Assembly: GCF_030064675.1 (NCBI RefSeq)
Contig: NZ_CP116413.1
Span: 8,957,501-9,021,500 of the forward strand
DNA: 64,000 bases
Direction of reading: 5' to 3'
Source: Crossiella sp. CA-258035
Lineage (GTDB): Bacteria > Actinomycetota > Actinomycetes > Mycobacteriales > Pseudonocardiaceae
Below the pieces are notes generated by a model that was not told where the DNA came from, made no database searches, and saw only the letters and a list, made by a program, of their open reading frames with translations. Position 1 is the first letter of the stretch. Every line of letters begins with the position of its first letter. The translations under genes and the position numbers were made by a program. Below are positions 1 to 64,000 of the stretch, piece after piece.

Positions 1-266
1 ATCGCCACCCCGGCGCTGCCGCCGTTGAGCTGGATCTCCCCGATGCCGCTGATCTTGACCTTGCTCGCCTTCTCCGGCGCGCAGTCGGTGCCGATCATGA
101 CCCTGGCCGGCAGGTGGAAGGTGCTGCCCGCGCCGAACGAGGTCTTCCCGGCTTCGAAGTCCACGGTGTAGGGGTTGGTGCCAGGCTGGGCCAGGGCGGC
201 GGGTGCGGCGAGCAGTGTGGCGCCCGCGGCGAGGGCGAGGGTGGCTAGGGCGGACTTGGTCTGCAT
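1..266 (-). CDS. Secreted protein, C-terminus cut by window edge
   Basis: An N-terminal fragment of 88 residues is visible. It opens with a classical Sec signal peptide: MQTK, a hydrophobic core rich in Ala and Leu, and an ALA-Q cleavage site near residue 27. The mature part (QPGTNPYTVDFEAGKTSFGA and onward) is polar and looks beta-rich, with a single cysteine in GTDCAPEKA. GGGGAG lies 8 bases before the ATG, which fixes the start. I do not recognise the family, and the function is unknown. It is divergent from the methyltransferase that follows. Confidence 0.7.
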   Translation of the reverse strand, partial: MQTKSALATLALAAGATLLAAPAALAQPGTNPYTVDFEAGKTSFGAGSTFHLPARVMIGTDCAPEKASKVKISGIGEIQLNGGSAGVA

Positions 267-366
267 GGCGAGTCTCCCCGAACTGGTCTTGCCACGGTTG
301 GTGACTTCTACACGTTGATCGCGACCTATCCGGTTGCCTGTTCACCGAAGAAAGTCAGGGGGAGCT

Positions 367-1104
367 GTGCTCAACAACTACGACGCCGACACCGCGGCCG
401 CCTACCGCCGGGCCAGGGAGATCCCCAGGGACGGGCTGACCCACTGGCGGGCGGCCATCGAGCGGCACCTCGGGCCGACCGCGGACTCGGTGCTGCTCGA
501 CCTCGGCGCGGGCACCGGGATGTTCGCCACCGCGCTGGCCGACTGGTTCGGCGCGCGGGTGCTCGCGGTCGAGCCGTCGGCGGACATGCGGGCGCACATC
601 CCGGCGCATCCGCTGCTGGACGTGCGCGCGGGGGACGCGCTGGCCATCCCGGCGGAGCCCGGCTCGCTGGACGGGGCCTGGCTGTCCACGGTGATCCACC
701 ACGTGCCGGACCGGGTGGCCGCCGGGCACGAGCTGCGGCGGGTGCTGCGGCCGGGCGCGCCGGTGCTGATCAGGGGGATCTTCCGGGAGCGGCCAATGGA
801 GCTGAACGTGCTCCGCTTCTTCCCGGAGGGCATCAGGGCGCTGGCCGCGTTCCCCACCGTCGAGGAGGTCTGCGCGGAGCTGGGGGCGGCCGGGTTCGAG
901 CGGGTCGGCCTGGAGTCCGTCCCCCAGACAAGTGCACCCGATCTGGGGACAGTGCTGGGCCGGGTTCACCAGAAAGGGGACACCTTGCTGCGCGGGCTCA
1001 CTGCCGAGGAATATGCCGAGGGCTTGGCGCGGCTGCGCGCCGCGGTCGCGGCTGGGGCCAGCGGGCCGGTGGTTGACCGGCTTGACCTGCTGGTTCTCCG
1101 TTAG
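367..1104 (+). CDS. Class I SAM-dependent methyltransferase
   Basis: A 245-aa soluble enzyme with a Rossmann methyltransferase fold. Motif I, LLDLGAGTG, is at residues 43-51 and binds S-adenosylmethionine. An acidic residue at the end of strand 2 (E69, VLAVEPS) should contact the ribose, and GDALAIP near residue 90 matches motif II. HHVPD around 111-115 and the LRRVLRPGAPVLIRG segment are typical of the UbiE/methyltransf_11 group. I chose the GTG at 367 because AGGGGGAGCT lies just upstream; an in-frame ATG at 334 lacks this. The methyl acceptor cannot be inferred. A hairpin follows the stop. Confidence 0.85.
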   Translation: MLNNYDADTAAAYRRAREIPRDGLTHWRAAIERHLGPTADSVLLDLGAGTGMFATALADWFGARVLAVEPSADMRAHIPAHPLLDVRAGDALAIPAEPGSLDGAWLSTVIHHVPDRVAAGHELRRVLRPGAPVLIRGIFRERPMELNVLRFFPEGIRALAAFPTVEEVCAELGAAGFERVGLESVPQTSAPDLGTVLGRVHQKGDTLLRGLTAEEYAEGLARLRAAVAAGASGPVVDRLDLLVLR

Positions 1105-1118
1105 CCGGAAATGGGAAA

Positions 1119-1161
1119 CCCCGCAGTGCTGCCAGGTCGGGGGTCCGACAGCACCGCGGGG
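1119..1161 (+). terminator. Hairpin after the methyltransferase gene
   Basis: Arms of 13 bases (1119-1131 and 1149-1161, one A/C mismatch) flank a 17-base loop that can itself pair. It sits 15 bases beyond the stop codon. There is no clear T-tract, which is common for actinobacterial terminators. Confidence 0.6.
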
Positions 1162-1257
1162 TCATCTGGAACATCGCTACACCACCCAATGGTGTTACAC
1201 CCAATCGGGTAGGTGACGTGGGTCACTTCAGCGATGTCGGTCTAGCTGGGAAAACAA

Positions 1258-1294
1258 CACGGCCCCGACCGGCGGGAGGCAAGTCGGGGCCGTG
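1258..1294 (-). terminator. Rho-independent terminator of the 48-aa gene
   Basis: A perfect 12-bp stem (1258-1269 with 1283-1294) with a 13-base loop. Read on the minus strand it is followed by TTGTTTT, so it is a good terminator for the small gene at 1366-1512. Confidence 0.7.
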
Positions 1295-1365
1295 CGTCTT
1301 CCCCCGTGGGGTCTCGGCGACGGGAGGGCTCGCCCATCGAGGAGGGCGTCCGCGCCGGACCAGGC

Positions 1366-1512
1366 TCAGCGGAGGGAGGTCACCTGAGCGGAAGCGATGG
1401 CCATCAGTTCGTGCCGCATGGCCGGAGTGGCGGCGGCGTCGATCGCGCGGTTCACGGCTCGCCGGGTGCGGGCCTGTGCACGGCGGGACCGGATCTTCGC
1501 GACGAGGTTCAT
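1366..1512 (-). CDS. Small conserved basic actinobacterial protein (48 aa)
   Basis: The product is 48 aa, MNLVAKIRSRRAQARTRRAV and onward, ending in AQVTSLR. It is strongly basic in its first half (nine Arg/Lys in the first 22 residues) and then carries an AIDAAATPAMRHELMAIA helix. Similar short proteins with a TPAMRxEL core occur in many Pseudonocardiaceae and their function is unknown. AAGGGG lies upstream of the ATG, and a strong terminator follows 70 bases after the stop, so it is an independent transcription unit. An ATG 11 bases upstream runs straight into a stop and was not chosen. No domain or catalytic motif is visible. Confidence 0.7.
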   Translation of the reverse strand: MNLVAKIRSRRAQARTRRAVNRAIDAAATPAMRHELMAIASAQVTSLR

Positions 1513-1668
1513 CTGAGTTGCATCCCCTTAGTAAGCATCTCGTTGTCTGTGCCTCAAGTATGCACCACCAAAACCTCAAGCGCACCCGTTTGTCCGGTGA
1601 GTCGGGCCACACGCCGATGATTCATCGGCGAAGCTCGGGCAGTAACCCGTGATTCGTCCGGTGTTCAC

Positions 1669-2862
1669 CTAGTCACCGGCGGTCAGCAGGAAGCGGCCGA
1701 AGTGCGGCACGGTGAAGGCGATCCGGCCCCGTTCGGCGGAGTAGACCAGGCCCTTCTTGATCAGTGAGTCACGCGCGGGGGACAGCGAGGACGGCTTGCG
1801 GCCGAGCTGCTCGGCCAGGTGCGCGGTGCCGACCGGCTCGTCCCGGCCCGCGCTGAGCACCGCCATGCCGTGCAGGTACTCCCGCTCGGCCGGGGTGGCC
1901 CGCTCGTACCGGGAGCCGAAGAAGCCCACCGCCAGCTCGCCCGCGGCCTCCGGTTCGGCCACCGCGACGTCCTCGGCGGTGATCGGATCGCCGGGCGCGG
2001 CGTCCCAGGCGGCCTTGGCGTATGCCTGCACGAAGTACGGGTAGCCGCCGCTGGCCTCGAACAACGCGGCCAGCGCCGCCGGGGCGATGCCCGCCTCCTC
2101 ACGCTCGATCGGCGCGGTCACCGCGCGGTCGTGCTCGGCCCGGTCCAGCCGGTCGATCTTGACGTAGCGGAACAGCCGCTCGGAGTAGGACTTGCTGGCC
2201 GAGAGCACCGCGGGCAGGTGCGGCAGCCCCGCGCCGACCACCACCAGCGGCGCGCCGGACTGGGACAGCTCGTGGCAGGCCGCGCACAGCGCCGAGACGT
2301 CCTCCGGCGGCACGTCCTGCATCTCGTCGATGAGCAGCGCGACCCCGGTGCCCACGTCCGCGGCCAGCTCGGCCACGTCGGTGAACAGCTCCACCAGGTC
2401 GATCTCGATGTCGCCGGAGTCGGCCCGGCCGGTGACCGTCGGCACGTCGATGCCGGGCTGCCAGCGGTCCCGCAGCTTCGCGCCCTCCGGGGTGGCCCGC
2501 AGCGCGAACGCCTTGAGCACACCGAGCACGTGCTCCACCCGGTCCGGCGCCCGGTGCCGGACCGCGAGGTCGCGCACCGCCCGGTGCAGCGCGGCCGAGA
2601 GCGGGCGGCGCAGGCCGGAGTCCGGCCGGGCCTCGATCTTGCCCGCGCCCCAGCCGCGCCGGATGGCCATCGAGCGCAGCTCGCCGAGCAGCACGGTCTT
2701 GCCCACCCCGCGCAGCCCGGTGAGCACCAGGCTGCGTTCCGGGCGGCCGCGGGCGATGCGTTCGAGCACCACCTCGAACGCGCCGACCTCCCGGTCCCGT
2801 CCGGCGAGCTCGGGCGGCCGCTGGCCTGCCCCTGGGGCGAAGGGATTGCGCACCGGGTCCAC
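1669..2862 (-). CDS. Orc1/Cdc6-like AAA ATPase with C-terminal winged helix
   Basis: A 397-aa P-loop NTPase. Walker A is GLRGVGKT (residues 49-56) and Walker B is VALLIDE (174-180, D179/E180). The N-terminus ELAGRDREVGAFEVVLERI is typical of AAA proteins related to the MalT/Orc1 group. The last 75 residues (TPAEREYLHGMAVL, then HLAEQLGRKPSSLSPARDSL) form a probable winged-helix DNA-binding domain. The GTG start at 2862 is the most upstream credible one. It is divergent from the permease gene and stands alone. Similar proteins are annotated only as ATP-binding proteins. A role as a regulator or a mobile-element relic is equally possible. Confidence 0.8.
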   Translation of the reverse strand: MDPVRNPFAPGAGQRPPELAGRDREVGAFEVVLERIARGRPERSLVLTGLRGVGKTVLLGELRSMAIRRGWGAGKIEARPDSGLRRPLSAALHRAVRDLAVRHRAPDRVEHVLGVLKAFALRATPEGAKLRDRWQPGIDVPTVTGRADSGDIEIDLVELFTDVAELAADVGTGVALLIDEMQDVPPEDVSALCAACHELSQSGAPLVVVGAGLPHLPAVLSASKSYSERLFRYVKIDRLDRAEHDRAVTAPIEREEAGIAPAALAALFEASGGYPYFVQAYAKAAWDAAPGDPITAEDVAVAEPEAAGELAVGFFGSRYERATPAEREYLHGMAVLSAGRDEPVGTAHLAEQLGRKPSSLSPARDSLIKKGLVYSAERGRIAFTVPHFGRFLLTAGD

Positions 2863-3005
2863 GATTTCGACCGTATCGGCGTTTCTAGGTCATCTCCGAT
2901 AGTGCGGCAGAAAGCGCTGACCGCGTGTCGGGGCCGTCAAGATCGGACCGGGCGGGCTCAGGATCGCGTCAACAAGGTGCGGACCGGCGCGGGCCGGGCC
3001 GCACA

Positions 3006-4793
3006 GTGCCGCCTGTGCTGACCCTGACTCGCTCCGGAACCGGTGAGAACCGGCACCGGCTGACCGCCACCACCGGCGTGGCCGCCCTCGGCCTGGACGC
3101 GCTCGCCTCGGTGTCCTACGGCCCGCAGGCCATCGTGCTCGCGCTGGCCGCGGCCGGGGCGACCGGCATCGGCTGGACACTGCCGGTGACCGGCGCGATC
3201 GTGCTGCTGCTGGTGGTGCTGGTAGCCGCGTACCGGCAGGTGGTGCACGCCTACCCGGACGGCGGCGGCGCGTACACGGTGGCCCGGCGCAACCTGGGCG
3301 AGGGCGCCGGCCTGGTCGCGGCGGCCTCGCTGATCGTGGACTACGTGCTCAACGCGGCGGTGGCCACCGCGGCCGGCGTGGCCGCGCTGACCTCGGCGGT
3401 GCCGGAGCTGCTGCCCTGGACCACCGAGCTGTGCCTGGCCGTGCTCGTGCTGGTGACCGCGGTGAACCTGCGCGGGGTGGCCGCGAGCGCCCGCGCCTTC
3501 GCCGCGCCGACCGCGCTGTTCGTGCTCGCGGTGCTGGCGGTGATCGCGATCGGCCTGCTGCGCGGGGCGCCGCTGAACCCGCTGCCGGATCCGGCCCCGG
3601 CGCCGACCACCGCGGCGGTCGGCGTGCTGCTGGTGCTCTCCGCCTTCGCCAACGGCTGCGCCTCGCTGACCGGGATCGAGGCCATCGCCAACGCCACCCC
3701 GTCCTTCCGCAGTCCGCGACCGGTGCGGGCGGCCCGCGCGCAGGCCCTGCTCGGGCTGCTGCTCGGGGTCATGCTGCTCGGGCTGGCCGCGCTGGTCGAG
3801 CTGTTCGACCTGCGGCCGGTCGAGGGCCGGACCGTGCTGTCGTTGCTGGTGGAAGGCGCGGTCGGGGACGGCGCGGTGTACCTGGTCGTGCAGTTCACCA
3901 CCGTGGTGCTGCTGGCGTTGTCGGCCAACACCTCCTTCGGCGGCTTGCCGGTGCTGGCCGCCCGGCTGGCCGCCGACCACTACCTGCCGCACGCCTTCGG
4001 GCTGCGCGCGGACCGGCTGGTGCACCGGATCGGCGTGCTGGTGCTGGCCGGGCTGGCCGCGGCGCTGATCGTCGGCTCCGGCGGTCAGCTGGACGTGCTG
4101 GTGCCGATGTTCACCATCGGTGTGTTCGTCGGGTTCGCGCTGTGCCAGGCCGGGATGGTGCGGCACTGGCTGACCAGGGGCGAACGCGGCCGGCGGCTGG
4201 CGCTCAACCTGGTGGGCGCGGTGCTCAGCGCGGTGGCCGCGGTGGTGGTGACCATCGTGAAGTTCGCCGAGGGCGCCTGGCTGGTGGTGCTGGTGCTGCC
4301 GCTGCTGGTGTTCGCGCTGCGCCGGGTGCACCGGGCGTACGCGATGCTCGGGCGGCAGCTCGGTGTTGGCTCGCTGCCGGAGCTGCCGAAGCCGCACAGC
4401 ACGCTGGTGGTGGTGCCGGTGGCCGGGCTCTCGGTGCTCACCTCGCACTGCCTGTCGACCGCGTTGTCCTTGGGGCACAAGGTGGTCGCGGTGCACGTGG
4501 GCGGTGGCGGGCAGCCGCCGGAACAGCAGCGGACGCTGGCCGCGGACTGGACCGCCTGGCACCCGGACGTGCCGCTGATGCTGCTGGAGCGCTCGCGGGG
4601 CGGGCTCGGGGCCAGCATCGCGGCCTACGTGCGCGGGCTGCCGGAGCAGCAGGTGGTGGTGCTGATCGGCGAGCTGCGGCCGCGGCGGGCGTGGATCCGG
4701 TTGCTGCTCAACGGACAGGGCGGCGGGATCGCCCGCGCGGTGCGGGGCCGCAGCCAGGCGGTGGTGTGCCGGTTGCACTACCGTCTGCCTTGA
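3006..4793 (+). CDS. APC-superfamily permease, KimA (YdaO)-like potassium transporter
   Basis: About 595 aa. HRLTATTGVAALGLDALASV near the N-terminus, SVSYGPQAIVLAL and the YPDGGGAYTVARRNLG signature are those of the KimA/YdaO branch of APC transporters, which import potassium with protons. Roughly twelve hydrophobic segments span residues 20-440. The C-terminal 150 residues are soluble (from PKPHSTLVVVPVAGLS) and match the cytosolic domain of this family. The start is uncertain: GTG codons at 2925, 3006 and 3015 are in frame and none has a good ribosome site. No c-di-AMP riboswitch is evident upstream. An amino-acid permease function is the alternative. Confidence 0.8.
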   Translation: MPPVLTLTRSGTGENRHRLTATTGVAALGLDALASVSYGPQAIVLALAAAGATGIGWTLPVTGAIVLLLVVLVAAYRQVVHAYPDGGGAYTVARRNLGEGAGLVAAASLIVDYVLNAAVATAAGVAALTSAVPELLPWTTELCLAVLVLVTAVNLRGVAASARAFAAPTALFVLAVLAVIAIGLLRGAPLNPLPDPAPAPTTAAVGVLLVLSAFANGCASLTGIEAIANATPSFRSPRPVRAARAQALLGLLLGVMLLGLAALVELFDLRPVEGRTVLSLLVEGAVGDGAVYLVVQFTTVVLLALSANTSFGGLPVLAARLAADHYLPHAFGLRADRLVHRIGVLVLAGLAAALIVGSGGQLDVLVPMFTIGVFVGFALCQAGMVRHWLTRGERGRRLALNLVGAVLSAVAAVVVTIVKFAEGAWLVVLVLPLLVFALRRVHRAYAMLGRQLGVGSLPELPKPHSTLVVVPVAGLSVLTSHCLSTALSLGHKVVAVHVGGGGQPPEQQRTLAADWTAWHPDVPLMLLERSRGGLGASIAAYVRGLPEQQVVVLIGELRPRRAWIRLLLNGQGGGIARAVRGRSQAVVCRLHYRLP

Positions 4794-4803
4794 TCTACCA
4801 CTT

Positions 4804-4821
4804 TCTAGTGGAAAAACTAGA
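4804..4821. promoter_or_regulatory. Short inverted repeat before the SIMPL gene
   Basis: TCTAGT (4804-4809) pairs with ACTAGA (4816-4821) around GGAAAA, in the 85-base gap between the permease and SIMPL genes. It may be a small operator or a weak terminator; there is no other evidence. Confidence 0.25.
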
Positions 4822-4878
4822 GAGCGATATACCTCGCAAGCGTTGCGGGTCCGGCCCAGGGGGAGTTGGCTGGGCGGT

Positions 4879-5493
4879 GTGGCTGAAGTTGTGACGAAGG
4901 GGACCGGAGAAGTCGAGCGGACCGCGGACCGCGCCCAGCTGTGGGTGAGTTTCACCGCGAGCGCGAGCGACCGGAGCGAGGCGGTCGCGCTGCTCGGGCA
5001 GCGGGTGGCCGGGGTCGAACCGCTACTGGAGCAGGACGGCGTCGAGGTGCGTTCGCGGCGGCTGTCCGTGCAGCCGAACTGGCAGGGCGACCGCCAGGTC
5101 GGCGCCAGCGCGGAACAGCACTACCAGCTGCGGGTGGCCGACCGGGCCGCGCTGGAGCAGGTGGTGACCGCGCTGGTCGCGGCCGAGCCGTCCGCGTTGA
5201 ACGGCCCGGACTGGGAACTGAGCGACCAGGCCGAGGCGGTCCAGGAGGCCCAGGTGCTCGCGGTCGCGGACGCCCGCAGGCGCGCGGAGGGCTATGCCAG
5301 CGCGCTGGGCGTGCGCCTCGGCCCGCTGCTGCGGATCAGCGACGGCGAGGACACGCACTACGCGCCGATGGCCCGCGCGGGCGGCTACGCGATGGCCGCG
5401 GAGGGCGGCTCGGCGGTGCAGGCGCTGAACCTGGAACCGCAGCCGATCACGGTGACCGCGCGCTGCACCACCACCTGGTCGCTGCTGGACTAG
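4879..5493 (+). CDS. SIMPL domain (DUF541) protein
   Basis: A 204-aa protein opening with VAEVVTKGTGEVERTADRAQ and containing VQEAQVLAVADARRRAEGYA, both characteristic of SIMPL/DUF541 proteins, which form oligomers of unclear function. The usual signal peptide is absent, so this copy is probably cytosolic. The GTG at 4879 was preferred because homologues start at this point; AGGGGGAG lies 13 bases before it. A TTG at 4843 gives a longer frame. The stop codon overlaps the stop of the convergent thiolase gene by the palindrome CTAG. Confidence 0.8.
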   Translation: MAEVVTKGTGEVERTADRAQLWVSFTASASDRSEAVALLGQRVAGVEPLLEQDGVEVRSRRLSVQPNWQGDRQVGASAEQHYQLRVADRAALEQVVTALVAAEPSALNGPDWELSDQAEAVQEAQVLAVADARRRAEGYASALGVRLGPLLRISDGEDTHYAPMARAGGYAMAAEGGSAVQALNLEPQPITVTARCTTTWSLLD

Positions 5494-6770
5494 CGCTCCA
5501 GGATCGCGGTGACGCCCTGGCCGCCCGCGGCGCAGATGGAGATCAGGCCGCGGCCGGATCCCTTGCGCGCCAACAGCTTGGCCAGGGTGGCCACGATCCG
5601 GCCGCCGGTGGCGGCGAACGGGTGGCCGGCGGCCAGCGAGGAGCCGTTGACGTTGAGCTTGGTCCGGTCGATCTCGCCGAGCGGGGCGTCCAGGCCGAGC
5701 TTCTCCTTGCAGAAGCCGGGATCGGTCCAGGCCTTGAGGGTGGCCAGCACCTGGGAGGCGAAGGCCTCGTGGATCTCGTAGTAGTCGAAGTCCTGCAGGG
5801 TGAGCCCGGCGCGGGCGAGCATCCTCGGCACCGCGTAGGCCGGGGCCATCAGCAGGCCCTCGCCGCCGTGCACGAAGTCCACCGCGGCGGTCTCGCAGTG
5901 CGCGAAGTAGGCCAGCGGGCTCAGCCGGTGCGCGGCCGCCCACTCCTCGCTGGCCAGCAGCACCGCGCTGGCGCCGTCGGAGAGCGGGGTGGAGTTGGCC
6001 GCGGTCATGGTCGCGCCCTCGCCCTTGCCGAACACCGGCTTGAGCTTGGCCAGCTTCTCCAGGCTGGAGTCCGGGCGCAGGTTCTGGTCCCGGTCCAGGC
6101 CCTGGAACGGGGTGATCAGGTCGTCGAAGAAGCCGGACTCGTAGGCGCGGGCCAGGTTCTGGTGGCTGGCCACGGTCAGCTCGTCCTGGGCCTCGCGGCT
6201 GATCTCCCACTCCTTGGCGGTGATCGCCGCGTGCTCGCCCATGGACAGGCCGGTGCGCGGTTCGCCGTTGCGCGGGATGTCCGGCACGATGTGCGTGGGC
6301 CGCAGCCTGGTCAGCAGCCGCAGGCGCGCGCCGAGGCTCTTGGCCCGGTTGGCGGCCAGCAGCACCTGGCGGAGGTCCTCGTTGACGCCGATCGGCGCGT
6401 CGCTGGTGGTGTCCACGCCCCCGGCGATGCCCGACTCGATCTGCCCGAGGGCGATCTTGTTGGCCACCAGGATGGCCGCTTCCAGGCCGGTGCCGCAGGC
6501 CTGCTGCACGTCGTAGGCCGGGGTCTCCGGGGCCAACTGGCTGCCCAGCACGGTCTCCCTGGTCAGGTTGAAGTCGCGGCTGTGCTTGAGCACCGCGCCC
6601 GCGGCCACCTCGCCGAGCCGCTCGCCCTGCAGGCCGAACCGGCTGACCAGCCCGTCCAGCGCGGCGGTGAGCATGTCCTGGTTGGATGCCCTGGCGTAGG
6701 GACCGTTGGATCGGGCGAAGGGAATCCGGTTGCCACCCAGGACCGCCACCCGTCGCGTGCTCGCGGACAT
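5490..6770 (-). CDS. Acetyl-CoA C-acyltransferase (thiolase), FadA2/FadI-like
   Basis: A 426-aa thiolase. It catalyses CoA-dependent cleavage of 3-ketoacyl-CoA, or the reverse condensation. The nucleophilic Cys92 lies in VQQACGTGLEAAI, the catalytic His383 in AAGHPFAATGG, and the second Cys413 in ICAAGGQG. The length suits the trifunctional-type FadI class. GGAGG is 6 bases before the ATG. It is divergent from the reductase at 6858, an order also found in mycobacteria (fadA2 next to fabG4 and htdX), which supports a joint role in fatty-acid turnover. The shared intergenic region carries a tandem operator, so repression by a fatty-acid-responsive regulator is likely. Confidence 0.92.
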   Translation of the reverse strand: MSASTRRVAVLGGNRIPFARSNGPYARASNQDMLTAALDGLVSRFGLQGERLGEVAAGAVLKHSRDFNLTRETVLGSQLAPETPAYDVQQACGTGLEAAILVANKIALGQIESGIAGGVDTTSDAPIGVNEDLRQVLLAANRAKSLGARLRLLTRLRPTHIVPDIPRNGEPRTGLSMGEHAAITAKEWEISREAQDELTVASHQNLARAYESGFFDDLITPFQGLDRDQNLRPDSSLEKLAKLKPVFGKGEGATMTAANSTPLSDGASAVLLASEEWAAAHRLSPLAYFAHCETAAVDFVHGGEGLLMAPAYAVPRMLARAGLTLQDFDYYEIHEAFASQVLATLKAWTDPGFCKEKLGLDAPLGEIDRTKLNVNGSSLAAGHPFAATGGRIVATLAKLLARKGSGRGLISICAAGGQGVTAILER

Positions 6771-6817
6771 CGCGCCTCCTCCGCAGTGCTTGGTGCTGCT
6801 ACCGTAGCGAAGATAAC

Positions 6818-6847
6818 CTACTGACGAGTAGTCTTACTGGCGAGTAG
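6818..6847. promoter_or_regulatory. Tandem operator between thiolase and fabG4-like gene
   Basis: CTACTgacgAGTAG (6818-6831) is followed by TTACTggcgAGTAG (6834-6847). The two palindromic elements share TACTGRCGAGTA and are spaced 16 bases apart, in the 87-base divergent region. The layout suits cooperative binding of a TetR-type dimer that controls both directions. The regulator is not encoded next to it. Confidence 0.6.
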
Positions 6848-6857
6848 GGAGTGTCAC

Positions 6858-8204
6858 ATGACCGATCGGTACCAGAAGCTGGCCCGGTCCTCGGTGGGCC
6901 GGATGCTCGTCAAACGGCTCGGCCTGCCCAACCCCGCGCCGCTGCGCCGGTACCAGCCCGGTCAGCCAGTGGTGGACGGGCCGGTGCTGTTCGGCTCGGC
7001 GCCCAAGGGTCGGCTCGGCGACGCGGTGCTGGGCGTGCTCAAGTCGGTGGAGGCCACCGTGCTGACCAGCGCGGCCGAGGGCGACCCCGAGCAGCGCTAC
7101 GCCGCACTGGTCTTCGACGCCACCGGCATCGAGCGCAGCGAGGACCTGCGCGAGCTGTACCGCTTCTTCCACCCGGTGATCCGCCAGCTGGACAGCAACG
7201 GCCGGGTTGTCGTGCTGGGCACCCCGCCCGAGCTGGTGGACTCGCCGCGGCAGTCGGTGGCCCAGCGCGCGCTGGAGGGCTTCACCCGCGCGGCGGGCAA
7301 GGAGGTGCCGCGCGGAGGCACCGCACAGCTGGTCTACGTGGCCCCCGGCGCCGAGGACGGCCTGGCCGCCACGCTGCGGTTCTTCCTCTCCGCCCGCTCG
7401 GCCTACGTCTCCGGGCAGGTGGTCCGGATCGGGACCGCGCCGGTGACCGAGCCCGCGGACTGGGCAAAACCGTTGGCGGGCAAGGTCGCGCTGGTCACCG
7501 GCGCGGCGCGCGGTATCGGCGAGGCCATCGCCGAGGTGCTCAGCCGGGACGGCGCGCACGTGGTGTGCCTGGACATCCCGGCCGCGGGCGAGGACCTGTC
7601 CAAGGTGGCCAACCGGGTGCGCGGCACCGCCATCCAGCTCGACATCACCAGCGCGGACGCGCCCACGAAGCTCGCCGAGCACCTGCGCGAGCGGCACGGC
7701 GGGGTGGACGTCGTGGTGCACAACGCGGGCATCACCAGGGACAAGACGCTGGGCCGGATGGACGACGCGCGCTGGGACTCGGCGGTCGACGTCAACCTCT
7801 CCGCGCAGGAGCGGATCAACGAGGTGCTGTTGCGGGACAACGTGATCCACGACGGCGGACGGCTGATCGGGCTGTCCTCGATCAGCGGCATCGCGGGCAA
7901 CTTCGGCCAGACCAACTACTCGACCTCCAAGGCGGGCGTGATCGGCGTGGTGCAGGCGCTGGCCCCGGCGCTGCGCGAGCGCGGCATCACGGTGAACGCG
8001 GTCGCGCCCGGTTTCATCGAGACCCGGCTCACCTCCGCGATGCCGTTGTTCACCAGGGAAGCCGGTCGCCGGATGAACAGCCTGGCCCAGGGCGGGCTGC
8101 CGGTGGACGTGGCCGAGACCATCGCCTGGCTCGCCAGCCCGGGGTCCGCCGGGGTGACCGGGAACGTGGTCCGGGTCTGCGGCCAGAGCCTGCTCGGAGC
8201 CTGA
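6858..8204 (+). CDS. fabG4: 3-oxoacyl-ACP/CoA reductase, high-molecular-weight FabG4 type
   Basis: 448 aa, about 200 residues longer than ordinary FabG. Residues 1-205 form the flavodoxin-like domain found only in HMwFabG proteins such as mycobacterial FabG4. Residues 206-448 are an SDR reductase: TGAARGIG at 214-221 binds the cofactor, NAG at 289-291, and the Ser-Tyr-Lys catalytic set is around S341-S343, Y354 and K358 (NYSTSKAG). It reduces 3-ketoacyl-CoA/ACP, and FabG4 itself prefers NADH. AGGGAG precedes the ATG. The stop is one base before the GTG of the MaoC gene, so the two are co-transcribed and presumably act on successive steps. Confidence 0.92.
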   Translation: MTDRYQKLARSSVGRMLVKRLGLPNPAPLRRYQPGQPVVDGPVLFGSAPKGRLGDAVLGVLKSVEATVLTSAAEGDPEQRYAALVFDATGIERSEDLRELYRFFHPVIRQLDSNGRVVVLGTPPELVDSPRQSVAQRALEGFTRAAGKEVPRGGTAQLVYVAPGAEDGLAATLRFFLSARSAYVSGQVVRIGTAPVTEPADWAKPLAGKVALVTGAARGIGEAIAEVLSRDGAHVVCLDIPAAGEDLSKVANRVRGTAIQLDITSADAPTKLAEHLRERHGGVDVVVHNAGITRDKTLGRMDDARWDSAVDVNLSAQERINEVLLRDNVIHDGGRLIGLSSISGIAGNFGQTNYSTSKAGVIGVVQALAPALRERGITVNAVAPGFIETRLTSAMPLFTREAGRRMNSLAQGGLPVDVAETIAWLASPGSAGVTGNVVRVCGQSLLGA

Positions 8205-8205
8205 G

Positions 8206-9054
8206 GTGTCCACTGTGGAGGTTCAGGAGCTGGATCACGCGCCCGGTCTCGGGCTGCTCTACCCCAAGGCCGTGCTGACCGGGTTCTCCCGTGGTGGCAA
8301 GGAACTCCCCGGCACCGGCTACCTGCGGCGGGCGGTGCCGGTGGACCTGGCGCACCTGGCCCAGTACAACCGGGTGTGCGGGTTCGGACTCACCGACCTG
8401 CTGCCGCCGACCTACCCGCACATCCTGGCCTTCCCGATGGCGGTCAAGCTGATGACCGCGCCGGGGTTCCCGTTCCCGCTGGTCGGACTCGTGCACATCG
8501 GCAACCGGATCGAGCAGCTGCGCCCGCTGCGGGCTGATCAGGCGCTGGACCTGCGGGTGTGGTCGCAGAACCTGGCCGGGCACGAGCGGGGCCGCCAGTT
8601 CGAGGTGGTCAGCGAGGCTTCGGTGGACGGCGAGCTGGCCTGGCGGGAGGTCAGCACCTACCTGCGCCGGGAGAAGTCCAGTGGTGGCAAGGAGTCCCGG
8701 CCGGAAACGCCGGAGCTGCCGGAGCCCAACGGGGTGTGGCGGGTGGCCAAGGACATCGGCCGCCGGTACGCCAAGGTCTCCGGCGACAGCAACCCGATCC
8801 ACCTGCACCCGTTGAGCGCCAAGCTGTTCGGCTTCCCCCGGCACATCGCGCACGGCATGTGGAGCAAGGCCCGCTGCCTGGCCGCGTTCGAGGGCAGGCT
8901 GCCTGCGGCCTACACCGCGGAGGTGAGCTTCAAGCTGCCGATCCTGTTGCCGGGCAAGGTCGCCTTCCGCACCACGCGCATCGGCGAGGGCTGGGAGTTC
9001 GACCTGCGGGCGGCCAGGGACGGCCGCCCGCACCTGGCCGGGACGATCAGTTAG
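8206..9054 (+). CDS. MaoC-family 3-hydroxyacyl dehydratase, HtdX-like
   Basis: A 282-aa double hot-dog protein. The hydratase-2 motif is YAKVSGDSNPIHLHPLSA, with D195, N197 and H199 in the catalytic part, followed by GFPRHIAHGMW. The N-terminal half is the catalytically silent hot dog, as in mycobacterial HtdX (Rv0241c). It hydrates or dehydrates enoyl/3-hydroxyacyl thioesters. It follows the FabG4-like reductase without a gap, as in mycobacteria, so together they can reduce and dehydrate 3-ketoacyl-CoA in a fatty-acid elongation or degradation route. Its stop overlaps that of the convergent TRAP binding-protein gene by 4 bases. Confidence 0.88.
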   Translation: MSTVEVQELDHAPGLGLLYPKAVLTGFSRGGKELPGTGYLRRAVPVDLAHLAQYNRVCGFGLTDLLPPTYPHILAFPMAVKLMTAPGFPFPLVGLVHIGNRIEQLRPLRADQALDLRVWSQNLAGHERGRQFEVVSEASVDGELAWREVSTYLRREKSSGGKESRPETPELPEPNGVWRVAKDIGRRYAKVSGDSNPIHLHPLSAKLFGFPRHIAHGMWSKARCLAAFEGRLPAAYTAEVSFKLPILLPGKVAFRTTRIGEGWEFDLRAARDGRPHLAGTIS

Positions 9055-10040
9055 CGCAGCGACTCCAGGGCCTTCGACGCGCCGGGGTGCATCGGGATCG
9101 GGTCGATCACGGTGGCCTTGTGCACGTCGATGTCCTTGGCGGCCGGGTGCACCTTCTCCAGGTCGGCGCGCTTGTCGTAGATCAGCTTGGTGATCGCGCA
9201 GGCGTTGCCAGCCGGGAAGTCCTCGCGCACCAGCAGCACGTTCGGGATCACCAGGGTGGGCACCTCGGCCGGGGTGCGGTAGGTGGCCGCGGGGATGCTC
9301 GCCCGGTCGTAGACGCTGTTGACCTGCTTGAGCTTGCTCAGCAGTCCGGTCACGTCGACGAACTTGGCCCGGTCCTTGAGCGTGGTGGTGAGGTCGGTGA
9401 TCTGCGCGGTGGGCAGGCCGCCGACCCACACCAGGCCGTCGATGGTGCCGTCCTTCATGCCGTCCACGGTCTTGGTCAGGTCCAGCCGCTGGGCCTGCAC
9501 GTCGCTGTCCGGGTTCAGCCCGGCCGCCTGCAACAGCCGGTTGGCGATCACCTCGGTGCCCGAGCGCGGCGAGCCGGTGGAGATCCGCTTGCCGCGCATG
9601 TCGGCGATGGAGTTGATGCCGGCGTTCGCGCGCACCACCACGTGCACGTAGTTGAGGTGGATCCGGGTGAGCGCCTGCACCTTCTGCGGCTTGCCGTTGA
9701 AGGAGTCCCGCCCGGCCACCGCGTCCGCGGCGGTGTCGGCCAGGGAGAAGGCGATGTCGTAGTCTCCGGCGACCAGCTGCTGGATGTTCTGCACCGAGGC
9801 GCCGGTCTCCGCCGCGGTGGCCTTGAGCTTGGTGTTGCCGCTGATCAGCTGGGCCAAGCCGCCGCCGAGCACGTAGTAGACGCCGCCCGCGTTGCCGGTG
9901 GCCAGGGTGACCCTGCCCTCGCTCGCCTCGCACGGCGCGGCATTGGGCTGGTTCACCGGGGTGTCCCGCTGTTTGCCGCCACAGCCCGCGGCGAGCAGGC
10001 TGAGCGCGGCGACGGCGGCCAGAACTCTGGTTAATCGCAT
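9051..10040 (-). CDS. TAXI-family TRAP transporter solute-binding lipoprotein
   Basis: A 329-aa lipoprotein. The signal peptide ends in the lipobox LAAGC (Cys20), so it is anchored outside the membrane. RVTLATGNAGGVYYVLGGGL is the TAXI signature and defines the family. The partner permease gene lies 10 bases upstream in the same direction. The substrate of most TAXI systems is unknown; glutamate or other small acids are usual guesses. The third codon is TTA (Leu), rare in such GC-rich genomes, so translation may depend on the bldA-type tRNA. No ribosome-binding motif stands out, suggesting coupling to the permease gene. Confidence 0.9.
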   Translation of the reverse strand: MRLTRVLAAVAALSLLAAGCGGKQRDTPVNQPNAAPCEASEGRVTLATGNAGGVYYVLGGGLAQLISGNTKLKATAAETGASVQNIQQLVAGDYDIAFSLADTAADAVAGRDSFNGKPQKVQALTRIHLNYVHVVVRANAGINSIADMRGKRISTGSPRSGTEVIANRLLQAAGLNPDSDVQAQRLDLTKTVDGMKDGTIDGLVWVGGLPTAQITDLTTTLKDRAKFVDVTGLLSKLKQVNSVYDRASIPAATYRTPAEVPTLVIPNVLLVREDFPAGNACAITKLIYDKRADLEKVHPAAKDIDVHKATVIDPIPMHPGASKALESLR

Positions 10041-10050
10041 CGGTTTTCCC

Positions 10051-12030
10051 TCACGTTGTCCCCACAGGTTCGCGTTTGCGCGTCACGAGGTGCAGCACCA
10101 CGGCCACCGCGAGCAGCACCAGTCCGGCGGTGATCGTCCACGGTTGCAGGTAGAGCAGGAACAGCGCGGCCAGCACGCACAGCGCGCGTTCCGGCCAGCG
10201 CGCGGGCCCGAACAGCCAGCCGCCGGTGCCCACCGCGAGCGCGGCCACGCCGAGCACGGCGACGCCGAACACCCACAGCACCTCGGTCCAGGACCGTTGC
10301 AGCAGCAGGGCGGTGCCGTGGTCGGTGAGCACGAACGCGATCGGCACCAGGAAGGCGGGCAGGGTGTACTTCCAGGTCTGCCACATGGTGCGCATGACCG
10401 AGCCGCCGGTGATCGCGGCCGCGGCCACCGAGGCCAGCGCGGTCGGCGGGGTCACCTCCGACAGCACCGCGTAGTAGAACAGGAACATCGCGCGGGCCGG
10501 GTCGGAGACGCCGAGCTCGGCCAGCGCGGGGCCGAGCACCACCCAGGCGATGATGAACGAGGCGGTCACCGGCACCGCGAGGCCGAGCACACCGACCGCG
10601 ACCGCGGCGAAGAGCACGGTCAGCAGCAGCACCACCGTGGCGTTGCCGGTGAAGTACCTGGCCGCCGACACCAGTCCGGCGGAGAGCTCCTGACCGAGGC
10701 CGGTCTTGGTGATGGTGGAGGTGATCACCCCGGCCGCCGCGCAGACCGCGATCACCGGCAGCGCCGAGCGCACCCCGGTGGACAGCGCGCCGAACATGTC
10801 CAGCAGCCAGCCCCGCCACCAACCGTCCTGTTTGGACAGAACACGCTGGGCCAGTGCGAACAGCGTGGCCAGCCCGGTGGCGTAGACCACCGCGGAGAAG
10901 GCCGGGATGCCCAGTGCCAGGAACACCACGATGATGCCAAGCGAGGCGAAGTGGTAGCCGCCGGTGAGCAGCAGCCGCCACGGGCTCGGCGAGTCCACCT
11001 CGACCGCCTTGGCGCCGAAGCGGCGGGCGTCGGCCTCCACCGCGAGCACGATGCCCAGGTAGTAGAGCAGCGTGGGCAGACAGGCCCACAGCAGCACTTC
11101 CAGGTAGGGCACCCGCAGGTACTCGGCGATGATGAACGCGGCGGCGCCCAGCGTCGGCGGGGACAGGATCGCGCCGATCCCGGAGGCGGCCAGCAGTCCG
11201 CCCGCGTTCTCCTTCGGGTACCCGGCCCTGCGCAGGATCGGCCAGGTGACCGCGCCGAGGCTGACCGTGGTCGCGGTGCCGGAGCCGGAGACGGTGCCGA
11301 GCAGGAAGCCGGAGAGCGCGGTGGTGCGGCCGGGCGCGGTCGGCGAGTTGCGGAAGGCGGCGAAGCTGATGTCGACGAAGAACTTGCCCGCGCCGGATGC
11401 CCCCAGCATCGCGCCGTAGATGGTGAACAGCACGATGTAGGTGGCGGCCACGTCCAGCGGCGTGCCGTAGAAGCCGCTGGCGTCGTTGTAGAGCGCGTTG
11501 ACGATCTGGCCGAAGTCGATGCCGGAGTGCGCGATCAGCCAGCCGGGCGGCAGGAACCCGCCGTAGTAGGCGTGCGCGAGGAAGAGCAGGCAGACCGCGG
11601 GCAGCACCAGGCCGGTGGTGCGCCGGGTGGCCTCCAGGATCAGCACCAGCAGCACCGCGCCCGCGATGATGTCCACTGTGGACAGTGAGCCCTGCCGGTC
11701 CAGGAAGCCGTTGAAACCGGTGATCACCGGGTAGAGCCCGGCGGACAGCGCCAGCGCGGACAGCGCCCAGTCCACCGGCTGCGGGTCGTCGCTGCCGGTT
11801 CGTCTCTTCAGCGCAGGGCGGTAGACCAGGAAGACCAGCGGCAGGGTCAGCCCGAGGAAGACGATCAGGTAGAACTGGCTGCCCGCGCTGAACGGGAAGA
11901 ACACCTGGCGCAGCACCAGGACCGCGATGGCGAAGGTCACCACCGCGACACCGAGGTCCCACCGCCGGCTCAGCCGCCGGGCCGGACGTTCCTCGTCCTG
12001 TTCGGCCACCAGCTCATCGACCGCGGTCAC
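10051..12030 (-). CDS. TRAP transporter fused 4TM/12TM permease
   Basis: A 659-aa integral membrane protein in which the small DctQ-like and large DctM-like subunits are fused, as is standard for TAXI systems. Hydrophobic segments fill residues 25-620; the conserved DctM core includes SGSGTATTVSLGAVTWPIL and GILSPPTLGAAAFI-like motifs (AILSPPTLGAAAFIIAEYL). It uses ion gradients to import the solute delivered by the lipoprotein encoded 10 bases downstream. The GTG at 12030 abuts GGGAGG too closely, so the true start may differ slightly. The upstream 160 bases contain short palindromes that could be the operator. Confidence 0.9.
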   Translation of the reverse strand: MTAVDELVAEQDEERPARRLSRRWDLGVAVVTFAIAVLVLRQVFFPFSAGSQFYLIVFLGLTLPLVFLVYRPALKRRTGSDDPQPVDWALSALALSAGLYPVITGFNGFLDRQGSLSTVDIIAGAVLLVLILEATRRTTGLVLPAVCLLFLAHAYYGGFLPPGWLIAHSGIDFGQIVNALYNDASGFYGTPLDVAATYIVLFTIYGAMLGASGAGKFFVDISFAAFRNSPTAPGRTTALSGFLLGTVSGSGTATTVSLGAVTWPILRRAGYPKENAGGLLAASGIGAILSPPTLGAAAFIIAEYLRVPYLEVLLWACLPTLLYYLGIVLAVEADARRFGAKAVEVDSPSPWRLLLTGGYHFASLGIIVVFLALGIPAFSAVVYATGLATLFALAQRVLSKQDGWWRGWLLDMFGALSTGVRSALPVIAVCAAAGVITSTITKTGLGQELSAGLVSAARYFTGNATVVLLLTVLFAAVAVGVLGLAVPVTASFIIAWVVLGPALAELGVSDPARAMFLFYYAVLSEVTPPTALASVAAAAITGGSVMRTMWQTWKYTLPAFLVPIAFVLTDHGTALLLQRSWTEVLWVFGVAVLGVAALAVGTGGWLFGPARWPERALCVLAALFLLYLQPWTITAGLVLLAVAVVLHLVTRKREPVGTT

Positions 12031-12057
12031 CTCCCGGACGCTACCTGTGCCTCAGGT

Positions 12058-12090
12058 CACAATTGAAGACACAACTTGTCGCGGGTTGTG
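12058..12090. promoter_or_regulatory. Short palindromes upstream of the TRAP operon
   Basis: ACAACTTGT (12071-12079) is an odd palindrome. It is flanked by CACAA (12058-12062) and TTGTG (12086-12090), which are inverted with respect to each other. The cluster lies 30-60 bases upstream of the permease start, in an A/T-richer patch, so a promoter or operator is plausible. Confidence 0.3.
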
Positions 12091-12194
12091 ATACCTGGCG
12101 TTCACCACGCGGTTCGCTCCGCTTAGCCCTACGGTGTCCCGCACGACGTCATCCCGGGTGAAGGTGGCGCTTACTGAACGAGGAGGTCAGCACG

Positions 12195-13334
12195 ATGTCT
12201 CATCCGTTACGGGCACTTCAGCTCGCCGGCGTCGCCGTCATGGCACTCGCCGTGCTGGGCAGCAGCACCCTGGCAGCCGCTCCTGCCACCGCCCTGGAGG
12301 TGAACATCGACCTGTCATTCGGCAAGAAGCCGGAGAAGCTGCTGGTCATCGGCCACCGCGGCGCCTCGGGTTACCGGCCCGAGCACACCCTGGCCTCCTA
12401 CGAACTGGCCGCGCGGATGGGCGCGGACTACATCGAGCCGGACCTGGTCGCCACCAAGGACGGCGTGCTGGTCGCCCGGCACGAGAACGAGATCAGCGGC
12501 ACCACCGACGTCGCGGACCGCCCGGAGTTCGCCGCGCGCAAGGCCACCAAGGTGATCGACGGGACCAGCCTCACCGGCTGGTTCACCGAGGACTTCACCC
12601 TGACCGAGCTGAAGACGCTGCGGGCCAAGGAGCGCATCCCGCAGTTCCGGCCGAACAACGTGATCTACAACGGCCGGTTCCAGGTGCCCACCTTCCAGGA
12701 GGTGCTGGACCTGCGCGCCCGGCTGTCCAAGGAGCTGCGGCGGGACATCGGGGTGTACCCGGAGACCAAGCACCCCACCTACTTCCGCTCGATCAAGCTG
12801 CCGCTGGAACCGCCGCTGGTGCGCGCGCTGACCAAGAACGGCCTGAACAACCGGCACGCCAGGGTGTTCGTGCAGTCCTTCGAGGTGACCAACCTCAAGG
12901 ACCTCAGCCGTGAGCTGCGGGTGCCGCTGGTGCAGCTGCTGGACGCCGAGGGCGCGCCGTACGACTTCGTCGCTTCCGGCGACAAGCGCACCTACGCGGA
13001 CCTGGTGACGCCCAAGGGGCTCAAGGAGATCGCTTCGTACGCCAAGGGCATTGGGCCGTACAAGGAGATGGTGATCCCGCGCGGCAAGGACGGGAACCTG
13101 ACCTCGCCGACCCAGCTGGTGCCGGAGGCGCACAAGAACGGCCTCCAGGTGCACCCGTACACCTTCCGCAGCGAGAACAACTTCCTGCCGACCAACATGC
13201 GGCTGCCTGGCCCGCCCTCGGTGCACGGCAACGCCTTCGCCGAGTACGAGGCCTACTTCAAGGCCGGCGTGGACGGGGTGTTCGCGGACAACCCGGACAC
13301 CGCGATCGAGGCGCGCAGCACCTTCAAGCGCTGA
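12195..13334 (+). CDS. Secreted glycerophosphodiester phosphodiesterase
   Basis: A 379-aa exported enzyme that hydrolyses glycerophosphodiesters to glycerol-3-phosphate and an alcohol. A Sec signal peptide spans residues 1-34 (APATA-LEV cleavage). The GDPD catalytic motif HRGASGYRPEHT begins at H54; E81 and D83 in YIEPDLVATKDG are metal ligands and H96 (ARHENEI) is the second catalytic His. The length and long insert suit GlpQ-type enzymes. GAGGAGG lies 8 bases before the ATG. It stands alone, ending at a strong shared terminator. Scavenging phosphate or glycerol from lipids or teichoic-acid-like polymers is the likely role. Confidence 0.92.
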   Translation: MSHPLRALQLAGVAVMALAVLGSSTLAAAPATALEVNIDLSFGKKPEKLLVIGHRGASGYRPEHTLASYELAARMGADYIEPDLVATKDGVLVARHENEISGTTDVADRPEFAARKATKVIDGTSLTGWFTEDFTLTELKTLRAKERIPQFRPNNVIYNGRFQVPTFQEVLDLRARLSKELRRDIGVYPETKHPTYFRSIKLPLEPPLVRALTKNGLNNRHARVFVQSFEVTNLKDLSRELRVPLVQLLDAEGAPYDFVASGDKRTYADLVTPKGLKEIASYAKGIGPYKEMVIPRGKDGNLTSPTQLVPEAHKNGLQVHPYTFRSENNFLPTNMRLPGPPSVHGNAFAEYEAYFKAGVDGVFADNPDTAIEARSTFKR

Positions 13335-13339
13335 GCGCG

Positions 13340-13386
13340 GGACAGCGCCGCCACCCGGTTCACCAGGCCGGGCGGCGGCGCTGTCC
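13340..13386. terminator. Bidirectional terminator between convergent genes
   Basis: A perfect 13-bp stem (13340-13352 with 13374-13386) and 21-base loop fill the gap between the glycerophosphodiesterase gene and the convergent ssuA-like gene. It can serve both. Confidence 0.8.
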
Positions 13387-13389
13387 TTC

Positions 13390-14344
13390 TCAGCGGAGAG
13401 TGGCTTGGATGTCGGCGTCGAACCGGTTGTCCACGAACTCGGCGAAGTTCACCTTGCCCGGCAACACCTTCGCCGCGGTGAAGGCGTCCGCGAGCTGCTG
13501 CTCGGAGGCCACCACCTCCGGGGTGAGCGGCTGGTAGAGGTCCACGCCCCTGGCCACCGCGGCCTCCGCCACCGGCAGGGACAGCCCGGTCTCCGCCGCC
13601 CAGGCCTTGGCCCGTTCCGCGCGGTGGGTGTCCGACCAGTGCTGGGCCTTGGCCAGCCGGGACAGGTAGTCCTTGACCGCGCCGGTCTTCCGGCTGTTGT
13701 CGAGGGCGGCCCGGCTGGCGACCTGGAAGCTGTAGCCGTTGGCCACGCCCGCGCCGTCCACCAACACCCGCGCCCCGGCCTCCAGCAACGCCTGCGAGGT
13801 GTAGGGGTCCCAGATCGCCCAGGCGTCCACCCGTTTCTGGGTGAAGGCGGCGAATGCCTCGGCCGGGGCCAGGAACACCGGCTTGACGTCGGTGATCGAC
13901 AGCCCGGCCCGTTGCAGCACGAGCAGCAGTGAGCCGTGCGCCGAACTGCCCTTGGCCACCGCGATCTGCTTGCCGCGCAAGGCGTTCGCCCCGGTCAGCG
14001 GCGAGCCCTCGGGCACCAGGATGGCATCGCTGCTGGCATCGCCCTTGGCCGCGGCCACCACGGTGATCTTCGCGTTGGCCGCGGCGGCGAAGATCGGCGG
14101 CGTGTTGCCGACCCCGCCCAGATCGATGGCACCGGCCGAGGCCGCCTCCAGCAGCGGCGGGCCGCTGGTGAAGGTGGACCACTCGATCTTGTAGGGCAGG
14201 TCCTTGAGCAGCCCGGCCGAACTCAGCAGGGACTGCGCGTTGCCCTTCTGGTCGCCGACCTTGAGCACCAGCTCGCCGGTGTCGGCCGCGCTCGGCGTGC
14301 AACCGGAGAGCAGCAGGGCCGCGGCGAACACCGCGGCGCGGAGG

Positions 14345-14361
<17 letters not shown>
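13390..14361 (-). CDS. ssuA: Aliphatic sulfonate ABC transporter substrate-binding lipoprotein
   Basis: A 323-aa lipoprotein with a lipobox LLSGC (Cys21). GELVLKVGDQKGNAQSLL, ASAGAIDLGGVGNTPPIFA and AEAFAAFTQKRVDAWAIWDP are typical of the SsuA/TauA group of NMT1-like binding proteins. It captures alkanesulfonates or related sulfur compounds outside the cell for the SsuBC transporter. It is the last gene of a leader-ssuC-ssuB-ssuA operon, and its start overlaps the ssuB end by 17 bases. Nitrate or taurine as ligand cannot be excluded from sequence, but the cysteine-type leader peptide upstream argues for sulfur. Confidence 0.85.
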
Positions 14362-15046
<685 letters not shown>

Positions 15047-15841
15047 GCCAGTGCCCTCCTCTCCAGTGCCCGCACCAGCGCGTCGGTGCCCAGGCCCAGC
15101 AGCGCGTAGACCAGCAGGCCGACCACGATCACGTCGGTGCGCAGGAACTCCCTGGCGTTGTTGATCAGGTAGCCGAGTCCGGCGTCCGCGTTGACCTGCT
15201 CGCCGATCACCAGCGACAGCCAGGCCACGCTCAGCCCCTGGCGCAGCCCGACCATGGTCTGCGGCAGGGCCGAGGGCAGCACCACGTGCTGGATCCGCTC
15301 CCGCCGGGTGTAGCCGAGCACCGTGGTGGCCTCGATCAGCCGCCGGTCCACACCGCGGATCCCCGCGTGCGTGTTGAGGTAGATCGGGAAGGTCACGCCG
15401 AGCGCGACCAGCGCGACCTTGGGCGCCTCGCCGATGCCGAACCACAGGATCAGCAACGGGATCAGCCCGAGGAAGGGCAGCGTGCGCAGCATCTGCACCG
15501 GCGGGTCGAGCAGCGCGTCACCCCACCGGTACAGCCCGGCCACCAGGCCGAGGCCCAGCCCGGCGGCCAGCCCGATCGCGAAGCCGAGCAGGACCCGTTG
15601 CAGGGACACGGCGAACGCGGTCAGCAGCTCACCGCTGAGCACCAGGTCGGCGGCGGAGGCCAGCACGGTCAGCGGGGCGGCGAGCTTGTCCGGCGGCAGC
15701 AGACCGGTGCTGCTGGCCAGCTGCCACAGCAGCACCAGGCCGACCGGACTGACCCACCGCCCAGGACGTCGTTTGTCCACAGTGGACACAGACATGAGAG
15801 CTCCCGGACACGGGGAGAAAAGGGAGGAAGACCGAGGAAGA

Positions 15842-15922
15842 TCAGCGCGTGCGACAGAGGGCGCTGGCGTGCCGTCGCAGATCGACGTGCAGCCGCGCGA
15901 CGAGCTCCGTGCGCTGGGTCAT
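15842..15922 (-). CDS. Cysteine-type leader peptide of the ssu operon (26 aa)
   Basis: A 26-aa open frame, MTQRTELVARLHVDLRRHAS followed by ALCRTR. The RLHVDLRRHASALC core is the recurrent sequence of short peptides that precede sulfur-assimilation and sulfur-uptake operons in actinomycetes; comparable leaderless small frames in mycobacteria sense cysteine supply by translational attenuation. Here the single Cys codon is the fourth from the end. There is no ribosome site, and a promoter-like TTGACA lies 30 bases upstream, so the message may begin at the ATG itself. It ends 47 bases before ssuC. Confidence 0.75.
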   Translation of the reverse strand: MTQRTELVARLHVDLRRHASALCRTR

Positions 15923-15927
15923 GACAA

Positions 15928-15977
15928 GAGCCTGGCCGCGGCACCGTGATCGTGTCAACGGTGCCGCGGCCAGGCTC
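15928..15977 (-). terminator. Perfect 20-bp stem terminator after purA
   Basis: Arms 15928-15947 and 15958-15977 are exact complements around a 10-base loop, 24 bases downstream of the purA stop. Its distal arm ends 5 bases before the leader-peptide ATG. The loop side carries TGTCAA, which reads TTGACA on the minus strand. Confidence 0.8.
15929..15958 (-). promoter_or_regulatory. Candidate ssu leader promoter nested in the purA terminator
   Basis: On the minus strand TTGACA (15958-15953) and CAGGCT (15934-15929) are 18 bases apart. The -35 matches consensus fully and the -10 matches only TAnnnT positions 2 and 6. A start site 6-7 bases downstream would fall on the ATG of the leader peptide, giving a leaderless transcript. 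Confidence 0.4.
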
Positions 15978-16000
15978 TCAGTGTCCGGGACGGCCTTGTC

Positions 16001-18049
<2,049 letters not shown>

Positions 18050-18163
18050 CATCCGGCGGACGGCGGGGAGCCATCCGGAGGTCACCTTTTCGTGTTGCGT
18101 TTGTCACTCCGGTGGGTGACGGTCATGTCGTAGACGTGATCACCCCCACCACTGGAGGTTGGA

Positions 18164-18802
18164 GTGAACGGCGCACGCAAGATCCGGGCCCTGCTCACCA
18201 CCCTGCTGATCACCGCCGCTGTCTCGGTCGGTCTGACCACCCCTGCCAGCGCGGCCCCGCCGAACATCCCCAGCGCGACCGCCGCCCGCACCCAGCTCAA
18301 CGGCCTGACCGTGGCCGCGCCGGGTCCGATGACCGGTTACTCGCGGGAGAAGTTCCCGCACTGGATCACCATCTCCGGCGCCTGCAACACGCGGGAGACG
18401 GTGCTCAAGCGAGACGGCACCAACGTGCAGGTCAACGCCAGCTGCGCGGCCACCTCGGGCTCCTGGCACAGCCCCTACGACGGCGCGACCTGGACCGCGG
18501 CCGCCGACGTGGACATCGACCACATCGTGCCGCTGGCCGCCGCCTGGCGTTCCGGCGCGGCCGGCTGGACCACGGACAAACGTCAGCGCTTCGCCAACGA
18601 CCTGACGAACTCGCAGCTGATCGCGGTCACCGACAACGTCAACCAGGCCAAGGGCGACAAGACCCCCGACCTGTGGAAGCCGCCGCTGGGCTCCTACCAC
18701 TGCACCTACGCCCGGATGTGGATCGGCGCCAAGCACGCGTGGGGCCTCAACGTCTCCGCGCCGGAGAAGGGCGCGCTGAACGACATGCTCAACCGCTGCT
18801 GA
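18164..18802 (+). CDS. Secreted HNH-family nuclease (DUF1524-like)
   Basis: A 212-aa exported protein. A Sec signal peptide spans 1-30 (PASA-APP). DVDIDHIVPLAAAWRSGA (D117-H120) is the HNH/DUF1524 core found in actinobacterial secreted nucleases, followed by RFANDLTNSQLIAVTDNVNQ and GDKTPDLWKPP, which complete the metal site. Cysteines at 74, 94 and near the end (STHCTYA-like, and the last residue) could form disulfides. It probably degrades extracellular DNA or RNA. GGAGG-like sequence precedes the GTG. It is absent from the equivalent mycobacterial locus and so is likely an insertion in this lineage. Confidence 0.85.
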   Translation: MNGARKIRALLTTLLITAAVSVGLTTPASAAPPNIPSATAARTQLNGLTVAAPGPMTGYSREKFPHWITISGACNTRETVLKRDGTNVQVNASCAATSGSWHSPYDGATWTAAADVDIDHIVPLAAAWRSGAAGWTTDKRQRFANDLTNSQLIAVTDNVNQAKGDKTPDLWKPPLGSYHCTYARMWIGAKHAWGLNVSAPEKGALNDMLNRC

Positions 18803-18811
18803 TTCACCACC

Positions 18812-18880
18812 GGTACCCCGGGTACCCCGCTCCTCGCGGATGGCCGACTTCGGTGGTTGGCGCTACGTTGCCGCGAGGAG
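18812..18880. other. Palindrome and long-range hairpin downstream of the nuclease gene
   Basis: GGTACCCcGGGTACC (18812-18826) is a perfect odd palindrome. CTCCTCGCGG (18830-18839) and CCGCGAGGAG (18871-18880) are perfect 10-base inverted arms 31 bases apart. They may terminate the nuclease transcript or regulate the gene at 18902. Confidence 0.4.
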
Positions 18881-18901
18881 CGACCCCAGGGAGGGTGAGT
18901 C

Positions 18902-19153
18902 GTGGAGGAACTGCGGACCCTGTTCAAGGCTGGTCCCGGCGGCGTGATGACCGACGACGTCGGCGTGATCACCGGTGATCTCGAGCTGCTGACCCGCTGC
19001 GATCCGGCGGGCGAGGTGACCACGCTGGTCACCTACGAGGGCGCGGAGGAGTGGTACCGGCTCACCGGCGGCAGCACCCACCTGCACGACGCCAAGGACC
19101 ACGAGCCGCTGCACCGCACCCTGGCAGCGGTCTTGGATCGCCCGAACGGTTAG
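18902..19153 (+). CDS. Small hypothetical protein (83 aa)
   Basis: An acidic, soluble 83-aa product beginning MEELRTLFKAGPGGVMTDDV and ending LHRTLAAVLDRPNG. It has no signal peptide, membrane segment or known motif. GAGGG lies upstream of the GTG. The codon use matches neighbouring genes, with strong third-position GC. Its stop overlaps that of the convergent FUSC gene by 4 bases. I do not recognise the family. Confidence 0.65.
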   Translation: MEELRTLFKAGPGGVMTDDVGVITGDLELLTRCDPAGEVTTLVTYEGAEEWYRLTGGSTHLHDAKDHEPLHRTLAAVLDRPNG

Positions 19154-20223
19154 AGCGGCGGCAGCGCGGCGATCGCGTCGTCCCGGCTGACCCCGGTGGC
19201 CTGGAGCAGGTCCACCGCGATGGAGCGCAGCTGAGCGACCACCACGCGCACCGAGAACCCGCCCTCGCCGGCCAGCGCCGTGCTGGCCTGTTTCGCGGCC
19301 TCCTGGGCCAGCTGGCGGGCGGTGAGGGGCTCTTCGCCCTCGGCGAGCTCGGCCTGCAACAGCTCCACCGCGTCGGCGAGCTTGGTCAGCACCGCGGCCA
19401 GCGCGAGCGGCGCCGGTTCCTCGTCCCGCAGCGCGGCCAGCGCGCGGCGGGCCAGCACCCTGGTGTTGCGCATGGCGTGGTCCAGCGGCACCGCGGCGGC
19501 CAGGTAGCTCTCCAGATCGGCCCGTCTGCGCCAGCGGATCGGCGCGATCCGGGCGATCTCGCTGCCGGTGTCCAGCGCCGTGCGGAAGTCCTCGAACGCC
19601 TTGGTGGTCTTGCGCGCCCTGCTCAGCACCGCGGCGGCCTTGACCGGGTCCCGGCTGGTCACCGCGTCGGCCACGCCGCGCAGCGCGGCGGTCAGCTCAC
19701 CCAGCAGCACCTTGCCCTGCCGGTGCGCCACGGTCAGCGGGTTGGCCGGCAGCAGCGCGGCCACCGCGAGGCCGACCAGGCCGCCGACCAGCGCGTCGAC
19801 CATCCGGTCCAGGCCGCCGGAGTCACCGGGTGGCAGCAGGGTGGCCACCAGCACCGCGGAGGACCCGGCCTGCATGGCGATCACCGTGCCGCTGTCCAGC
19901 AGCACCGCCGAGGTCAGCGCCAGCGCCACCACCAGCATGATCTGCCAGGTGCCCGAGCCGATCTGCAGGATCAGCAGGTCGCCCACGCCGATGCCGATGC
20001 TCACCCCGGCGACCAGCTCGGCCACCCGGCGCAGCCGCTGGCCGAGGGAGACACCGAGGCAGATCACCGCGGCGATCGGGGCGAAGAACGGCCGGGCGTG
20101 CCCGATCAGGTCGGCGGCGATCAGCCAGGCGATGCCGGCGCTGAGCGCGCTGTGCAGGATCGGCAACGCGGTTCGCCGCAACCGCCGCAGTCGTCGGCTC
20201 AGCTCCTCGCGTACCCGGTGCAC
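19150..20223 (-). CDS. FUSC-family membrane protein (aromatic acid exporter-like)
   Basis: A 357-aa membrane protein. Five to six hydrophobic segments lie in residues 25-165 (PILHSALSAGIAWLIAADLI, FFAPIAAVICLGVSLGQRLR, then IMLVVALALTSAVLLDS), followed by a soluble C-terminal domain of about 180 residues rich in helices. This is the plan of half-length FUSC/YgaX-type proteins related to aromatic-acid exporters. I chose the GTG at 20223 because it lies 5 bases after the stop of the SRPBCC gene and has AGGAGG upstream. Frames further up are not family-like. The exported substrate is unknown. Confidence 0.82.
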   Translation of the reverse strand: MHRVREELSRRLRRLRRTALPILHSALSAGIAWLIAADLIGHARPFFAPIAAVICLGVSLGQRLRRVAELVAGVSIGIGVGDLLILQIGSGTWQIMLVVALALTSAVLLDSGTVIAMQAGSSAVLVATLLPPGDSGGLDRMVDALVGGLVGLAVAALLPANPLTVAHRQGKVLLGELTAALRGVADAVTSRDPVKAAAVLSRARKTTKAFEDFRTALDTGSEIARIAPIRWRRRADLESYLAAAVPLDHAMRNTRVLARRALAALRDEEPAPLALAAVLTKLADAVELLQAELAEGEEPLTARQLAQEAAKQASTALAGEGGFSVRVVVAQLRSIAVDLLQATGVSRDDAIAALPPL

Positions 20224-20227
20224 GCGG

Positions 20228-20818
20228 CTAAGTCTGCCTCCTGCGCCGCAGCGCGAGCACCAGGAGCGCGGCGAGTCCGGCCAGCACCGGGCCGCTGGCC
20301 GAGCGGCCTGGCGGGGCGGCGACCGCGGCCCGCTCGGCGTCGGTGCTGGCACGGCGGCGGGCCAGTTCCAGCTCCAGGCTGCGCAGGCCCTTGGCCATGG
20401 CCCAGTTGTGGTTGGCCGAGAACACCGGTTTGAGCAGCGGGGAGGCCAGGCGCAGCAGCGGCTTGTCCGCGCGGACCCGCCACTGGAAGTCCACGCTGAC
20501 CCGGTCGCCGTGCTGGCTCAGCCGCCACTCCCCGCCGCCGATCAGGTCGCCGACGGCGCTGAAGGCCGAGGTGTGCGGCTGGTCGTGGCTGTCCACCCGC
20601 ATCCGCCAGCGCAGCGTGTAGGGCAGCCAGCCGGTGGTGTAGAGGTCGAAGGCGGAGCCGATGCCGCGCTCGTCGCCCTCGGCCCCCTTGCGCACGTCGA
20701 TGTAGACCGAGGGCCACCAGCGGGGCAGGTCGGTCGGGTCGAACAGGACGTCCGCCACCTCGGCGACCGTGCCCGGCACCGACCAGTGCGTGTGGAACTC
20801 GTAGTCGTTGCCGGGCAC
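20228..20818 (-). CDS. SRPBCC (START-like) protein with C-terminal membrane anchor
   Basis: A 196-aa protein. Residues 1-155 form a START/polyketide-cyclase-like helix-grip fold: YEFHTHWSVPGTVAEVADVL, LPRWWPSVYIDVRKGAEG and VSVDFQWRVRADKP. The C-terminus has one membrane segment (PVLAGLAALLVLAL) followed by RRRRQT, so the domain is tethered to the membrane. It may bind a lipid or hydrophobic ligand. It lies between the FUSC and DUF3151 genes in one direction, with only 4 bases to the FUSC start, so they form an operon. Confidence 0.82.
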   Translation of the reverse strand: MPGNDYEFHTHWSVPGTVAEVADVLFDPTDLPRWWPSVYIDVRKGAEGDERGIGSAFDLYTTGWLPYTLRWRMRVDSHDQPHTSAFSAVGDLIGGGEWRLSQHGDRVSVDFQWRVRADKPLLRLASPLLKPVFSANHNWAMAKGLRSLELELARRRASTDAERAAVAAPPGRSASGPVLAGLAALLVLALRRRRQT

Positions 20819-20838
20819 GTCCGCTCCGTTGTTCGTGT

Positions 20839-21258
20839 TCAGGCCAGGCCGGTCGCCGCGGGCGCGGCCGGGTCGGAGTCGGCGAGGAAGCTCGAGCAGC
20901 GCTCGTACTCCTCGGTCTCGCCGATCTCGCCCGCGGCCTTGGCCAGCGCGGACAGCGCCCGCAGGAAGCCCTGGTTGGGCGCGTGCGACCAGGGCACCGG
21001 GCCGTGGCCCTTCCAGCCCGCGCGGCGGAGCTGGTCGAGACCGCGGTGGTAGCCGGTGCGGGCGTAGGCGTAGGCGGTGACCGGGTCACCGGCGGCCAGC
21101 GCCCGCTCGGCCAGCGCCGCCCAGGCCGCGCTGAAGTCCGGGTACTCCCGCGCCACCTCGGAGGGGTCCTTGCCGCTGTCCAACAGGGACTGCGGTTCGG
21201 GCCGCTCGGGCAGCAGGGTGTCCGGGGGTCCGCCGAACAGGTTGCCGAACTGGGTCAT
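20839..21258 (-). CDS. DUF3151 family protein
   Basis: 139 aa, MTQFGNLFGGPPDTLLPERP onward. AYAYARTGYHRGLDQLRRAG and GPVPWSHAPNQGFLRALSAL are the conserved DUF3151 blocks. The family is confined to actinobacteria and lies beside fba, as Rv0360c does in M. tuberculosis. It is predicted to be an all-helical, TPR-like cytosolic protein. It follows fbaA by 5 bases in the same direction, so expression with glycolysis is likely. Its function is unknown. Confidence 0.9.
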   Translation of the reverse strand: MTQFGNLFGGPPDTLLPERPEPQSLLDSGKDPSEVAREYPDFSAAWAALAERALAAGDPVTAYAYARTGYHRGLDQLRRAGWKGHGPVPWSHAPNQGFLRALSALAKAAGEIGETEEYERCSSFLADSDPAAPAATGLA

Positions 21259-21263
21259 CGCGC

Positions 21264-22298
<1,035 letters not shown>

Positions 22299-22482
22299 CG
22301 AACCGTCCTCCTCATGGGCGCTTGTGCGGGCCCATCCTACGAGGCGGCACAGCGGCGTCCGTCACACGGAGTCCTCAGCCGGAAGTTCCCCCGGTGGGTC
22401 GATCTTGAGAATGGCCGACTCTCGGTAGTCTTCCGGGTACCGGTGGTGACCCCGTGTCGCGCCGTGTGCGCCGGAGGTGGAG

Positions 22483-22866
22483 ATGAGCTGGGACGTGCCC
22501 TGCCCCAGGTGCTCGGGCAGCGGGAAGAACACCGAACCGGGTGCGGAAGAACTGAGCGTGGAGGAGCTGCGGCTGCGCAGGCGGGCCCAGCAGTTCGTCC
22601 GCTCGGCCCCGGTGGCGCAGAAGCTGGCCGACCTCAAGGAGGAGTGGGAGGAGCTCAGGGCGCTGGCCACCAGCAAGGCCGCCGACGCCGAGGTCATCCC
22701 GTTCCAGGAGTACATCGAGCTGCGCGAGGGCGACACGGTGATCACCCGCGCGCACCGCACCGCCAACACCCACCCTGCCTGCCCGGACTGCAAGGGCAAG
22801 GGCAAGGAGCTCACCGCCGAGGGCAAGGAGCTGCTGGAGTTCATCAAGCGCTGGCCACCGGAGTGA
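22483..22866 (+). CDS. Small protein with two CxxCxGxG zinc-ribbon halves
   Basis: 127 aa. It carries CPRCSGSGK near the N-terminus and CPDCKGKGK near residue 102, each like one half of the DnaJ zinc-binding motif, so the two halves could together bind one zinc ion. The middle is a charged helix (SVEELRLRRRAQQFVRS, KLADLKEEWEELRALA). GGAGG lies 6 bases before the ATG at 22483; a GTG two codons earlier is possible. Its end overlaps the hydrolase gene on the other strand by 23 bases. Not a DnaJ, as it lacks the J domain. A nucleic-acid- or protein-binding role is a guess. Confidence 0.7.
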   Translation: MSWDVPCPRCSGSGKNTEPGAEELSVEELRLRRRAQQFVRSAPVAQKLADLKEEWEELRALATSKAADAEVIPFQEYIELREGDTVITRAHRTANTHPACPDCKGKGKELTAEGKELLEFIKRWPPE

Positions 22867-23554
22867 GCAGCTCGGCCAGCGCGCGGGGATGGGTCAGCGG
22901 CAACAGGTGTCCCGCCTTGGGCACCAGGTCCAGCCGCCCGCGCTGACAGGCGGCCAGGAACTCCTCCTCCTCGGCCCGGAAGTGGTCCCGCCTGCCGTTG
23001 ACCAGCCGCACCGGTCCGGGATAGCCGCGCAGGTCGGCCAGCGGGTCCCGGCTCAGCAGGCCGGCCAGCACGTCCGGCACCGCCTCGTGCGCGACCCCGC
23101 CCGCGACGAACGCCTCGCCCTGCGCCCGCCCGAACATCAGCCGCGCCATCCGCCGGGTGAACCAGAGCCCGCCGTCGGGCAGGCTGCCCAGCAGGCCGGC
23201 GATCCGGCGGAAGGGCCGCACCCGGCCCGGGGTGAGCTTGAGGGTGCCGCCGACCAGCACCAGCTCGCTGATCCGCTCGGGGTGCTCGGCCACCGCGGCC
23301 AGCGCCAGGTAGCTGCCCATCGAGTGCCCGACCAGCACCGCCTGCCCGCCGACCTCGTCCACCGCGTCCTTGATCGCGTCCACCGCCCCGGCCACGGTGA
23401 ACCGCTCACCCCGTCGGCTGCCGTGTCCTGGCAGGTCAGGTGCGGACACCGGCCGATCACCGAGCTCGGCCCGCACGCCCTGCCACATGGTCCCGCTGAC
23501 CCGGATGCCGTGCACCAGCACGATCGGCGTCCGCCCCGACTCCATGCCCGCCAT
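22844..23554 (-). CDS. Alpha/beta hydrolase
   Basis: 236 aa with the alpha/beta-hydrolase fold. The oxyanion region is VLVHGIRVSGTMW, the nucleophile Ser lies in VLVGHSMGSYLAL, the acid is probably in NGRRDHFRAEEE, and His lies in VPKAGHLLPLTHP. The ATG at 23554 was chosen because GGGAGG lies 7 bases upstream. It is divergent from a TetR regulator with an operator pair between them, so its expression is probably derepressed by a small ligand, perhaps its own ester substrate. The substrate is not inferable. Confidence 0.88.
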   Translation of the reverse strand: MAGMESGRTPIVLVHGIRVSGTMWQGVRAELGDRPVSAPDLPGHGSRRGERFTVAGAVDAIKDAVDEVGGQAVLVGHSMGSYLALAAVAEHPERISELVLVGGTLKLTPGRVRPFRRIAGLLGSLPDGGLWFTRRMARLMFGRAQGEAFVAGGVAHEAVPDVLAGLLSRDPLADLRGYPGPVRLVNGRRDHFRAEEEEFLAACQRGRLDLVPKAGHLLPLTHPRALAELLTPVASA

Positions 23555-23575
23555 GTCCGTCCTCCCGCCCAATGC

Positions 23576-23641
23576 AACGCAACGGCGCGTTGCGTTTCAC
23601 GCTACGCCGGGCTGCTGCGCAACGCAACGTCGCGTAGTGTT
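23576..23641. promoter_or_regulatory. Paired TetR operators in the hydrolase/TetR divergent region
   Basis: AACGCAACG-GCG-CGTTGCGTT (23576-23596) is a perfect 9-bp inverted repeat. AACGCAACG-TCG-CGTAGTGTT (23621-23641) is a second copy with two mismatches in the right arm. Centres are 45 bases apart. One lies over the hydrolase translation-start side and the other touches the tetR start. Confidence 0.75.
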
Positions 23642-23647
23642 CGACGC

Positions 23648-24262
23648 ATGATGGTGGACACGGCGCGCCGCTCCGGTGACGGCCCGCGGCAGGCAGAGGC
23701 GATCTTCACCGCGGTGCTGGAGCTGCTGGCCGAGCACGGGTACGACGGCCTGACCGTGGAGGGCGTGGCGGCCCGCTCCGGCGTGCACAAGACCACGATC
23801 TACCGCTGGTGGGCGGACAAGGACGCGCTGCTCGGCGCGGCACTGCTGAACTCGGCCCTGCTGGAGCTGCCGGTGCCGGACACCGGCTCGCTGCGCGGCG
23901 ACCTGCTGGCGCTGACCAGGCACGTGCTGCGGCTGCTGACCACCGAGCCGAGCGCCTCGGTGGTCACCGCCGCGCTGGCCGCGGCAGGCCGGCCGGTGCT
24001 GGCCAGGCTGGCGCACGAGTTCTTCGCCGACCGGTTCGACCGCGAGCTGGTGCTGTTCGAGCGGGCCGTGGCCCGCGGCGAGCTGCCCGCGGACGCCGAC
24101 GCCAAGCTGGTGGTGGACCTGCTGGCCGGCGCGGTGTGGACCAGGGTCCTGCTCCGCCAGGAACGACCGCCCGCTGATTTCGCCGCGCAGGCGGTGGACC
24201 TGGTGCTGGCCGCGCTGTCAAATCGAAAAGTCCACCCGAATACTCGGAATGTCCCTGCCTAG
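23648..24262 (+). CDS. TetR/AcrR family regulator
   Basis: 204 aa. The N-terminal helix-turn-helix is GYDGLTVEGVAARSGV then HKTTIYRWWADKDALL (about residues 33-62). The C-terminal ligand domain includes a TetR_C-like LVVDLLAGAVWTRVLLRQ stretch. It starts with ATGATG at 23648/23651 only 7 bases after an operator copy. It is divergent from the hydrolase gene, the classic layout for an autoregulated local repressor. The inducer is unknown. Confidence 0.9.
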   Translation: MMVDTARRSGDGPRQAEAIFTAVLELLAEHGYDGLTVEGVAARSGVHKTTIYRWWADKDALLGAALLNSALLELPVPDTGSLRGDLLALTRHVLRLLTTEPSASVVTAALAAAGRPVLARLAHEFFADRFDRELVLFERAVARGELPADADAKLVVDLLAGAVWTRVLLRQERPPADFAAQAVDLVLAALSNRKVHPNTRNVPA

Positions 24263-24281
24263 CTGGGTGTTTGCTTGAGTC

Positions 24282-25217
24282 GTGGCAAGAATCGGCACGA
24301 GTGACCTGGACGTCTTCCCGCTTTGCCTCGGTGGCAACGTGTTCGGTTGGACCGCGGACGAGCAGCAGTCGTTCGCGGTGCTGGACGCCTACGCGGCCGC
24401 GGGCGGCAACTTCATCGACACCGCGGACGTGTACCCGGCCTGGGCCGAGGGCAACTCCGGCGGCGAGTCCGAGACGATCATCGGCCGCTGGCTGGCCAGG
24501 CGCGGCCGCCGCGACGACCTGGTGATCGCGACCAAGGTCGGCCAGCTGAGCACCGCCAAGGGCCTGTCCGCGGCCAACATCAAGGTCGCCGCGGAGGACT
24601 CCCTGCGCAGGCTGGGCACCGACCACATCGACCTGTACTACGCCCACATCGACGACACCGAGGTCCCGCTGGCCGAGACCCTGGGCGCCTTCGACGAGCT
24701 GGTCAAGGCGGGCAAGGTCCGCCACCTGGCGGCCTCGAATTACGGCACAGACCGGCTGGCCGAGGCGCTGGAGGTCAGCAAGCGGGAGAACCTGGCGAGC
24801 TACGTCGCCCTCCAGCCGCACTACAACCTGGTCGAACGCGAGGGCTACGAGGGCAAGCTGGCCGCACTGGTGGCGATCGAGGGCCTGTCCGCGGTGCCGT
24901 ACTGGGGCTTGGCCAAGGGCTTCCTCACCGGCAAGTACCGCCCCGGCGTCGAGGTGGACAGCCCCCGCGCCGCGGGCGCGAGCGCCTACCTGGACGAACG
25001 CGGCCTGCGCGTGCTCGCGGTGCTGGACGAGCTCGCCGCCAACCACCGCACCTCGGTGGCCGCGGTCGCCCTGGCCTGGCTGACCGCCCAGCCCACGGTG
25101 GCCGCCCCGATCGCCAGCGCCCGCACCCTGGACCAGCTCACTGACCTGCTGGCCGCCGCCACCCTGGAGCTGGCCGAGGACGAGGTCCAGCGCCTCACCG
25201 AGGCCAGCGCCCGCTGA
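24282..25217 (+). CDS. Aldo/keto reductase
   Basis: 311 aa, TIM-barrel NADPH-dependent reductase. Catalytic residues are visible: D46 (FIDTADVY), Y51, K85 (VIATKVG) and H122 (YYAHIDD). The sequence AWAEGNSGGESETIIGRWLA follows the YhdN/Tas-like group. It acts on aldehydes or ketones. It starts with GTG 20 bases after the tetR stop in the same direction and may be read through from that promoter. No clear ribosome site is visible, so it may be translated from read-through mRNA. Confidence 0.9.
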   Translation: MARIGTSDLDVFPLCLGGNVFGWTADEQQSFAVLDAYAAAGGNFIDTADVYPAWAEGNSGGESETIIGRWLARRGRRDDLVIATKVGQLSTAKGLSAANIKVAAEDSLRRLGTDHIDLYYAHIDDTEVPLAETLGAFDELVKAGKVRHLAASNYGTDRLAEALEVSKRENLASYVALQPHYNLVEREGYEGKLAALVAIEGLSAVPYWGLAKGFLTGKYRPGVEVDSPRAAGASAYLDERGLRVLAVLDELAANHRTSVAAVALAWLTAQPTVAAPIASARTLDQLTDLLAAATLELAEDEVQRLTEASAR

Positions 25218-25305
25218 CCAACGCGCCCGGCGGCCGCGGTCCCTGGCCGCGCGGTCCCGGCGGCCAGTTCCGGTCGCCGGGGTCGCGCGGGGTCCAGCCC
25301 TGGGC

Positions 25306-25590
25306 TCAGCCCGCGATCCACGAGCCGGCGACCACGTTCCACTCCCGGATCCGGGTCTCGGCGATCACATTGGCATCGGCGTACGGGTCAGTGGCCAGGA
25401 TCTTCGCCAGCTCCGCCCGATCGGCCGCCTCGAACACCACCTGCGCGCCGGTGTCGTTGGCCCACGGCCCACCCGCCAGCAGCACACCCTGTTTGGCCTG
25501 CTCAGCAGCCCACTCCCGGTGCGCGGGCCGCACCGCCAGCCGCTCGTCCCGGTTGGTCCCGAAGACCCACTCCACCACGAACCGCGCCAT
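25306..25590 (-). CDS. YciI family protein
   Basis: 94 aa, MARFVVEWVFGTNRDERLAV onward. The pattern of a beta-strand start, the invariant His in RPAHREWAAEQ, an Asp in TDPYADANV and the AGGPWANDTGA turn are those of YciI/YCII-related ferredoxin-like proteins. Their function is generally unknown. The ATG at 25590 has GAGGAGGGG upstream; a start 6 codons earlier is less likely. It stands alone. The 88 bases between its stop and the reductase gene are GC-rich with no clear feature. Confidence 0.85.
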   Translation of the reverse strand: MARFVVEWVFGTNRDERLAVRPAHREWAAEQAKQGVLLAGGPWANDTGAQVVFEAADRAELAKILATDPYADANVIAETRIREWNVVAGSWIAG

Positions 25591-25740
25591 CGCGCCCCTC
25601 CTCGCCAAGCCCCAGCCCCACCGGCCGGCGGGGCGACAGACCGAACCTACTCGCGCGGCCGATCACCGGTCCGGCGCCGGCCAGGTGATCCCAGGCACCG
25701 AGATCGCCGGGGCTTGACCAGCGCGAGTACCTTGCTCTGC

Positions 25741-26364
25741 GTGGGTTGGGACGCGCCGCGCGGGGACAGCCGTGCCACCGGGAGCCAGGCGCCGAACGTC
25801 GAACAGACGGTCGAGCGCACCTTCAGCCATCTCCGGACCCTGGACGGCAGCACACCGCGAACTGGTGGCGTCCAGGCTCCCGAGGCGCCGCTGACCTTGG
25901 AAGACCTGTACCGCCAACACCGGATGCGCCTGGTCCGCCTGGCCATCCTGCTGGTCGACGACCCGGCCACCGCCGAGGACGTGGTGCAGGAGGCGTTCAC
26001 CGGCCTGCACCGCAACTGGGGCGGCCTGCGCGACGGCGCGGCCGCCGTCGGCTACCTGCGCACCGCGGTCGTCAACGGCAGCCGCTCGGTGCTCCGCCGC
26101 CGCAAGACCGCCCGCGAGTACCAGCCCCCGCACATGACCACGGCCCGCTCGGCCGAGTCCCTGGCCATGCTGACCGCCGAACACCAGGCCGTGGTCAGCG
26201 CCCTGGGCCAACTCCCACCCCGCCAACGCGAAGTCCTGGTGCTCCGGTACTACGGCGGCCTGTCCGAACAGGAGATCGCCGAGTCCACCGGCATCTCCCG
26301 CGGCACGGTCAAGTCCACGGCCAGCCGCGCCCTGGACGCACTGCAGAAGGTCCTCCAGGGCTGA
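25741..26364 (+). CDS. SigE-family ECF RNA polymerase sigma factor
   Basis: 207 aa. Region 2 is EDLYRQHRMRLVRLAILLVD followed by DPATAEDVVQEAFTGLH. Region 4 is LPPRQREVLVLRYYGGLS followed by EQEIAESTGISRGTVKSTAS. These are hallmarks of the actinobacterial SigE-like extracytoplasmic-function factors. The GTG at 25741 was chosen because codon bias and homology begin near it, though the frame is open further up. No anti-sigma factor gene adjoins, so its control is not evident. Confidence 0.85.
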   Translation: MGWDAPRGDSRATGSQAPNVEQTVERTFSHLRTLDGSTPRTGGVQAPEAPLTLEDLYRQHRMRLVRLAILLVDDPATAEDVVQEAFTGLHRNWGGLRDGAAAVGYLRTAVVNGSRSVLRRRKTAREYQPPHMTTARSAESLAMLTAEHQAVVSALGQLPPRQREVLVLRYYGGLSEQEIAESTGISRGTVKSTASRALDALQKVLQG

Positions 26365-26757
26365 CCGGGACGCGCGCTCAGCGGCTGTCACGGGCAAAGC
26401 CACGTTCGCGGGCCTGCTGTCGCCTCGGGAAAGCCGCGCTTGCGGGCGTGCTGTTCCCCTCACGCCGCGCTCGTCAGCACGGTCGTCGGCCTCCACATCC
26501 CTTCGCGCAGCGCCGCACGCCTGGGCGGCGTGGCTGCCTGCCGCGCGGCTCAGCACCATCCCGCACCCACCGCAGCGCCACCATCCGCAGCGCTGCTCTC
26601 GGCGGCACCAGCCCGAGGCCACCGCTCACGGACAGTCACGCTGGGGCACGCGAAATCGCGCTTGGAAACGCTCTCACGCGCAATTTGTGGCATTCCACCC
26701 CGCGTCCTTCACGCAGAGGTCTAGACCAGAGACGCCGCATGCCCCAGGATTCGAGCT
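26365..26757. other. Intergenic stretch with imperfect 35-bp direct repeat
   Basis: This 393-base gap has no convincing gene. CGGGCAAAGCCACGTTCGCG at 26391 and CGGGAAAGCCGCGCTTGCGG at 26426 begin an imperfect direct repeat of about 35 bases, each continuing into a GGGCxTGCTGT block. A looser relative follows near 26650. The last 60 bases hold the DasR-type site upstream of the ROK kinase gene. Short frames in the gap lack a ribosome site and codon bias. Confidence 0.5.
26715..26730. promoter_or_regulatory. DasR-responsive element (dre-like)
   Basis: AGAGGTCTAGACCAGA contains the perfect palindrome GGTCTAGACC (26718-26727), the core of the dre site bound by the GntR regulator DasR in streptomycetes (ACTGGTCTAGACCACT type). 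It sits 27 bases before the ROK kinase start and just upstream of nagA, known targets of DasR. Confidence 0.8.
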
Positions 26758-27687
26758 GTGCCCAGCTCGCGAACCGTGGTCGCCGTCGACGTCGGCGGCA
26801 CCGACATCAAGGCAGCCCTGGTCGAGGGTGATCCCGCCGCGCCCGCGGTCGTGGACCGGCTGCGGCGTGCCACGCCGCGTGGCAGCACCGGCACGGAGAC
26901 CGCGGATGCCCTGGTCAGCCTGATCGCCGAGCTGGTCAAGAGCTGGTCGGCGACCGCGGCGAACCCGGTCGAGGCGGTCGGCGTCGTGGTGCCGGGCATC
27001 GTGGACGCCGATGCCGGGGTGGGCGTGTTCTCGGCCAACCTCGGCTGGCGCGACTACCCGTTCCGCGCCGCCCTGAGCGACCGGCTGGGCCTGCCGGTGG
27101 TCTTCGACCACGACGTGCGCGCGGGCGGCCTCGCCGAGTCCCGGCTGGGCGCGGCGCGCGGCTTCACCGACGCCGTGGTCATGCCCATCGGCACCGGTAT
27201 CGCCGCCGCCCTGGTGCTCGGCGGCCGACTGCACTCCGGCGGTGGCTACGCGGGCGAGGTCGGCCACCTCTCCCTCGGCGCCGGCGAGCTGTGCGGGTGC
27301 GGCCAGCACGGCTGCCTGGAACTGCGCGCCTCCTCCGCGGCAGTGGCCCGCCGCTACACCGAACGCACCGGCCGCCCCGTGCACGGCGCGGTCGACGTCG
27401 CCAACGCGGTCCGCGCGGGCGACCCCGCCGCCGCCGCGGTCTGGGCGGAGGCGGTCGAGGCACTGGCTCAGGCCGTGATCCTGTTGACCACCCTGCTCGG
27501 GTTGCAGGCCGTGGTCCTGGGTGGTGGCCTGGCCATGGCGGGAGAGCTGCTGCTCGCCCCCCTTGGCGACCGGCTGGACGAGCTCATCTCGTTCCAGCGC
27601 CGACCCGAACTGCGGTTGGCGGCGCTGGGTGACGAGGCGGGCTGCCTCGGAGCCGCGCTGCTGGCCATGGACCTGTTGGAGGGTTGA
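26758..27687 (+). CDS. nagK: ROK-family sugar kinase, probable N-acetylglucosamine kinase
   Basis: 309 aa. The ATP-binding motif DVGGTDIK is at 11-18. The ROK zinc motif is CGCGQHGC with the preceding GEVGHLSLG His. IGTGIAAALVLGGRL follows the family. Its stop overlaps the start of nagA by ATGA, and a dre-like site lies just upstream, so it most likely phosphorylates N-acetylglucosamine taken up as the free sugar, giving the substrate for NagA. The GTG at 26758 is the first credible start; no strong ribosome site is visible. Glucokinase activity is the alternative. Confidence 0.88.
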   Translation: MPSSRTVVAVDVGGTDIKAALVEGDPAAPAVVDRLRRATPRGSTGTETADALVSLIAELVKSWSATAANPVEAVGVVVPGIVDADAGVGVFSANLGWRDYPFRAALSDRLGLPVVFDHDVRAGGLAESRLGAARGFTDAVVMPIGTGIAAALVLGGRLHSGGGYAGEVGHLSLGAGELCGCGQHGCLELRASSAAVARRYTERTGRPVHGAVDVANAVRAGDPAAAAVWAEAVEALAQAVILLTTLLGLQAVVLGGGLAMAGELLLAPLGDRLDELISFQRRPELRLAALGDEAGCLGAALLAMDLLEG

Positions 27688-28826
27688 TGAAACTCGTCGG
27701 CGGCAAGGTCGTCACTCCCGGTGGTGTGCTCGATGACGGCTGGGTTCGGGTCGAGGGCGGACTGATCACCGAGGTCGGCGCGGGCTCGGCCAACGGGCAG
27801 GGCGCGACCGAGGAGGTCGTCGACGTCTCCGGCCAGTGGGTGGTCCCCGGGTTCGTGGACATCCACTGCCACGGCGGCGGTGGCGAGTCCTTCTCCAACC
27901 CCGATCAGCAGCGGGTGCTCAAGGCCGCCACCGCTCACCGGCGGCACGGCACGACCACCCTGCTCGCCAGCCTGGTGTCCGGGCCGATCCCGGACATGTC
28001 CCGGCAGATCGCGGCGCTGGCCGAGCTAACCCAGGACGGCTTGCTCGCGGGCGTGCACCTGGAGGGCCCGTTCCTGTCCGCGGCCCGCTGCGGCGCCCAC
28101 GACCCGGCGATCCTGCGGCCGCCGGCCAAGGCCGACGTGCAGACCCTGCTGGACGCCGGTCGCGGCGCCGTGCGCATGGTGACCCTGGCCCCCGAGCTGG
28201 ACAACGGCGTGGACGCCGTCCGCCAGCTCGTCGACCAGGAGGTCATCGCCGCCATCGGCCACACCGACGGCACCGAGGCCCAGGTCCGCCCGGCCGTGGA
28301 CGCCGGGGCGACCGTGGCCACGCACCTGTTCAACGGCATGCGCCCGCTGCACCACCGCGAGCCCGGCCCGATCGGCGCCCTGCTGGACGACGAGCGGGTC
28401 ACCGTCGAGCTGATCTGCGACCTGGTGCACCTGCACCCGACCACGATCCGCCTCGCCGCCCGGCACGCCGGACTGGGACGCACCGTCCTGATCACCGACG
28501 CCATCGCGGCCGCCGGTGTCGGCGACGGCGTGTACGACGTCGGCGGCCTGGAGGTCACGGTCACCGACGGCGTGCCGACGCTGGCCGGCGGCGGCTCCCT
28601 GGCCGGCAGCACCCTGACCATGGACGCGGCCTTCCGCAACCTGGTCCTGGAGTGCGGCCTCAGCGTCACCGACGCGGCAACCGCCTGCTCGACCCGACCG
28701 GCCGGCCTGCTTGGGCTGACCAAGGTGACCGGCTCGATCAGCGCGGGCCTGTCCGCAGACCTGGTCGTGCTGGACGCCGGACTGCGCCCGGCACGGGTGC
28801 TGCACCGCGGCGAGTGGGTGTCCTGA
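27684..28826 (+). CDS. nagA: N-acetylglucosamine-6-phosphate deacetylase
   Basis: 380 aa amidohydrolase. It removes acetate from GlcNAc-6-phosphate to give glucosamine-6-phosphate. Metal and catalytic residues are visible: VDIHCHGGGG (H60, H62), HLEGPFLS (Glu), AAIGHTDG (His), ATHLFNGM (His), ICDLVHLHP and VLITDAI (catalytic Asp). It overlaps the ROK kinase gene by 4 bases, and both lie behind the dre-like site, so DasR-like control by glucosamine-6-phosphate is likely. No nagB is found in the window. Confidence 0.95.
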   Translation: MMKLVGGKVVTPGGVLDDGWVRVEGGLITEVGAGSANGQGATEEVVDVSGQWVVPGFVDIHCHGGGGESFSNPDQQRVLKAATAHRRHGTTTLLASLVSGPIPDMSRQIAALAELTQDGLLAGVHLEGPFLSAARCGAHDPAILRPPAKADVQTLLDAGRGAVRMVTLAPELDNGVDAVRQLVDQEVIAAIGHTDGTEAQVRPAVDAGATVATHLFNGMRPLHHREPGPIGALLDDERVTVELICDLVHLHPTTIRLAARHAGLGRTVLITDAIAAAGVGDGVYDVGGLEVTVTDGVPTLAGGGSLAGSTLTMDAAFRNLVLECGLSVTDAATACSTRPAGLLGLTKVTGSISAGLSADLVVLDAGLRPARVLHRGEWVS

Positions 28827-28862
28827 GCCCTCAGCCGCACCGCACCGCACTACGGTGTTGCT

Positions 28863-29132
28863 GTGGCCGCCTCGGACAATCCGGAGAAGCTGCTCGCTGA
28901 CGCCCTGCGCGCCCAGGCAGCGGGCAGCCCGAGCATGCCCCCGGCCGAAGCTCCCTTCCCGCCGATGCCGGTGCTGCCGCTGGGGAAGGACACCGGACCG
29001 ACGGACCGGTTCACCTCGGCCCGTGGCATCGGCCTGCCACCGCCGTCACTGCCGGTCTGGGTGCTGCTGTTGTTCGCCGTGCTTCTTGGACTGACCGCGG
29101 GCGCGGTGATGGGTGTGCTCACGCTCTGGTGA
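28863..29132 (+). CDS. Small single-pass membrane protein (89 aa)
   Basis: 89 aa. The first 60 residues are polar and proline-rich (SPSMPPAEAPFPPMPVLPLG). One membrane segment near the C-terminus (VWVLLLFAVLLGLTAGAVMG) ends in VLTLW, so it is probably tail-anchored. It begins with GTG 37 bases after nagA and may share its transcript. I do not recognise it. The codon use looks coding, unlike the following stretch. Confidence 0.65.
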   Translation: MAASDNPEKLLADALRAQAAGSPSMPPAEAPFPPMPVLPLGKDTGPTDRFTSARGIGLPPPSLPVWVLLLFAVLLGLTAGAVMGVLTLW

Positions 29133-29236
29133 TCACCTCCGGTTCTGGGGGTCGGGGCTGGTGGTGGGTGTTGGGGTGGGCGCCTGGGACCAGGTTGCCG
29201 TGACTTTGGGTCAGCATCAAGCGCGGTGGTTGTGGG

Positions 29237-29266
29237 TTGTGGATAAGTGGCGACTTGTGGATAAGT
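29237..29266 (-). repeat. Direct repeat with two perfect DnaA boxes
   Basis: TTGTGGATAAGT occurs at 29237-29248 and 29255-29266, 18 bases apart. Each contains TGTGGATAA, the reverse of TTATCCACA, the consensus DnaA box. No dnaA, dnaN or replication gene is nearby. Confidence 0.55.
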
Positions 29267-29512
29267 TCGGATCTTGGGGGCTTTGAGCTGCTGTTTTGTC
29301 GGGATCGGGCGGTAGCGTTGATGTCGGGGGGTTCCCCTCGGGCGCGCGCGGAGGAGCAGCGGGGGCGGTTGCGGAGCGTGAAGGGTTGGGGTTCGGGGGC
29401 TGGGGTGGTGGGGCTCGTGGCTGAGTTGGGTGGGGCAGGGGCGGGCGCGGTTGAGCAGGGTGGGGTTGGAGTGGGTGGGGCCGGAATCGGCTAGGTGCCG
29501 GGCTTGGCTCGG

Positions 29513-29552
29513 GCGGTGGAGCGGTGGAGCGGCGGAGCGGCGGGGCGGTGGG
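29513..29552. repeat. Degenerate 8-base tandem repeat (5 units)
   Basis: Five consecutive octamers of the form GCGGYGGR begin with GCGGTGGA twice, then GCGGCGGA, GCGGCGGG and GCGGTGGG. They keep strict 8-base phase. Confidence 0.7.
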
Positions 29553-29632
29553 GCAGCGGCTGGTGGCCGAGGACCGGTGACGGGTGAGCGGACCTGGCGG
29601 CGGGCTGGCGGGCTGCGCTGGGCGGAGCGGGG

Positions 29633-29686
29633 CCGGGGAGCCGGGGAGCCGGGGAGCCGGGGAGCCGGGGAGCCGGGGAGCCGGGG
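29633..29686. repeat. Perfect 8-base tandem repeat (CCGGGGAG x6.75)
   Basis: Six exact copies of CCGGGGAG (29633-29680) plus CCGGGG. An 8-base unit is not a multiple of three, so it would frameshift any coding frame when it changes length, which supports non-coding status. It is prone to slippage. Confidence 0.9.
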
Positions 29687-29802
29687 GCAGCTTGGCTGGT
29701 GGCGTGTGATGGTTCGCGGTCGGACGAGGGATTCGCGGGCACGTCGTGAGGCTGCGGTTCGCACCCGGAGGCTTCGGCGATCCGGATGGGTGCCGCGCGC
29801 AG

Positions 29803-29826
29803 GCGGGGGCGCGGGGGCGCGGGGGC
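29803..29826. repeat. 8-base tandem repeat (GCGGGGGC x3)
   Basis: Three exact copies of GCGGGGGC. This is the third array with an 8-base period within 320 bases. Confidence 0.8.
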
Positions 29827-30032
29827 GAGCGGTTGCGCGGGGTCGCGGGCGGTTGGGGCGGGGCTGGGACGGGTGGTGACCGGGGCTGGGGCGAGGATGG
29901 TCACAATGTCCGGTTTGTCGGGTGGTTGGGGCTGGTGGGGGTGGGTTTTGGGCGTGGCGTTGGGGTTGAGGGCGGGGTGGGCGTGGTAGTCCGCGACGGG
30001 GTTGCGGTGGGTGTCCCTGTACCGTTGTCGGG

Positions 30033-30734
30033 GTGACGACCGTTACGAGTACGGCCGTGCCGCTCGCTCTCTTCGGGATCGACTGGCTGGATCCGGTCTA
30101 CCTCATCCAGCAAATGGGGCACTTCGCGCTGATCGGTCTGTGCCTCATCGTGTTCGCCGAGTGCGGGGCCTTCGCGTTCTTCCTGCCCGGCGACTCGCTG
30201 TTGTTCATCGCGGGGTTCTTCGCGGTCAACGGCGCGTTCGGGGTGCCGACCTGGGTTGTCGCGGTGTTGCTGACCATCTCGGGCATCCTGGGCAACGCGG
30301 TGGGGTACTGGATCGGGTGGAAGGCTGGGCCGACGTTGTTCAACCGGCCCAACTCCAAGATCTTCAAGCCGGAGTACGCGGCGAAGACGCATGAGTTCTT
30401 CGAGCGGTACGGGGCTCGGGCGATCATCCTGGCCCGCTTCGTGCCGGTGGTGCGGACCTTCATCACCGCGGTGGCCGGGATCGGCCGGATGGATCCGAAG
30501 AAGTACTTCACCTACTCGGTCATCGGCGGTATCGCCTGGGCCGCGGGGCTGACCTTCCTCGGTGCGGCGCTGGGCAACGTGCCGCTGGTGAAGAACAACA
30601 TCGAAGCGGCGCTGATCCTGATCGTGTTCCTCTCGATCCTGCCGATCATCTTCGAGTTCATCCGGGAGCGGCGGAAGCGGCGCAAGCTGCCGGACATCGG
30701 TGAGTCGCACACCCAGGTGATCCCCAAGATCTGA
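30033..30734 (+). CDS. DedA family (VTT-domain) membrane protein
   Basis: 233 aa. The DedA/VTT signature is in VFAECGAFAFFLPGDSLLF and the re-entrant motif FxxRYGxxxxxxxRFxPxxRT is FFERYGARAIILARFVPVVR. Four to five membrane segments are seen, with a basic C-terminus (RERRKRRKLPD). Family members are proton-coupled, lipid-scramblase-like proteins involved in carrier-lipid recycling. The GTG at 30033 has GGGG directly upstream. A G-rich leader precedes it and a textbook terminator follows, so it is a single-gene unit. Confidence 0.92.
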   Translation: MTTVTSTAVPLALFGIDWLDPVYLIQQMGHFALIGLCLIVFAECGAFAFFLPGDSLLFIAGFFAVNGAFGVPTWVVAVLLTISGILGNAVGYWIGWKAGPTLFNRPNSKIFKPEYAAKTHEFFERYGARAIILARFVPVVRTFITAVAGIGRMDPKKYFTYSVIGGIAWAAGLTFLGAALGNVPLVKNNIEAALILIVFLSILPIIFEFIRERRKRRKLPDIGESHTQVIPKI

Positions 30735-30746
30735 CCTTCGCTGACG

Positions 30747-30781
30747 AACGCCCCGTGCCTGTTCCGGCACGGGGCGTTTTT
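30747..30781 (+). terminator. Rho-independent terminator of the first dedA gene
   Basis: A perfect stem, AACGCCCCGTGCC with GGCACGGGGCGTT, a 6-base loop TGTTCC, and TTTTT directly after. It lies 13 bases beyond the stop. Confidence 0.95.
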
Positions 30782-30794
30782 GTCGGCTACGTTT

Positions 30795-30817
30795 GTAAAC
30801 AGTACTGTGCTGTTAAC
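30795..30817. promoter_or_regulatory. Operator of the monooxygenase/TetR cassette
   Basis: GTAAACAG (30795-30802) and CTGTTAAC (30810-30817) are inverted with one mismatch around 7 bases. The central ACAGTACTGT (30799-30808) is itself a perfect palindrome. The cluster lies 16 bases before the monooxygenase start in otherwise GC-rich DNA, as expected for a TetR site over a promoter. Confidence 0.65.
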
Positions 30818-30832
30818 TAATTGGGGGTCCCG

Positions 30833-32326
30833 GTGGAGACAACAGTGCTGGTGGTCGGGGCTGGGCCCACCGGGTTGACGTTGGCCTGTTCGTTGCTGAG
30901 CCGGGGGGTGCCGGTGCGGGTGGTCGACCAGGCCCGCGCTGCCTCGGTGACCTCGCGGGCGCTGGGGCTGCACCCGCGGGGTGTGGAGGTGCTGGACCGG
31001 TTGGGGGCGCTGGCGGATCTGCCGGAGCGGGCGGTCCGGGTGGCCGGGGTCAGCGTCAACGTGCGCGGGGTGGAGCTGGCCCGGATCCGGGTCGACCAGG
31101 TGCGGCTGGCCAGCCGGCACCGGACCCTGCTGATCTCGCAGGCGGCGGTGGAGGCGGAGTTGCGGGCGTTGCTGGCGCGGCTGGGCGGCAAGGTCGAGTG
31201 GGGGCACGAGGTGGTCGGGCTGACGCAGGACGGGCGGGGCGGGGAGGTCTCGCTCCGGCACGGTGGGGGCACCGAGACCGTGCGCGCGGACTGGGTGGTG
31301 GGCTGTGACGGGGCGGGTAGCGCGGTGCGGCGGCTGGGCGGGTTCGGCTTTCCCGGGGAGCGGGTGGTGGAGAACTTCCTGCTTGCCGACGTGCACCTGG
31401 ACTGGGGGCTGCCCAGGGACACCGCGGCCACCTGGATCAGCCCGGACGGGGTGTTCGCCGCGTTCCCGCTGCCGGAGCCGAACCTGTGGCGGCTGGTCGC
31501 GCCCTACGACCGGGCGGTCGAGGCGGACGACGTGCTGGGGCGGTTGAGCGAGATCCTGCCCGCGCGCACCGGCTACCACGGGGTGCGCTTCGACGGGGCG
31601 CTGTGGACCTCGGTGTTCCGCATCCACCGCCGACTGGCCGAGACCTACCGGCGGGGCCGGGTGCTGCTGGCCGGGGACGCCGCGCACATCCACAGCCCGT
31701 TCGGCGGGCAGGGCCTCAACACCGGGATCGGGGACGCGGACAACCTGGGCTGGAAGCTGGCGCTGGTGGCCGGGGGACGGGCGGATCCGGCGCTGCTGGA
31801 CACCTACGAAGCCGAGCGGCGGCCGGTCGCCGCGGCGGTGCTGGAGCACACCACCGGCCTGACCCGGCTGCTGCTCGGGCAGGGGCGGCTGCGGCGGTTC
31901 CTGCGGGACCGGGTGGCCGCGCCGCTGGTGAACCTGGCTCCGGTGCAGCGGCGGCTGGCCAGGGCCGCCTCCCAGCTGGACACGCACTACCGGCGCGGGC
32001 CGCTGGCGCCGTGGCGGTTCGCGCCGTGGACGGCAGGGCTGCGGCCTGGGCAGCGGGTGCCGGACCTGGCCTGCCGCCGGGTGGACGGTTCGGCGACCCG
32101 GTTGCACGCGGAGCTGCGCGGGCGGTGGGCGCTGCTGGGCAGGCACGAGCCGGTGGCGGCGGTGGTGCGGGAGCTGCTCGGGGACGAGGTGGTGCTGCTG
32201 GACCGGCCGGGCGAGCAGGTGTGGCTGGTGCGGCCGGACGCGCACCTGGGCTGGCGTGGGCGGCCGGATCCGGCGAAGCTGCACCGGTGGTTGGAGATGG
32301 TGCTGCGGACCGGGCGGGCCGGGTGA
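30833..32326 (+). CDS. FAD-dependent aromatic monooxygenase
   Basis: 497 aa, the size of class A flavoprotein hydroxylases (PheA/TetX/RdmE-like). The FAD dinucleotide motif is LVVGAGPTGLTLA at the N-terminus, the DG motif is WVVGCDGAGSAVR, and the second FAD motif is GDAAHIHSPFGGQGLNTGIG. The C-terminal 120 residues form a thioredoxin-like domain (GQRVPDLACRRVDGSATRLH). GGGGG lies 6 bases before the GTG at 30833. It overlaps a TetR gene by GTGA, so it is likely an inducible enzyme hydroxylating an aromatic compound or a drug. No polyketide genes adjoin. Confidence 0.9.
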   Translation: METTVLVVGAGPTGLTLACSLLSRGVPVRVVDQARAASVTSRALGLHPRGVEVLDRLGALADLPERAVRVAGVSVNVRGVELARIRVDQVRLASRHRTLLISQAAVEAELRALLARLGGKVEWGHEVVGLTQDGRGGEVSLRHGGGTETVRADWVVGCDGAGSAVRRLGGFGFPGERVVENFLLADVHLDWGLPRDTAATWISPDGVFAAFPLPEPNLWRLVAPYDRAVEADDVLGRLSEILPARTGYHGVRFDGALWTSVFRIHRRLAETYRRGRVLLAGDAAHIHSPFGGQGLNTGIGDADNLGWKLALVAGGRADPALLDTYEAERRPVAAAVLEHTTGLTRLLLGQGRLRRFLRDRVAAPLVNLAPVQRRLARAASQLDTHYRRGPLAPWRFAPWTAGLRPGQRVPDLACRRVDGSATRLHAELRGRWALLGRHEPVAAVVRELLGDEVVLLDRPGEQVWLVRPDAHLGWRGRPDPAKLHRWLEMVLRTGRAG

Positions 32327-32928
32327 GGGGCCGTCCGCGTGATCCGGGGACGGACACGGCGATCCTGCGCGCCGCCCTCGACCTGTTCATCGAGGGCGGG
32401 GTGGAGGGCGCCAGCATCGAGCAGATCGCCAGGCGCGCCGGGGTCGCCCGGCTCACCGTGTACCGGCGGTGGGCGAGCAAGGAGCTGTTGCTGGCGCAGG
32501 CGATCGAGTTCGGCAGGGACAGCTTCCTCAGCCCTGCCGATGCGCTGGCCATGTTCGCCGACGGCGAGGTCACCAGGGCCAAGCTGGTGGAGATCATGGT
32601 GCAGGCGACCAGCGACGACCGGTTCCGGCGGCTGATCGGGCGGCTGGCCGGGGCCGCGACCGACCACCCCGAGCTGATGCGGGCCTACGCGGAGAACTAC
32701 GTGCGGCCGCGCAAGGACATCGCGATGCGGCTGCTCCGGCTGTTGCAGGAGCACGGTGAGCTGCCGCCGGAGCTGGACCTGGAGATGCTGCTGGAAAGCC
32801 TGGCCGGGGTGGTCACCTACCTGATGCTGATGGACCCGGCGCGGCACGCGCCCGAGCAGGCCCGCGCCTACCTGAACCGGTTCCTGGACATGGTGGTCAG
32901 TCCAGCGCGAACATCGAACCCGGGTTGA
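32323..32928 (+). CDS. TetR/AcrR family regulator
   Basis: 201 aa, beginning VRGRPRDPGTDTAILRAALD, with helix-turn-helix VEGASIEQIARRAGV followed by ARLTVYRRWASKELLL. The C-terminal domain (DDRFRRLIGRLAGAATDHPE) is of the TetR_C_16-like type. It overlaps the monooxygenase stop by GTGA and so is translationally coupled. It probably represses the operon through the operator at 30795-30817. Its end overlaps the convergent GlcD-like gene by 32 bases. Confidence 0.9.
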   Translation: MRGRPRDPGTDTAILRAALDLFIEGGVEGASIEQIARRAGVARLTVYRRWASKELLLAQAIEFGRDSFLSPADALAMFADGEVTRAKLVEIMVQATSDDRFRRLIGRLAGAATDHPELMRAYAENYVRPRKDIAMRLLRLLQEHGELPPELDLEMLLESLAGVVTYLMLMDPARHAPEQARAYLNRFLDMVVSPARTSNPG

Positions 32929-34300
32929 ACAGGTTCTCCGGGTCCAGCGCGCGTTTGATCGCCCGGTGCGCGGCCAGGCCGACCTCGCCGATCTCCCTGG
33001 CCAGCCACTCCCGTTTGATCTTGCCGATGCCGTGTTCGCCGGTGACCGTGCCGCCCAGGGCCAGGCCGACCTCCAGGATCTCGTCGAAGGCGAGCTTGGC
33101 GCGGGCGAACTGGTCCGCATCCGCCGGGTCGTAGGCGATGGTGGGGTGCATGTTGCCGTCGCCGGCATGCCCGACCACCGCGATCAGCAGGTCCCTGCGG
33201 GCGCTGATCTCGGCGCAGCCGCTGATCAGCTCGGCGATCCTGGTGCGCGGCACGCACACGTCGTCGGTGAGCCAGGCGCCGTAGACCTCCAGTGCGCCGA
33301 GCACCGCGCGGCGGGCGGTCAGCAGCAGCTGGCCCTCGGCCAGGTCGGTGGTGACGTAGGCGAGCTCGGCGCCCGCGGCCAGGCACAGCTGCTCGATCTT
33401 CTCCAGCTCCCGCCTGGCCACCTCGCCGCCGGCGTCGGACTGGCAGATCAGCAGGGCCGCGCTGCCGCTGCCCGCGCCCAGCTCGGTGTTCAGGTGCGCC
33501 TCGACCGCGCGGATGGAGGCCGCGTCCATGATCTCCATCAGGGACGGCACCAGGCCCTCGCGCACCACGCCGGTGACCGCGGCGCCCGCGGCCTCGGTGG
33601 AGGGGAACGCGGCGACCATGGTGGCCGGGGCCTGCGGCAGCGGGCGCAGCGCCAGGGTGGCCTGGGTGACCACGCCGAGGGTGCCCTCGCTGCCGACGAA
33701 CAGCTTGGTCAGGTCGTAGCCGGCCACGCCCTTGACCGTGCGGCGGCCGGTGCGCAGCAGCTCGCCGCTGGCCAGCACCACCTCCAGGCCGAGCACCGAG
33801 TCGGTGGTCACGCCGTACTTCACGCAGCACAGGCCGCCCGCGTTGGTGGCCACGTTGCCACCGATGGTGCACCAGTCGTAGCTGGACGGGTCCGGCGGGT
33901 AGAACAGGCCTTCCTTCTCCACGGCGTGCCGCAGGTCCAGGTTGACCACGCCGGGTTCGACCACGGCGAGCCGGTTGTCCGGGTCGACCTCCAGGATGCG
34001 GTTCATCCTGGTGGTGGCCAGCACCACGCAGCCGTCGACCGCGTTGGCCGCGCCGGAGAGGCCGCTGCCCGCGCCGCGAGGCACGATCGGGGTGCCTGCC
34101 GCCGCGCAGGCCCTGACCACGGCCTGGACCTGCGCGGTGTCGCCGGGCAGCACGACGGCCAGCGGCGCGCCGTGCGGCGCGAGCGGCATCATGTCCCGGC
34201 GGTAGCTCTCGGTGACGTCCGGGTCGGTGATGACCCCGTCCGCACCGAGAACCCGGTGGAGCTGGTCAAGCAGTTCGACGCTTTTCACCCGATCGTTCAC
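32897..34300 (-). CDS. FAD-linked oxidase, GlcD/D-lactate dehydrogenase-like
   Basis: 467 aa, PCMH-type flavoprotein. FAD binding: VPRGAGSGLSGAANAV and CTIGGNVATNAGGLCCVKYG, then GTLGVVTQATLALRPLP. The C-terminal FAD-oxidase domain ends with GTVTGEHGIGKIKREWL, whose His is part of the active site. It oxidises a 2-hydroxy acid such as glycolate or D-lactate. No GlcE/GlcF partner adjoins. The GTG at 34300 (VNDRVKSVELLDQL) matches family starts; the frame is open 11 codons further. It is divergent from the second dedA gene. Confidence 0.9.
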   Translation of the reverse strand: MNDRVKSVELLDQLHRVLGADGVITDPDVTESYRRDMMPLAPHGAPLAVVLPGDTAQVQAVVRACAAAGTPIVPRGAGSGLSGAANAVDGCVVLATTRMNRILEVDPDNRLAVVEPGVVNLDLRHAVEKEGLFYPPDPSSYDWCTIGGNVATNAGGLCCVKYGVTTDSVLGLEVVLASGELLRTGRRTVKGVAGYDLTKLFVGSEGTLGVVTQATLALRPLPQAPATMVAAFPSTEAAGAAVTGVVREGLVPSLMEIMDAASIRAVEAHLNTELGAGSGSAALLICQSDAGGEVARRELEKIEQLCLAAGAELAYVTTDLAEGQLLLTARRAVLGALEVYGAWLTDDVCVPRTRIAELISGCAEISARRDLLIAVVGHAGDGNMHPTIAYDPADADQFARAKLAFDEILEVGLALGGTVTGEHGIGKIKREWLAREIGEVGLAAHRAIKRALDPENLFNPGSMFALD

Positions 34301-34386
34301 CAGTCCACGGTAGTTCCACAGAAACACGCGCACGAGACGGAAAATGTCGATGATGTGTTCACCGAGATCCCCGTAGTCTCGAAGTG

Positions 34387-35050
34387 ATGAGCCCGGAAGG
34401 TGTGTCCGTCACACTGGCCTGGTCACCGCTGGACTCGGCGGGTCCGGCGCTGGTGTGGATCATCGTGACCACGTTCATCTTCGCCGAGTGCGGCCTGATC
34501 ATCGGCCTGTTCCTGCCCGGCGACTCGCTGCTGTTCGCCGCGGGTGTGGTGCTGGCCAACCACGACCGGCCGATCGACGCCTGGGCGCTGGCCGGGGTGA
34601 GCACGCTGGTGGCCATCCTGGGCAACGAGTTCGGTTACTTCGTCGGTGCGAAGACCGGCACCAAGATGCTGGCCCGCGAGGGCGGCAAGGTGCTCAACCA
34701 GCAGAACCTGGACCGGGCCAAGGACTTCTTGGACAAGTACGGGTTCTGGGCGATCGTGGCCGCGCGCTGGCTGCCCTGGGTGCGCACGCTGGCCCCGGCG
34801 ATCGCGGGCGCGGCCGGGATGGACCGCAAGCGGTTCACCTGGGCGACCATCACCGGCGCGGTGACCTGGTCGCCGGTGCTGATCCTGCTCGGCTACTACG
34901 CGGCAGGCCTGCTCAACCGGTACCCGTGGTTGCAGACGGTGGCCGTGATCGGGTTCGTCGCCTTCTTCGTGGTGGGCACCAGCTACGGCGTGTACCGGTA
35001 CCGGCAGGAGATGCGGCGGCCGATGCACGAGGAGTCCGACGAGGCCGAGG

Positions 35051-35070
<20 letters not shown>
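34387..35070 (+). CDS. DedA family (VTT-domain) membrane protein, second copy
   Basis: 227 aa. FAECGLIIGLFLPGDSLLF and FLDKYGFWAIVAARWLPWVR carry the family motifs. It is only a distant relative of the copy at 30033, differing in the N-terminus and in the length of the C-terminal tail (RRPMHEESDEAEVRKESN, acidic here). Presumed membrane-lipid recycling or transport. It starts at ATG 34387, with an alternative GTG one codon upstream. Its end overlaps the kinase gene on the other strand by 20 bases. Confidence 0.9.
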
Positions 35071-35697
<627 letters not shown>

Positions 35698-35701
<4 letters not shown>

Positions 35702-36522
35702 GTGCCGGTCTCCCCTGTCCGCAGCCCGGTGGTCACCGCGTGCGTGACCTCGGTGAGCTGCCCGTCCTCGCCGACCCGCAGCGCGCCGGTGATCAGGCCG
35801 ACCACCTCGTTCATGGTGCGTTCCCTCGGCGAGACCAGCGCGACCCGCTTGCCGAGGCGGTGCACGTGGATGCGGTCCGCGATGTCGAACACGTGCGGCA
35901 TGTTGTGGCTGATCAGCACCACCGGCAGGCCGCGCTCGCGGATCCGGTTGATCAGTTCCAGCACCTTGCCGGACTCGGCCACGCCGAGCGCGGCGGTCGG
36001 CTCGTCCATGATCACCACTCGGTTGCCGAAGGCGGCCGCGCGGGCCACCGCGACGCCTTGGCGCTGGCCGCCGGAGAGGGTCTCCACGGTCTGCGACATC
36101 GAGGAGATGCCGATGCCGAGCTCGCCGAGCACCCTGGCCGCCTCGGCCCGCATGCCCTTGGTGTCCAGCAGCCGGAACACCGAGCCGAGCACACCGGCGC
36201 GGCGGCGTTCCCGGCCGAGGAACAGGTTGCTGGCGATGTCCTGGGCCGGGGCCAGCGCCAGGTTCTGGTAGACGGTCTCGATGCCGTGCCTGCGCGCGTC
36301 CAGCGGGCCGGTGAAGCGGACGGGCTCGCCGTCCAGGCGGATCTCGCCCTCGTCCGGGACCAGCGCGCCGGAGAGCGCCTTGATCAGGCTGGACTTGCCC
36401 GCGCCGTTGTCGCCGACCACGGCCAGCACCTCGCCTGGCGCCAGGTCGAAGTCGGCCCCGTTGATCGCGGTCACCTTGCCGTAGCGTTTGACCAGGCCAC
36501 GGGCCTGGAGCACCGGGGTCAC
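35698..36522 (-). CDS. frcA: Sugar ABC transporter ATP-binding protein, single-domain FrcA type
   Basis: 274 aa, with only one ABC domain, unlike the duplicated RbsA/XylG type. Walker A is GDNGAGKSS (37-45), signature LSGGQRQ, Walker B VVIMDEPTAAL, H-loop ISHNMPHVFD. This single-domain form is the FrcA class. It overlaps the permease stop by GTGA and the kinase start by GTGA. Confidence 0.88.
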
Positions 36523-37469
36523 TGGTTCCTCCCTCGGGAGAAGCGGTCCACCGCGACCGCGACGATCACCAGCACGCCGGTGGCCACGTCCTGGTAGAGG
36601 CTGTCGATGCCGGCCTGGGTGAGGCCGGAGCGCAGCACCGCGACGATGAGCGCGCCGACCAGGGTGCCCAGCACGCTGCCCCGGCCGCCGAACAGGCTGG
36701 TGCCGCCGAGCACCACCGCGGTGATCGAATCAAGGTTGCCGGTCTGGAAGGCGTTGGGGTCGGCGTTGGGCACCCGGCCCAGCGCCTGCCAGGCGGCGAT
36801 GCCGTAGACCAGCCCGGCGACCAGGTAGACGCTGAGCACGGTGCGCCGGACCTTGATGCCGGACAGCCGGGCGGCTTCGGCGTCGTTGCCGACCGCGTAG
36901 ACGTGCCGTCCCCAGGCGGTGCGGGTCAGCGCGTACCAGGCCACCAGGTACATCACCAGCGCCAAGCCCATGCCGACGGTGACCTCGACCTGGCCGAAGA
37001 GGTACTGCCGGGTGCCGAGGAAGGTGAGCAGTTCGTCGGTGACCGGGTAGCTCTGGCCCTCGGCGTAGATGCGGGCCGCGGCGGTGACGATGGTGAGCAT
37101 GCCCAGGGTGACGATGAACGGGGGCAGGCTGATGCCGGTGACCACCCCGCCGGTGATCGCGGCGATGCCGACGGCCACCCCGATGCCGATCAGCAGCGCG
37201 AGCGGGGCGGAGGTGCCGCCGAGCACGAGCTGGGCCATCAGCAGGGTGCCGAGCACCGCGATGGCCGCGTTGGCCAGGTCGATGCCGCTGGTGAGGATGA
37301 CCAGGGTCTGACCGAGCGCGAGGGTGCCGATGACCAGCGACTGCTGCACGACCAGGGACAGGTTGTCCGTGGTGGCGAAGGTGTCGGTGGTGACGGAGAA
37401 CAGCAGCACCGCGGCCAGCAGCGCGATCGCCGGGCCGAGGGCCGGGGTGCGCAGGACGAGGGTCTTCAT
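36519..37469 (-). CDS. frcC: Sugar ABC transporter permease (RbsC/FrcC-like)
   Basis: 316 aa with about eight to ten hydrophobic segments. ILTSGIDLANAAIAVLGTLL and GVVTGISLPPFIVTLGMLTI are the conserved permease loops of the CUT2 sugar class, and YAVGNDAEAARLSGI is the cytoplasmic EAA-like loop. The ATG at 37469 lies 2 bases after the binding-protein stop. The frame is open further up inside the binding-protein gene but without family similarity. Confidence 0.9.
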   Translation of the reverse strand: MKTLVLRTPALGPAIALLAAVLLFSVTTDTFATTDNLSLVVQQSLVIGTLALGQTLVILTSGIDLANAAIAVLGTLLMAQLVLGGTSAPLALLIGIGVAVGIAAITGGVVTGISLPPFIVTLGMLTIVTAAARIYAEGQSYPVTDELLTFLGTRQYLFGQVEVTVGMGLALVMYLVAWYALTRTAWGRHVYAVGNDAEAARLSGIKVRRTVLSVYLVAGLVYGIAAWQALGRVPNADPNAFQTGNLDSITAVVLGGTSLFGGRGSVLGTLVGALIVAVLRSGLTQAGIDSLYQDVATGVLVIVAVAVDRFSRGRNQ

Positions 37470-37471
37470 GC

Positions 37472-38482
37472 TCAGCCCCAGCAGTTCTGCAGACCCCAGG
37501 CGGTGTCCTTGCTGTCGATGCCGGGCACCGGCTTGTCCGCGATCACGGTGGTGCCGGTGTTGGTGAAGCCGCTGGGCTTCTTGCCGCTCTTGGTGAACTC
37601 GACCCCGGCCTTGACGCCGTCCTCGGCCATCTTCTTCGGGAACTGCATCACGGTGAGCGCGTACTTGCCGTCCTTGACATCGCGCACGCCCTGGCAGCCG
37701 CCGTCGATGGAGCCGACCACGACCTTGTCCGCGAGGCCCTTGGCTTGCAGCGCGGCGAAACCGCCGCGGGCCGCGGGCTCGTTGATGGTGTAGACGGCGT
37801 TGACCGTGGTGGCGCGCTGGAGCAGGTTCTCCATGGCCTGCTGGGCCTTGTTCTGGTCGCCGTTGGTGGCTTCCTTGCCGAGCACCTTCGGGTCGGTCTC
37901 GGTCAGGCCGAGGCCCTCCAGGAAACCCTTGTGCCGCTGCTCGTCCACGGTGCCGCCGGGGCTGCCGTCGAGCATCAGCAGCTGCGGGGCGCGCTCGCCG
38001 AGCGCGGCCTTGACGTACTGGCCCTGCAACCGCCCGGCCTGGGTGTTGTCGGTGGCGAAGGTGGCGTCGACCGCGTCCTTGGGGTCGGTCTCGGTGTCCA
38101 GGGCGATCACCAGGATGCCCTTCTCCCTGGCCTTCTTGATCGCGCCGAGGATGCCGGTGGAGTTGCTGGGCGTGACCAGGATGGTGTCCACGCCCTGCTG
38201 CACCAGGTTCTCCAGCGCGGCGACCTGGCCTTCGTTGTCGCCGTCGAACTTGCCGGCCAGCGCGATCAGCTCGGCGCCGTCCTTGCCCGCCTGGGCCTTG
38301 GCCGCCTCGCGCAGGGCGACGAAGAACGGGTTGCTGTCGGTCTTGGTGACCAGCCCGATCTTGACCTTGCCGTCGTCGTTGCCCCGGCCATCGGTGGCCT
38401 TCTGGCTGGAACAGGCAGTGCCGGCCATGGCGATGGCGCCGGTGGCGAGCAGTGCGACCAACTGTGGACCTCGTCGTCCCAT
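37472..38482 (-). CDS. frcB: Sugar ABC transporter substrate-binding lipoprotein
   Basis: 336 aa. The lipobox ends at Cys24 (MAGTAC). KVKIGLVTKTDSNPFFVALR, VDTILVTPSNSTGILGAIKK and DATFATDNTQAGRLQGQYVK are CUT2/RbsB-type motifs. The best fit is the fructose/ribose FrcB group, but the sugar is not certain. GGAGG lies 5 bases before the ATG at 38482. It heads the operon and is divergent from the LacI regulator, with two LacI operators between. Confidence 0.88.
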   Translation of the reverse strand: MGRRGPQLVALLATGAIAMAGTACSSQKATDGRGNDDGKVKIGLVTKTDSNPFFVALREAAKAQAGKDGAELIALAGKFDGDNEGQVAALENLVQQGVDTILVTPSNSTGILGAIKKAREKGILVIALDTETDPKDAVDATFATDNTQAGRLQGQYVKAALGERAPQLLMLDGSPGGTVDEQRHKGFLEGLGLTETDPKVLGKEATNGDQNKAQQAMENLLQRATTVNAVYTINEPAARGGFAALQAKGLADKVVVGSIDGGCQGVRDVKDGKYALTVMQFPKKMAEDGVKAGVEFTKSGKKPSGFTNTGTTVIADKPVPGIDSKDTAWGLQNCWG

Positions 38483-38536
38483 GGCTGCCTCCAACAAGCG
38501 TGTGGCGTGCGACGGTAGTGAGCGGGTTCACTAGCG

Positions 38537-38560
38537 GCAAGCGTTTGCGCAAGCGCTTGC
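38537..38560. promoter_or_regulatory. Two adjoining LacI-type operators
   Basis: GCAAGCGTTTGC (38537-38548) and the perfect palindrome GCAAGCGCTTGC (38549-38560) directly abut. Both have the central CG and AAGCGCTT core of LacI-family sites. They lie between the divergent frcB and lacI-type genes, 14 bases before the regulator's ATG. Confidence 0.85.
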
Positions 38561-38574
38561 GGAAGGTGGAACCG

Positions 38575-39569
38575 ATGGTGACCATGCGGGACGTCGCGGA
38601 GCTGGCGGGCGTGTCGATCACGACGGTGTCGCACGTGGTCAACGGCACCAGGACGGTGGCCGGGGAGACCAGGGCCAGGGTGCTGGACGCGGTGGCCAGA
38701 ACCGGCTACACCGGCAACGCGATCGCCCGCTCACTGGTCACCGGCGGCACCCGTTCGCTGGGGGTGGCCATCTCGCTGGTGGCCAACCCGTACTTCGCCG
38801 AGCTGATCCAGGCGGTGGAGAGCGAGGCCAGCGCGGCCGGGTTCACCCTGCTGCTGATCGACACCCATGACGAGCCCTCGGCCGAGCAGGCCGCGGTGCG
38901 CGCGCTGCGCTCCCGCCGGGTGGACGGCCTGCTGCTGACGCCCTCGGCCGGGGCCTCCGGGGCGCTGCTGCCGGAGCTGCGGCAGCTGGGCACGCCGGTG
39001 GTGCTGATCGACCGGCTGCCCAGCCACGGGCTGCTGGACCAGGTGGGGCCGGAGAACGCGGGCGCGGCCGCGGCGCTGGTCGGGCACCTGGCCGAGCTCG
39101 GCCACCGGCGGATCGGGCTGGTCAGCGGGGCGGCCGGGCTGACCACGACCAGCGAGCGGGTGCACGGGTACCGGCTGGGACTGAGCCGGGCGGGGTTGCC
39201 GGTGGACGAGTCGCTGGTGGTCTCCGGCGAGTCGGCGATCGGGCCTGCCGGGACCGCGTTGCGGCGGTTGCTGGCGCTGCCGGAGCCGCCGACGGCGGTG
39301 GTCACCGGGAACAACGCGATGCTGGTCGGGGTGTTGCGCACCATGCGCGAGCTGGGCCTGCGGGCCGGGCGGGACCTGGCGCTGGTGGGCTACGACGAGG
39401 TGGAGTGGGCGGATCTGGTGGACCCGCCGCTGACCACGATGGCGCAGCCGATCGAGGAGATCGGGCGGACGGCGGTGCGGATGCTGCTGGCCCGGATCGC
39501 CGAGCCGGAGCGCGCGCCGCGCACGGTGCGGCTGCCTGCCCGGTTCGTGCACCGGCGCTCCTGCGGGTG

Positions 39570-39576
<7 letters not shown>
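38575..39576 (+). CDS. LacI-family transcriptional regulator
   Basis: 333 aa. The HTH and hinge are [20 protein letters not shown] and [15 protein letters not shown], residues 3-40. The rest is a periplasmic-binding-protein-like effector domain ([20 protein letters not shown]). The ATG at 38575 was chosen because it starts just before the HTH with GGAAGG nearby. It is divergent from the frcBCAK-like operon and presumably represses it until a sugar, perhaps a phosphorylated one, is bound. It ends close to the convergent CobW gene. Confidence 0.93.
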
Positions 39577-40649
<1,073 letters not shown>

Positions 40650-40656
40650 GGTTGTG

Positions 40657-40675
40657 AATGATAACGGTTATCGTT
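40657..40675. promoter_or_regulatory. Zur-like operator
   Basis: AATGATAAC-G-GTTATCGTT is a 9-1-9 inverted repeat with one mismatch. Its A/T content and shape are those of Zur/Fur-type boxes in actinobacteria. It lies between the CobW-type gene and the divergent TIM-barrel gene and may serve both. Confidence 0.7.
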
Positions 40676-40712
40676 AGCGTCATTGGCCGGTGGTTGAGTC
40701 GAGGGAGGGCTT

Positions 40713-41471
40713 GTGATCGTTCCTGGTGTGGTGTCGGTGACCTTCCGGCAGCTGGCCGCGACCGAGGTCGTGCAGCTGACCGCGGCGGCCGGGTTGTCGG
40801 CGATCAGCTGGGCCGGGGACGTGCACGTGCCGCTCGGCGAGCTCGGCACCGCGCGGGCGGTCGGCGCGGCCACCACCGCGGCCGGGCTGTCCGTGGAGGG
40901 CTACGGCTCCTACTTCGACGCCGGGGACGCCGCGCCGGAGGTCTTCGACGAGGTGCTGCGCACCGCGGTCGCGCTGGGCGCGCCGACCATCCGGGTCTGG
41001 GCGGGCAAGCGCACGCCGGAGGACTCCGATGCCGCGCACCGGGCGCGGGTGGTCAGCGAGCTGGTGCGGTGCGCGGAGCTGGCCGCCAGCGAGGGCGTCC
41101 GGGTGGCGGTGGAGTTCCACGTGCACACGCTGACCAAGACGCTGGACTCGGCGGTGAAGCTGTTCGCCGAGGCAGGCCACGAGAACCTGGTGCCCTACTG
41201 GCAGCCGAGGGAGCTACCGGAGGTCGCGGAGTGCCTGACCGAGGTGCGCGCGCTGCTGCCCTCGGTGACCGCGGCGCACGTGTTCTCCTGGGGCGCGGAC
41301 GGCTTCGACGAGCGGCTGCCCTTGGACGCGCGGCCCGACCTGTGGCAGCCGGTGCTGGCCGAGCTGGCCGCGGACGGCCTCACCCGGCACGCGCTGCTGG
41401 AGTTCGTGGTGGACGACGACCCGGCGGTGTTCCGGCGGGACGCGGCCACGCTGCTGGACTGGCTGGGCTGA
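40713..41471 (+). CDS. Sugar phosphate isomerase/epimerase (AP-endonuclease-2-like TIM barrel)
   Basis: 252 aa, with a xylose-isomerase-like TIM-barrel fold. Metal-site motifs are EFHVHTLTKTLDSAVKLFAE, AAHVFSWGADG and LLEFVVDDDP. GGGAGG precedes the GTG at 40713. It is divergent from the CobW-type gene across the Zur-like box, so it may be zinc-responsive, or be unrelated. The substrate is unknown. TIM-barrel isomerases need divalent metal, which may be relevant to that arrangement. Confidence 0.82.
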   Translation: MIVPGVVSVTFRQLAATEVVQLTAAAGLSAISWAGDVHVPLGELGTARAVGAATTAAGLSVEGYGSYFDAGDAAPEVFDEVLRTAVALGAPTIRVWAGKRTPEDSDAAHRARVVSELVRCAELAASEGVRVAVEFHVHTLTKTLDSAVKLFAEAGHENLVPYWQPRELPEVAECLTEVRALLPSVTAAHVFSWGADGFDERLPLDARPDLWQPVLAELAADGLTRHALLEFVVDDDPAVFRRDAATLLDWLG

Positions 41472-41472
41472 G

Positions 41473-42540
41473 TCAGTTCAGGCCGACCTCGGTCAGCAGC
41501 TTCGTCGAGTCCTGCACGCTGACCAGCCGGTTCAGGTTGAGGCCCGGCCCCTTCAGCTCCTTCAGCGGCGGCAGCTGGTGCCTGGTCGAGCTGATGCCCT
41601 GGCGCACCGGGTACTCGGCCAGGTGGTCGGCGAAGAACTGCTGGGCCGGGGTGGAGAGCAGGAACTCCACCGCCTGGCGGGCCGCGGTCACGTCGCCGCC
41701 GCGCAGCACGCCCGCGCCGGCGATGTTAACCAGCGCGGCCGGGTCGGCGCCGGTGACGTGGTGCAGGCGGGCGCGCATCTTCGCCACGCCGACCTCGGCG
41801 GACTTCTCGTACCAGGCGTAGTGGTTGATCAGGCCCAGTGGCACCTCGCCGCGGTCCACCGCGTCCAGCAGCGGCCGCTGGGCCTGGTACCGGCGCGGGT
41901 TGTTGGCCTTGAAGCCCAGCAGCCAGCTCCGCGCGTCCTCCTCGCCGCGCAGCACCCGCAGCGCGGTGACGAAGGCCAGCCAGGACGGGTTGCCCGGCAC
42001 GTAGCCGATCTTGCCCCGCCAGCGCCGGTGGACCAGGTCGTCGGTGCCGCGCGGGATGTCCGGCTCGGCCACCTGCTTCGGGTCGTAGGCGATCACCCTG
42101 GCCCTGGCCGAGGTGCCCACCCAGTGCCCGCTGACCGAGCGGTAGGCCCCCGGCACGGCCTGGCGGAGCTCGTCCGGCAGCTCGGCCAGCAGGCCCTTGC
42201 TCTCCAGCAGGCCGAGGGTGCCCGCGTCCTGGGCGAGGAACAGGTCGGCCGGGCTGTCCTGGCGCTCGGCGATCAGCTGCTCGGCGAGCTTGCCGGTCTC
42301 GCCGTAGCGGACGTCCAGCTTCACCCGGACGGCCTGCTCCAACTGGCGCAGGATCGGGCCGATCTGCTGCTCGGTGCGTCCGGCGTAGACCACCAGCGTG
42401 CGCACCGGGGCGGCGGCCGGGGAGGTGGACCGCGGGGCGGGTTGCTCGGCCGCGCAGGCGCACAGCGGCATTAGGATTCCCAATATCGCCAGGCAGGACA
42501 GGGTGGTTCTGCCCCGTGTCCGTGGACGGAGCTGGGTCAT
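41473..42540 (-). CDS. Fe(3+)-type ABC transporter substrate-binding lipoprotein (orphan)
   Basis: 355 aa. Lipobox LMPLCAC, residue C about 26. LVVYAGRTEQQIGPILRQLE, YGETGKLAEQLIAERQDSPA and DLFLAQDAGTLGLLES are typical of FutA/AfuA-like iron-binding proteins. GGGAG is 5 bases before the ATG at 42540, with an alternative start 33 codons earlier. No permease or ATPase gene adjoins, so it must use a transporter encoded elsewhere or sense iron. It ends one base after the convergent isomerase gene. Confidence 0.85.
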   Translation of the reverse strand: MTQLRPRTRGRTTLSCLAILGILMPLCACAAEQPAPRSTSPAAAPVRTLVVYAGRTEQQIGPILRQLEQAVRVKLDVRYGETGKLAEQLIAERQDSPADLFLAQDAGTLGLLESKGLLAELPDELRQAVPGAYRSVSGHWVGTSARARVIAYDPKQVAEPDIPRGTDDLVHRRWRGKIGYVPGNPSWLAFVTALRVLRGEEDARSWLLGFKANNPRRYQAQRPLLDAVDRGEVPLGLINHYAWYEKSAEVGVAKMRARLHHVTGADPAALVNIAGAGVLRGGDVTAARQAVEFLLSTPAQQFFADHLAEYPVRQGISSTRHQLPPLKELKGPGLNLNRLVSVQDSTKLLTEVGLN

Positions 42541-42782
42541 GTGGTCTCCCGCCGAGTCAGCCGACACCCCTGAGCAAGGTAGGGGGATCGTCGGATGTTG
42601 CCCAGGGTGGGTGGCCGGTCGCGCTGAGTTCTTGATCAACCTGTCACCGGACCCCTTCCGGTGTGCCGAGGCTCACTGGGATGGGTGAGCGCGTGTCAGG
42701 ATGGAGTGAGCGACCCGTCAGCGCCGACGGCCGAGCGCGCCACCTCAACCAGGTGGTGGCGACGATCGACGGCGCCGTCGCA

Positions 42783-42805
42783 CCCGACCGTCACAAGCGG
42801 TCGGG
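42783..42805 (+). promoter_or_regulatory. Hairpin in the leader of the E1 alpha gene
   Basis: CCCGACCG (42783-42790) pairs with CGGTCGGG (42798-42805) across a 7-base loop, 28 bases before the ATG. A smaller CCACCT/AGGTGG hairpin lies about 40 bases further up. The 293 bases between the lipoprotein gene and this start show nothing else. Confidence 0.35.
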
Positions 42806-42833
42806 CGGCCTTGTAGACGAGGAGAATGACGCC

Positions 42834-44063
42834 ATGTCGTCGCCGGAGTACTGGACGCAACCCCGCGCGGGTGAACCGGACGCGCCCCATCCCGGAGTCC
42901 CCGCCGCCACCGCAGCCCGACCGACCGCGGAACAGGTCATCGCGGGCCTGCGGGAGACCGATGCGGGTGGCGCCGACCTGGTGCAGCTGCTGACGCCGGA
43001 GGGCGAGCGGGTGCACCACCCTGATTTCGACATCGACATCACCGCCGAGGAGCTGCGCGGCCTGTACCGGGACATGGTGCTGGTGCGCAGGGCCGACCGG
43101 GAGGCCAACGCGCTGCAACGGCAGGGCCAGCTGGGCATCTGGGTGCCGCTGCTGGGCCAGGAGGCCGCGCAGATCGGCGCCGGCCGCGCGCTGAATCCGG
43201 CCGACATGGTGTTCCCGAGCTACCGGGAGCACGGCGTGGCCTGGTGCCGGGGCATCGACCCGGCGCAGATCCTGAGCATCTTCCGCGGCACCGACCACGG
43301 CTCGTGGAACCCGCTGGAGAAGCGGTTCCACCTGTACACCATCGTGATCGGCAACCAGTGCCTCAACGCCACCGGCTACGCGATGGGCCAGAAGTTCGAC
43401 GGCGTGGTCGGCGACCCCGACGGCGAGGCCACCATCGTCTTCTTCGGCGACGGCGCGACCAGCCAGGGCGATGTGCACGAGGGCATGGTCTGGTCGGCGG
43501 CCTACGACGCGCCGGTGGTGTTCTTCTGCCAGAACAACCAGTGGGCCATCTCCGAGCCGGTGGAACGCCAGACCAGGGTGCCGCTCTACCAGCGGGCCCG
43601 CGGCTACGGCTTCAAGGGCATCCGGGTGGACGGCAACGACGTGCTGGCCTCGCTCGCGGTGACCAGGTGGGCGCTCTCGGAGTGCCGCAACGGCAACGGT
43701 CCCGTGCTGATCGAGGCGTTCACCTACCGGATGGACGCGCACACCACCTCCGACGACCCGACCCGCTACCGGCTGGCCGACGAGCTGGAGATGTGGAAGC
43801 TCAAGGACCCGATCGAGCGGGTCAAGGTCTACCTGGTGCACCAGCAGTGGGCCGACAGCGAGTTCTTCGCCTCGGTGCAGGCCGAGGCGGACGAGCTGGC
43901 CGCGCAGCTGCGGGACAAGTGCGTGCACATGCCCGATCCCGCGCCGGCGCAGATGTTCGAGCACGTCTACAGCGAGCAGACCGCGCAGCTGGACAAGCAG
44001 CGCGCCGACTACCTGTCCTACCTGGACGGTTTCGCGACGAGTGCACCCGGAGGTGAGCACTGA
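42834..44063 (+). CDS. pdhA: 2-oxoacid dehydrogenase E1 component, alpha subunit
   Basis: 409 aa. The thiamine-diphosphate motif is FGDGATSQGDVHEGM through FFCQNNQWAISEPVE. YREHGVAWCRGIDP and FTYRMDAHTTSDDPTRYR are the conserved substrate-side blocks. The subunit pattern (alpha plus beta plus E2) fits branched-chain 2-oxoacid dehydrogenase as in mycobacterial bkdABC; many annotation pipelines call this group PdhA. GAGGAG lies 10 bases before the ATG at 42834. The stop overlaps the E1 beta start by one base. No E3 (lipoamide dehydrogenase) gene is in the window. Confidence 0.9.
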   Translation: MSSPEYWTQPRAGEPDAPHPGVPAATAARPTAEQVIAGLRETDAGGADLVQLLTPEGERVHHPDFDIDITAEELRGLYRDMVLVRRADREANALQRQGQLGIWVPLLGQEAAQIGAGRALNPADMVFPSYREHGVAWCRGIDPAQILSIFRGTDHGSWNPLEKRFHLYTIVIGNQCLNATGYAMGQKFDGVVGDPDGEATIVFFGDGATSQGDVHEGMVWSAAYDAPVVFFCQNNQWAISEPVERQTRVPLYQRARGYGFKGIRVDGNDVLASLAVTRWALSECRNGNGPVLIEAFTYRMDAHTTSDDPTRYRLADELEMWKLKDPIERVKVYLVHQQWADSEFFASVQAEADELAAQLRDKCVHMPDPAPAQMFEHVYSEQTAQLDKQRADYLSYLDGFATSAPGGEH

Positions 44064-45085
44064 TGGCAGCACCGACCATGGACCGGAACACCGGGACCAG
44101 CGTGCCGAAGACGCAGAAGGTCACCATCGGCAAGGCGCTCAACCTGGGGCTGCGCGCGGCGATGGACGCCGACCCCAAGGTGGTGGTGCTGGGTGAGGAC
44201 GTGGGCAAGCTCGGCGGCGTCTTCCGGGTCACCGACGGCCTGCAGAAGGACTTCGGCGAGCAGCGGGTGATCGACACCCCGCTGGCCGAGTCCGGCATCA
44301 TCGGCACCGCGATCGGCCTGGCGCTGCGCGGCTACCGGCCGGTGGCCGAGATCCAGTTCGACGGGTTCATCTTCCCCGGCTTCGACCAGATCGTCTCCCA
44401 GCTGGCCAAGCTGCACTACCGCTCGCGCGGGCAGATCAGGATGCCGGTGGTGGTGCGGGTGCCCTTCGGCGGCGGGATCGGCGCGGTGGAGCACCACTCG
44501 GAGTCGCCGGAGTCCTACTTCGCGCACACCGCGGGCCTGAAGGTGGTGGCCTGCTCGAACCCGGTGGACGCCTACTGGATGATCCAGCAGGCCATCCAGA
44601 GCGATGACCCGGTGCTGTTCTTCGAGCCCAAGCAGCGCTACCACGAGAAGGCCGAGCTGGACACCACGGTGACGCCCGGCCCGCTGTTCGCCTCCAGGGT
44701 GCTGCGCACCGGCTCCACGGTCACCGTGGCCTGCTACGGCCCGACCGTGAAGACCTGCCTGGAAGCCGCGACCGCGGCCGCCGAGGAGGGCCTTGAGCTG
44801 GAGGTCGTCGACCTGCGCTCGCTGTCCCCGCTGGACCTGGGCCCGGTGTTCGAGTCGGTGCGCCGGACCGGCCGGTTGGTGCTGGTCAGCGAGGCGCCAC
44901 CGGAGGCCTCGATCACCTCGGAGATCACCACCAGGGTGCAGGAGGAGTGCTTCTACTCGCTGGAGGCGCCGATCCTGCGGGTCACCGGCTTCGACACCCC
45001 GTACCCGGCGAGCAAGCTGGAGGACGACTTCCTGCCCGACCTGGACCGGGTGCTGCACGCCGTCGAACGCTCGCTGGGCTGGTGA
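44063..45085 (+). CDS. 2-oxoacid dehydrogenase E1 component, beta subunit
   Basis: 340 aa. The transketolase pyrimidine-binding domain has VVVLGEDVGKLGGVFRVTDG and PLAESGIIGTAIGLALRGY. The C-terminal domain ends VTGFDTPYPASKLEDDFLPD. It forms the alpha2beta2 decarboxylase with the upstream subunit, acting on pyruvate or branched-chain 2-oxo acids in the cytosol. The ATG overlaps the previous stop (TGATG), indicating coupled translation. The E2 gene begins 10 bases after. Confidence 0.93.
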   Translation: MAAPTMDRNTGTSVPKTQKVTIGKALNLGLRAAMDADPKVVVLGEDVGKLGGVFRVTDGLQKDFGEQRVIDTPLAESGIIGTAIGLALRGYRPVAEIQFDGFIFPGFDQIVSQLAKLHYRSRGQIRMPVVVRVPFGGGIGAVEHHSESPESYFAHTAGLKVVACSNPVDAYWMIQQAIQSDDPVLFFEPKQRYHEKAELDTTVTPGPLFASRVLRTGSTVTVACYGPTVKTCLEAATAAAEEGLELEVVDLRSLSPLDLGPVFESVRRTGRLVLVSEAPPEASITSEITTRVQEECFYSLEAPILRVTGFDTPYPASKLEDDFLPDLDRVLHAVERSLGW

Positions 45086-45094
45086 GGGGACACA

Positions 45095-46435
45095 ATGCCG
45101 CAGTTCAAGCAGTTCCCCCTGCCCGACACCGGTGAGGGCCTGACCGAGGCGGAGATCCTGACCTGGCACGTCAAGCCGGGTGACACCGTCACGGTGAACC
45201 AGATCATCGTGGAGATCGAGACCGCCAAGGCCGCGGTCGAGCTGCCCTGCCCGTTCGCCGGGGTGGTCACCGAGCTGCACGCGCAGCCCGGGGACACGGT
45301 GGAGGTCGGGGTGCCGATCATCACCGTGGACGTCGACCCCGGTGGCGCGGCCGCGCCGGAGTCCGGCGGCTCCGACGGCAAGATCGGCGAGGAGATGCCG
45401 GGCGGGCGGATCGCCACCCTGGTCGGCTACGGGCCGCGCACCGGGACGGCGAAACGCCGCCAGCGCAAGGGATCCACGCCCGCCGCCGCCCCGGCCGCGG
45501 TGGTCGCGCCGGAACCCGTGGCGGCTCCTGAACCGGTCGCGCCTGAACCGGTCGCCGGTGGTTACGTGCCGCTGGCCAAGCCGCCGGTGCGCAAGCTGGC
45601 CAAGGAGCTCGGCGTGGACCTGCGCGCGCTCAACGGCTCCGGCCGGGACGGCGTGATCACCCGCGAGGACGTGGAAGCCGCCGCCCGCAACGGTTCCGAC
45701 GTGTCCACTGTGGACATTTCGGGCTACGACCCGGCGACCCGGGAGCGCAGGGTGGCGGTGCGCGGGGTGCGCAAGGCGACCGCGCAGGCCATGGTGGACA
45801 GCGCGTTCACCGCCCCGCACGTGACCGAGTTCCTCACCGTCGACGTCACGCCGATGATGGAGCTGCGGGCGAAGCTGAAGAACCACCCGGAGTTCCGCGA
45901 CGTCAAGATCACTCCGCTGGCCTTCGCGGCCCGCGCGGTGTGCCTGGCGGTGAAGCGGACCCCGGATGTGAACGCCAGCTGGGACGCCGCGGCCAACGAG
46001 ATCGTCTACAAGTCCTACGTGCACCTGGGCATCGCCGCGGCGACCCCGCGCGGCCTGGTGGTGCCGAAGGTGCGGGACGCGGACGCGATGTCGTTGCGGG
46101 AGCTGGGTCTGGCGCTGGAACAGCTGACCGCCACGGCCAGGGACGGCAAGACCGCGCCCTCGGACATGGTCGGCGGCACGTTCACCATCACCAACATCGG
46201 CGTGTTCGGCATCGACACCGGCACGCCGATCATCAACCCCGGTGAGTCCGCGATCCTCGCCCTCGGCGCGATCAGGGACATGCCGTGGGTGGTGGACGGC
46301 CAGGTGGTGCCGCGCAAGGTCTGCCAGCTCGCGCTGAGCTTCGACCACCGGGTGGTGGACGGGCAGCAGGGCTCGCGGTTCCTGGCCGATGTCGGCGCGC
46401 TGCTGGCCGACCCGGCGATGGCGATCACCTTCTAG
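45095..46435 (+). CDS. Dihydrolipoamide acyltransferase (E2)
   Basis: 446 aa. One lipoyl domain is at the N-terminus, with the lipoylated K45 in VEIETAKAAVELP. An Ala/Pro-rich linker follows (PAAAPAAVVAPEPVAAPEP). The subunit-binding domain is PVRKLAKELGVDLRALNGSG. The C-terminal acyltransferase carries the catalytic His418 in LSFDHRVVDG. It is the core of the 2-oxoacid dehydrogenase complex. A tidy operon of three; its stop overlaps that of the convergent PAP2-like gene by CTAG. Confidence 0.94.
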   Translation: MPQFKQFPLPDTGEGLTEAEILTWHVKPGDTVTVNQIIVEIETAKAAVELPCPFAGVVTELHAQPGDTVEVGVPIITVDVDPGGAAAPESGGSDGKIGEEMPGGRIATLVGYGPRTGTAKRRQRKGSTPAAAPAAVVAPEPVAAPEPVAPEPVAGGYVPLAKPPVRKLAKELGVDLRALNGSGRDGVITREDVEAAARNGSDVSTVDISGYDPATRERRVAVRGVRKATAQAMVDSAFTAPHVTEFLTVDVTPMMELRAKLKNHPEFRDVKITPLAFAARAVCLAVKRTPDVNASWDAAANEIVYKSYVHLGIAAATPRGLVVPKVRDADAMSLRELGLALEQLTATARDGKTAPSDMVGGTFTITNIGVFGIDTGTPIINPGESAILALGAIRDMPWVVDGQVVPRKVCQLALSFDHRVVDGQQGSRFLADVGALLADPAMAITF

Positions 46436-47058
46436 CCCAGCAACAACTCCAGCCCCTGGTAACCACCACCACCGGCCAGGATCCCGACGGCGGCGCCGAC
46501 GAGGACCTGGCCGGTGGTGTGGTCGCCCAGGGCCACCCTCGACCACATCACCCAGGCGGCGAGCAGGGCGGCGAGCCACAGCCAGGGGCCGTAGGTGAGC
46601 ACCAGCATCACCACCGCGCCCGCGGCCACCGCGGCGTGCAGCGAGATCTTCCAGCGCGCGCCGAGGGTGATGGCCACGCAGGCCACCAGCGAGACGAACA
46701 TGGCCGCGGCCAGCGAGATCAGCTCGTGCGGGGCCTGGCCGAGGAACAGGACCAGCCAGCCGGCCGAGAGCGAGCCCAGGCACAGCAGCAGCGGGACGGC
46801 GCGGCCCTCCCGGTTGTGCACGTGGTGGGTGTCGTAGCGGCCCGCCCTGGCGCCGCGCAGGATCACCAGCATCGGGATGACCGAGCCGGTGACGCCCACC
46901 ACCAGGCCCCACAGCAGGGTCGCGCCGAGCTGGTGGCCGGTGGCGGGCCAGGCGACCAGCAGCGGCAGCGCGAGCACCCAGACCCAGGGCGCGAGCACCT
47001 CGGTGGCGATCCGGGCGGCCAGTGGACGGGCGGTGTCAGTGCTCGGCGGAGCGCTCAT
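46432..47058 (-). CDS. PAP2-like membrane phosphatase
   Basis: 208 aa with about six hydrophobic segments. WSRVALGDHTTGQVLVGAAV resembles the last PAP2 motif (SRxxxGxHxxxD/GV), and KISLHAAVAAGAVV resembles the middle one, with SLHAA where PSGH is expected. The first motif KxxxxxxRP is not obvious, so activity is uncertain. Such proteins resemble actinobacterial phosphatidic-acid phosphatase-like proteins. Its start overlaps a small frame upstream by 23 bases. Confidence 0.65.
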   Translation of the reverse strand: MSAPPSTDTARPLAARIATEVLAPWVWVLALPLLVAWPATGHQLGATLLWGLVVGVTGSVIPMLVILRGARAGRYDTHHVHNREGRAVPLLLCLGSLSAGWLVLFLGQAPHELISLAAAMFVSLVACVAITLGARWKISLHAAVAAGAVVMLVLTYGPWLWLAALLAAWVMWSRVALGDHTTGQVLVGAAVGILAGGGGYQGLELLLG

Positions 47059-47242
47059 GGTGTTCGCTGACCTCGTTCAGGACGGTACGCACGATCGGGG
47101 AGCCGGTGAACGCGGCGGCGACCTTGCTCAGCCACAGCGGTTCGTCCTCATCCTCGCTGGTGTTGGGGGTGGTGAACACGACGGGGGCCTCGGTGCGCAC
47201 CGGCAGGCCCTGCTCGAAGGCGCGCAGGCCAACCGCGATCAC
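47036..47242 (-). CDS. Small hypothetical protein (68 aa)
   Basis: 68 aa, starting at GTG 47242 with a stop codon in frame 11 codons upstream. The C-terminal half is acidic and polar (NTSEDEDEPLWLSKVAAAFT). It overlaps the PAP2-like gene start by 23 bases and may be translated with it. It directly follows, by a GTGA overlap, the XRE-regulator fragment, so it may be the shifted tail of a larger broken gene. No family recognised. Confidence 0.4.
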   Translation of the reverse strand: MIAVGLRAFEQGLPVRTEAPVVFTTPNTSEDEDEPLWLSKVAAAFTGSPIVRTVLNEVSEHHERSAEH

Positions 47243-47382
47243 CGCGGCCTCGGCGACCGCCCGAAGCTCCTAGCCGGCCGGCCCCCTGGCATGGACCTGC
47301 GCGGCACGCCGAAAGCTTTGGCGAGCGCCCGGATGTGACTGCCCTTGGGGTCGTCCCGCTGACCGTTGCGCAACTTTGGGGG
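47239..47382 (-). pseudogene. Fragment of an XRE-type HTH regulator
   Basis: A 47-residue frame, bounded by stops, reads PPKLRNGQRDDPKGSHIRAL followed by AKAFGVP. The block LRxGxRDxPxxxHIxALAxxFGV is the recognition and following helices of actinobacterial XRE regulators; the residues after FGV are unrelated, and the N-terminal helices are absent. It looks like a remnant of a gene lost by deletion and frameshift. Not intact; no function is expected. Confidence 0.55.
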
Positions 47383-47444
47383 TCAGACCGGCCGCGGCTT
47401 CCGAGCGATCCCCAGTCGAACGGAAACCGCGGCCGCCCCTCTAC

Positions 47445-48590
47445 TCAGGGCAATGGCACTTCCCAGCTGACCGTGGTCCCGCTGCGCGGTGAGGAGGCCA
47501 CCCGGCACCGGCCACCGGCGGCGGCCGCGCGTTCCTCGATGTGCCGCAGGCCGCGCCGGGTGACCCCGCGCGGGATGCCGCAGCCGTCGTCGGCGACCTG
47601 CAGGCGCAGCCCGTCGGCGTCCCGGTTGGCCCGCACCCACACCGAGCGCGCGCCGGAGTGCCGGACCACGTTGGACAGCGCCTCGCGCAGCGCGGCCCGC
47701 GCGTGGTCGGCCACCGCGGTGGGGATGTCGGTGAGGTCGCCGTTGATCTGGAGCTTCGGCTGCACGCCGAGGAGTTCGCCGGCGATGGCGATCTCGGCCT
47801 GGATGGAGTCGAGCAGGTCCGGCGCGCGGTCCGCGCCGTCCGGGTCGGCTGAGCGCAGGGTGCGCACGGTGGCCCTGACCTCGGCGATGGTCTTGTCCAG
47901 CTCGTCCACGGTGTCCGCGATCCGGTGCGCGTCGGCCTCGTCCAGCCGCCCGGCCAGCCTGCGGCCCAGCAGCTCCAGCTGCACCCCGGCGGCGTAGAGG
48001 CGCTGCACGATCACGTCGTGCAGGTCGCGGGCGATCCGCTCGCGCTCCTGGTAGACCGCGATCCGCTGGCGCGCGGTGGAACCCTCGGCCAGCACCAGGG
48101 CCAGCCCGGCCTGCACCGCGAAGGAGTTGACCACGTCCACTGTGGACTGGGCGAACGGCTTGGCCCCCTTGCGCCGGTACACCGCGAGCGCGCCGAGCCG
48201 CTGCTCCCTGGTGCCGAACGGGGCCACCGCGAACGGCCCGTACCCGCGCAGCGCCCTGGGCACGAACGGCGCGGTCCTCGGGTCCTCGGTGAGGTCGTCC
48301 ACCACCACCGGCACCCCGCTGCGGGCCACCCTGGCCGCGGCCGAGCGCGGGGACAGCACGGCGCCGACCGGGTCCTCCTCGCTGCGCCCGTGCGCGGCCT
48401 CCACGGTCAGCCCGCCGTCGTCGTTGCGCACCATGACCAGCCCCAGGTCCGCCTCGGCCAGCTCGGCCACCCGGCGCACCACCAGCGGCAGCACCGCGTC
48501 CGGGTCGTCGCCGGAGAGCGCGGCCGTGGTGATCTCGGTGGAGGCGGCCAGCGCGCGGGCGGCCAGCGAGGGGTCCATGACCAGCATCAT
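47445..48590 (-). CDS. GAF-domain sensor histidine kinase
   Basis: 381 aa. A GAF domain spans about residues 25-170, then a HisKA_3 helix with the phospho-acceptor H191 (ERIARDLHDVIVQRL), then an HATPase domain (REALSNVVRHSGARSVWV, ADDGCGIPRGVTRRGL). It resembles NarL-partner kinases of the DevS type. The GAF lacks an obvious heme His and needs checking. The ATG overlaps the cydDC stop by ATGA, so it is the last gene of the cyd operon. No response regulator gene adjoins; it may sense redox state or oxygen. Confidence 0.9.
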   Translation of the reverse strand: MMLVMDPSLAARALAASTEITTAALSGDDPDAVLPLVVRRVAELAEADLGLVMVRNDDGGLTVEAAHGRSEEDPVGAVLSPRSAAARVARSGVPVVVDDLTEDPRTAPFVPRALRGYGPFAVAPFGTREQRLGALAVYRRKGAKPFAQSTVDVVNSFAVQAGLALVLAEGSTARQRIAVYQERERIARDLHDVIVQRLYAAGVQLELLGRRLAGRLDEADAHRIADTVDELDKTIAEVRATVRTLRSADPDGADRAPDLLDSIQAEIAIAGELLGVQPKLQINGDLTDIPTAVADHARAALREALSNVVRHSGARSVWVRANRDADGLRLQVADDGCGIPRGVTRRGLRHIEERAAAAGGRCRVASSPRSGTTVSWEVPLP

Positions 48591-51500
48591 GCCCCGACCC
48601 TGACCACCTGGTCGGCCCCGGCGGCCTCGGCGGCCCGGTGCGTGACGTGCACCAGGGTGCCCTCGGGCAGTTCGGCGCGGACCCCGGCCAGCACCCGGCG
48701 CGCGGTGGGCTCGTCCAGGTGCGCGGTCGGCTCGTCCATCAGCAGCACCCCGGTGCGCCGCGCGTACAGCAGCGCCCTGGCCAGGCCGAGCCGTTGCGCC
48801 TCACCGCCGGAGACGGTGGCCCCGCCCACCCCGACCTGGGTGTCCAGCCGGTCCTGCCAGCCCTCCAGCGCCACCGTGCGCAGCGCCGAGCGCAGGTCCT
48901 CGTCGGTGGCCGCCGGGTCGCCGAGGCGGAGGTTCTCCCGGACGGTGGTGGAGACCAGCTGCGGGTCCTGCGGCGACCAGGCCGCGGCGGCCGGGATGGT
49001 GGCCTGGCCGTGGTCGGGGCGGAGGAAGCCGAGCAGCACGGCGAGCAGGGTGGACTTGCCCGCGCCGGAGGGGCCGACGATGGCGGTGTGGCTGCCGGGC
49101 GGCACGTGCAGCGAGAACTCGCGCAGCGCGGGGGCGGCGGCGCCGGGCCAGCGGACGTCGATGTGGTCGAGCCGGATGTCCCCGGTCACGGCCGGTTCCG
49201 CCGCCGGGGCCGCCACCGGGGCCGACAGGTTGGCGTAGGCGGTGCGCAGCGGGCGGAGTCGCTGGGCCGCAGGCGGCAGCAGCGCGAGGGCCTCGGTCAG
49301 CGCCAGTGGCAGCAGCACCAGCACCGGGGCCAGCAGCGGGTTCAGCGCGCCGGCGGCCACCGCCTCGGCGGCCTGCGGCACGGCCAGCACGGCGGCCGCG
49401 CCGGTGCACAGGGTGAGGATGGCCTGGGCCAGGCCGTTGGCCAGGGCCTGGCGGCGGGACTGGGCGGCCAGCGCGCGGTCGGCCGCGGCGAGCGCGTGCT
49501 GACGGGGCTGGGCGGCGTTGTGCGCGAGCAGGTCCGGGGCGGCGGTGAGCAGGGTGAGGATGGACTGGGACAGCGCGCGGCGGCCCTCGGCCAGCCTGCG
49601 GGTGGCCCTGCGGTCGGCCAGCACGGCGGTCAGCGGGGCCAGGGCGCCCGCGGCCAGCACGGCCAGCGCCAGGGTGAGTCCGGCGGCGGGCAGCACCAGA
49701 GCCTGGATGGTGATGGCCACGGTGGCGACCACGGCGGCCACGATCGGCGGGATCAGCACCCGGGGGATCAGGTCGCGGACGGTGTCGGTGTCGGTGACCA
49801 GGCGGTGCAGGCCGTCGGTGCGCGCGATCGGCCCCCTGGCCACCAGGTCCCGCCACAGTCCGGTGCGCAGCCGGTTGGCGGTGCGGAAGGCGGCGTCGTG
49901 GGTGACCAGGCGTTCCAGGTAGCGCAGCAGCGCGCGGCCGAGGCCGAAGGTGCGCACGCCGACCACCGCGACCAGCAGGGTGAGCATCGGCGGCTGGGTG
50001 GAGGCCTTGGCGATCAGCCAGGCGGAGGTGGCGGTGAGCGCGATGCCGCTGGCCAGCGCGGTCGCGCCGAGCAGCGCGCCCAGCAGCGACCGGCGGGTCA
50101 GCAGTGTCCACAGTGGACGGTGGCGCGGGCGGTGAGGGTGTGGGTCCGCCCGCGCCACCGCGGGGCCGCCGAGGGGTGTCCCGGCGACGGGTTCGGGAGT
50201 GGTGTGCGAGATCAGCAGGACCGCCGCGCCGGCGGCCCTGGCCCGCTCGACCTCGGCCAGCACCGCGGTGGCCGCGGCCGGGTCGAGGTGCGCGGTGGGT
50301 TCGTCCAGCAGCAGCAGCCAGGCGCCGCGGCGCAGCCGGAGCAGGGCGCGGGCCACCGCGAGGCGCTGGCGCTCGCCCGCGGAGAGCTCGGCTGGCCGGT
50401 GGTTGAGCAGGTGGTCGATGCCGAGCCTGCGGGTGAGGTCGAGGATCTCCGCGATCCGGGGTGGCTCGCCGAGGTCACGGGTGGCCTCGGTCAGTTCGGC
50501 GGTGGCCGAGTCGGCGGCGAACTGCGGTCGCTGCGGCACCCAGGCGAGCTGCCGCCGCCAGTCCTGTCCGTCCACTTCGGACAGGTCGACGCCGTCGACG
50601 GTGATCCGGCCGCGGTCGGGTGCGCGGAAGCCGAGCAGCACGGCCAGCGTGGTGGACTTGCCGGTGCCGCTCGGGCTGTCCAGGCGCACCAGCTCGCCGG
50701 GGGCGACCGAGAAGGACAGGCCGTCGGGGGCGTCCCGGTCGCGGCGGCGCACGTGCAGGCCGGCCACGAACACCCGGCCGCGGCCTGCCGGGCGCGCGCC
50801 GGCGGCGGGCGCGGGTTCGGCCAGCACCTTGGCCACCCTGCGCACCACCTCCATGCCGTCCTCGCTGGCGTGGTGCGCGGCGCCGACCGCGCGGATGGCC
50901 TGGTAGCACTCGGGGGCCAGGATCAGCACCAGCAGCCCGATCTCCAGGGTCAGCCCGCCCGCGGCCAGCCGGGTGCCGATGAGCACCGCGACCAGCGCCA
51001 CCGACAGTGTGGCCAGCAGTTCCAGCGCCAGCGCGGAGGTGAAGGCCACCCGCAGTGTGCTCCCGACCGCCTTGCGGTGTGCCTCGCCGACCCGGCGGAT
51101 CGACTCGGCCTGGGCCTCGGCGCGGCGGAACGCGGTCAGCACCGGCAGCGCGCGGATGAGCTCGGCGGCGTGGCTGGACAGCCGCAGCGTGGCGTCCGCG
51201 GCCTTGGCCGCCACCTCCGCGGTGTAGCCGCCGATGAGGATCGCGAACAGCGGCAGCAGCGGCACGGTCACCGCGATGACCAGTGCGGACGGCCAGTCCG
51301 CCCACAGGATCGCGGCGCCCACCAGCGGCGGCGCGACCGCGACGGTGACCAGCGCGGGCAGGTAGCGGGTGAAGTAGTCGTCCAGGGCGTCCAGGCCCTT
51401 GGTGGCCAAGGCGGTCAGCGCGGCCGGGCCGCCGGAGCGCGCCGGGTCGGCGATCCACTCCGGGCCCAGCCGCAGCGCCTGGCCGAGCAGCGCGGTGCGC

Positions 51501-51771
51501 AGCTCCTCCTTGGCGCCGGCGGCGGCGCGGGCGGCGACGGTCTCGGTGCCCCAGGCCAGGACCGCGCGGGCGGCCACCGCGACGGCCAGCACGGTGAGCG
51601 GGGTGGCCACCTCGAACCGGCCGCCAACGATCGCGGCCAGCGCGGTGGCCAGTCCCCAGGCCTGGGCGACCAGCGCGACCGCGGTGAGCGCGGCCAGCAG
51701 CGCGGTCACCGCCAGCGCGCGGCGGGCCGAGCGGGACAGCGCGGGCAGGGCGCCCAGCGGGCCGCGAGTCC

Positions 51772-51775
<4 letters not shown>
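48587..51775 (-). CDS. cydDC: Fused CydD-CydC heterodimeric ABC exporter
   Basis: 1062 aa, about twice the size of one half-transporter. The first half has six TM segments, then an ABC domain with SPSGTGKST, LSAGERQRLAVARAL and LLLLDEPTAHLD. The second half again has TM segments and an ABC domain with GPSGAGKST, VSGGEAQRLGLARAL and LLMDEPTAHLD. CydDC exports thiols or handles heme and is needed to assemble cytochrome bd. The fusion is common in actinomycetes. The ATG at 51775 overlaps the cydB stop by ATGA, and its stop overlaps the kinase start. Confidence 0.93.
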
Positions 51776-52752
<977 letters not shown>

Positions 52753-52763
52753 TGTGGACACTC

Positions 52764-54251
52764 CTAGTAGGCGAAGGCCAGGACGTCTTCGGACTTCTTC
52801 TCGTCCTCGTCCGGCTCCTCGGGTTTCGGTGGCATCACCCCGGCGACACCGGCCATCGCGTAGCGGCGGATCAGGAAGAACTCGACCGCGGCGAGCACCC
52901 CGTAGAGCGTGGTCAGCGAGATCAGCGAGATCAGCGCCTCGGTCGAGCTGATCGCCGAGACCGCCTGCGCGGTGTACATCCACACCCCGTCCACCCCGCT
53001 GGGGTTGGGCACCACCACGAACGGCTGGCGGCCCATCTCGGTGAAGATCCAGCCGAAGCTGTTGGCCAGGAACGGGGTCGCGATCCCGCCGAGCGCCGCC
53101 CAGACGAACCAGCGCCCGTTGGGCATGCGGCCCTTGCGGGTCAGCCACAGCGCCGCGGCCGAGGCGAGCGCGGCCAGCGCGCCGAAGCCGATCATCAGCC
53201 GGAAGCCCCAGTAGGTGACCGGCAGGTTGGGCACGTACTCGATCGGCTTGCCCGCGAAGGAACCCATCCTCGGGTCGTCCGGGTAGTTCTCGCCGTACTT
53301 GGCTTTGTAGATCTTGACCAGGTCCTCCACGCCCTTGACCTCGGAGTCGAGATCGCTGTTGGCCAGGAAGGACAGCAGCGCGGGCACGGTGATGCTCTTG
53401 ACGTTCTCGCAGTCCGGGCGGGTCACGTCGCCGATCGCGAAGATGGAGAACCCGGCGGGTTTCTCGGTGTGGCACAGGGCTTCGGCCGCGGCCATCTTCA
53501 TCGGCTGCTGCTCGAACATCAGCTTCGACTGGAGGTCACCGGTGAGCGCGACCCCGGCGAAGGCGACCACCCCGACCCAGCCACCGAGCTTGACCGAGGC
53601 CCGCCACACCGGCGTGTCGGTGCCCGCCCGCCGGGCCAGGTGCCACACCGAGACGCCGACCAGCAGCGCGGCGGCCACCGCGAGCGCGCCGAACATGGTG
53701 TGCGGGAAGGCCGCCAGCACGGTCGAGTTGGTCAGCAGGTCGCCGATCGAGCGCAGCTGCGGGCGGCCGTTGGGGCCGAGGATCGCGCCGACCGGGTGCT
53801 GCATCCAGGAGTTGGCGGAGAGGATGAAGTAGGCCGAGGCGACCGTGGCCAGCGAGGCGGCCCAGATGCAGGCCAGGTGCACCCGCTTGGGCAGCCGGGA
53901 CCAGCCGAAGATCCACAGCCCGAGGAAGGTCGACTCGACGAAGAAGGCCACCAGCCCCTCGATCGCCAGCAACGAGCCGAACACATCGCCGACGAACCGC
54001 GAGTACTCGCTCCAGGACATGCCGAACTGGAACTCCTGCACGATGCCGGTCACCACGCCCATGGCGAAGTTGATCAGCATCAGCTTGCCCCAGAACTTGG
54101 TCATCGCCAGGTACTTGGGGTTCCCGGTCCGGTGCCAGGCCGTCTGCATGCCTGCCACCAGCAGCGACAGACCGATGGTGAGCGGCACCATCAGGAAGTG
54201 GTAGACGGTGGTGATACCGAACTGCCACCGTGCGATGTCGAGGACCTCCAC
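52764..54251 (-). CDS. cydA: Cytochrome bd quinol oxidase subunit I
   Basis: 495 aa. VYHFLMVPLTIGLSLLVAG holds the N-terminal heme-ligand His, VVTGIVQEFQFGMSWSEYSR and LIEG-type FFVESTFLGLWIFGW follow, and GRQPFVVVP (GRQP motif) is conserved in the quinol site. It oxidises menaquinol and reduces oxygen with high affinity, favouring growth at low oxygen. A GTG start with GGAAGG upstream. A possible Rex site lies 95 bases ahead. First gene of a cydA-cydB-cydDC-kinase operon. Confidence 0.96.
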   Translation of the reverse strand: MEVLDIARWQFGITTVYHFLMVPLTIGLSLLVAGMQTAWHRTGNPKYLAMTKFWGKLMLINFAMGVVTGIVQEFQFGMSWSEYSRFVGDVFGSLLAIEGLVAFFVESTFLGLWIFGWSRLPKRVHLACIWAASLATVASAYFILSANSWMQHPVGAILGPNGRPQLRSIGDLLTNSTVLAAFPHTMFGALAVAAALLVGVSVWHLARRAGTDTPVWRASVKLGGWVGVVAFAGVALTGDLQSKLMFEQQPMKMAAAEALCHTEKPAGFSIFAIGDVTRPDCENVKSITVPALLSFLANSDLDSEVKGVEDLVKIYKAKYGENYPDDPRMGSFAGKPIEYVPNLPVTYWGFRLMIGFGALAALASAAALWLTRKGRMPNGRWFVWAALGGIATPFLANSFGWIFTEMGRQPFVVVPNPSGVDGVWMYTAQAVSAISSTEALISLISLTTLYGVLAAVEFFLIRRYAMAGVAGVMPPKPEEPDEDEKKSEDVLAFAY

Positions 54252-54331
54252 GGCTGCCAGCCTTCCGCGTACCGGCGCTGAACAGCAGGTACAGGGGTCC
54301 CCTCTCGTCCCGCCGAGGGTCCCCCAGTGGC

Positions 54332-54361
54332 GGGACCAAGGTCCCGGTGACCGGTTTCACC
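54332..54361. promoter_or_regulatory. Possible Rex operator upstream of cydA
   Basis: GGTGACCGGTTTCACC (54346-54361) matches nine of the twelve fixed bases of the streptomycete Rex site TGTGAANNNNTTCACA. A perfect palindrome GGGACCAAGGTCCC (54332-54345) abuts it. The Rex repressor of streptomycetes controls cydABCD and is released when NADH is high. Confidence 0.5.
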
Positions 54362-54407
54362 CGGGATCGCGGCGGGGCCTGCGCCTGGCTGCCCTGCGCA
54401 CCGCCAC

Positions 54408-54962
54408 GTCGACGAAGCCGCCGCCCGTCTCCCGGACGGCAGGCGGCTCTACGTCGTCGCCGCAGTACTGAGCCACAGCGACGACCACGCCACGATCACC
54501 ACCGCGCTCACCGCGTTGTGCGAGAAGGACCCGCTGCACTTCCGGAACGAGACCCGGGATCGTCGGGTGGTCATTGCCGAGGTGCTCGCGACGCTGCCGC
54601 TGCATGGCGCGGTCATCGCCACCACCTCGACCACCGACAGTGGGCAGGAGAAGGCGCGGGCGCGGTTGCTCTGCGATCTGCTGCCTCGGTTGCAGCACGT
54701 GGAGCGGGTCGGGCATGTCGTGCTGGAGAGCCGGGCCGGTGGTGACCGGTTCGACCGGCGCACGCTCAACCGGTTGCGCATGGCGCGGCAGGTCAGTGCC
54801 GGACTTCGGCTGGACCACGCGGGCAAGGAGTTCGCTCTGCTGTGGACCGCGGACTTCGTCGCCTCGTCCTATGTGGCGGCGACCAGGCACAGTGAGCCGA
54901 AGCCGTGGGAGATCATCAACGGGGCGCATCTGATCGAGATCACCGAATTTGCCCCCAGATAG
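54408..54962 (+). pseudogene. DUF3800-like protein, intact start not found
   Basis: Coding similarity runs from about 54408 (VDEAAARLPDGRRLYVVAAV) to the stop at 54962, 185 residues. VVLESRAGGDRF, LRLDHAGKEFALLWTADFVA and the opening VDEA recall the DUF3800 family, predicted RNase-H-like proteins often near mobile DNA. There is no ATG or GTG in frame between the upstream TGA near 54348 and a TTG at 54516, which would drop the conserved opening and its acidic residue. It may start at an unusual codon or be decayed. No ribosome site seen. Confidence 0.45.
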
Positions 54963-55067
54963 CGCGAAGCCGGGGGTCCTGATTTCCCTCAGGCTCGTTC
55001 CCCGGCTCACTTCTGGCCGCGTCCGCGGACCGACCAGCTCTGGCCTCAGCCTACACCAGGGTGGGGG

Positions 55068-55715
55068 TCAGCGCAGGGCGACGGCGACCGCTGCGGCGGC
55101 GGCGACCACGTGCGGGCCCACCTCGTCGGCCTTGAGGGGTTCGAAGGAGACCACGCCGACGCTGGCTTGCAGGCCGGGGACGGCGCGGACGGGGGCGGCG
55201 ACGCCGTGGGCGCCGGCTTGGAGCTCGCCGGAGCTGGCGACCCATTCGGGGCCTTCGGGGGGCAGGGCGATGGCGCGGCCCGCGGCTCCGCGCTGGATGG
55301 GGTGGCGGGTGCCTACCCGGTAGGCGACGTGGTAGGCGGTCCAGGAGGGTTCGACGACGGCTACGGCTTGGGCTTCGTTGCCGTGCACGACCGTGAGGTG
55401 GGCGGTGGCGCCGATCTTCTCGGCCAGGCCGCGCAGGGCTGGGAGGGCGGCAAAGCGGAGTTGGGGGAGGACCCGGCCCGCCAGTTGGAGGACGCCCAGG
55501 CCCAGGCGGACCCGGGAGCCTTCGCGGCGGACCAGGCCTCGCGCCTGGAGGGGGCCCAGTAGGCGGTAGATGGCTGCTCGGCTGGCGCCGATGGCGGTGG
55601 CCAGGTCGCTGATGCTGGGGGCCTCGGTGTCCGCGTCGGCCACCGCCTGGAGCAGGGCGAGCCCGCGTTCCAGGGTGAGTGAGCTCTCCCTGGCCGCTCC
55701 GGGCACCGCTCCCAT
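55068..55715 (-). CDS. IclR family transcriptional regulator
   Basis: 215 aa. The N-terminal winged HTH is ISDLATAIGASRAAIYRLLG then PLQARGLVRREGSRVRLG. The C-terminal effector domain (ALRGLAEKIGATAHLTVVHG, VGTRHPIQRGAAGRAIALPP) is that of IclR proteins. AGGAG precedes the ATG. It lies 9 bases after fahA in the same direction, so it is likely the pathway-specific regulator of the fahA/hmgA tyrosine-degradation genes; homogentisate or a related acid is a plausible effector. Confidence 0.9.
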   Translation of the reverse strand: MGAVPGAARESSLTLERGLALLQAVADADTEAPSISDLATAIGASRAAIYRLLGPLQARGLVRREGSRVRLGLGVLQLAGRVLPQLRFAALPALRGLAEKIGATAHLTVVHGNEAQAVAVVEPSWTAYHVAYRVGTRHPIQRGAAGRAIALPPEGPEWVASSGELQAGAHGVAAPVRAVPGLQASVGVVSFEPLKADEVGPHVVAAAAAVAVALR

Positions 55716-55723
55716 TCCCGCTC

Positions 55724-56917
55724 CTACTCTCCGCTGACCACGGTGCCGGTGACCTCGCTCAGGCCCACCAGCGAGCCGCCGGGGCCGGGCGCGGTGGCGG
55801 TGAGCACCACCGTGTCGCCGTCTGCCAGGAAGCTGCGTTCCGTGCCGTCGGCCAGGGTGATCGGCTCCTTGCCGCCCCAGGACAGTTCCAGGAAGCTACC
55901 CCGCTGGCGCTTCTCCGGCCCGGAGACCGTGCCGGAGCCGAACAGGTCGCCCGGTCGCACGGTGGCGCCGTTGACCGTCATGTGCGCCAGCTGCTGGGCC
56001 GCGGACCAGGACATGTCCCGGAACGGCGGCTCGGCGACCAGGGTGCCGTTCCAGTGCACCTCCAGGCGCAGGTCAAGACCCCAGGGCTGGTCCTCGGCCA
56101 GGTAGTCCAGCAGCGGGTTCGGCGCGGGCGGGGTGGGCACCCTGGCGTTGCTGAATGCCTCCAGCGGGGTGATCCAGGCCGAGATCGAGGTGAGGAAGGA
56201 CTTGCCCAGGAACGGGCCCAGCGGCACGTACTCCCAGGCCTGGATGTCCCGGGCGGACCAGTCGTTGAGCAGCACCACGCCGAAGAGGTGCTCGGCCGCC
56301 GCGGCGGTGGGCACCCTGGCGGCCACCGGGCCGCCGCAGACGAAGCCGACCTCGGCCTCGATGTCCAGGCGCTTGCTCGGCCCGAAGCCCGGCGCGTCGG
56401 CGCCCGGCGGGCGGCTCTGGCCGTGCGGGCGGACCACCTCGGTGCCGGAGACCACCACGGTGCCCGCGCGGCCGTGGTAGCCGACCGGCAGGTGGGTCCA
56501 GTTCGGCAGCAGCGGGTCGCCGTCGGGGCGGAAGATCCGGCCGACGTTCTCCGCGTGGTGCCGCGAGGAGTAGAAGTCCACGTAGTCGCCGACCCGGAAC
56601 GGCAGCAGCGGGGTCACCGAGGCCAGCGGCAGCAGCTCCGCGCCGCTGGGCGTGGCCGGCAGGTCGACCAGCTCGGTCAGCCTGGCCCGCAGTTCGCTCC
56701 ACAACGGCCGTCCGGCGGCCAGCAGGTCGTCCAGGGTCTCCCCGGCCACCAGGGGCGCCAGGCGCTCCCCCAGGTCCAGTGAGCGCAGCGGAAGGGCATG
56801 GTCGCCCACCCTGACCGCGACCACCGGACCGGAGCCGGCGTCGACCACGCCGTAGGGCAGGGTCTGCGGCCCGAACGGCTCGTGCGCGGCGAAGGCCGGG
56901 TCCTCGATCCAGCTCAC
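55724..56917 (-). CDS. fahA: Fumarylacetoacetase
   Basis: 397 aa. It hydrolyses fumarylacetoacetate to fumarate and acetoacetate, the last step of tyrosine breakdown. VDFYSSRHHAENVGRIFRPD holds the catalytic residues, with HLPVGYHGRAGTVVVSG, IEAEVGFVCGG and VLLNDWSARDIQAWEYVPLG as metal-site blocks, and GTVSGPEKRQRGSFLELSWG near the end. The GTG at 56917 overlaps the stop of the gene upstream by GTGA. No separate maleylacetoacetate isomerase gene is seen nearby. Confidence 0.95.
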   Translation of the reverse strand: MSWIEDPAFAAHEPFGPQTLPYGVVDAGSGPVVAVRVGDHALPLRSLDLGERLAPLVAGETLDDLLAAGRPLWSELRARLTELVDLPATPSGAELLPLASVTPLLPFRVGDYVDFYSSRHHAENVGRIFRPDGDPLLPNWTHLPVGYHGRAGTVVVSGTEVVRPHGQSRPPGADAPGFGPSKRLDIEAEVGFVCGGPVAARVPTAAAAEHLFGVVLLNDWSARDIQAWEYVPLGPFLGKSFLTSISAWITPLEAFSNARVPTPPAPNPLLDYLAEDQPWGLDLRLEVHWNGTLVAEPPFRDMSWSAAQQLAHMTVNGATVRPGDLFGSGTVSGPEKRQRGSFLELSWGGKEPITLADGTERSFLADGDTVVLTATAPGPGGSLVGLSEVTGTVVSGE

Positions 56918-57828
56918 AACAGGCCCAGCCCTTCCAGGTCCTCGACCGGTTCGGTCAGCGAACAGGAGCCGTAGGAGGCGAACACCCCGCGCACGGCGTG
57001 CGCGGCGGCCTCCGGCAGCGCCTTGGCCTCTGCGGCGAGCGCCTCGGGGTCGTCGCTGGTCAGCGCCTCCCGAGCGTCCTTGCCGGAGAGCGTGCGGGCG
57101 GTGGCGACCAGCAGGTTCAGGAAGCCGTGGTGGTTGAACCCGGTCTCCTCGTCCCGGTGCCGCAGCGCGTTGTGCAGCCCGGCGGTGGCCTTGAACGGCA
57201 CGCCGGTGGTGCTGGCCACGGTGAGGAAGTCGGCGACCTCGTCCACGCTGGGGAAGGCCTCCGGCGTCTGGCCGCCGCAGCGCAGCTTCGGCCAGCTGCC
57301 GTGTTCGGCCACCCGCCGCACGCTGTCCAGCCACTCGCTGCTGGTGCCGGCCTCGGTGTTCTGACTTGGGCGCCTGGGCTCGATGACCCGGATCACGTCC
57401 TCGGGCACGAACTCCGAGACGCGTTCCAGCCACACGTCGTCGACTTCCGACGGCGCGGGCATCTCGACCATGCGCAGGGCGAGCAGCTCGGTGCGGGACT
57501 CGACGATGGAGATGGCCTTGGGCACCGCGCTCAGACCGGTGTCGATCACCAGTGACAGACCCACCGGCTTCACCGGTTTGATCTTGATCAGCTCGGTGAT
57601 CAGCTCAGGCAGCCTGGAGGCATTGCACAGGAAAAGGCCCACCACGCCGGCCCAGGACTCGGTCCTGGCCTGCAGGTGGTTGCGCAGCGCGTCCGCCATC
57701 GGGGCGTTGCCCGGTGGGAACAACGCCGCGTCGTCGACCAGCCTTGCGAGCAGGGGCGGTGTACCGCGCGGACCGGGCGCACGGAGCTCAGCGACGCTTG
57801 ACACGGCTGACACGCTAGTGGTGTCCAC
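56914..57828 (-). CDS. Unknown protein of the homogentisate operon
   Basis: About 304 aa, soluble, with no signal peptide. VDDAALFPPGNAPMADALRN, PKLRCGGQTPEAFPSVDEVA and VPFKATAGLHNALRHRDEET are notable conserved-looking blocks, and alternating strand/helix pattern suggests a TIM-barrel-like fold. I do not recognise the family. Its stop overlaps the fahA start by GTGA, and it is divergent from hmgA, so a role in tyrosine/homogentisate degradation is inferred, perhaps replacing maleylacetoacetate isomerase or metabolising a side product. Start is uncertain: GTG codons at 57828, 57813 and 57804 are possible. Confidence 0.75.
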   Translation of the reverse strand: MDTTSVSAVSSVAELRAPGPRGTPPLLARLVDDAALFPPGNAPMADALRNHLQARTESWAGVVGLFLCNASRLPELITELIKIKPVKPVGLSLVIDTGLSAVPKAISIVESRTELLALRMVEMPAPSEVDDVWLERVSEFVPEDVIRVIEPRRPSQNTEAGTSSEWLDSVRRVAEHGSWPKLRCGGQTPEAFPSVDEVADFLTVASTTGVPFKATAGLHNALRHRDEETGFNHHGFLNLLVATARTLSGKDAREALTSDDPEALAAEAKALPEAAAHAVRGVFASYGSCSLTEPVEDLEGLGLL

Positions 57829-57844
57829 GGAACCGAACAAAAAT

Positions 57845-57859
57845 GTCCGGTCTCCGAAC
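57845..57859. promoter_or_regulatory. Candidate IclR operator upstream of hmgA
   Basis: GTCCGG-TCT-CCGAAC is an inverted repeat with one mismatch, 14 bases before the hmgA ATG and 16 bases before the divergent gene. A further CCGAAC lies at 57832-57837. This suits control by the IclR protein encoded at the end of the fahA operon. Confidence 0.4.
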
Positions 57860-57873
57860 ACCCGGAGGGAGCA

Positions 57874-59061
57874 ATGCCTTACTACCGCGCGGTGGGTTCG
57901 ATCCCCCAAAAGCGCCACACCCAGTTCCGCGATCCGGACGGCAAGCTGTACGCCGAAGAGCTGATGGGCGTGGAGGGTTTCTCCTCCGACTCGGCCCTGC
58001 TCTACCACCGGCACCTGCCGACCGCGATCGTGAACGCCGAGGTCGTGGCCGAGTGGCGGGGCACGACCACGGCCAACCAGCCGCTCAAGCCCCGGCACTT
58101 CCGCACCCAGGAGCTGAAGTGGGACGCCCCAGCCGAGGTGGACGCGGTCACCGGACGGCGGCTGCTGTTCGGCAACGCCGACGTCGCGATCTGCTTCACC
58201 GCGCCGACCACGGCCAGCCCGCTCTACCGCAACGCCTTCGGTGACGAGCTGCTCTACGTGCAGACCGGCACCGCGGTGATCGAGACCATCTACGGCCCGC
58301 TGGAAGTGGCCGACGGCGACTACGTGGTCATCCCGACCTCCTGCACCTACCGGGTCGTGCCCCAGGGCGGCGAACAGCTCCGGCTGCTCGTGCTGGAGGC
58401 CACCGGGCACATCGGGCCGCCCAAGCGCTACCTGTCGAACAAGGGCCAGTTCCTGGAGCACGCGCCCTACTGCGAGCGGGACCAGCGCGGGCCGACCGAG
58501 CCGCTGCTGGTCGAGGGCACCGACGTGGAGGTGCTGGTCCGGCACCGCACCGGGCTGACCAGGTTCACCTACGCCAACCACCCGTTCGACGTGGTCGGCT
58601 GGGACGGCTGCCTGTACCCGTGGGCGTTCAACATCCGCGACTTCGAGCCGATCACCGGCCGGGTGCACCAGCCGCCGCCGGTGCACCAGACCTTCGAGGG
58701 CCCGAACTTCGTGGTCTGCTCGTTCTGCCCGCGCAAGGTCGACTACCACCCGCTCGCGGTGCCGGTGCCCTACAACCACGCGAACGTGGACTCCGACGAG
58801 CTGATGTTCTACGTCGGCGGCAACTACGAGGCGCGCAAGGGCTCCGGGATCGGCATCGGGTCGATGTCGCTGCACCCCTCCGGCTGCACGCACGGGCCGC
58901 AGCCGGGCGCCGTCGAGGCGTCCCTGGGGGCGGACTACTTCGACGAGACCGCGGTCATGGTGGACACCTTCCGGCCGCTGGAGCTGGGCGAGGCCGCGCA
59001 GGACTGCGAGGACCCGCGCTACGCCTGGTCCTGGGCCAGGCGCGGACCCGACTGGACCTGA
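57874..59061 (+). CDS. hmgA: Homogentisate 1,2-dioxygenase
   Basis: 395 aa. It opens the homogentisate ring with oxygen to give maleylacetoacetate. The cupin iron site includes VHQPPPVHQTFEGPNFVVC and DELMFYVGGNYEARKGSGIG, with SLHPSGCTHGPQPG holding the second His. GGAGGGAG lies 5 bases before the ATG at 57874. It is divergent from the operon that carries fahA, so all homogentisate-degrading steps except the isomerase are present here. No hppD gene is in the window. Confidence 0.95.
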   Translation: MPYYRAVGSIPQKRHTQFRDPDGKLYAEELMGVEGFSSDSALLYHRHLPTAIVNAEVVAEWRGTTTANQPLKPRHFRTQELKWDAPAEVDAVTGRRLLFGNADVAICFTAPTTASPLYRNAFGDELLYVQTGTAVIETIYGPLEVADGDYVVIPTSCTYRVVPQGGEQLRLLVLEATGHIGPPKRYLSNKGQFLEHAPYCERDQRGPTEPLLVEGTDVEVLVRHRTGLTRFTYANHPFDVVGWDGCLYPWAFNIRDFEPITGRVHQPPPVHQTFEGPNFVVCSFCPRKVDYHPLAVPVPYNHANVDSDELMFYVGGNYEARKGSGIGIGSMSLHPSGCTHGPQPGAVEASLGADYFDETAVMVDTFRPLELGEAAQDCEDPRYAWSWARRGPDWT

Positions 59062-59143
59062 GGAAAACGGATACCGTCCGTTCCCTTTCGCAGCGTGTGC
59101 GGAAGGGGACGGACTGTCAGGGCGGGGCCATAGGGTTCGGTCC

Positions 59144-60442
59144 GTGGATGTCGACGCGGTGCTGGCGCTGGCGCCCGACCAGCAGGTCGCGGCCAGCGCG
59201 GCCAAGCTGACCGCCCTGGCCGGCTGGGACTGGCTGGGGCGGGACGAGCGGCTGCTCTGGGGACTGTGCCGGGGCAGCGGCAGCAAGCCGTACCAGGTGT
59301 GCGTCGACCTGACCGACCGCGCGGCCAAGTGCTCCTGCCCATCCCGGAAGTTCCCGTGCAAGCACGCGCTGGCCCTCCAGCTGCTGCACGCGCTGGACAA
59401 GGTGGAGCCGGGCGTGCCGTTGCAGTGGGCAGGGGAGTGGCTGGCCAAGCGGGAGTCGCGGACCGCGCCCACCGAGCTGGACACCTCCGCGGAGGCGGTC
59501 CAGCGGCGGGCGGCGGCGGCCGAGCGGACCGCGGCCAAGCGGGCGGCCGCGGTGCAGGCCGGGGTGAGCGGGCTGCGCGAGTGGCTGGCCGACCTGGCCG
59601 CCGGTGGCATCGCCGGGCTGCCCTCGCGGGAGCCGGAGTGGTGGCGGATGTCCTCGGCCAGGATGGTGGACGCCAAGGCGCCCGGACTGGCCGAGTCGAT
59701 CACCGAGCTGTCCGCGGTGGTCCGGGCCGGTGGACGGCGCTGGGCCGAGGTGGCCGCGGACCGGATCGGCGGGCTGCACCTGCTGGCCACGGTCGCGCCG
59801 GACCCGCCGGAAGAACTCGCCGCGGTGGTGCGGCGGCGGCTCGGGTTCACCGTGCGCGAGGACGAGGTGCGCGCGGGCGAGGGCTGGTCGGACCGCTGGG
59901 TGCCGCTGCTGCTGCGGGACTCCGACGACGGGCGGATCCGTACCGTGCAGCAGTGGGCCTGGGCACGCCAGCGGCGGGAGTGGGTGACCGTGCTGCGGCA
60001 CGGGGTGCTCGGCGGGCCCGGCATCGGACCGGCGCTGCCGGTGGGCGGGGAGTTCGAGGGCACGCTGTACCCGTATCCGGCCGGGATCCCCCGGCGGATG
60101 GCGGTGGGGGACGTGGGCGAGGTGCGCGCGGCCGAGGCGATCGAGCTGCCGGAGACCTGGGCGGCGGCACTGGCCGGGCTGGAACCGGCGCTGGTGGCCG
60201 ATCCGTGGCAGCGCAGGCATCCGCTGGGCTGCCAGCGGGTCCGGCTCGGCCTGGCCGGGCACGAGCACGGGCTGGTGGACGCCGAGGACCGGTGGCTGCC
60301 GGTGCGCCAGGACAGCGCGGTGGACCGGGCGCTGGCGCTGCACGGCGGGGCCGCCTTCGACGCGGTGTGCCTGTGGAACGGCTGGACGCTGACCCTGGGT
60401 GCGGCCGCCGAACCGGGTCAGGCTCCGGTGGTGCTGGCGTGA
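59144..60442 (+). CDS. SWIM zinc-finger protein
   Basis: 432 aa. The SWIM motif CxCxnCxH is KCSCPSRKFPCKH (about residues 63-75), preceded by YQVCVDLTDRAAK. The rest is helical and charged, with no catalytic motif. The SWIM zinc finger binds DNA or proteins. It is the first gene of a compact run: its stop overlaps the DUF5691-like gene by GTGA. In other actinobacteria, such proteins also sit with MoxR ATPase, DUF5691, DUF5682 and VWA-domain genes. The role is unknown; it may recruit the ATPase to a target. Confidence 0.85.
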   Translation: MDVDAVLALAPDQQVAASAAKLTALAGWDWLGRDERLLWGLCRGSGSKPYQVCVDLTDRAAKCSCPSRKFPCKHALALQLLHALDKVEPGVPLQWAGEWLAKRESRTAPTELDTSAEAVQRRAAAAERTAAKRAAAVQAGVSGLREWLADLAAGGIAGLPSREPEWWRMSSARMVDAKAPGLAESITELSAVVRAGGRRWAEVAADRIGGLHLLATVAPDPPEELAAVVRRRLGFTVREDEVRAGEGWSDRWVPLLLRDSDDGRIRTVQQWAWARQRREWVTVLRHGVLGGPGIGPALPVGGEFEGTLYPYPAGIPRRMAVGDVGEVRAAEAIELPETWAAALAGLEPALVADPWQRRHPLGCQRVRLGLAGHEHGLVDAEDRWLPVRQDSAVDRALALHGGAAFDAVCLWNGWTLTLGAAAEPGQAPVVLA

Positions 60443-61854
60443 CCGGGTGGCAGGAAACGGTGCAGCGCCTGCTGGTCGGCGCGACCAGGTCCACTGTGGA
60501 CGGTGAAGAGCTGCTGGCCGACTGCGCCGCGCTCGGGCTGGCCAGGCACGGCGCGCAGCAGCCGCGGGCCGGTGGCATCGAGGTGCTGGCGCCCGCGCCG
60601 GCGGAGAGCAGGCCGGTCGCGCCGGACCGCACCGCGGGGCTGTTGAGCCAGATCCTGGCCTGGGAGGACCCGCACCTGCTCACCGAGTGGTGCCTGGCGG
60701 TGGCCCGCGCGGGCCGGATCGCGCCGCCGAGGGCGCTGCCGGACCTGCTGGCCGCGGGCACCGCGCGCACCGGCTGCCGGCCGGAGATCGTGGAGGTGCT
60801 GGGCGCGCGCGGACGCTGGCTGGCCGGGATGCGGCCGTCCTGGTCGTGGGCGGCGGGCACCCCGGAGACGCCGGAGGGCCTGGCCGACCTCAACGAGCTG
60901 CTGGACCTGCCGCTGCCACAACGGAAGGCGGGGCTGCGCTGGGCGCGGCTGTCCGATCCGGCCGGGGTGCGGCGGCTGATCACCGAGGGCTGGTCCGGGC
61001 TGTGGCGGGCCGGGGACCGGCGGCTGCTGGTCACCGCGCTGGCCGACGGGCTCAGCGCCGCGGACGAGCCGCTGCTGGAGGCCGCGCTGGACGACCGGGC
61101 CGGCGCGGTGCACAACGAGGCCGTGCGGCTGCTCCGGCTGCTGCCAGGGTCGGCGCTCTCCGAACGGTCCGCGGCCCGGCTGCGGGCCGGGCTGCACGTC
61201 TCCCGCGGCGAGCTGACCGTGCGCGAGGACGGCCCGTACGGCAGCGAACCGGAGCCGGCCGAGGTGCGGGACCTGTTGCGCGAGGGCACCTTGGAGAGCG
61301 GGGTGAGCGGACGGCTGCTCGGCGCGGCCAGCGGGGTGCCGCCGGAGCTGTTCCTCGAACTGTTCGGCGCGGACACCGAACAGCTGCTGCAAGCCTCGCC
61401 GTGGGCGCCGATGCTGCTCAAGGGGATCGCCGCCGCGCTGCCGCGCTCGGCCGACCCGCTGCGCTGGCTGCCCGCGGTGGCCAAGGTGCTCTCCCAGGCC
61501 GACCTGCTGGACATCCTCGCCGAGCTGCCCAGCGAGCTGGCCGCGCGGGCGCTGGCCGGGCTGGTCGGCCGGTGGAACTACGACGTGCTCGACCACGCCT
61601 GCGCCGGGCTGCCCGGCCCGTGGCCCGCGGAGACCACCAGCGCGGTGCTGGCCCGCTACGCCGAGATGAGCGACCGCCGCTGGCGGGCCGGGCGGCCGCC
61701 CGAGCTGCTGATGCGCCGCGGCGACCTGGGCGTGCTGACCCGGCACTGGCGGCGGATCACCCTGCGCTGGCCCGAGCACGGCGCCGAACACTCAGTACTG
61801 GAGCTGCGCACCGAACTGTTCCGTGCGCTCGACGATCGGAAGGACCCGGCGTGA
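60439..61854 (+). CDS. DUF5691-like helical-repeat protein
   Basis: 471 aa. VTGWQETVQRLLVGATRSTV starts the protein. Most of it is Leu/Ala-rich helical repeats (LLEAALDDRAGAVHNEAVRL, LRLLPGSALSERSAARLRAG), resembling HEAT-like proteins. WRAGRPPELLMRRGDLGVLT lies near the C-terminus. I assign DUF5691 by its place between a SWIM protein and a MoxR-type ATPase and by general make-up; the label should be checked. It probably acts as a scaffold for the ATPase. GTG start overlaps the previous stop, and its own stop overlaps the ATPase start. Confidence 0.72.
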   Translation: MTGWQETVQRLLVGATRSTVDGEELLADCAALGLARHGAQQPRAGGIEVLAPAPAESRPVAPDRTAGLLSQILAWEDPHLLTEWCLAVARAGRIAPPRALPDLLAAGTARTGCRPEIVEVLGARGRWLAGMRPSWSWAAGTPETPEGLADLNELLDLPLPQRKAGLRWARLSDPAGVRRLITEGWSGLWRAGDRRLLVTALADGLSAADEPLLEAALDDRAGAVHNEAVRLLRLLPGSALSERSAARLRAGLHVSRGELTVREDGPYGSEPEPAEVRDLLREGTLESGVSGRLLGAASGVPPELFLELFGADTEQLLQASPWAPMLLKGIAAALPRSADPLRWLPAVAKVLSQADLLDILAELPSELAARALAGLVGRWNYDVLDHACAGLPGPWPAETTSAVLARYAEMSDRRWRAGRPPELLMRRGDLGVLTRHWRRITLRWPEHGAEHSVLELRTELFRALDDRKDPA

Positions 61855-62948
61855 CGACCGAGAACGGCGGCGGCGCACTCCGCCCCAGCGCCGAAGAGCA
61901 GTACGCCGCCGAGCTGGCCGCCTGCGCCGCGGCGGACGACCGCCCGCGCCCGCCGCGCTGGCGGATGTCCCCACAGGCCGTGGTGCGCTACGTGCTCGGC
62001 GGCAAGCTGCCGGACGGCACGGTGATCACGCCCAAGTACATCGGCGACCGGCGGCTGGTGGAGGTCGCGGTGGGCACCCTGGTCACCGACCGGGCGCTGC
62101 TGCTGCTCGGCGTGCCGGGCACGGCGAAGTCCTGGCTGTCCGAGCACCTGGCGGCCGCGGTCAGCGGCGACTCCACGCTCGTCGTGCAGGGCACCGCGGG
62201 CACCAGCGAGGACTCGATCCGCTACGGCTGGAACTACGCCCGGCTGATCGCCGAGGGGCCGAGCGAGGCCGCGCTGGTGCCCTCGCCGGTGCTGCGCGCG
62301 ATGCGCACCGGGGCGGTGGCCAGGATCGAGGAGCTGACCAGGATGCCCTCGGAGGTGCAGGACTCGCTGATCACCGTGCTCAGCGAGAAGGCGCTGCCGG
62401 TGCCAGAGCTGAACCAGCAGGTGCAGGCGATCGCCGGGTTCACCGTGATCGCCACCGCGAACGACCGGGACCGCGGCGTGAACCAGATGTCGGCCGCGCT
62501 GGCCAGGCGGTTCAACACGGTGGTGCTGCCGCCGCCGGCCACCGAGGACGCCGAGGTGGAGATCGTCGCGCAGCGCTCGGCGCAGCTGGGCCGGGCGTTG
62601 CAGCTGCCCGCCGAGCCGCCCTCGCTGGCCGAGGTGCGCCGGGTGGTGCGGATCTTCCGCGAGCTGCGCAACGGGGGCACCTCCGACGGGCGCACCCAGC
62701 TGAAGAAGCCCAGCGGCAGCCTGTCCACCGCCGAGGCGATCTCGGTGGTGACCAGCGGGATGGCGCTGGCCGCGCACTTCGGCGACGGGGTGGTCGGCGC
62801 GGACGAGCTGGCCGCCGGGCTGCTCGGCGCGGTGGTCAAGGACCGGGTGTCGGACGCGGCGGCCTGGCAGGAGTACCTGGAGGCCGTGGTCAGGGAACGC
62901 GCCGAGTGGCGGGACCTCTACCGGGCCTGCCGGGAGCTCGGCGTCTGA
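61851..62948 (+). CDS. MoxR-type AAA ATPase
   Basis: 365 aa. Walker A is LLGVPGTAKSWLSEHLA, Walker B is AVARIEELTRMPSEVQDSL with EE at the usual DE place, sensor I is VIATANDRDRG and the arginine finger region is ALARRFNTVVLP. The MoxR group works as hexameric chaperones with VWA-domain partners. The N-terminal 60 residues are specific to this subgroup. Its start overlaps the DUF5691-like gene by GTGA and its stop overlaps the next ATG by one base. A VWA gene is expected beyond the right edge. Confidence 0.88.
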   Translation: MTTENGGGALRPSAEEQYAAELAACAAADDRPRPPRWRMSPQAVVRYVLGGKLPDGTVITPKYIGDRRLVEVAVGTLVTDRALLLLGVPGTAKSWLSEHLAAAVSGDSTLVVQGTAGTSEDSIRYGWNYARLIAEGPSEAALVPSPVLRAMRTGAVARIEELTRMPSEVQDSLITVLSEKALPVPELNQQVQAIAGFTVIATANDRDRGVNQMSAALARRFNTVVLPPPATEDAEVEIVAQRSAQLGRALQLPAEPPSLAEVRRVVRIFRELRNGGTSDGRTQLKKPSGSLSTAEAISVVTSGMALAAHFGDGVVGADELAAGLLGAVVKDRVSDAAAWQEYLEAVVRERAEWRDLYRACRELGV

Positions 62949-64000
62949 TGGCCCGGACCCAGCCCCTGCCGGCCCGGGTCACCCTGCTCGGCATCCGGCA
63001 CCACGGCCCCGGCTCGGCGCGGATGGTGCGCGCCGCACTGGCGGCGTTGTCGCCCGAGGTGATCCTCATCGAGGGGCCGCCGGAGGGGGACGCGCTGCTG
63101 GCGCACGTGCCGGAGCTGACCCCGCCGGTGGCGCTGCTGCTGCACGAGGAGGCCGATCCGGCCAGCGCCTCGTTCTGGCCGTTCGCCCGCTTCTCCCCGG
63201 AGTGGCAGGCGCTGAGCTGGGGCGCCGAGCACGGCGCGTCGACCCGGTTCTTCGACCTGCCCGCGGCGATGTCCCTGGCCAGGGCGGCAAACCCGCCGGC
63301 GGAGCGGAAGGTCGCGGTCGACCCGCTGGCGGTGCTGGCCGAGGCGGCCGGGTTCGACGACCCGGAACGCTGGTGGGAGGACGTGGTCGAGCACTCCTCG
63401 GCCGACCCGCTCGGCCTGGCCGCCGCGGTGGCCGAGGCGATGGGCGCACTGCGCGAGGAGTTCGCCGACACCGTGGACGAGCACACGCTGCGGCGTGAGG
63501 CGGCCATGCGGCAGAACCTGCGGAAGGCGCTGAAGGACACCGAAGGGCCGGTCGCGGTGGTCTGCGGGGCGTGGCACGTGCCCGCGCTGCAACAGCTTCC
63601 GGCCGCGACCGCGGACGCGGCGCTGCTGCGCGGGCAGCCGAGGCTGAAGGTCTCCGGCAGCTGGGTGCCGTGGAGCCACGGGCGGCTGGCGGCCACCTCC
63701 GGCTACGGCGCGGGGGTGGACTCGCCGGGCTGGTACGCGCACCTGTGGGAGCGGGCCGAGGCGGGCGATGTGGTGCCGCGCTGGCTGGCGCGCACCGCGC
63801 AGGTGTTGCGGGAACAGGGACTGCCCGCCTCCACGGCCAGTGCGGTGGAGGCGGTGCGGCTGGCCGAGACGCTGGCCGCGCTGCGCGGGCGGCCCTCGCC
63901 GGGGCTGGCCGAGGTCACCGAGGCGACCCTGGCGGTGCTCTGCGGCGGGGACGACGTGGGGCTGAAGCTGGTGCGGGAGCGGCTGGTCGTCGGCGAGGAG
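62948..64000 (+). CDS. DUF5682-like protein, C-terminus cut by window edge
   Basis: The first 351 residues are visible. RVTLLGIRHHGPGSARMVRA at the start, VILIEGPPEGD, and VVCGAWHVPALQQL around residue 200 are reminiscent of the TraB/ChaN/erythromycin-esterase group of predicted metal-dependent hydrolases, whose first His, central Glu and late His motifs occur in that order. This is my inference; the family is otherwise described only as DUF5682. It opens one base inside the ATPase stop and so is fully coupled to it. It may be the effector of the module. Confidence 0.75.
   Translation, partial: MARTQPLPARVTLLGIRHHGPGSARMVRAALAALSPEVILIEGPPEGDALLAHVPELTPPVALLLHEEADPASASFWPFARFSPEWQALSWGAEHGASTRFFDLPAAMSLARAANPPAERKVAVDPLAVLAEAAGFDDPERWWEDVVEHSSADPLGLAAAVAEAMGALREEFADTVDEHTLRREAAMRQNLRKALKDTEGPVAVVCGAWHVPALQQLPAATADAALLRGQPRLKVSGSWVPWSHGRLAATSGYGAGVDSPGWYAHLWERAEAGDVVPRWLARTAQVLREQGLPASTASAVEAVRLAETLAALRGRPSPGLAEVTEATLAVLCGGDDVGLKLVRERLVVGEE

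Follow-up and report, generated by a model that had tools for sequence, protein, structure and literature searches.

A five-gene MoxR–VWA operon of Crossiella resembles Deinococcus ddrTUVWX and carries a candidate DNA damage promoter

The window, by which we mean the whole 64,000-nucleotide stretch of Crossiella sp. CA-258035 DNA that was analyzed, ends within an operon on the forward strand. A SWIM gene with a GTG start (59144-60442) is followed by a DUF5691 gene (60439-61854), a MoxR gene (61851-62948), and a DUF5682 gene that occupies 62948-64000 of the window and continues to window-equivalent position 65176. The source genome is a single 9.17-Mb contig, which was used to read past the window edge and which places a gene for a 390-amino-acid VWA protein wholly beyond it on the same strand (window-equivalent 65173-66345), where the original prediction had expected a VWA partner. 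Overlaps of 4 bases (GTGA), 4 bases (GTGA), and 1 base (TGATG) confirmed the earlier observation that the first four genes overlap by 1 to 4 bases at every junction, and the DUF5682 and VWA genes share a further 4 bases (ATGA). Because the next gene called after the VWA gene is convergent, the operon comprises five genes in the order SWIM–DUF5691–MoxR–DUF5682–VWA. Upstream, a terminator-like hairpin with a strong stem and no T-run follows hmgA (59070..59118, forward strand). The intergenic region of 82 nucleotides has a folding energy of -46.4 kcal/mol (z -5.6), which none of 200 shuffles matched, and the stem is kept in three genus relatives in an alignment judged by eye. We conclude that the hairpin may separate the operon from the upstream gene.

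The SWIM protein (432 amino acids) matched Pfam PF04434 (E 2.7e-6), in line with the zinc finger first proposed for it, and its zinc ligands, C63-x-C65 ... C72-x-H74, are all kept in 61 to 62 of 62 alignment rows. The DUF5691 protein (471 amino acids; PF18944, E 1e-69) gave a nearly all-helical AlphaFold2 model (mean pLDDT 88.5) with weak alpha-Rep and armadillo-like matches, and the model is that of a helical-repeat, solenoid-like protein, as anticipated. The MoxR protein (365 amino acids; AAA_5, E 7e-37) is 42% identical to Escherichia coli YehL over 358 columns (E 7e-81), and residues G87..K93, E160/E161, and R219/R220, which we take to be its ATPase motifs, are kept in 76 to 77 of 77 rows. 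Judged by sequence, it is an AAA+ ATPase of the YehL subfamily with intact motifs, a placing made by comparison with YehL, one of the seven MoxR subfamilies (PMC3893208). In the VWA protein, VWA_CoxE (PF05762, E 1e-53) is the sole family over cut-off, the MIDAS residues D218-x-S220-x-S222, T277, and D303 are kept in 70 of 70 rows, and length varies from 369 to 410 amino acids across 69 loci.

The DUF5682 protein (PF18934, E 1e-234) has 742 amino acids, the N-terminal 351 of which are encoded inside the window; a full-length relative, modeled at a mean pLDDT of 90, has an alpha/beta N-terminal domain followed by a helical region. The N-terminal domain carries G15-x-x-H18, E42, R183-E184, and G207-x-x-H210; of 20 diverse members, all have H18, E42, R183, E184, G207, and H210, and 19 have G15. 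This succession of strand-GxxH, strand-Glu, helix-R-E-x-x-M, and strand-GxxH resembles that of the TIKI/TraB/EreA/ChaN proteins, but the first motif of DUF5682 lacks the Glu. Compared by motif and strand order, irrespective of strand direction, the model fits a GxxH ... Glu ... GxxH alpha/beta core. Profile comparison with TraB scored 22.5 on the R..M..GxxH motif, above 40 of 40 column shuffles (maximum, 22.0; E 0.028 for one comparison), whereas the scores with Ere (19.4; shuffle maximum, 21.2) and ChaN (13.7; shuffle median, 13.6) did not rise above shuffles, the alignments having 5 to 23 rows and known superfamily relatives missing one another too. A Foldseek fold search returned no match at E ≤ 0.001. 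We conclude that DUF5682 is possibly hydrolase-like.

Across six phyla, 67 of the 69 well-flanked loci contain the complete set of five genes, which bears out the view that they form one functional unit. Among 13 relatives with the same gene order, 10 have all five as separate collinear genes; in the other three, the locus begins at a contig end, SWIM and DUF5691 are fused, or the VWA gene has moved. With starts taken from a simple gene caller, 37 of 50 junctions in these relatives are overlapping, and at 35 of the 37 the overlap is 1 or 4 bases. We sampled 396 genomes evenly across the phylum and scored the best two to three candidates in each; 21 had a strong DUF5691 match (E < 1e-15), and every one of these carried DUF5682 on the same contig, with 1.2 to 3.3 kb separating the two matches. 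Thus the families are clustered in other genomes and a VWA gene lies downstream, the opposite of both observations that the original prediction had named as counting against it. The operon proteins also covary (r 0.85 to 0.94; 54 loci). The clustering is not due to chance. One could still suppose that the genes are neighbors sharing an operon and its regulation and form no single machine: the VWA gene is relocated in the opposite orientation in five Lentzea loci, and DUF5682 stands by itself in one cyanobacterium. Retention of the set in nearly all well-flanked loci argues against such coincidence, as do SWIM–DUF5691 fusions in a single reading frame (seven loci), DUF5682–VWA fusions (four loci), and the joint presence of MoxR, DUF5682, and VWA in three types of YehL system, and we consider it very improbable.

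These five families, arranged identically, make up ddrTUVWX of Deinococcus, described in the accessible part of PMC5552922 as radiation induced, controlled by IrrE/DdrO, and of unknown function. There, the Deinococcus deserti operon runs from Deide_18730 (SWIM) to Deide_18690 (VWA CoxE-like) with an RDRM upstream and IrrE-dependent radiation induction, although the fourth gene, Deide_18700, is missing from the listing of the most strongly induced genes, and no product of the operon is among the most strongly induced proteins tabulated. The same source lists ddrTUVWX with an RDRM in D. gobiensis, D. maricopensis, and D. peraridilitoris and lists D. radiodurans, D. geothermalis, and D. proteolyticus without the operon; the radiation resistance of the latter three is therefore independent of it. 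In D. taeanensis TS293, an extra 78-amino-acid open reading frame is reported between ddrV and ddrW (PMC9510100, as far as accessible). The plasmid record reads SWIM, DUF5691, AAA, a 237-base open reading frame, DUF5682, VWA, and because the extra frame lies between AAA and DUF5682, the mapping is fixed: SWIM holds the position of DdrT, DUF5691 of DdrU, MoxR of DdrV, DUF5682 of DdrW, and VWA of DdrX. The D. taeanensis SWIM gene is preceded, at a distance of 19 bases, by the end of an RDRM-like site; no other place in 20 kb has three or fewer mismatches, and 100 shuffles gave none. We conclude from sequence comparison that the Crossiella operon is the actinobacterial counterpart of ddrTUVWX, and the original statement that no established role was known for the module was too strong, as its homolog is published as radiation induced and its core corresponds to yehLMP.

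In both groups, a DNA damage-type control element precedes the SWIM gene, but Deinococcus uses the DdrO repressor and an RDRM, and Actinobacteria have a PafBC activator motif. The LexA/RecA-independent, PafBC-dependent RecA-NDp promoter has the consensus tTGTCRgtg-8 nt-TAnnnT (PMC5656591); it was scored as TTGTCRGTG-N8-TANNNT over 12 positions, and sites with up to two mismatches were counted. A candidate, CTGTCAGGG-N8-TAGGGT, lies at 59114..59136 on the forward strand, 7 nucleotides before the GTG, has two mismatches, and aligns across the genus; the 64-kb window holds eight sites with two mismatches against 1.3 expected. Of 57 actinobacterial loci, 34 have such a motif ahead of the SWIM gene, and in 15 of these it is perfect; among 1,710 shuffles the share was 0.6%. 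The counts are not independent because the loci are related. Such motifs precede SWIM in 0 of 13 nonactinobacterial loci and, in actinobacterial loci, DUF5691 in 0 of 56, DUF5682 in 1 of 57, and VWA in 0 of 55. Ten Streptomycetaceae loci have SWIM–DUF5691 divergent from MoxR–DUF5682–VWA, and all 10 carry a perfect TTGTCAGTG on the MoxR side. The remaining 23 of the 57 loci have three or more mismatches before SWIM, Micromonosporaceae gave 0 of 4 loci with two or fewer, and three DUF5682–VWA-fusion operons have no motif. Of 12 same-order relatives scanned, 8 have at most two mismatches, two have three, and two have no site with up to three. The Crossiella genome contains nine perfect sites (backwards control, 0), two of which lie 46 and 56 nucleotides ahead of its two other YehL-type operons and others before ligA and the proteasome ATPase gene. 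No LexA-like site with three or fewer mismatches was found in the hmgA–SWIM interval, and inspection by eye of a single 19-kb region close to the proteasome ATPase gene did not reveal pafBC. We infer that the operon would belong to the LexA-independent DNA damage response, promoter activity in this organism being predicted. DNA damage induction was measured by others in D. deserti and is predicted for the actinobacterial copy from the motif; together, the control elements suggest that the operon is made upon DNA damage.

A DUF5682 gene and then a MIDAS-bearing VWA gene follow the YehL-type MoxR gene, as in YehL-type systems. E. coli yehL-yehM-yehP has the same L-M-P order, with DUF5682 (YehM) 27% and VWA (YehP) 38% identical to the Crossiella proteins, and its cluster includes a SWIM protein, YehQ. 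By contrast, DUF5691 was not found there, DUF4132 (YehI) being nearby instead, and YehQ lies at the opposite end and cannot be aligned outside the finger, such that it is a counterpart by domain only. The yeh genes have no LexA box above chance. By sequence, the window system is a DUF5691-containing subtype of the YehL-type MoxR–VWA family. NorQ-NorD, CoxD-CoxE, and RavA-ViaA likewise pair a MoxR AAA+ ring with a MIDAS-bearing VWA protein; their clients are known, and we know of no SWIM, DUF5691, or DUF5682 partner for them. No task was found in the literature for the YehL branch, which extends from Actinobacteria to Bacteroidota and E. coli. Such pairs raise the alternative of a maturation machine, already among the original suggestions, in which MoxR-VWA installs a metal or assembles one client enzyme as NorQD/CoxDE do, DUF5682 serves as a scaffold or handles a cofactor, and the promoter reflects oxidative stress rather than repair. 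Pairs of known function such as NorQD act in maturation (PMC7159879, accessible part), sequence comparison with the PDB matches the ATPase to NorQ and midasin, the VWA protein is CoxE-like, and the MoxR core has a median identity of 70% across phyla. We nonetheless judge maturation unlikely, as no client-enzyme neighbor was found (the 25 largest flanking-ORF clusters are confined to one phylum or have one or two members from another) and metal insertion alone leaves the DNA damage promoters unexplained.

The other original suggestion, a conflict system (immune or suicide) that DNA damage would trigger, recalls the vWA-MoxR ternary systems, which add further components to a MoxR-VWA pair and are frequent in actinobacteria and cyanobacteria (PMC7159879, accessible part). 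Patchy presence fits (DUF5682 in 21 of 60 relatives and 24 of 396 genomes of the phylum), as does a perfect promoter site of the same kind before casA/cse1. Yet the third components of the ternary systems, VMAP, iSTAND, FtsH, and beta-propeller, were all below cut-off in a Pfam scan of the five proteins, in which bpMoxR on the ATPase was also subthreshold (26.1 of 27 bits), and the words SWIM, DUF5682, and DUF5691 are absent from the main text of PMC7159879. Effectors are highly variable in those systems, whereas this operon keeps a constant set of five parts and showed no variable effector domain; its MoxR core is conserved as above, and flanking genes are constant within lineages. PADLOC gave no match for four proteins and at best E 0.051 for the VWA protein, and 10 flanking proteins had only apparently generic ABC-ATPase and HTH matches. 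Among mobile-element records, DUF5682 occurred in 36 of 72,556 plasmid records, some of them chromosome sized, and 1 of 50,697 phage records, DUF5691 occurred in 1 plasmid record, and two peptide patterns confirmed no relative in viral contigs. The immune reading is weakened, and we regard a conflict system as quite doubtful. The original interpretation, which missed the DNA damage link, is partly supported.

Taking operon anatomy, homology, fusions, co-conservation, and the promoter motif together, we think it somewhat probable that this is a DNA damage response operon encoding an ATP-driven MoxR-VWA protein-remodeling machine, in which SWIM and the solenoid form an adaptor and DUF5682 is a hydrolase-like part. 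From complex formation and subunit roles to client and chemistry, we infer the following course. DNA damage would turn the operon on, through PafBC in Actinobacteria and, in Deinococcus, through the lifting of repression by DdrO. SWIM and DUF5691 would together be the adaptor, its zinc finger and solenoid holding the target, and the VWA protein, bound to DUF5682, would make its MIDAS site available for a client peptide. Powered by ATP, the MoxR hexamer would pull or twist the arm that VWA and DUF5682 form with the bound client, and the alpha/beta domain of DUF5682 (His/Glu/His, TIKI/ChaN-like) would hydrolyze something on the client or sense it. More speculatively, and with little confidence, the operon may represent a widespread, unrecognized arm of the DNA damage response, switched by unrelated regulators in at least two phyla, in which the adaptor delivers damaged or stuck protein-DNA complexes to the ATP-driven remodeler and a cutting TIKI-like hydrolase, akin in role, not ancestry, to p97 with SPRTN in eukaryotes; the remaining YehL-type systems of this genome would be parallel machines with other targets. 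The operon joins three literatures among which a full-text literature search had found no link: those on MoxR-VWA chaperones, the Deinococcus ddr genes, and the PafBC regulon.

The four overlapping genes at the right end of the window, encoding a SWIM protein (59144-60442), DUF5691, MoxR and DUF5682 (from 62948), were confirmed at their predicted positions, with overlaps of 4, 4 and 1 bases. The original prediction also expected a VWA partner past the window, and reading further along the genome, which is one 9.17-Mb contig, located a 390-aa VWA protein at window-equivalent positions 65173-66345, in a 4-base overlap with the DUF5682 gene (end, window-equivalent 65176) and followed by a convergent gene. 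The Pfam names of the five products are SWIM, DUF5691, AAA_5 (MoxR), DUF5682 and VWA_CoxE, and no sixth conserved gene was found in the 25 largest clusters of flanking ORFs listed. Upstream, positions 52764-59061 hold what we take to be a cytochrome-bd-oxidase-like gene and a tyrosine-catabolism cluster, presumably comprising an IclR-like regulator, a fumarylacetoacetase-like gene and a homogentisate dioxygenase-like gene. A very stable hairpin lies at 59070-59118, between hmgA and the operon, and its stem is conserved, by eye, with paired changes in relatives of the genus.

Gene order was analyzed in the best 80 of 572 confirmed relatives from a genome-collection scan, a sample biased to the query, from which 11 loci with short flanks were excluded. 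The five genes occurred together in 67 of the 69 well-flanked loci so obtained, which bears out the conserved clustering that had been anticipated: all five were collinear in 53, SWIM-DUF5691 was divergent from MoxR-DUF5682-VWA in 9 and the VWA gene was displaced by a few kilobases in 5. One further locus had no SWIM match, and one had DUF5682 only. In a Mastigocoleus locus (L111), DUF5682 was present and no match to the other four families was found in the 20-kb stretch. By the phylum labels assigned here from record titles, the 67 complete loci belong to Actinomycetota, Bacteroidota, Cyanobacteria, Planctomycetota, Pseudomonadota and Verrucomicrobiota. Searches of 396 evenly sampled genomes of the phylum, with 2 to 3 candidates scored per genome, found DUF5682 in 24, among them all 21 genomes with a strong DUF5691 match (E < 1e-15). 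In these 21, the two families lay on the same contig with 1186 to 3327 bases between matches (P of 5e-32, ignoring relatedness), on the same strand in 10 and on opposite strands in 11. Three genomes had DUF5682 without DUF5691; one more reached the DUF5691 cutoff solely by summed fragments and five more gave sub-cutoff DUF5691 matches, all six without DUF5682. Presence was patchy, as DUF5691 exceeded the cutoff in 15 of 60 relatives.

SWIM and DUF5691 were fused into a single ORF in 6 of the best 80 of 572 loci, as well as in the relative L059. DUF5682 and VWA were likewise fused in four relatives (L061, L062, L063 and L064), in proteins of 1148 to 1306 aa adjoining one of 1584 to 1647 aa, and these loci represent an additional YehL type lacking DUF5691. 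Relative to the proteins of the window, median identity was 70% for MoxR, 60% for VWA, 49% for DUF5682, 33% for SWIM (in an alignment that omits fused SWIM ORFs of >700 aa) and 28% for DUF5691. Pairwise distances of the five proteins correlated at 0.85 to 0.94 over the 54 loci in which each of the five was a separate single match, as is expected of parts inherited together. Within the fetched stretches of 101 loci, hmgA was found in 20, every one of which belongs to the window's family by label or name, although the four Amycolatopsis loci of that family had no hmgA nearby. The sucC gene was found in all 10 loci from Streptomycetaceae and in a single one from Bacteroidota. The neighborhood is therefore constant within those lineages.

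A mycobacterial LexA/RecA-independent DNA damage promoter, RecA-NDp, is described as tTGTCRgtg-8 nt-TAnnnT in the available text of PMC5656591, and PafBC acts through this promoter according to that of PMC6789036. A candidate promoter of this kind, CTGTCAGGG-N8-TAGGGT, with two mismatches, was located at 59114-59136 on the plus strand, 7 nt before the SWIM GTG. It begins at the last bases of the hairpin. Because the GTG lies 7 nt past the −10 box and no ribosome-binding site is evident, the sequence suggests a leaderless mRNA for the SWIM gene. Eight sites with up to two mismatches occurred in the 64-kb window (1.3 expected), and by itself the window's putative site is a weak case.

To compare loci, upstream regions were scanned in 57 actinobacterial and 13 other loci that had a SWIM match preceded by 200 bases or more. 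Upstream of SWIM, the 57 actinobacterial loci contained 15 perfect sites, 4 with one mismatch and 15 with two, and 0.6% of 1710 dinucleotide shuffles contained a site at that threshold. At the same threshold, sites occurred upstream of DUF5691 in 0 of 56, DUF5682 in 1 of 57 and VWA in 0 of 55 regions, and upstream of SWIM in 0 of the 13 nonactinobacterial loci; 16 nonactinobacterial loci scanned under a slightly different rule also had none. Upstream of MoxR, sites occurred in 10 of 57 loci, exactly the 10 in which MoxR heads a divergent transcript, and on that side the TTGTCAGTG box was perfect and was followed by CAnnnT instead of TAnnnT. On the reverse strand the main rule gave 10 of 57 loci, eight of them being MoxR-facing sites of divergent loci and the other two (L094 and L124) not. 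A first rule required TGTC unless the site was nearly perfect, demanded an exact TAnnnT and tolerated up to three mismatches in the first box; under it, 33 of 57 loci had a site, compared with 0 of 57 for the reverse strand. Among the 34 sites, T2 to C5, G7, A19 and T23 were constant or nearly so, though the cutoff itself favors fixed positions; most spacer positions were variable, and position 10 was G in 29. We conclude that the sequence case for a RecA-NDp-type promoter across loci is strong.

Using family labels assigned in this analysis from record titles, sites with up to two mismatches were found in Pseudonocardiaceae (14/16), Streptomycetaceae (10/10), Kribbellaceae (3/5), Streptosporangiaceae/Thermomonosporaceae (3/9), Nocardiaceae/Gordoniaceae (2/9), Nocardiopsaceae (1/2) and Actinopolymorpha (1/1) but not in Micromonosporaceae (0/4) or Solirubrobacter (0/1). 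Two of 12 DUF5691-type relatives of the same order, some of whose genomes are also among the 57, had no site with up to three mismatches, nor did any of the three DUF5682-VWA fusion operons scanned (L061, L063 and L064). Classical SOS control was also considered, with TCGAAC-N4-GTTCGA as the LexA-type pattern we assumed. No such box with up to three mismatches was found at 59062-59143, before the window's operon, and the whole window contained 36 at that threshold (17 expected). A single-mismatch LexA-type site lies at 25799, far from the operon. No consistent LexA/SOS box emerged in loci lacking a good PafBC motif or in nonactinobacterial loci. LexA control of the E. coli yeh genes was likewise rejected, with seven one-mismatch sites (5.8 expected) and no box above chance.

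The founding review of the MoxR subfamilies is reportedly that of Snider and Houry in 2006. YehL is one of seven such subfamilies in the available text of PMC3893208. E. coli K-12 carries yehL-yehM-yehP-yehQ; the window's MoxR, DUF5682 and VWA proteins share 42%, 27% and 38% identity with YehL, YehM and YehP, respectively, whereas YehQ has the SWIM finger alone in common with the window's SWIM protein. Three YehL-type systems were found in the Crossiella genome: the window's, which carries DUF5691; an E. coli-like system with DUF4132 at 4.58 Mb; and a third type at 5.37 Mb, which encodes a 457-aa protein and whose first protein, of 165 aa, is SWIM-like by eye and has no Pfam match. In the genome search, the third type's DUF5682 protein (L047:7122-9860) reached 104 bits with PF18934, yet hmmscan of its translation gave no match. 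In a MoxR tree with flagged long branches and an arbitrary root, 23 DUF5691-type rows from seven phyla were split from the other types by a 100/99 branch.

The Crossiella genome contains nine perfect RecA-NDp consensus sites, and the backwards control gave none. One lies 46 nt before the DUF4132-bearing operon (C1:4578072-4578094, plus strand) and another 56 nt before the third-type operon (C1:5379279-5379301, minus strand), both distances resting on starts from a simple gene caller. The chance that nine random sites fall within 100 nt of both other YehL-type operons is about 2e-9. Thus, every such system in this genome has the motif, the window's imperfectly. Three more sites, all on the minus strand, lie 7 nt before the DNA ligase gene ligA (C1:5369243), 222 nt before a proteasome ATPase gene (C1:6155241) and about 110 nt before casA/cse1 of a type I-E CRISPR system (C1:6767689-6767711); the last is a point of interest, as it would place CRISPR under a DNA damage promoter. 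Others precede a DUF1963 gene (C1:5490148, plus), a glyoxalase-like gene (C1:7405539, plus) and a BNR-repeat gene (C1:1889569, minus), and one is inside a gene. No pafBC was recognized on reading one 19-kb region of the genome. According to a table in PMC5656591, MoxR1, MoxR2 and a von Willebrand factor protein are less abundant in pafBC-deficient M. smegmatis.

A five-gene operon of unassigned function, ddrTUVWX, runs in Deinococcus deserti from Deide_18730 (SWIM zinc finger) to Deide_18690 (VWA CoxE-like), with an upstream RDRM operator and IrrE-dependent induction by gamma radiation; the SWIM gene was induced >10-fold and three others >5-fold, Deide_18700 being absent from the table (PMC5552922). 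The same text lists homologs with an RDRM in D. gobiensis, D. maricopensis and D. peraridilitoris and none in D. radiodurans, D. geothermalis or D. proteolyticus. The available text of PMC8072749 still gives the function as unassigned. In D. taeanensis TS293, ddrTUVWX has an extra 78-residue ORF between ddrV and ddrW (PMC9510100). The TS293 plasmid record reads SWIM-DUF5691-AAA-ORF-DUF5682-VWA, with a 237-base ORF between the AAA and DUF5682 genes and an RDRM-like palindrome (three mismatches) ending 19 bases before the SWIM gene. The extra ORF, matching in size and place, establishes ddrT, U, V, W and X as SWIM, DUF5691, MoxR, DUF5682 and VWA, a mapping made through the D. taeanensis rather than the D. 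deserti sequence. The portions examined of the literature using the word ddrTUVWX draw no tie to the YehL family or PafBC.

Some of the data are also compatible with a suicide or immune system triggered by damage. We consider that reading unlikely, however, as the defining components of vWA-MoxR conflict systems are absent, the operon core changes slowly, mobile carriers of its families are rare and none of the five proteins had a PADLOC match better than E = 0.051. The same absence of components led us to reject membership in the VMAP-type ternary conflict systems. Among 10 flanking proteins, PADLOC returned only generic-looking ABC-ATPase and HTH matches. DUF5682 was found in 36 of 72,556 plasmid records, including chromosome-sized ones, and in 1 of 50,697 phage records; DUF5691 was found in one plasmid record, of 11.9 Mb, and viral contigs scanned with two peptide patterns yielded no confirmed relative. 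A full-text literature search, with most subscription journals outside its coverage, returned no paper naming DUF5682 or DUF5691.

The nucleotide-binding and arginine-finger residues of MoxR were conserved in 76 to 77 of 77 rows, and the MIDAS residues of VWA in 70 of 70. Fold alignments included 46 of 78 relatives for DUF5682 and, for DUF5691, 43 of 70 relatives together with the protein of the window. The DUF5691 model was nearly all helix (pLDDT 88.5), showing a weak resemblance to alpha-Rep and armadillo repeats, and that of a full-length DUF5682 relative (pLDDT 90) had an alpha/beta domain of ~240 residues followed mostly by helices. DUF5682 conserves G15-x-x-H18-H19, E42, E85, D103, R183-E184-x-x-M187 and G207-x-x-H210, of which H18, H19, E42, E85, D103, R183, E184, M187, G207 and H210 were invariant in all 20 members compared, which span three types and include E. 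coli YehM. The pattern is similar to that of the TIKI/Ere/ChaN superfamily, one solved member of which has two His and two Glu as catalytic residues in the available text of PMC6254334. Profile comparison of shallow alignments gave a hint at TraB and none at Ere (EreA) or ChaN, and the top 50 Foldseek matches listed for the whole DUF5682 model were mostly helical-repeat proteins. Searches of the PDB gave no real match for the DUF5682 sequence profile and no meaningful phmmer match for VWA. With the profile evidence limited to the hint at TraB and the fold search dominated by helical-repeat matches, a hydrolase activity of DUF5682 is a lead only.

In NorQD, as described in the available text of PMC13036017, the ring takes a finger from its partner's VWA domain into the pore and twists the linker. 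By analogy, the MoxR ring of the operon may work on its VWA partner by an engine of this type, with SWIM-DUF5691 as a possible adaptor and DUF5682 as the putative acting or sensing part. The whole would be a machine produced on demand after DNA damage.
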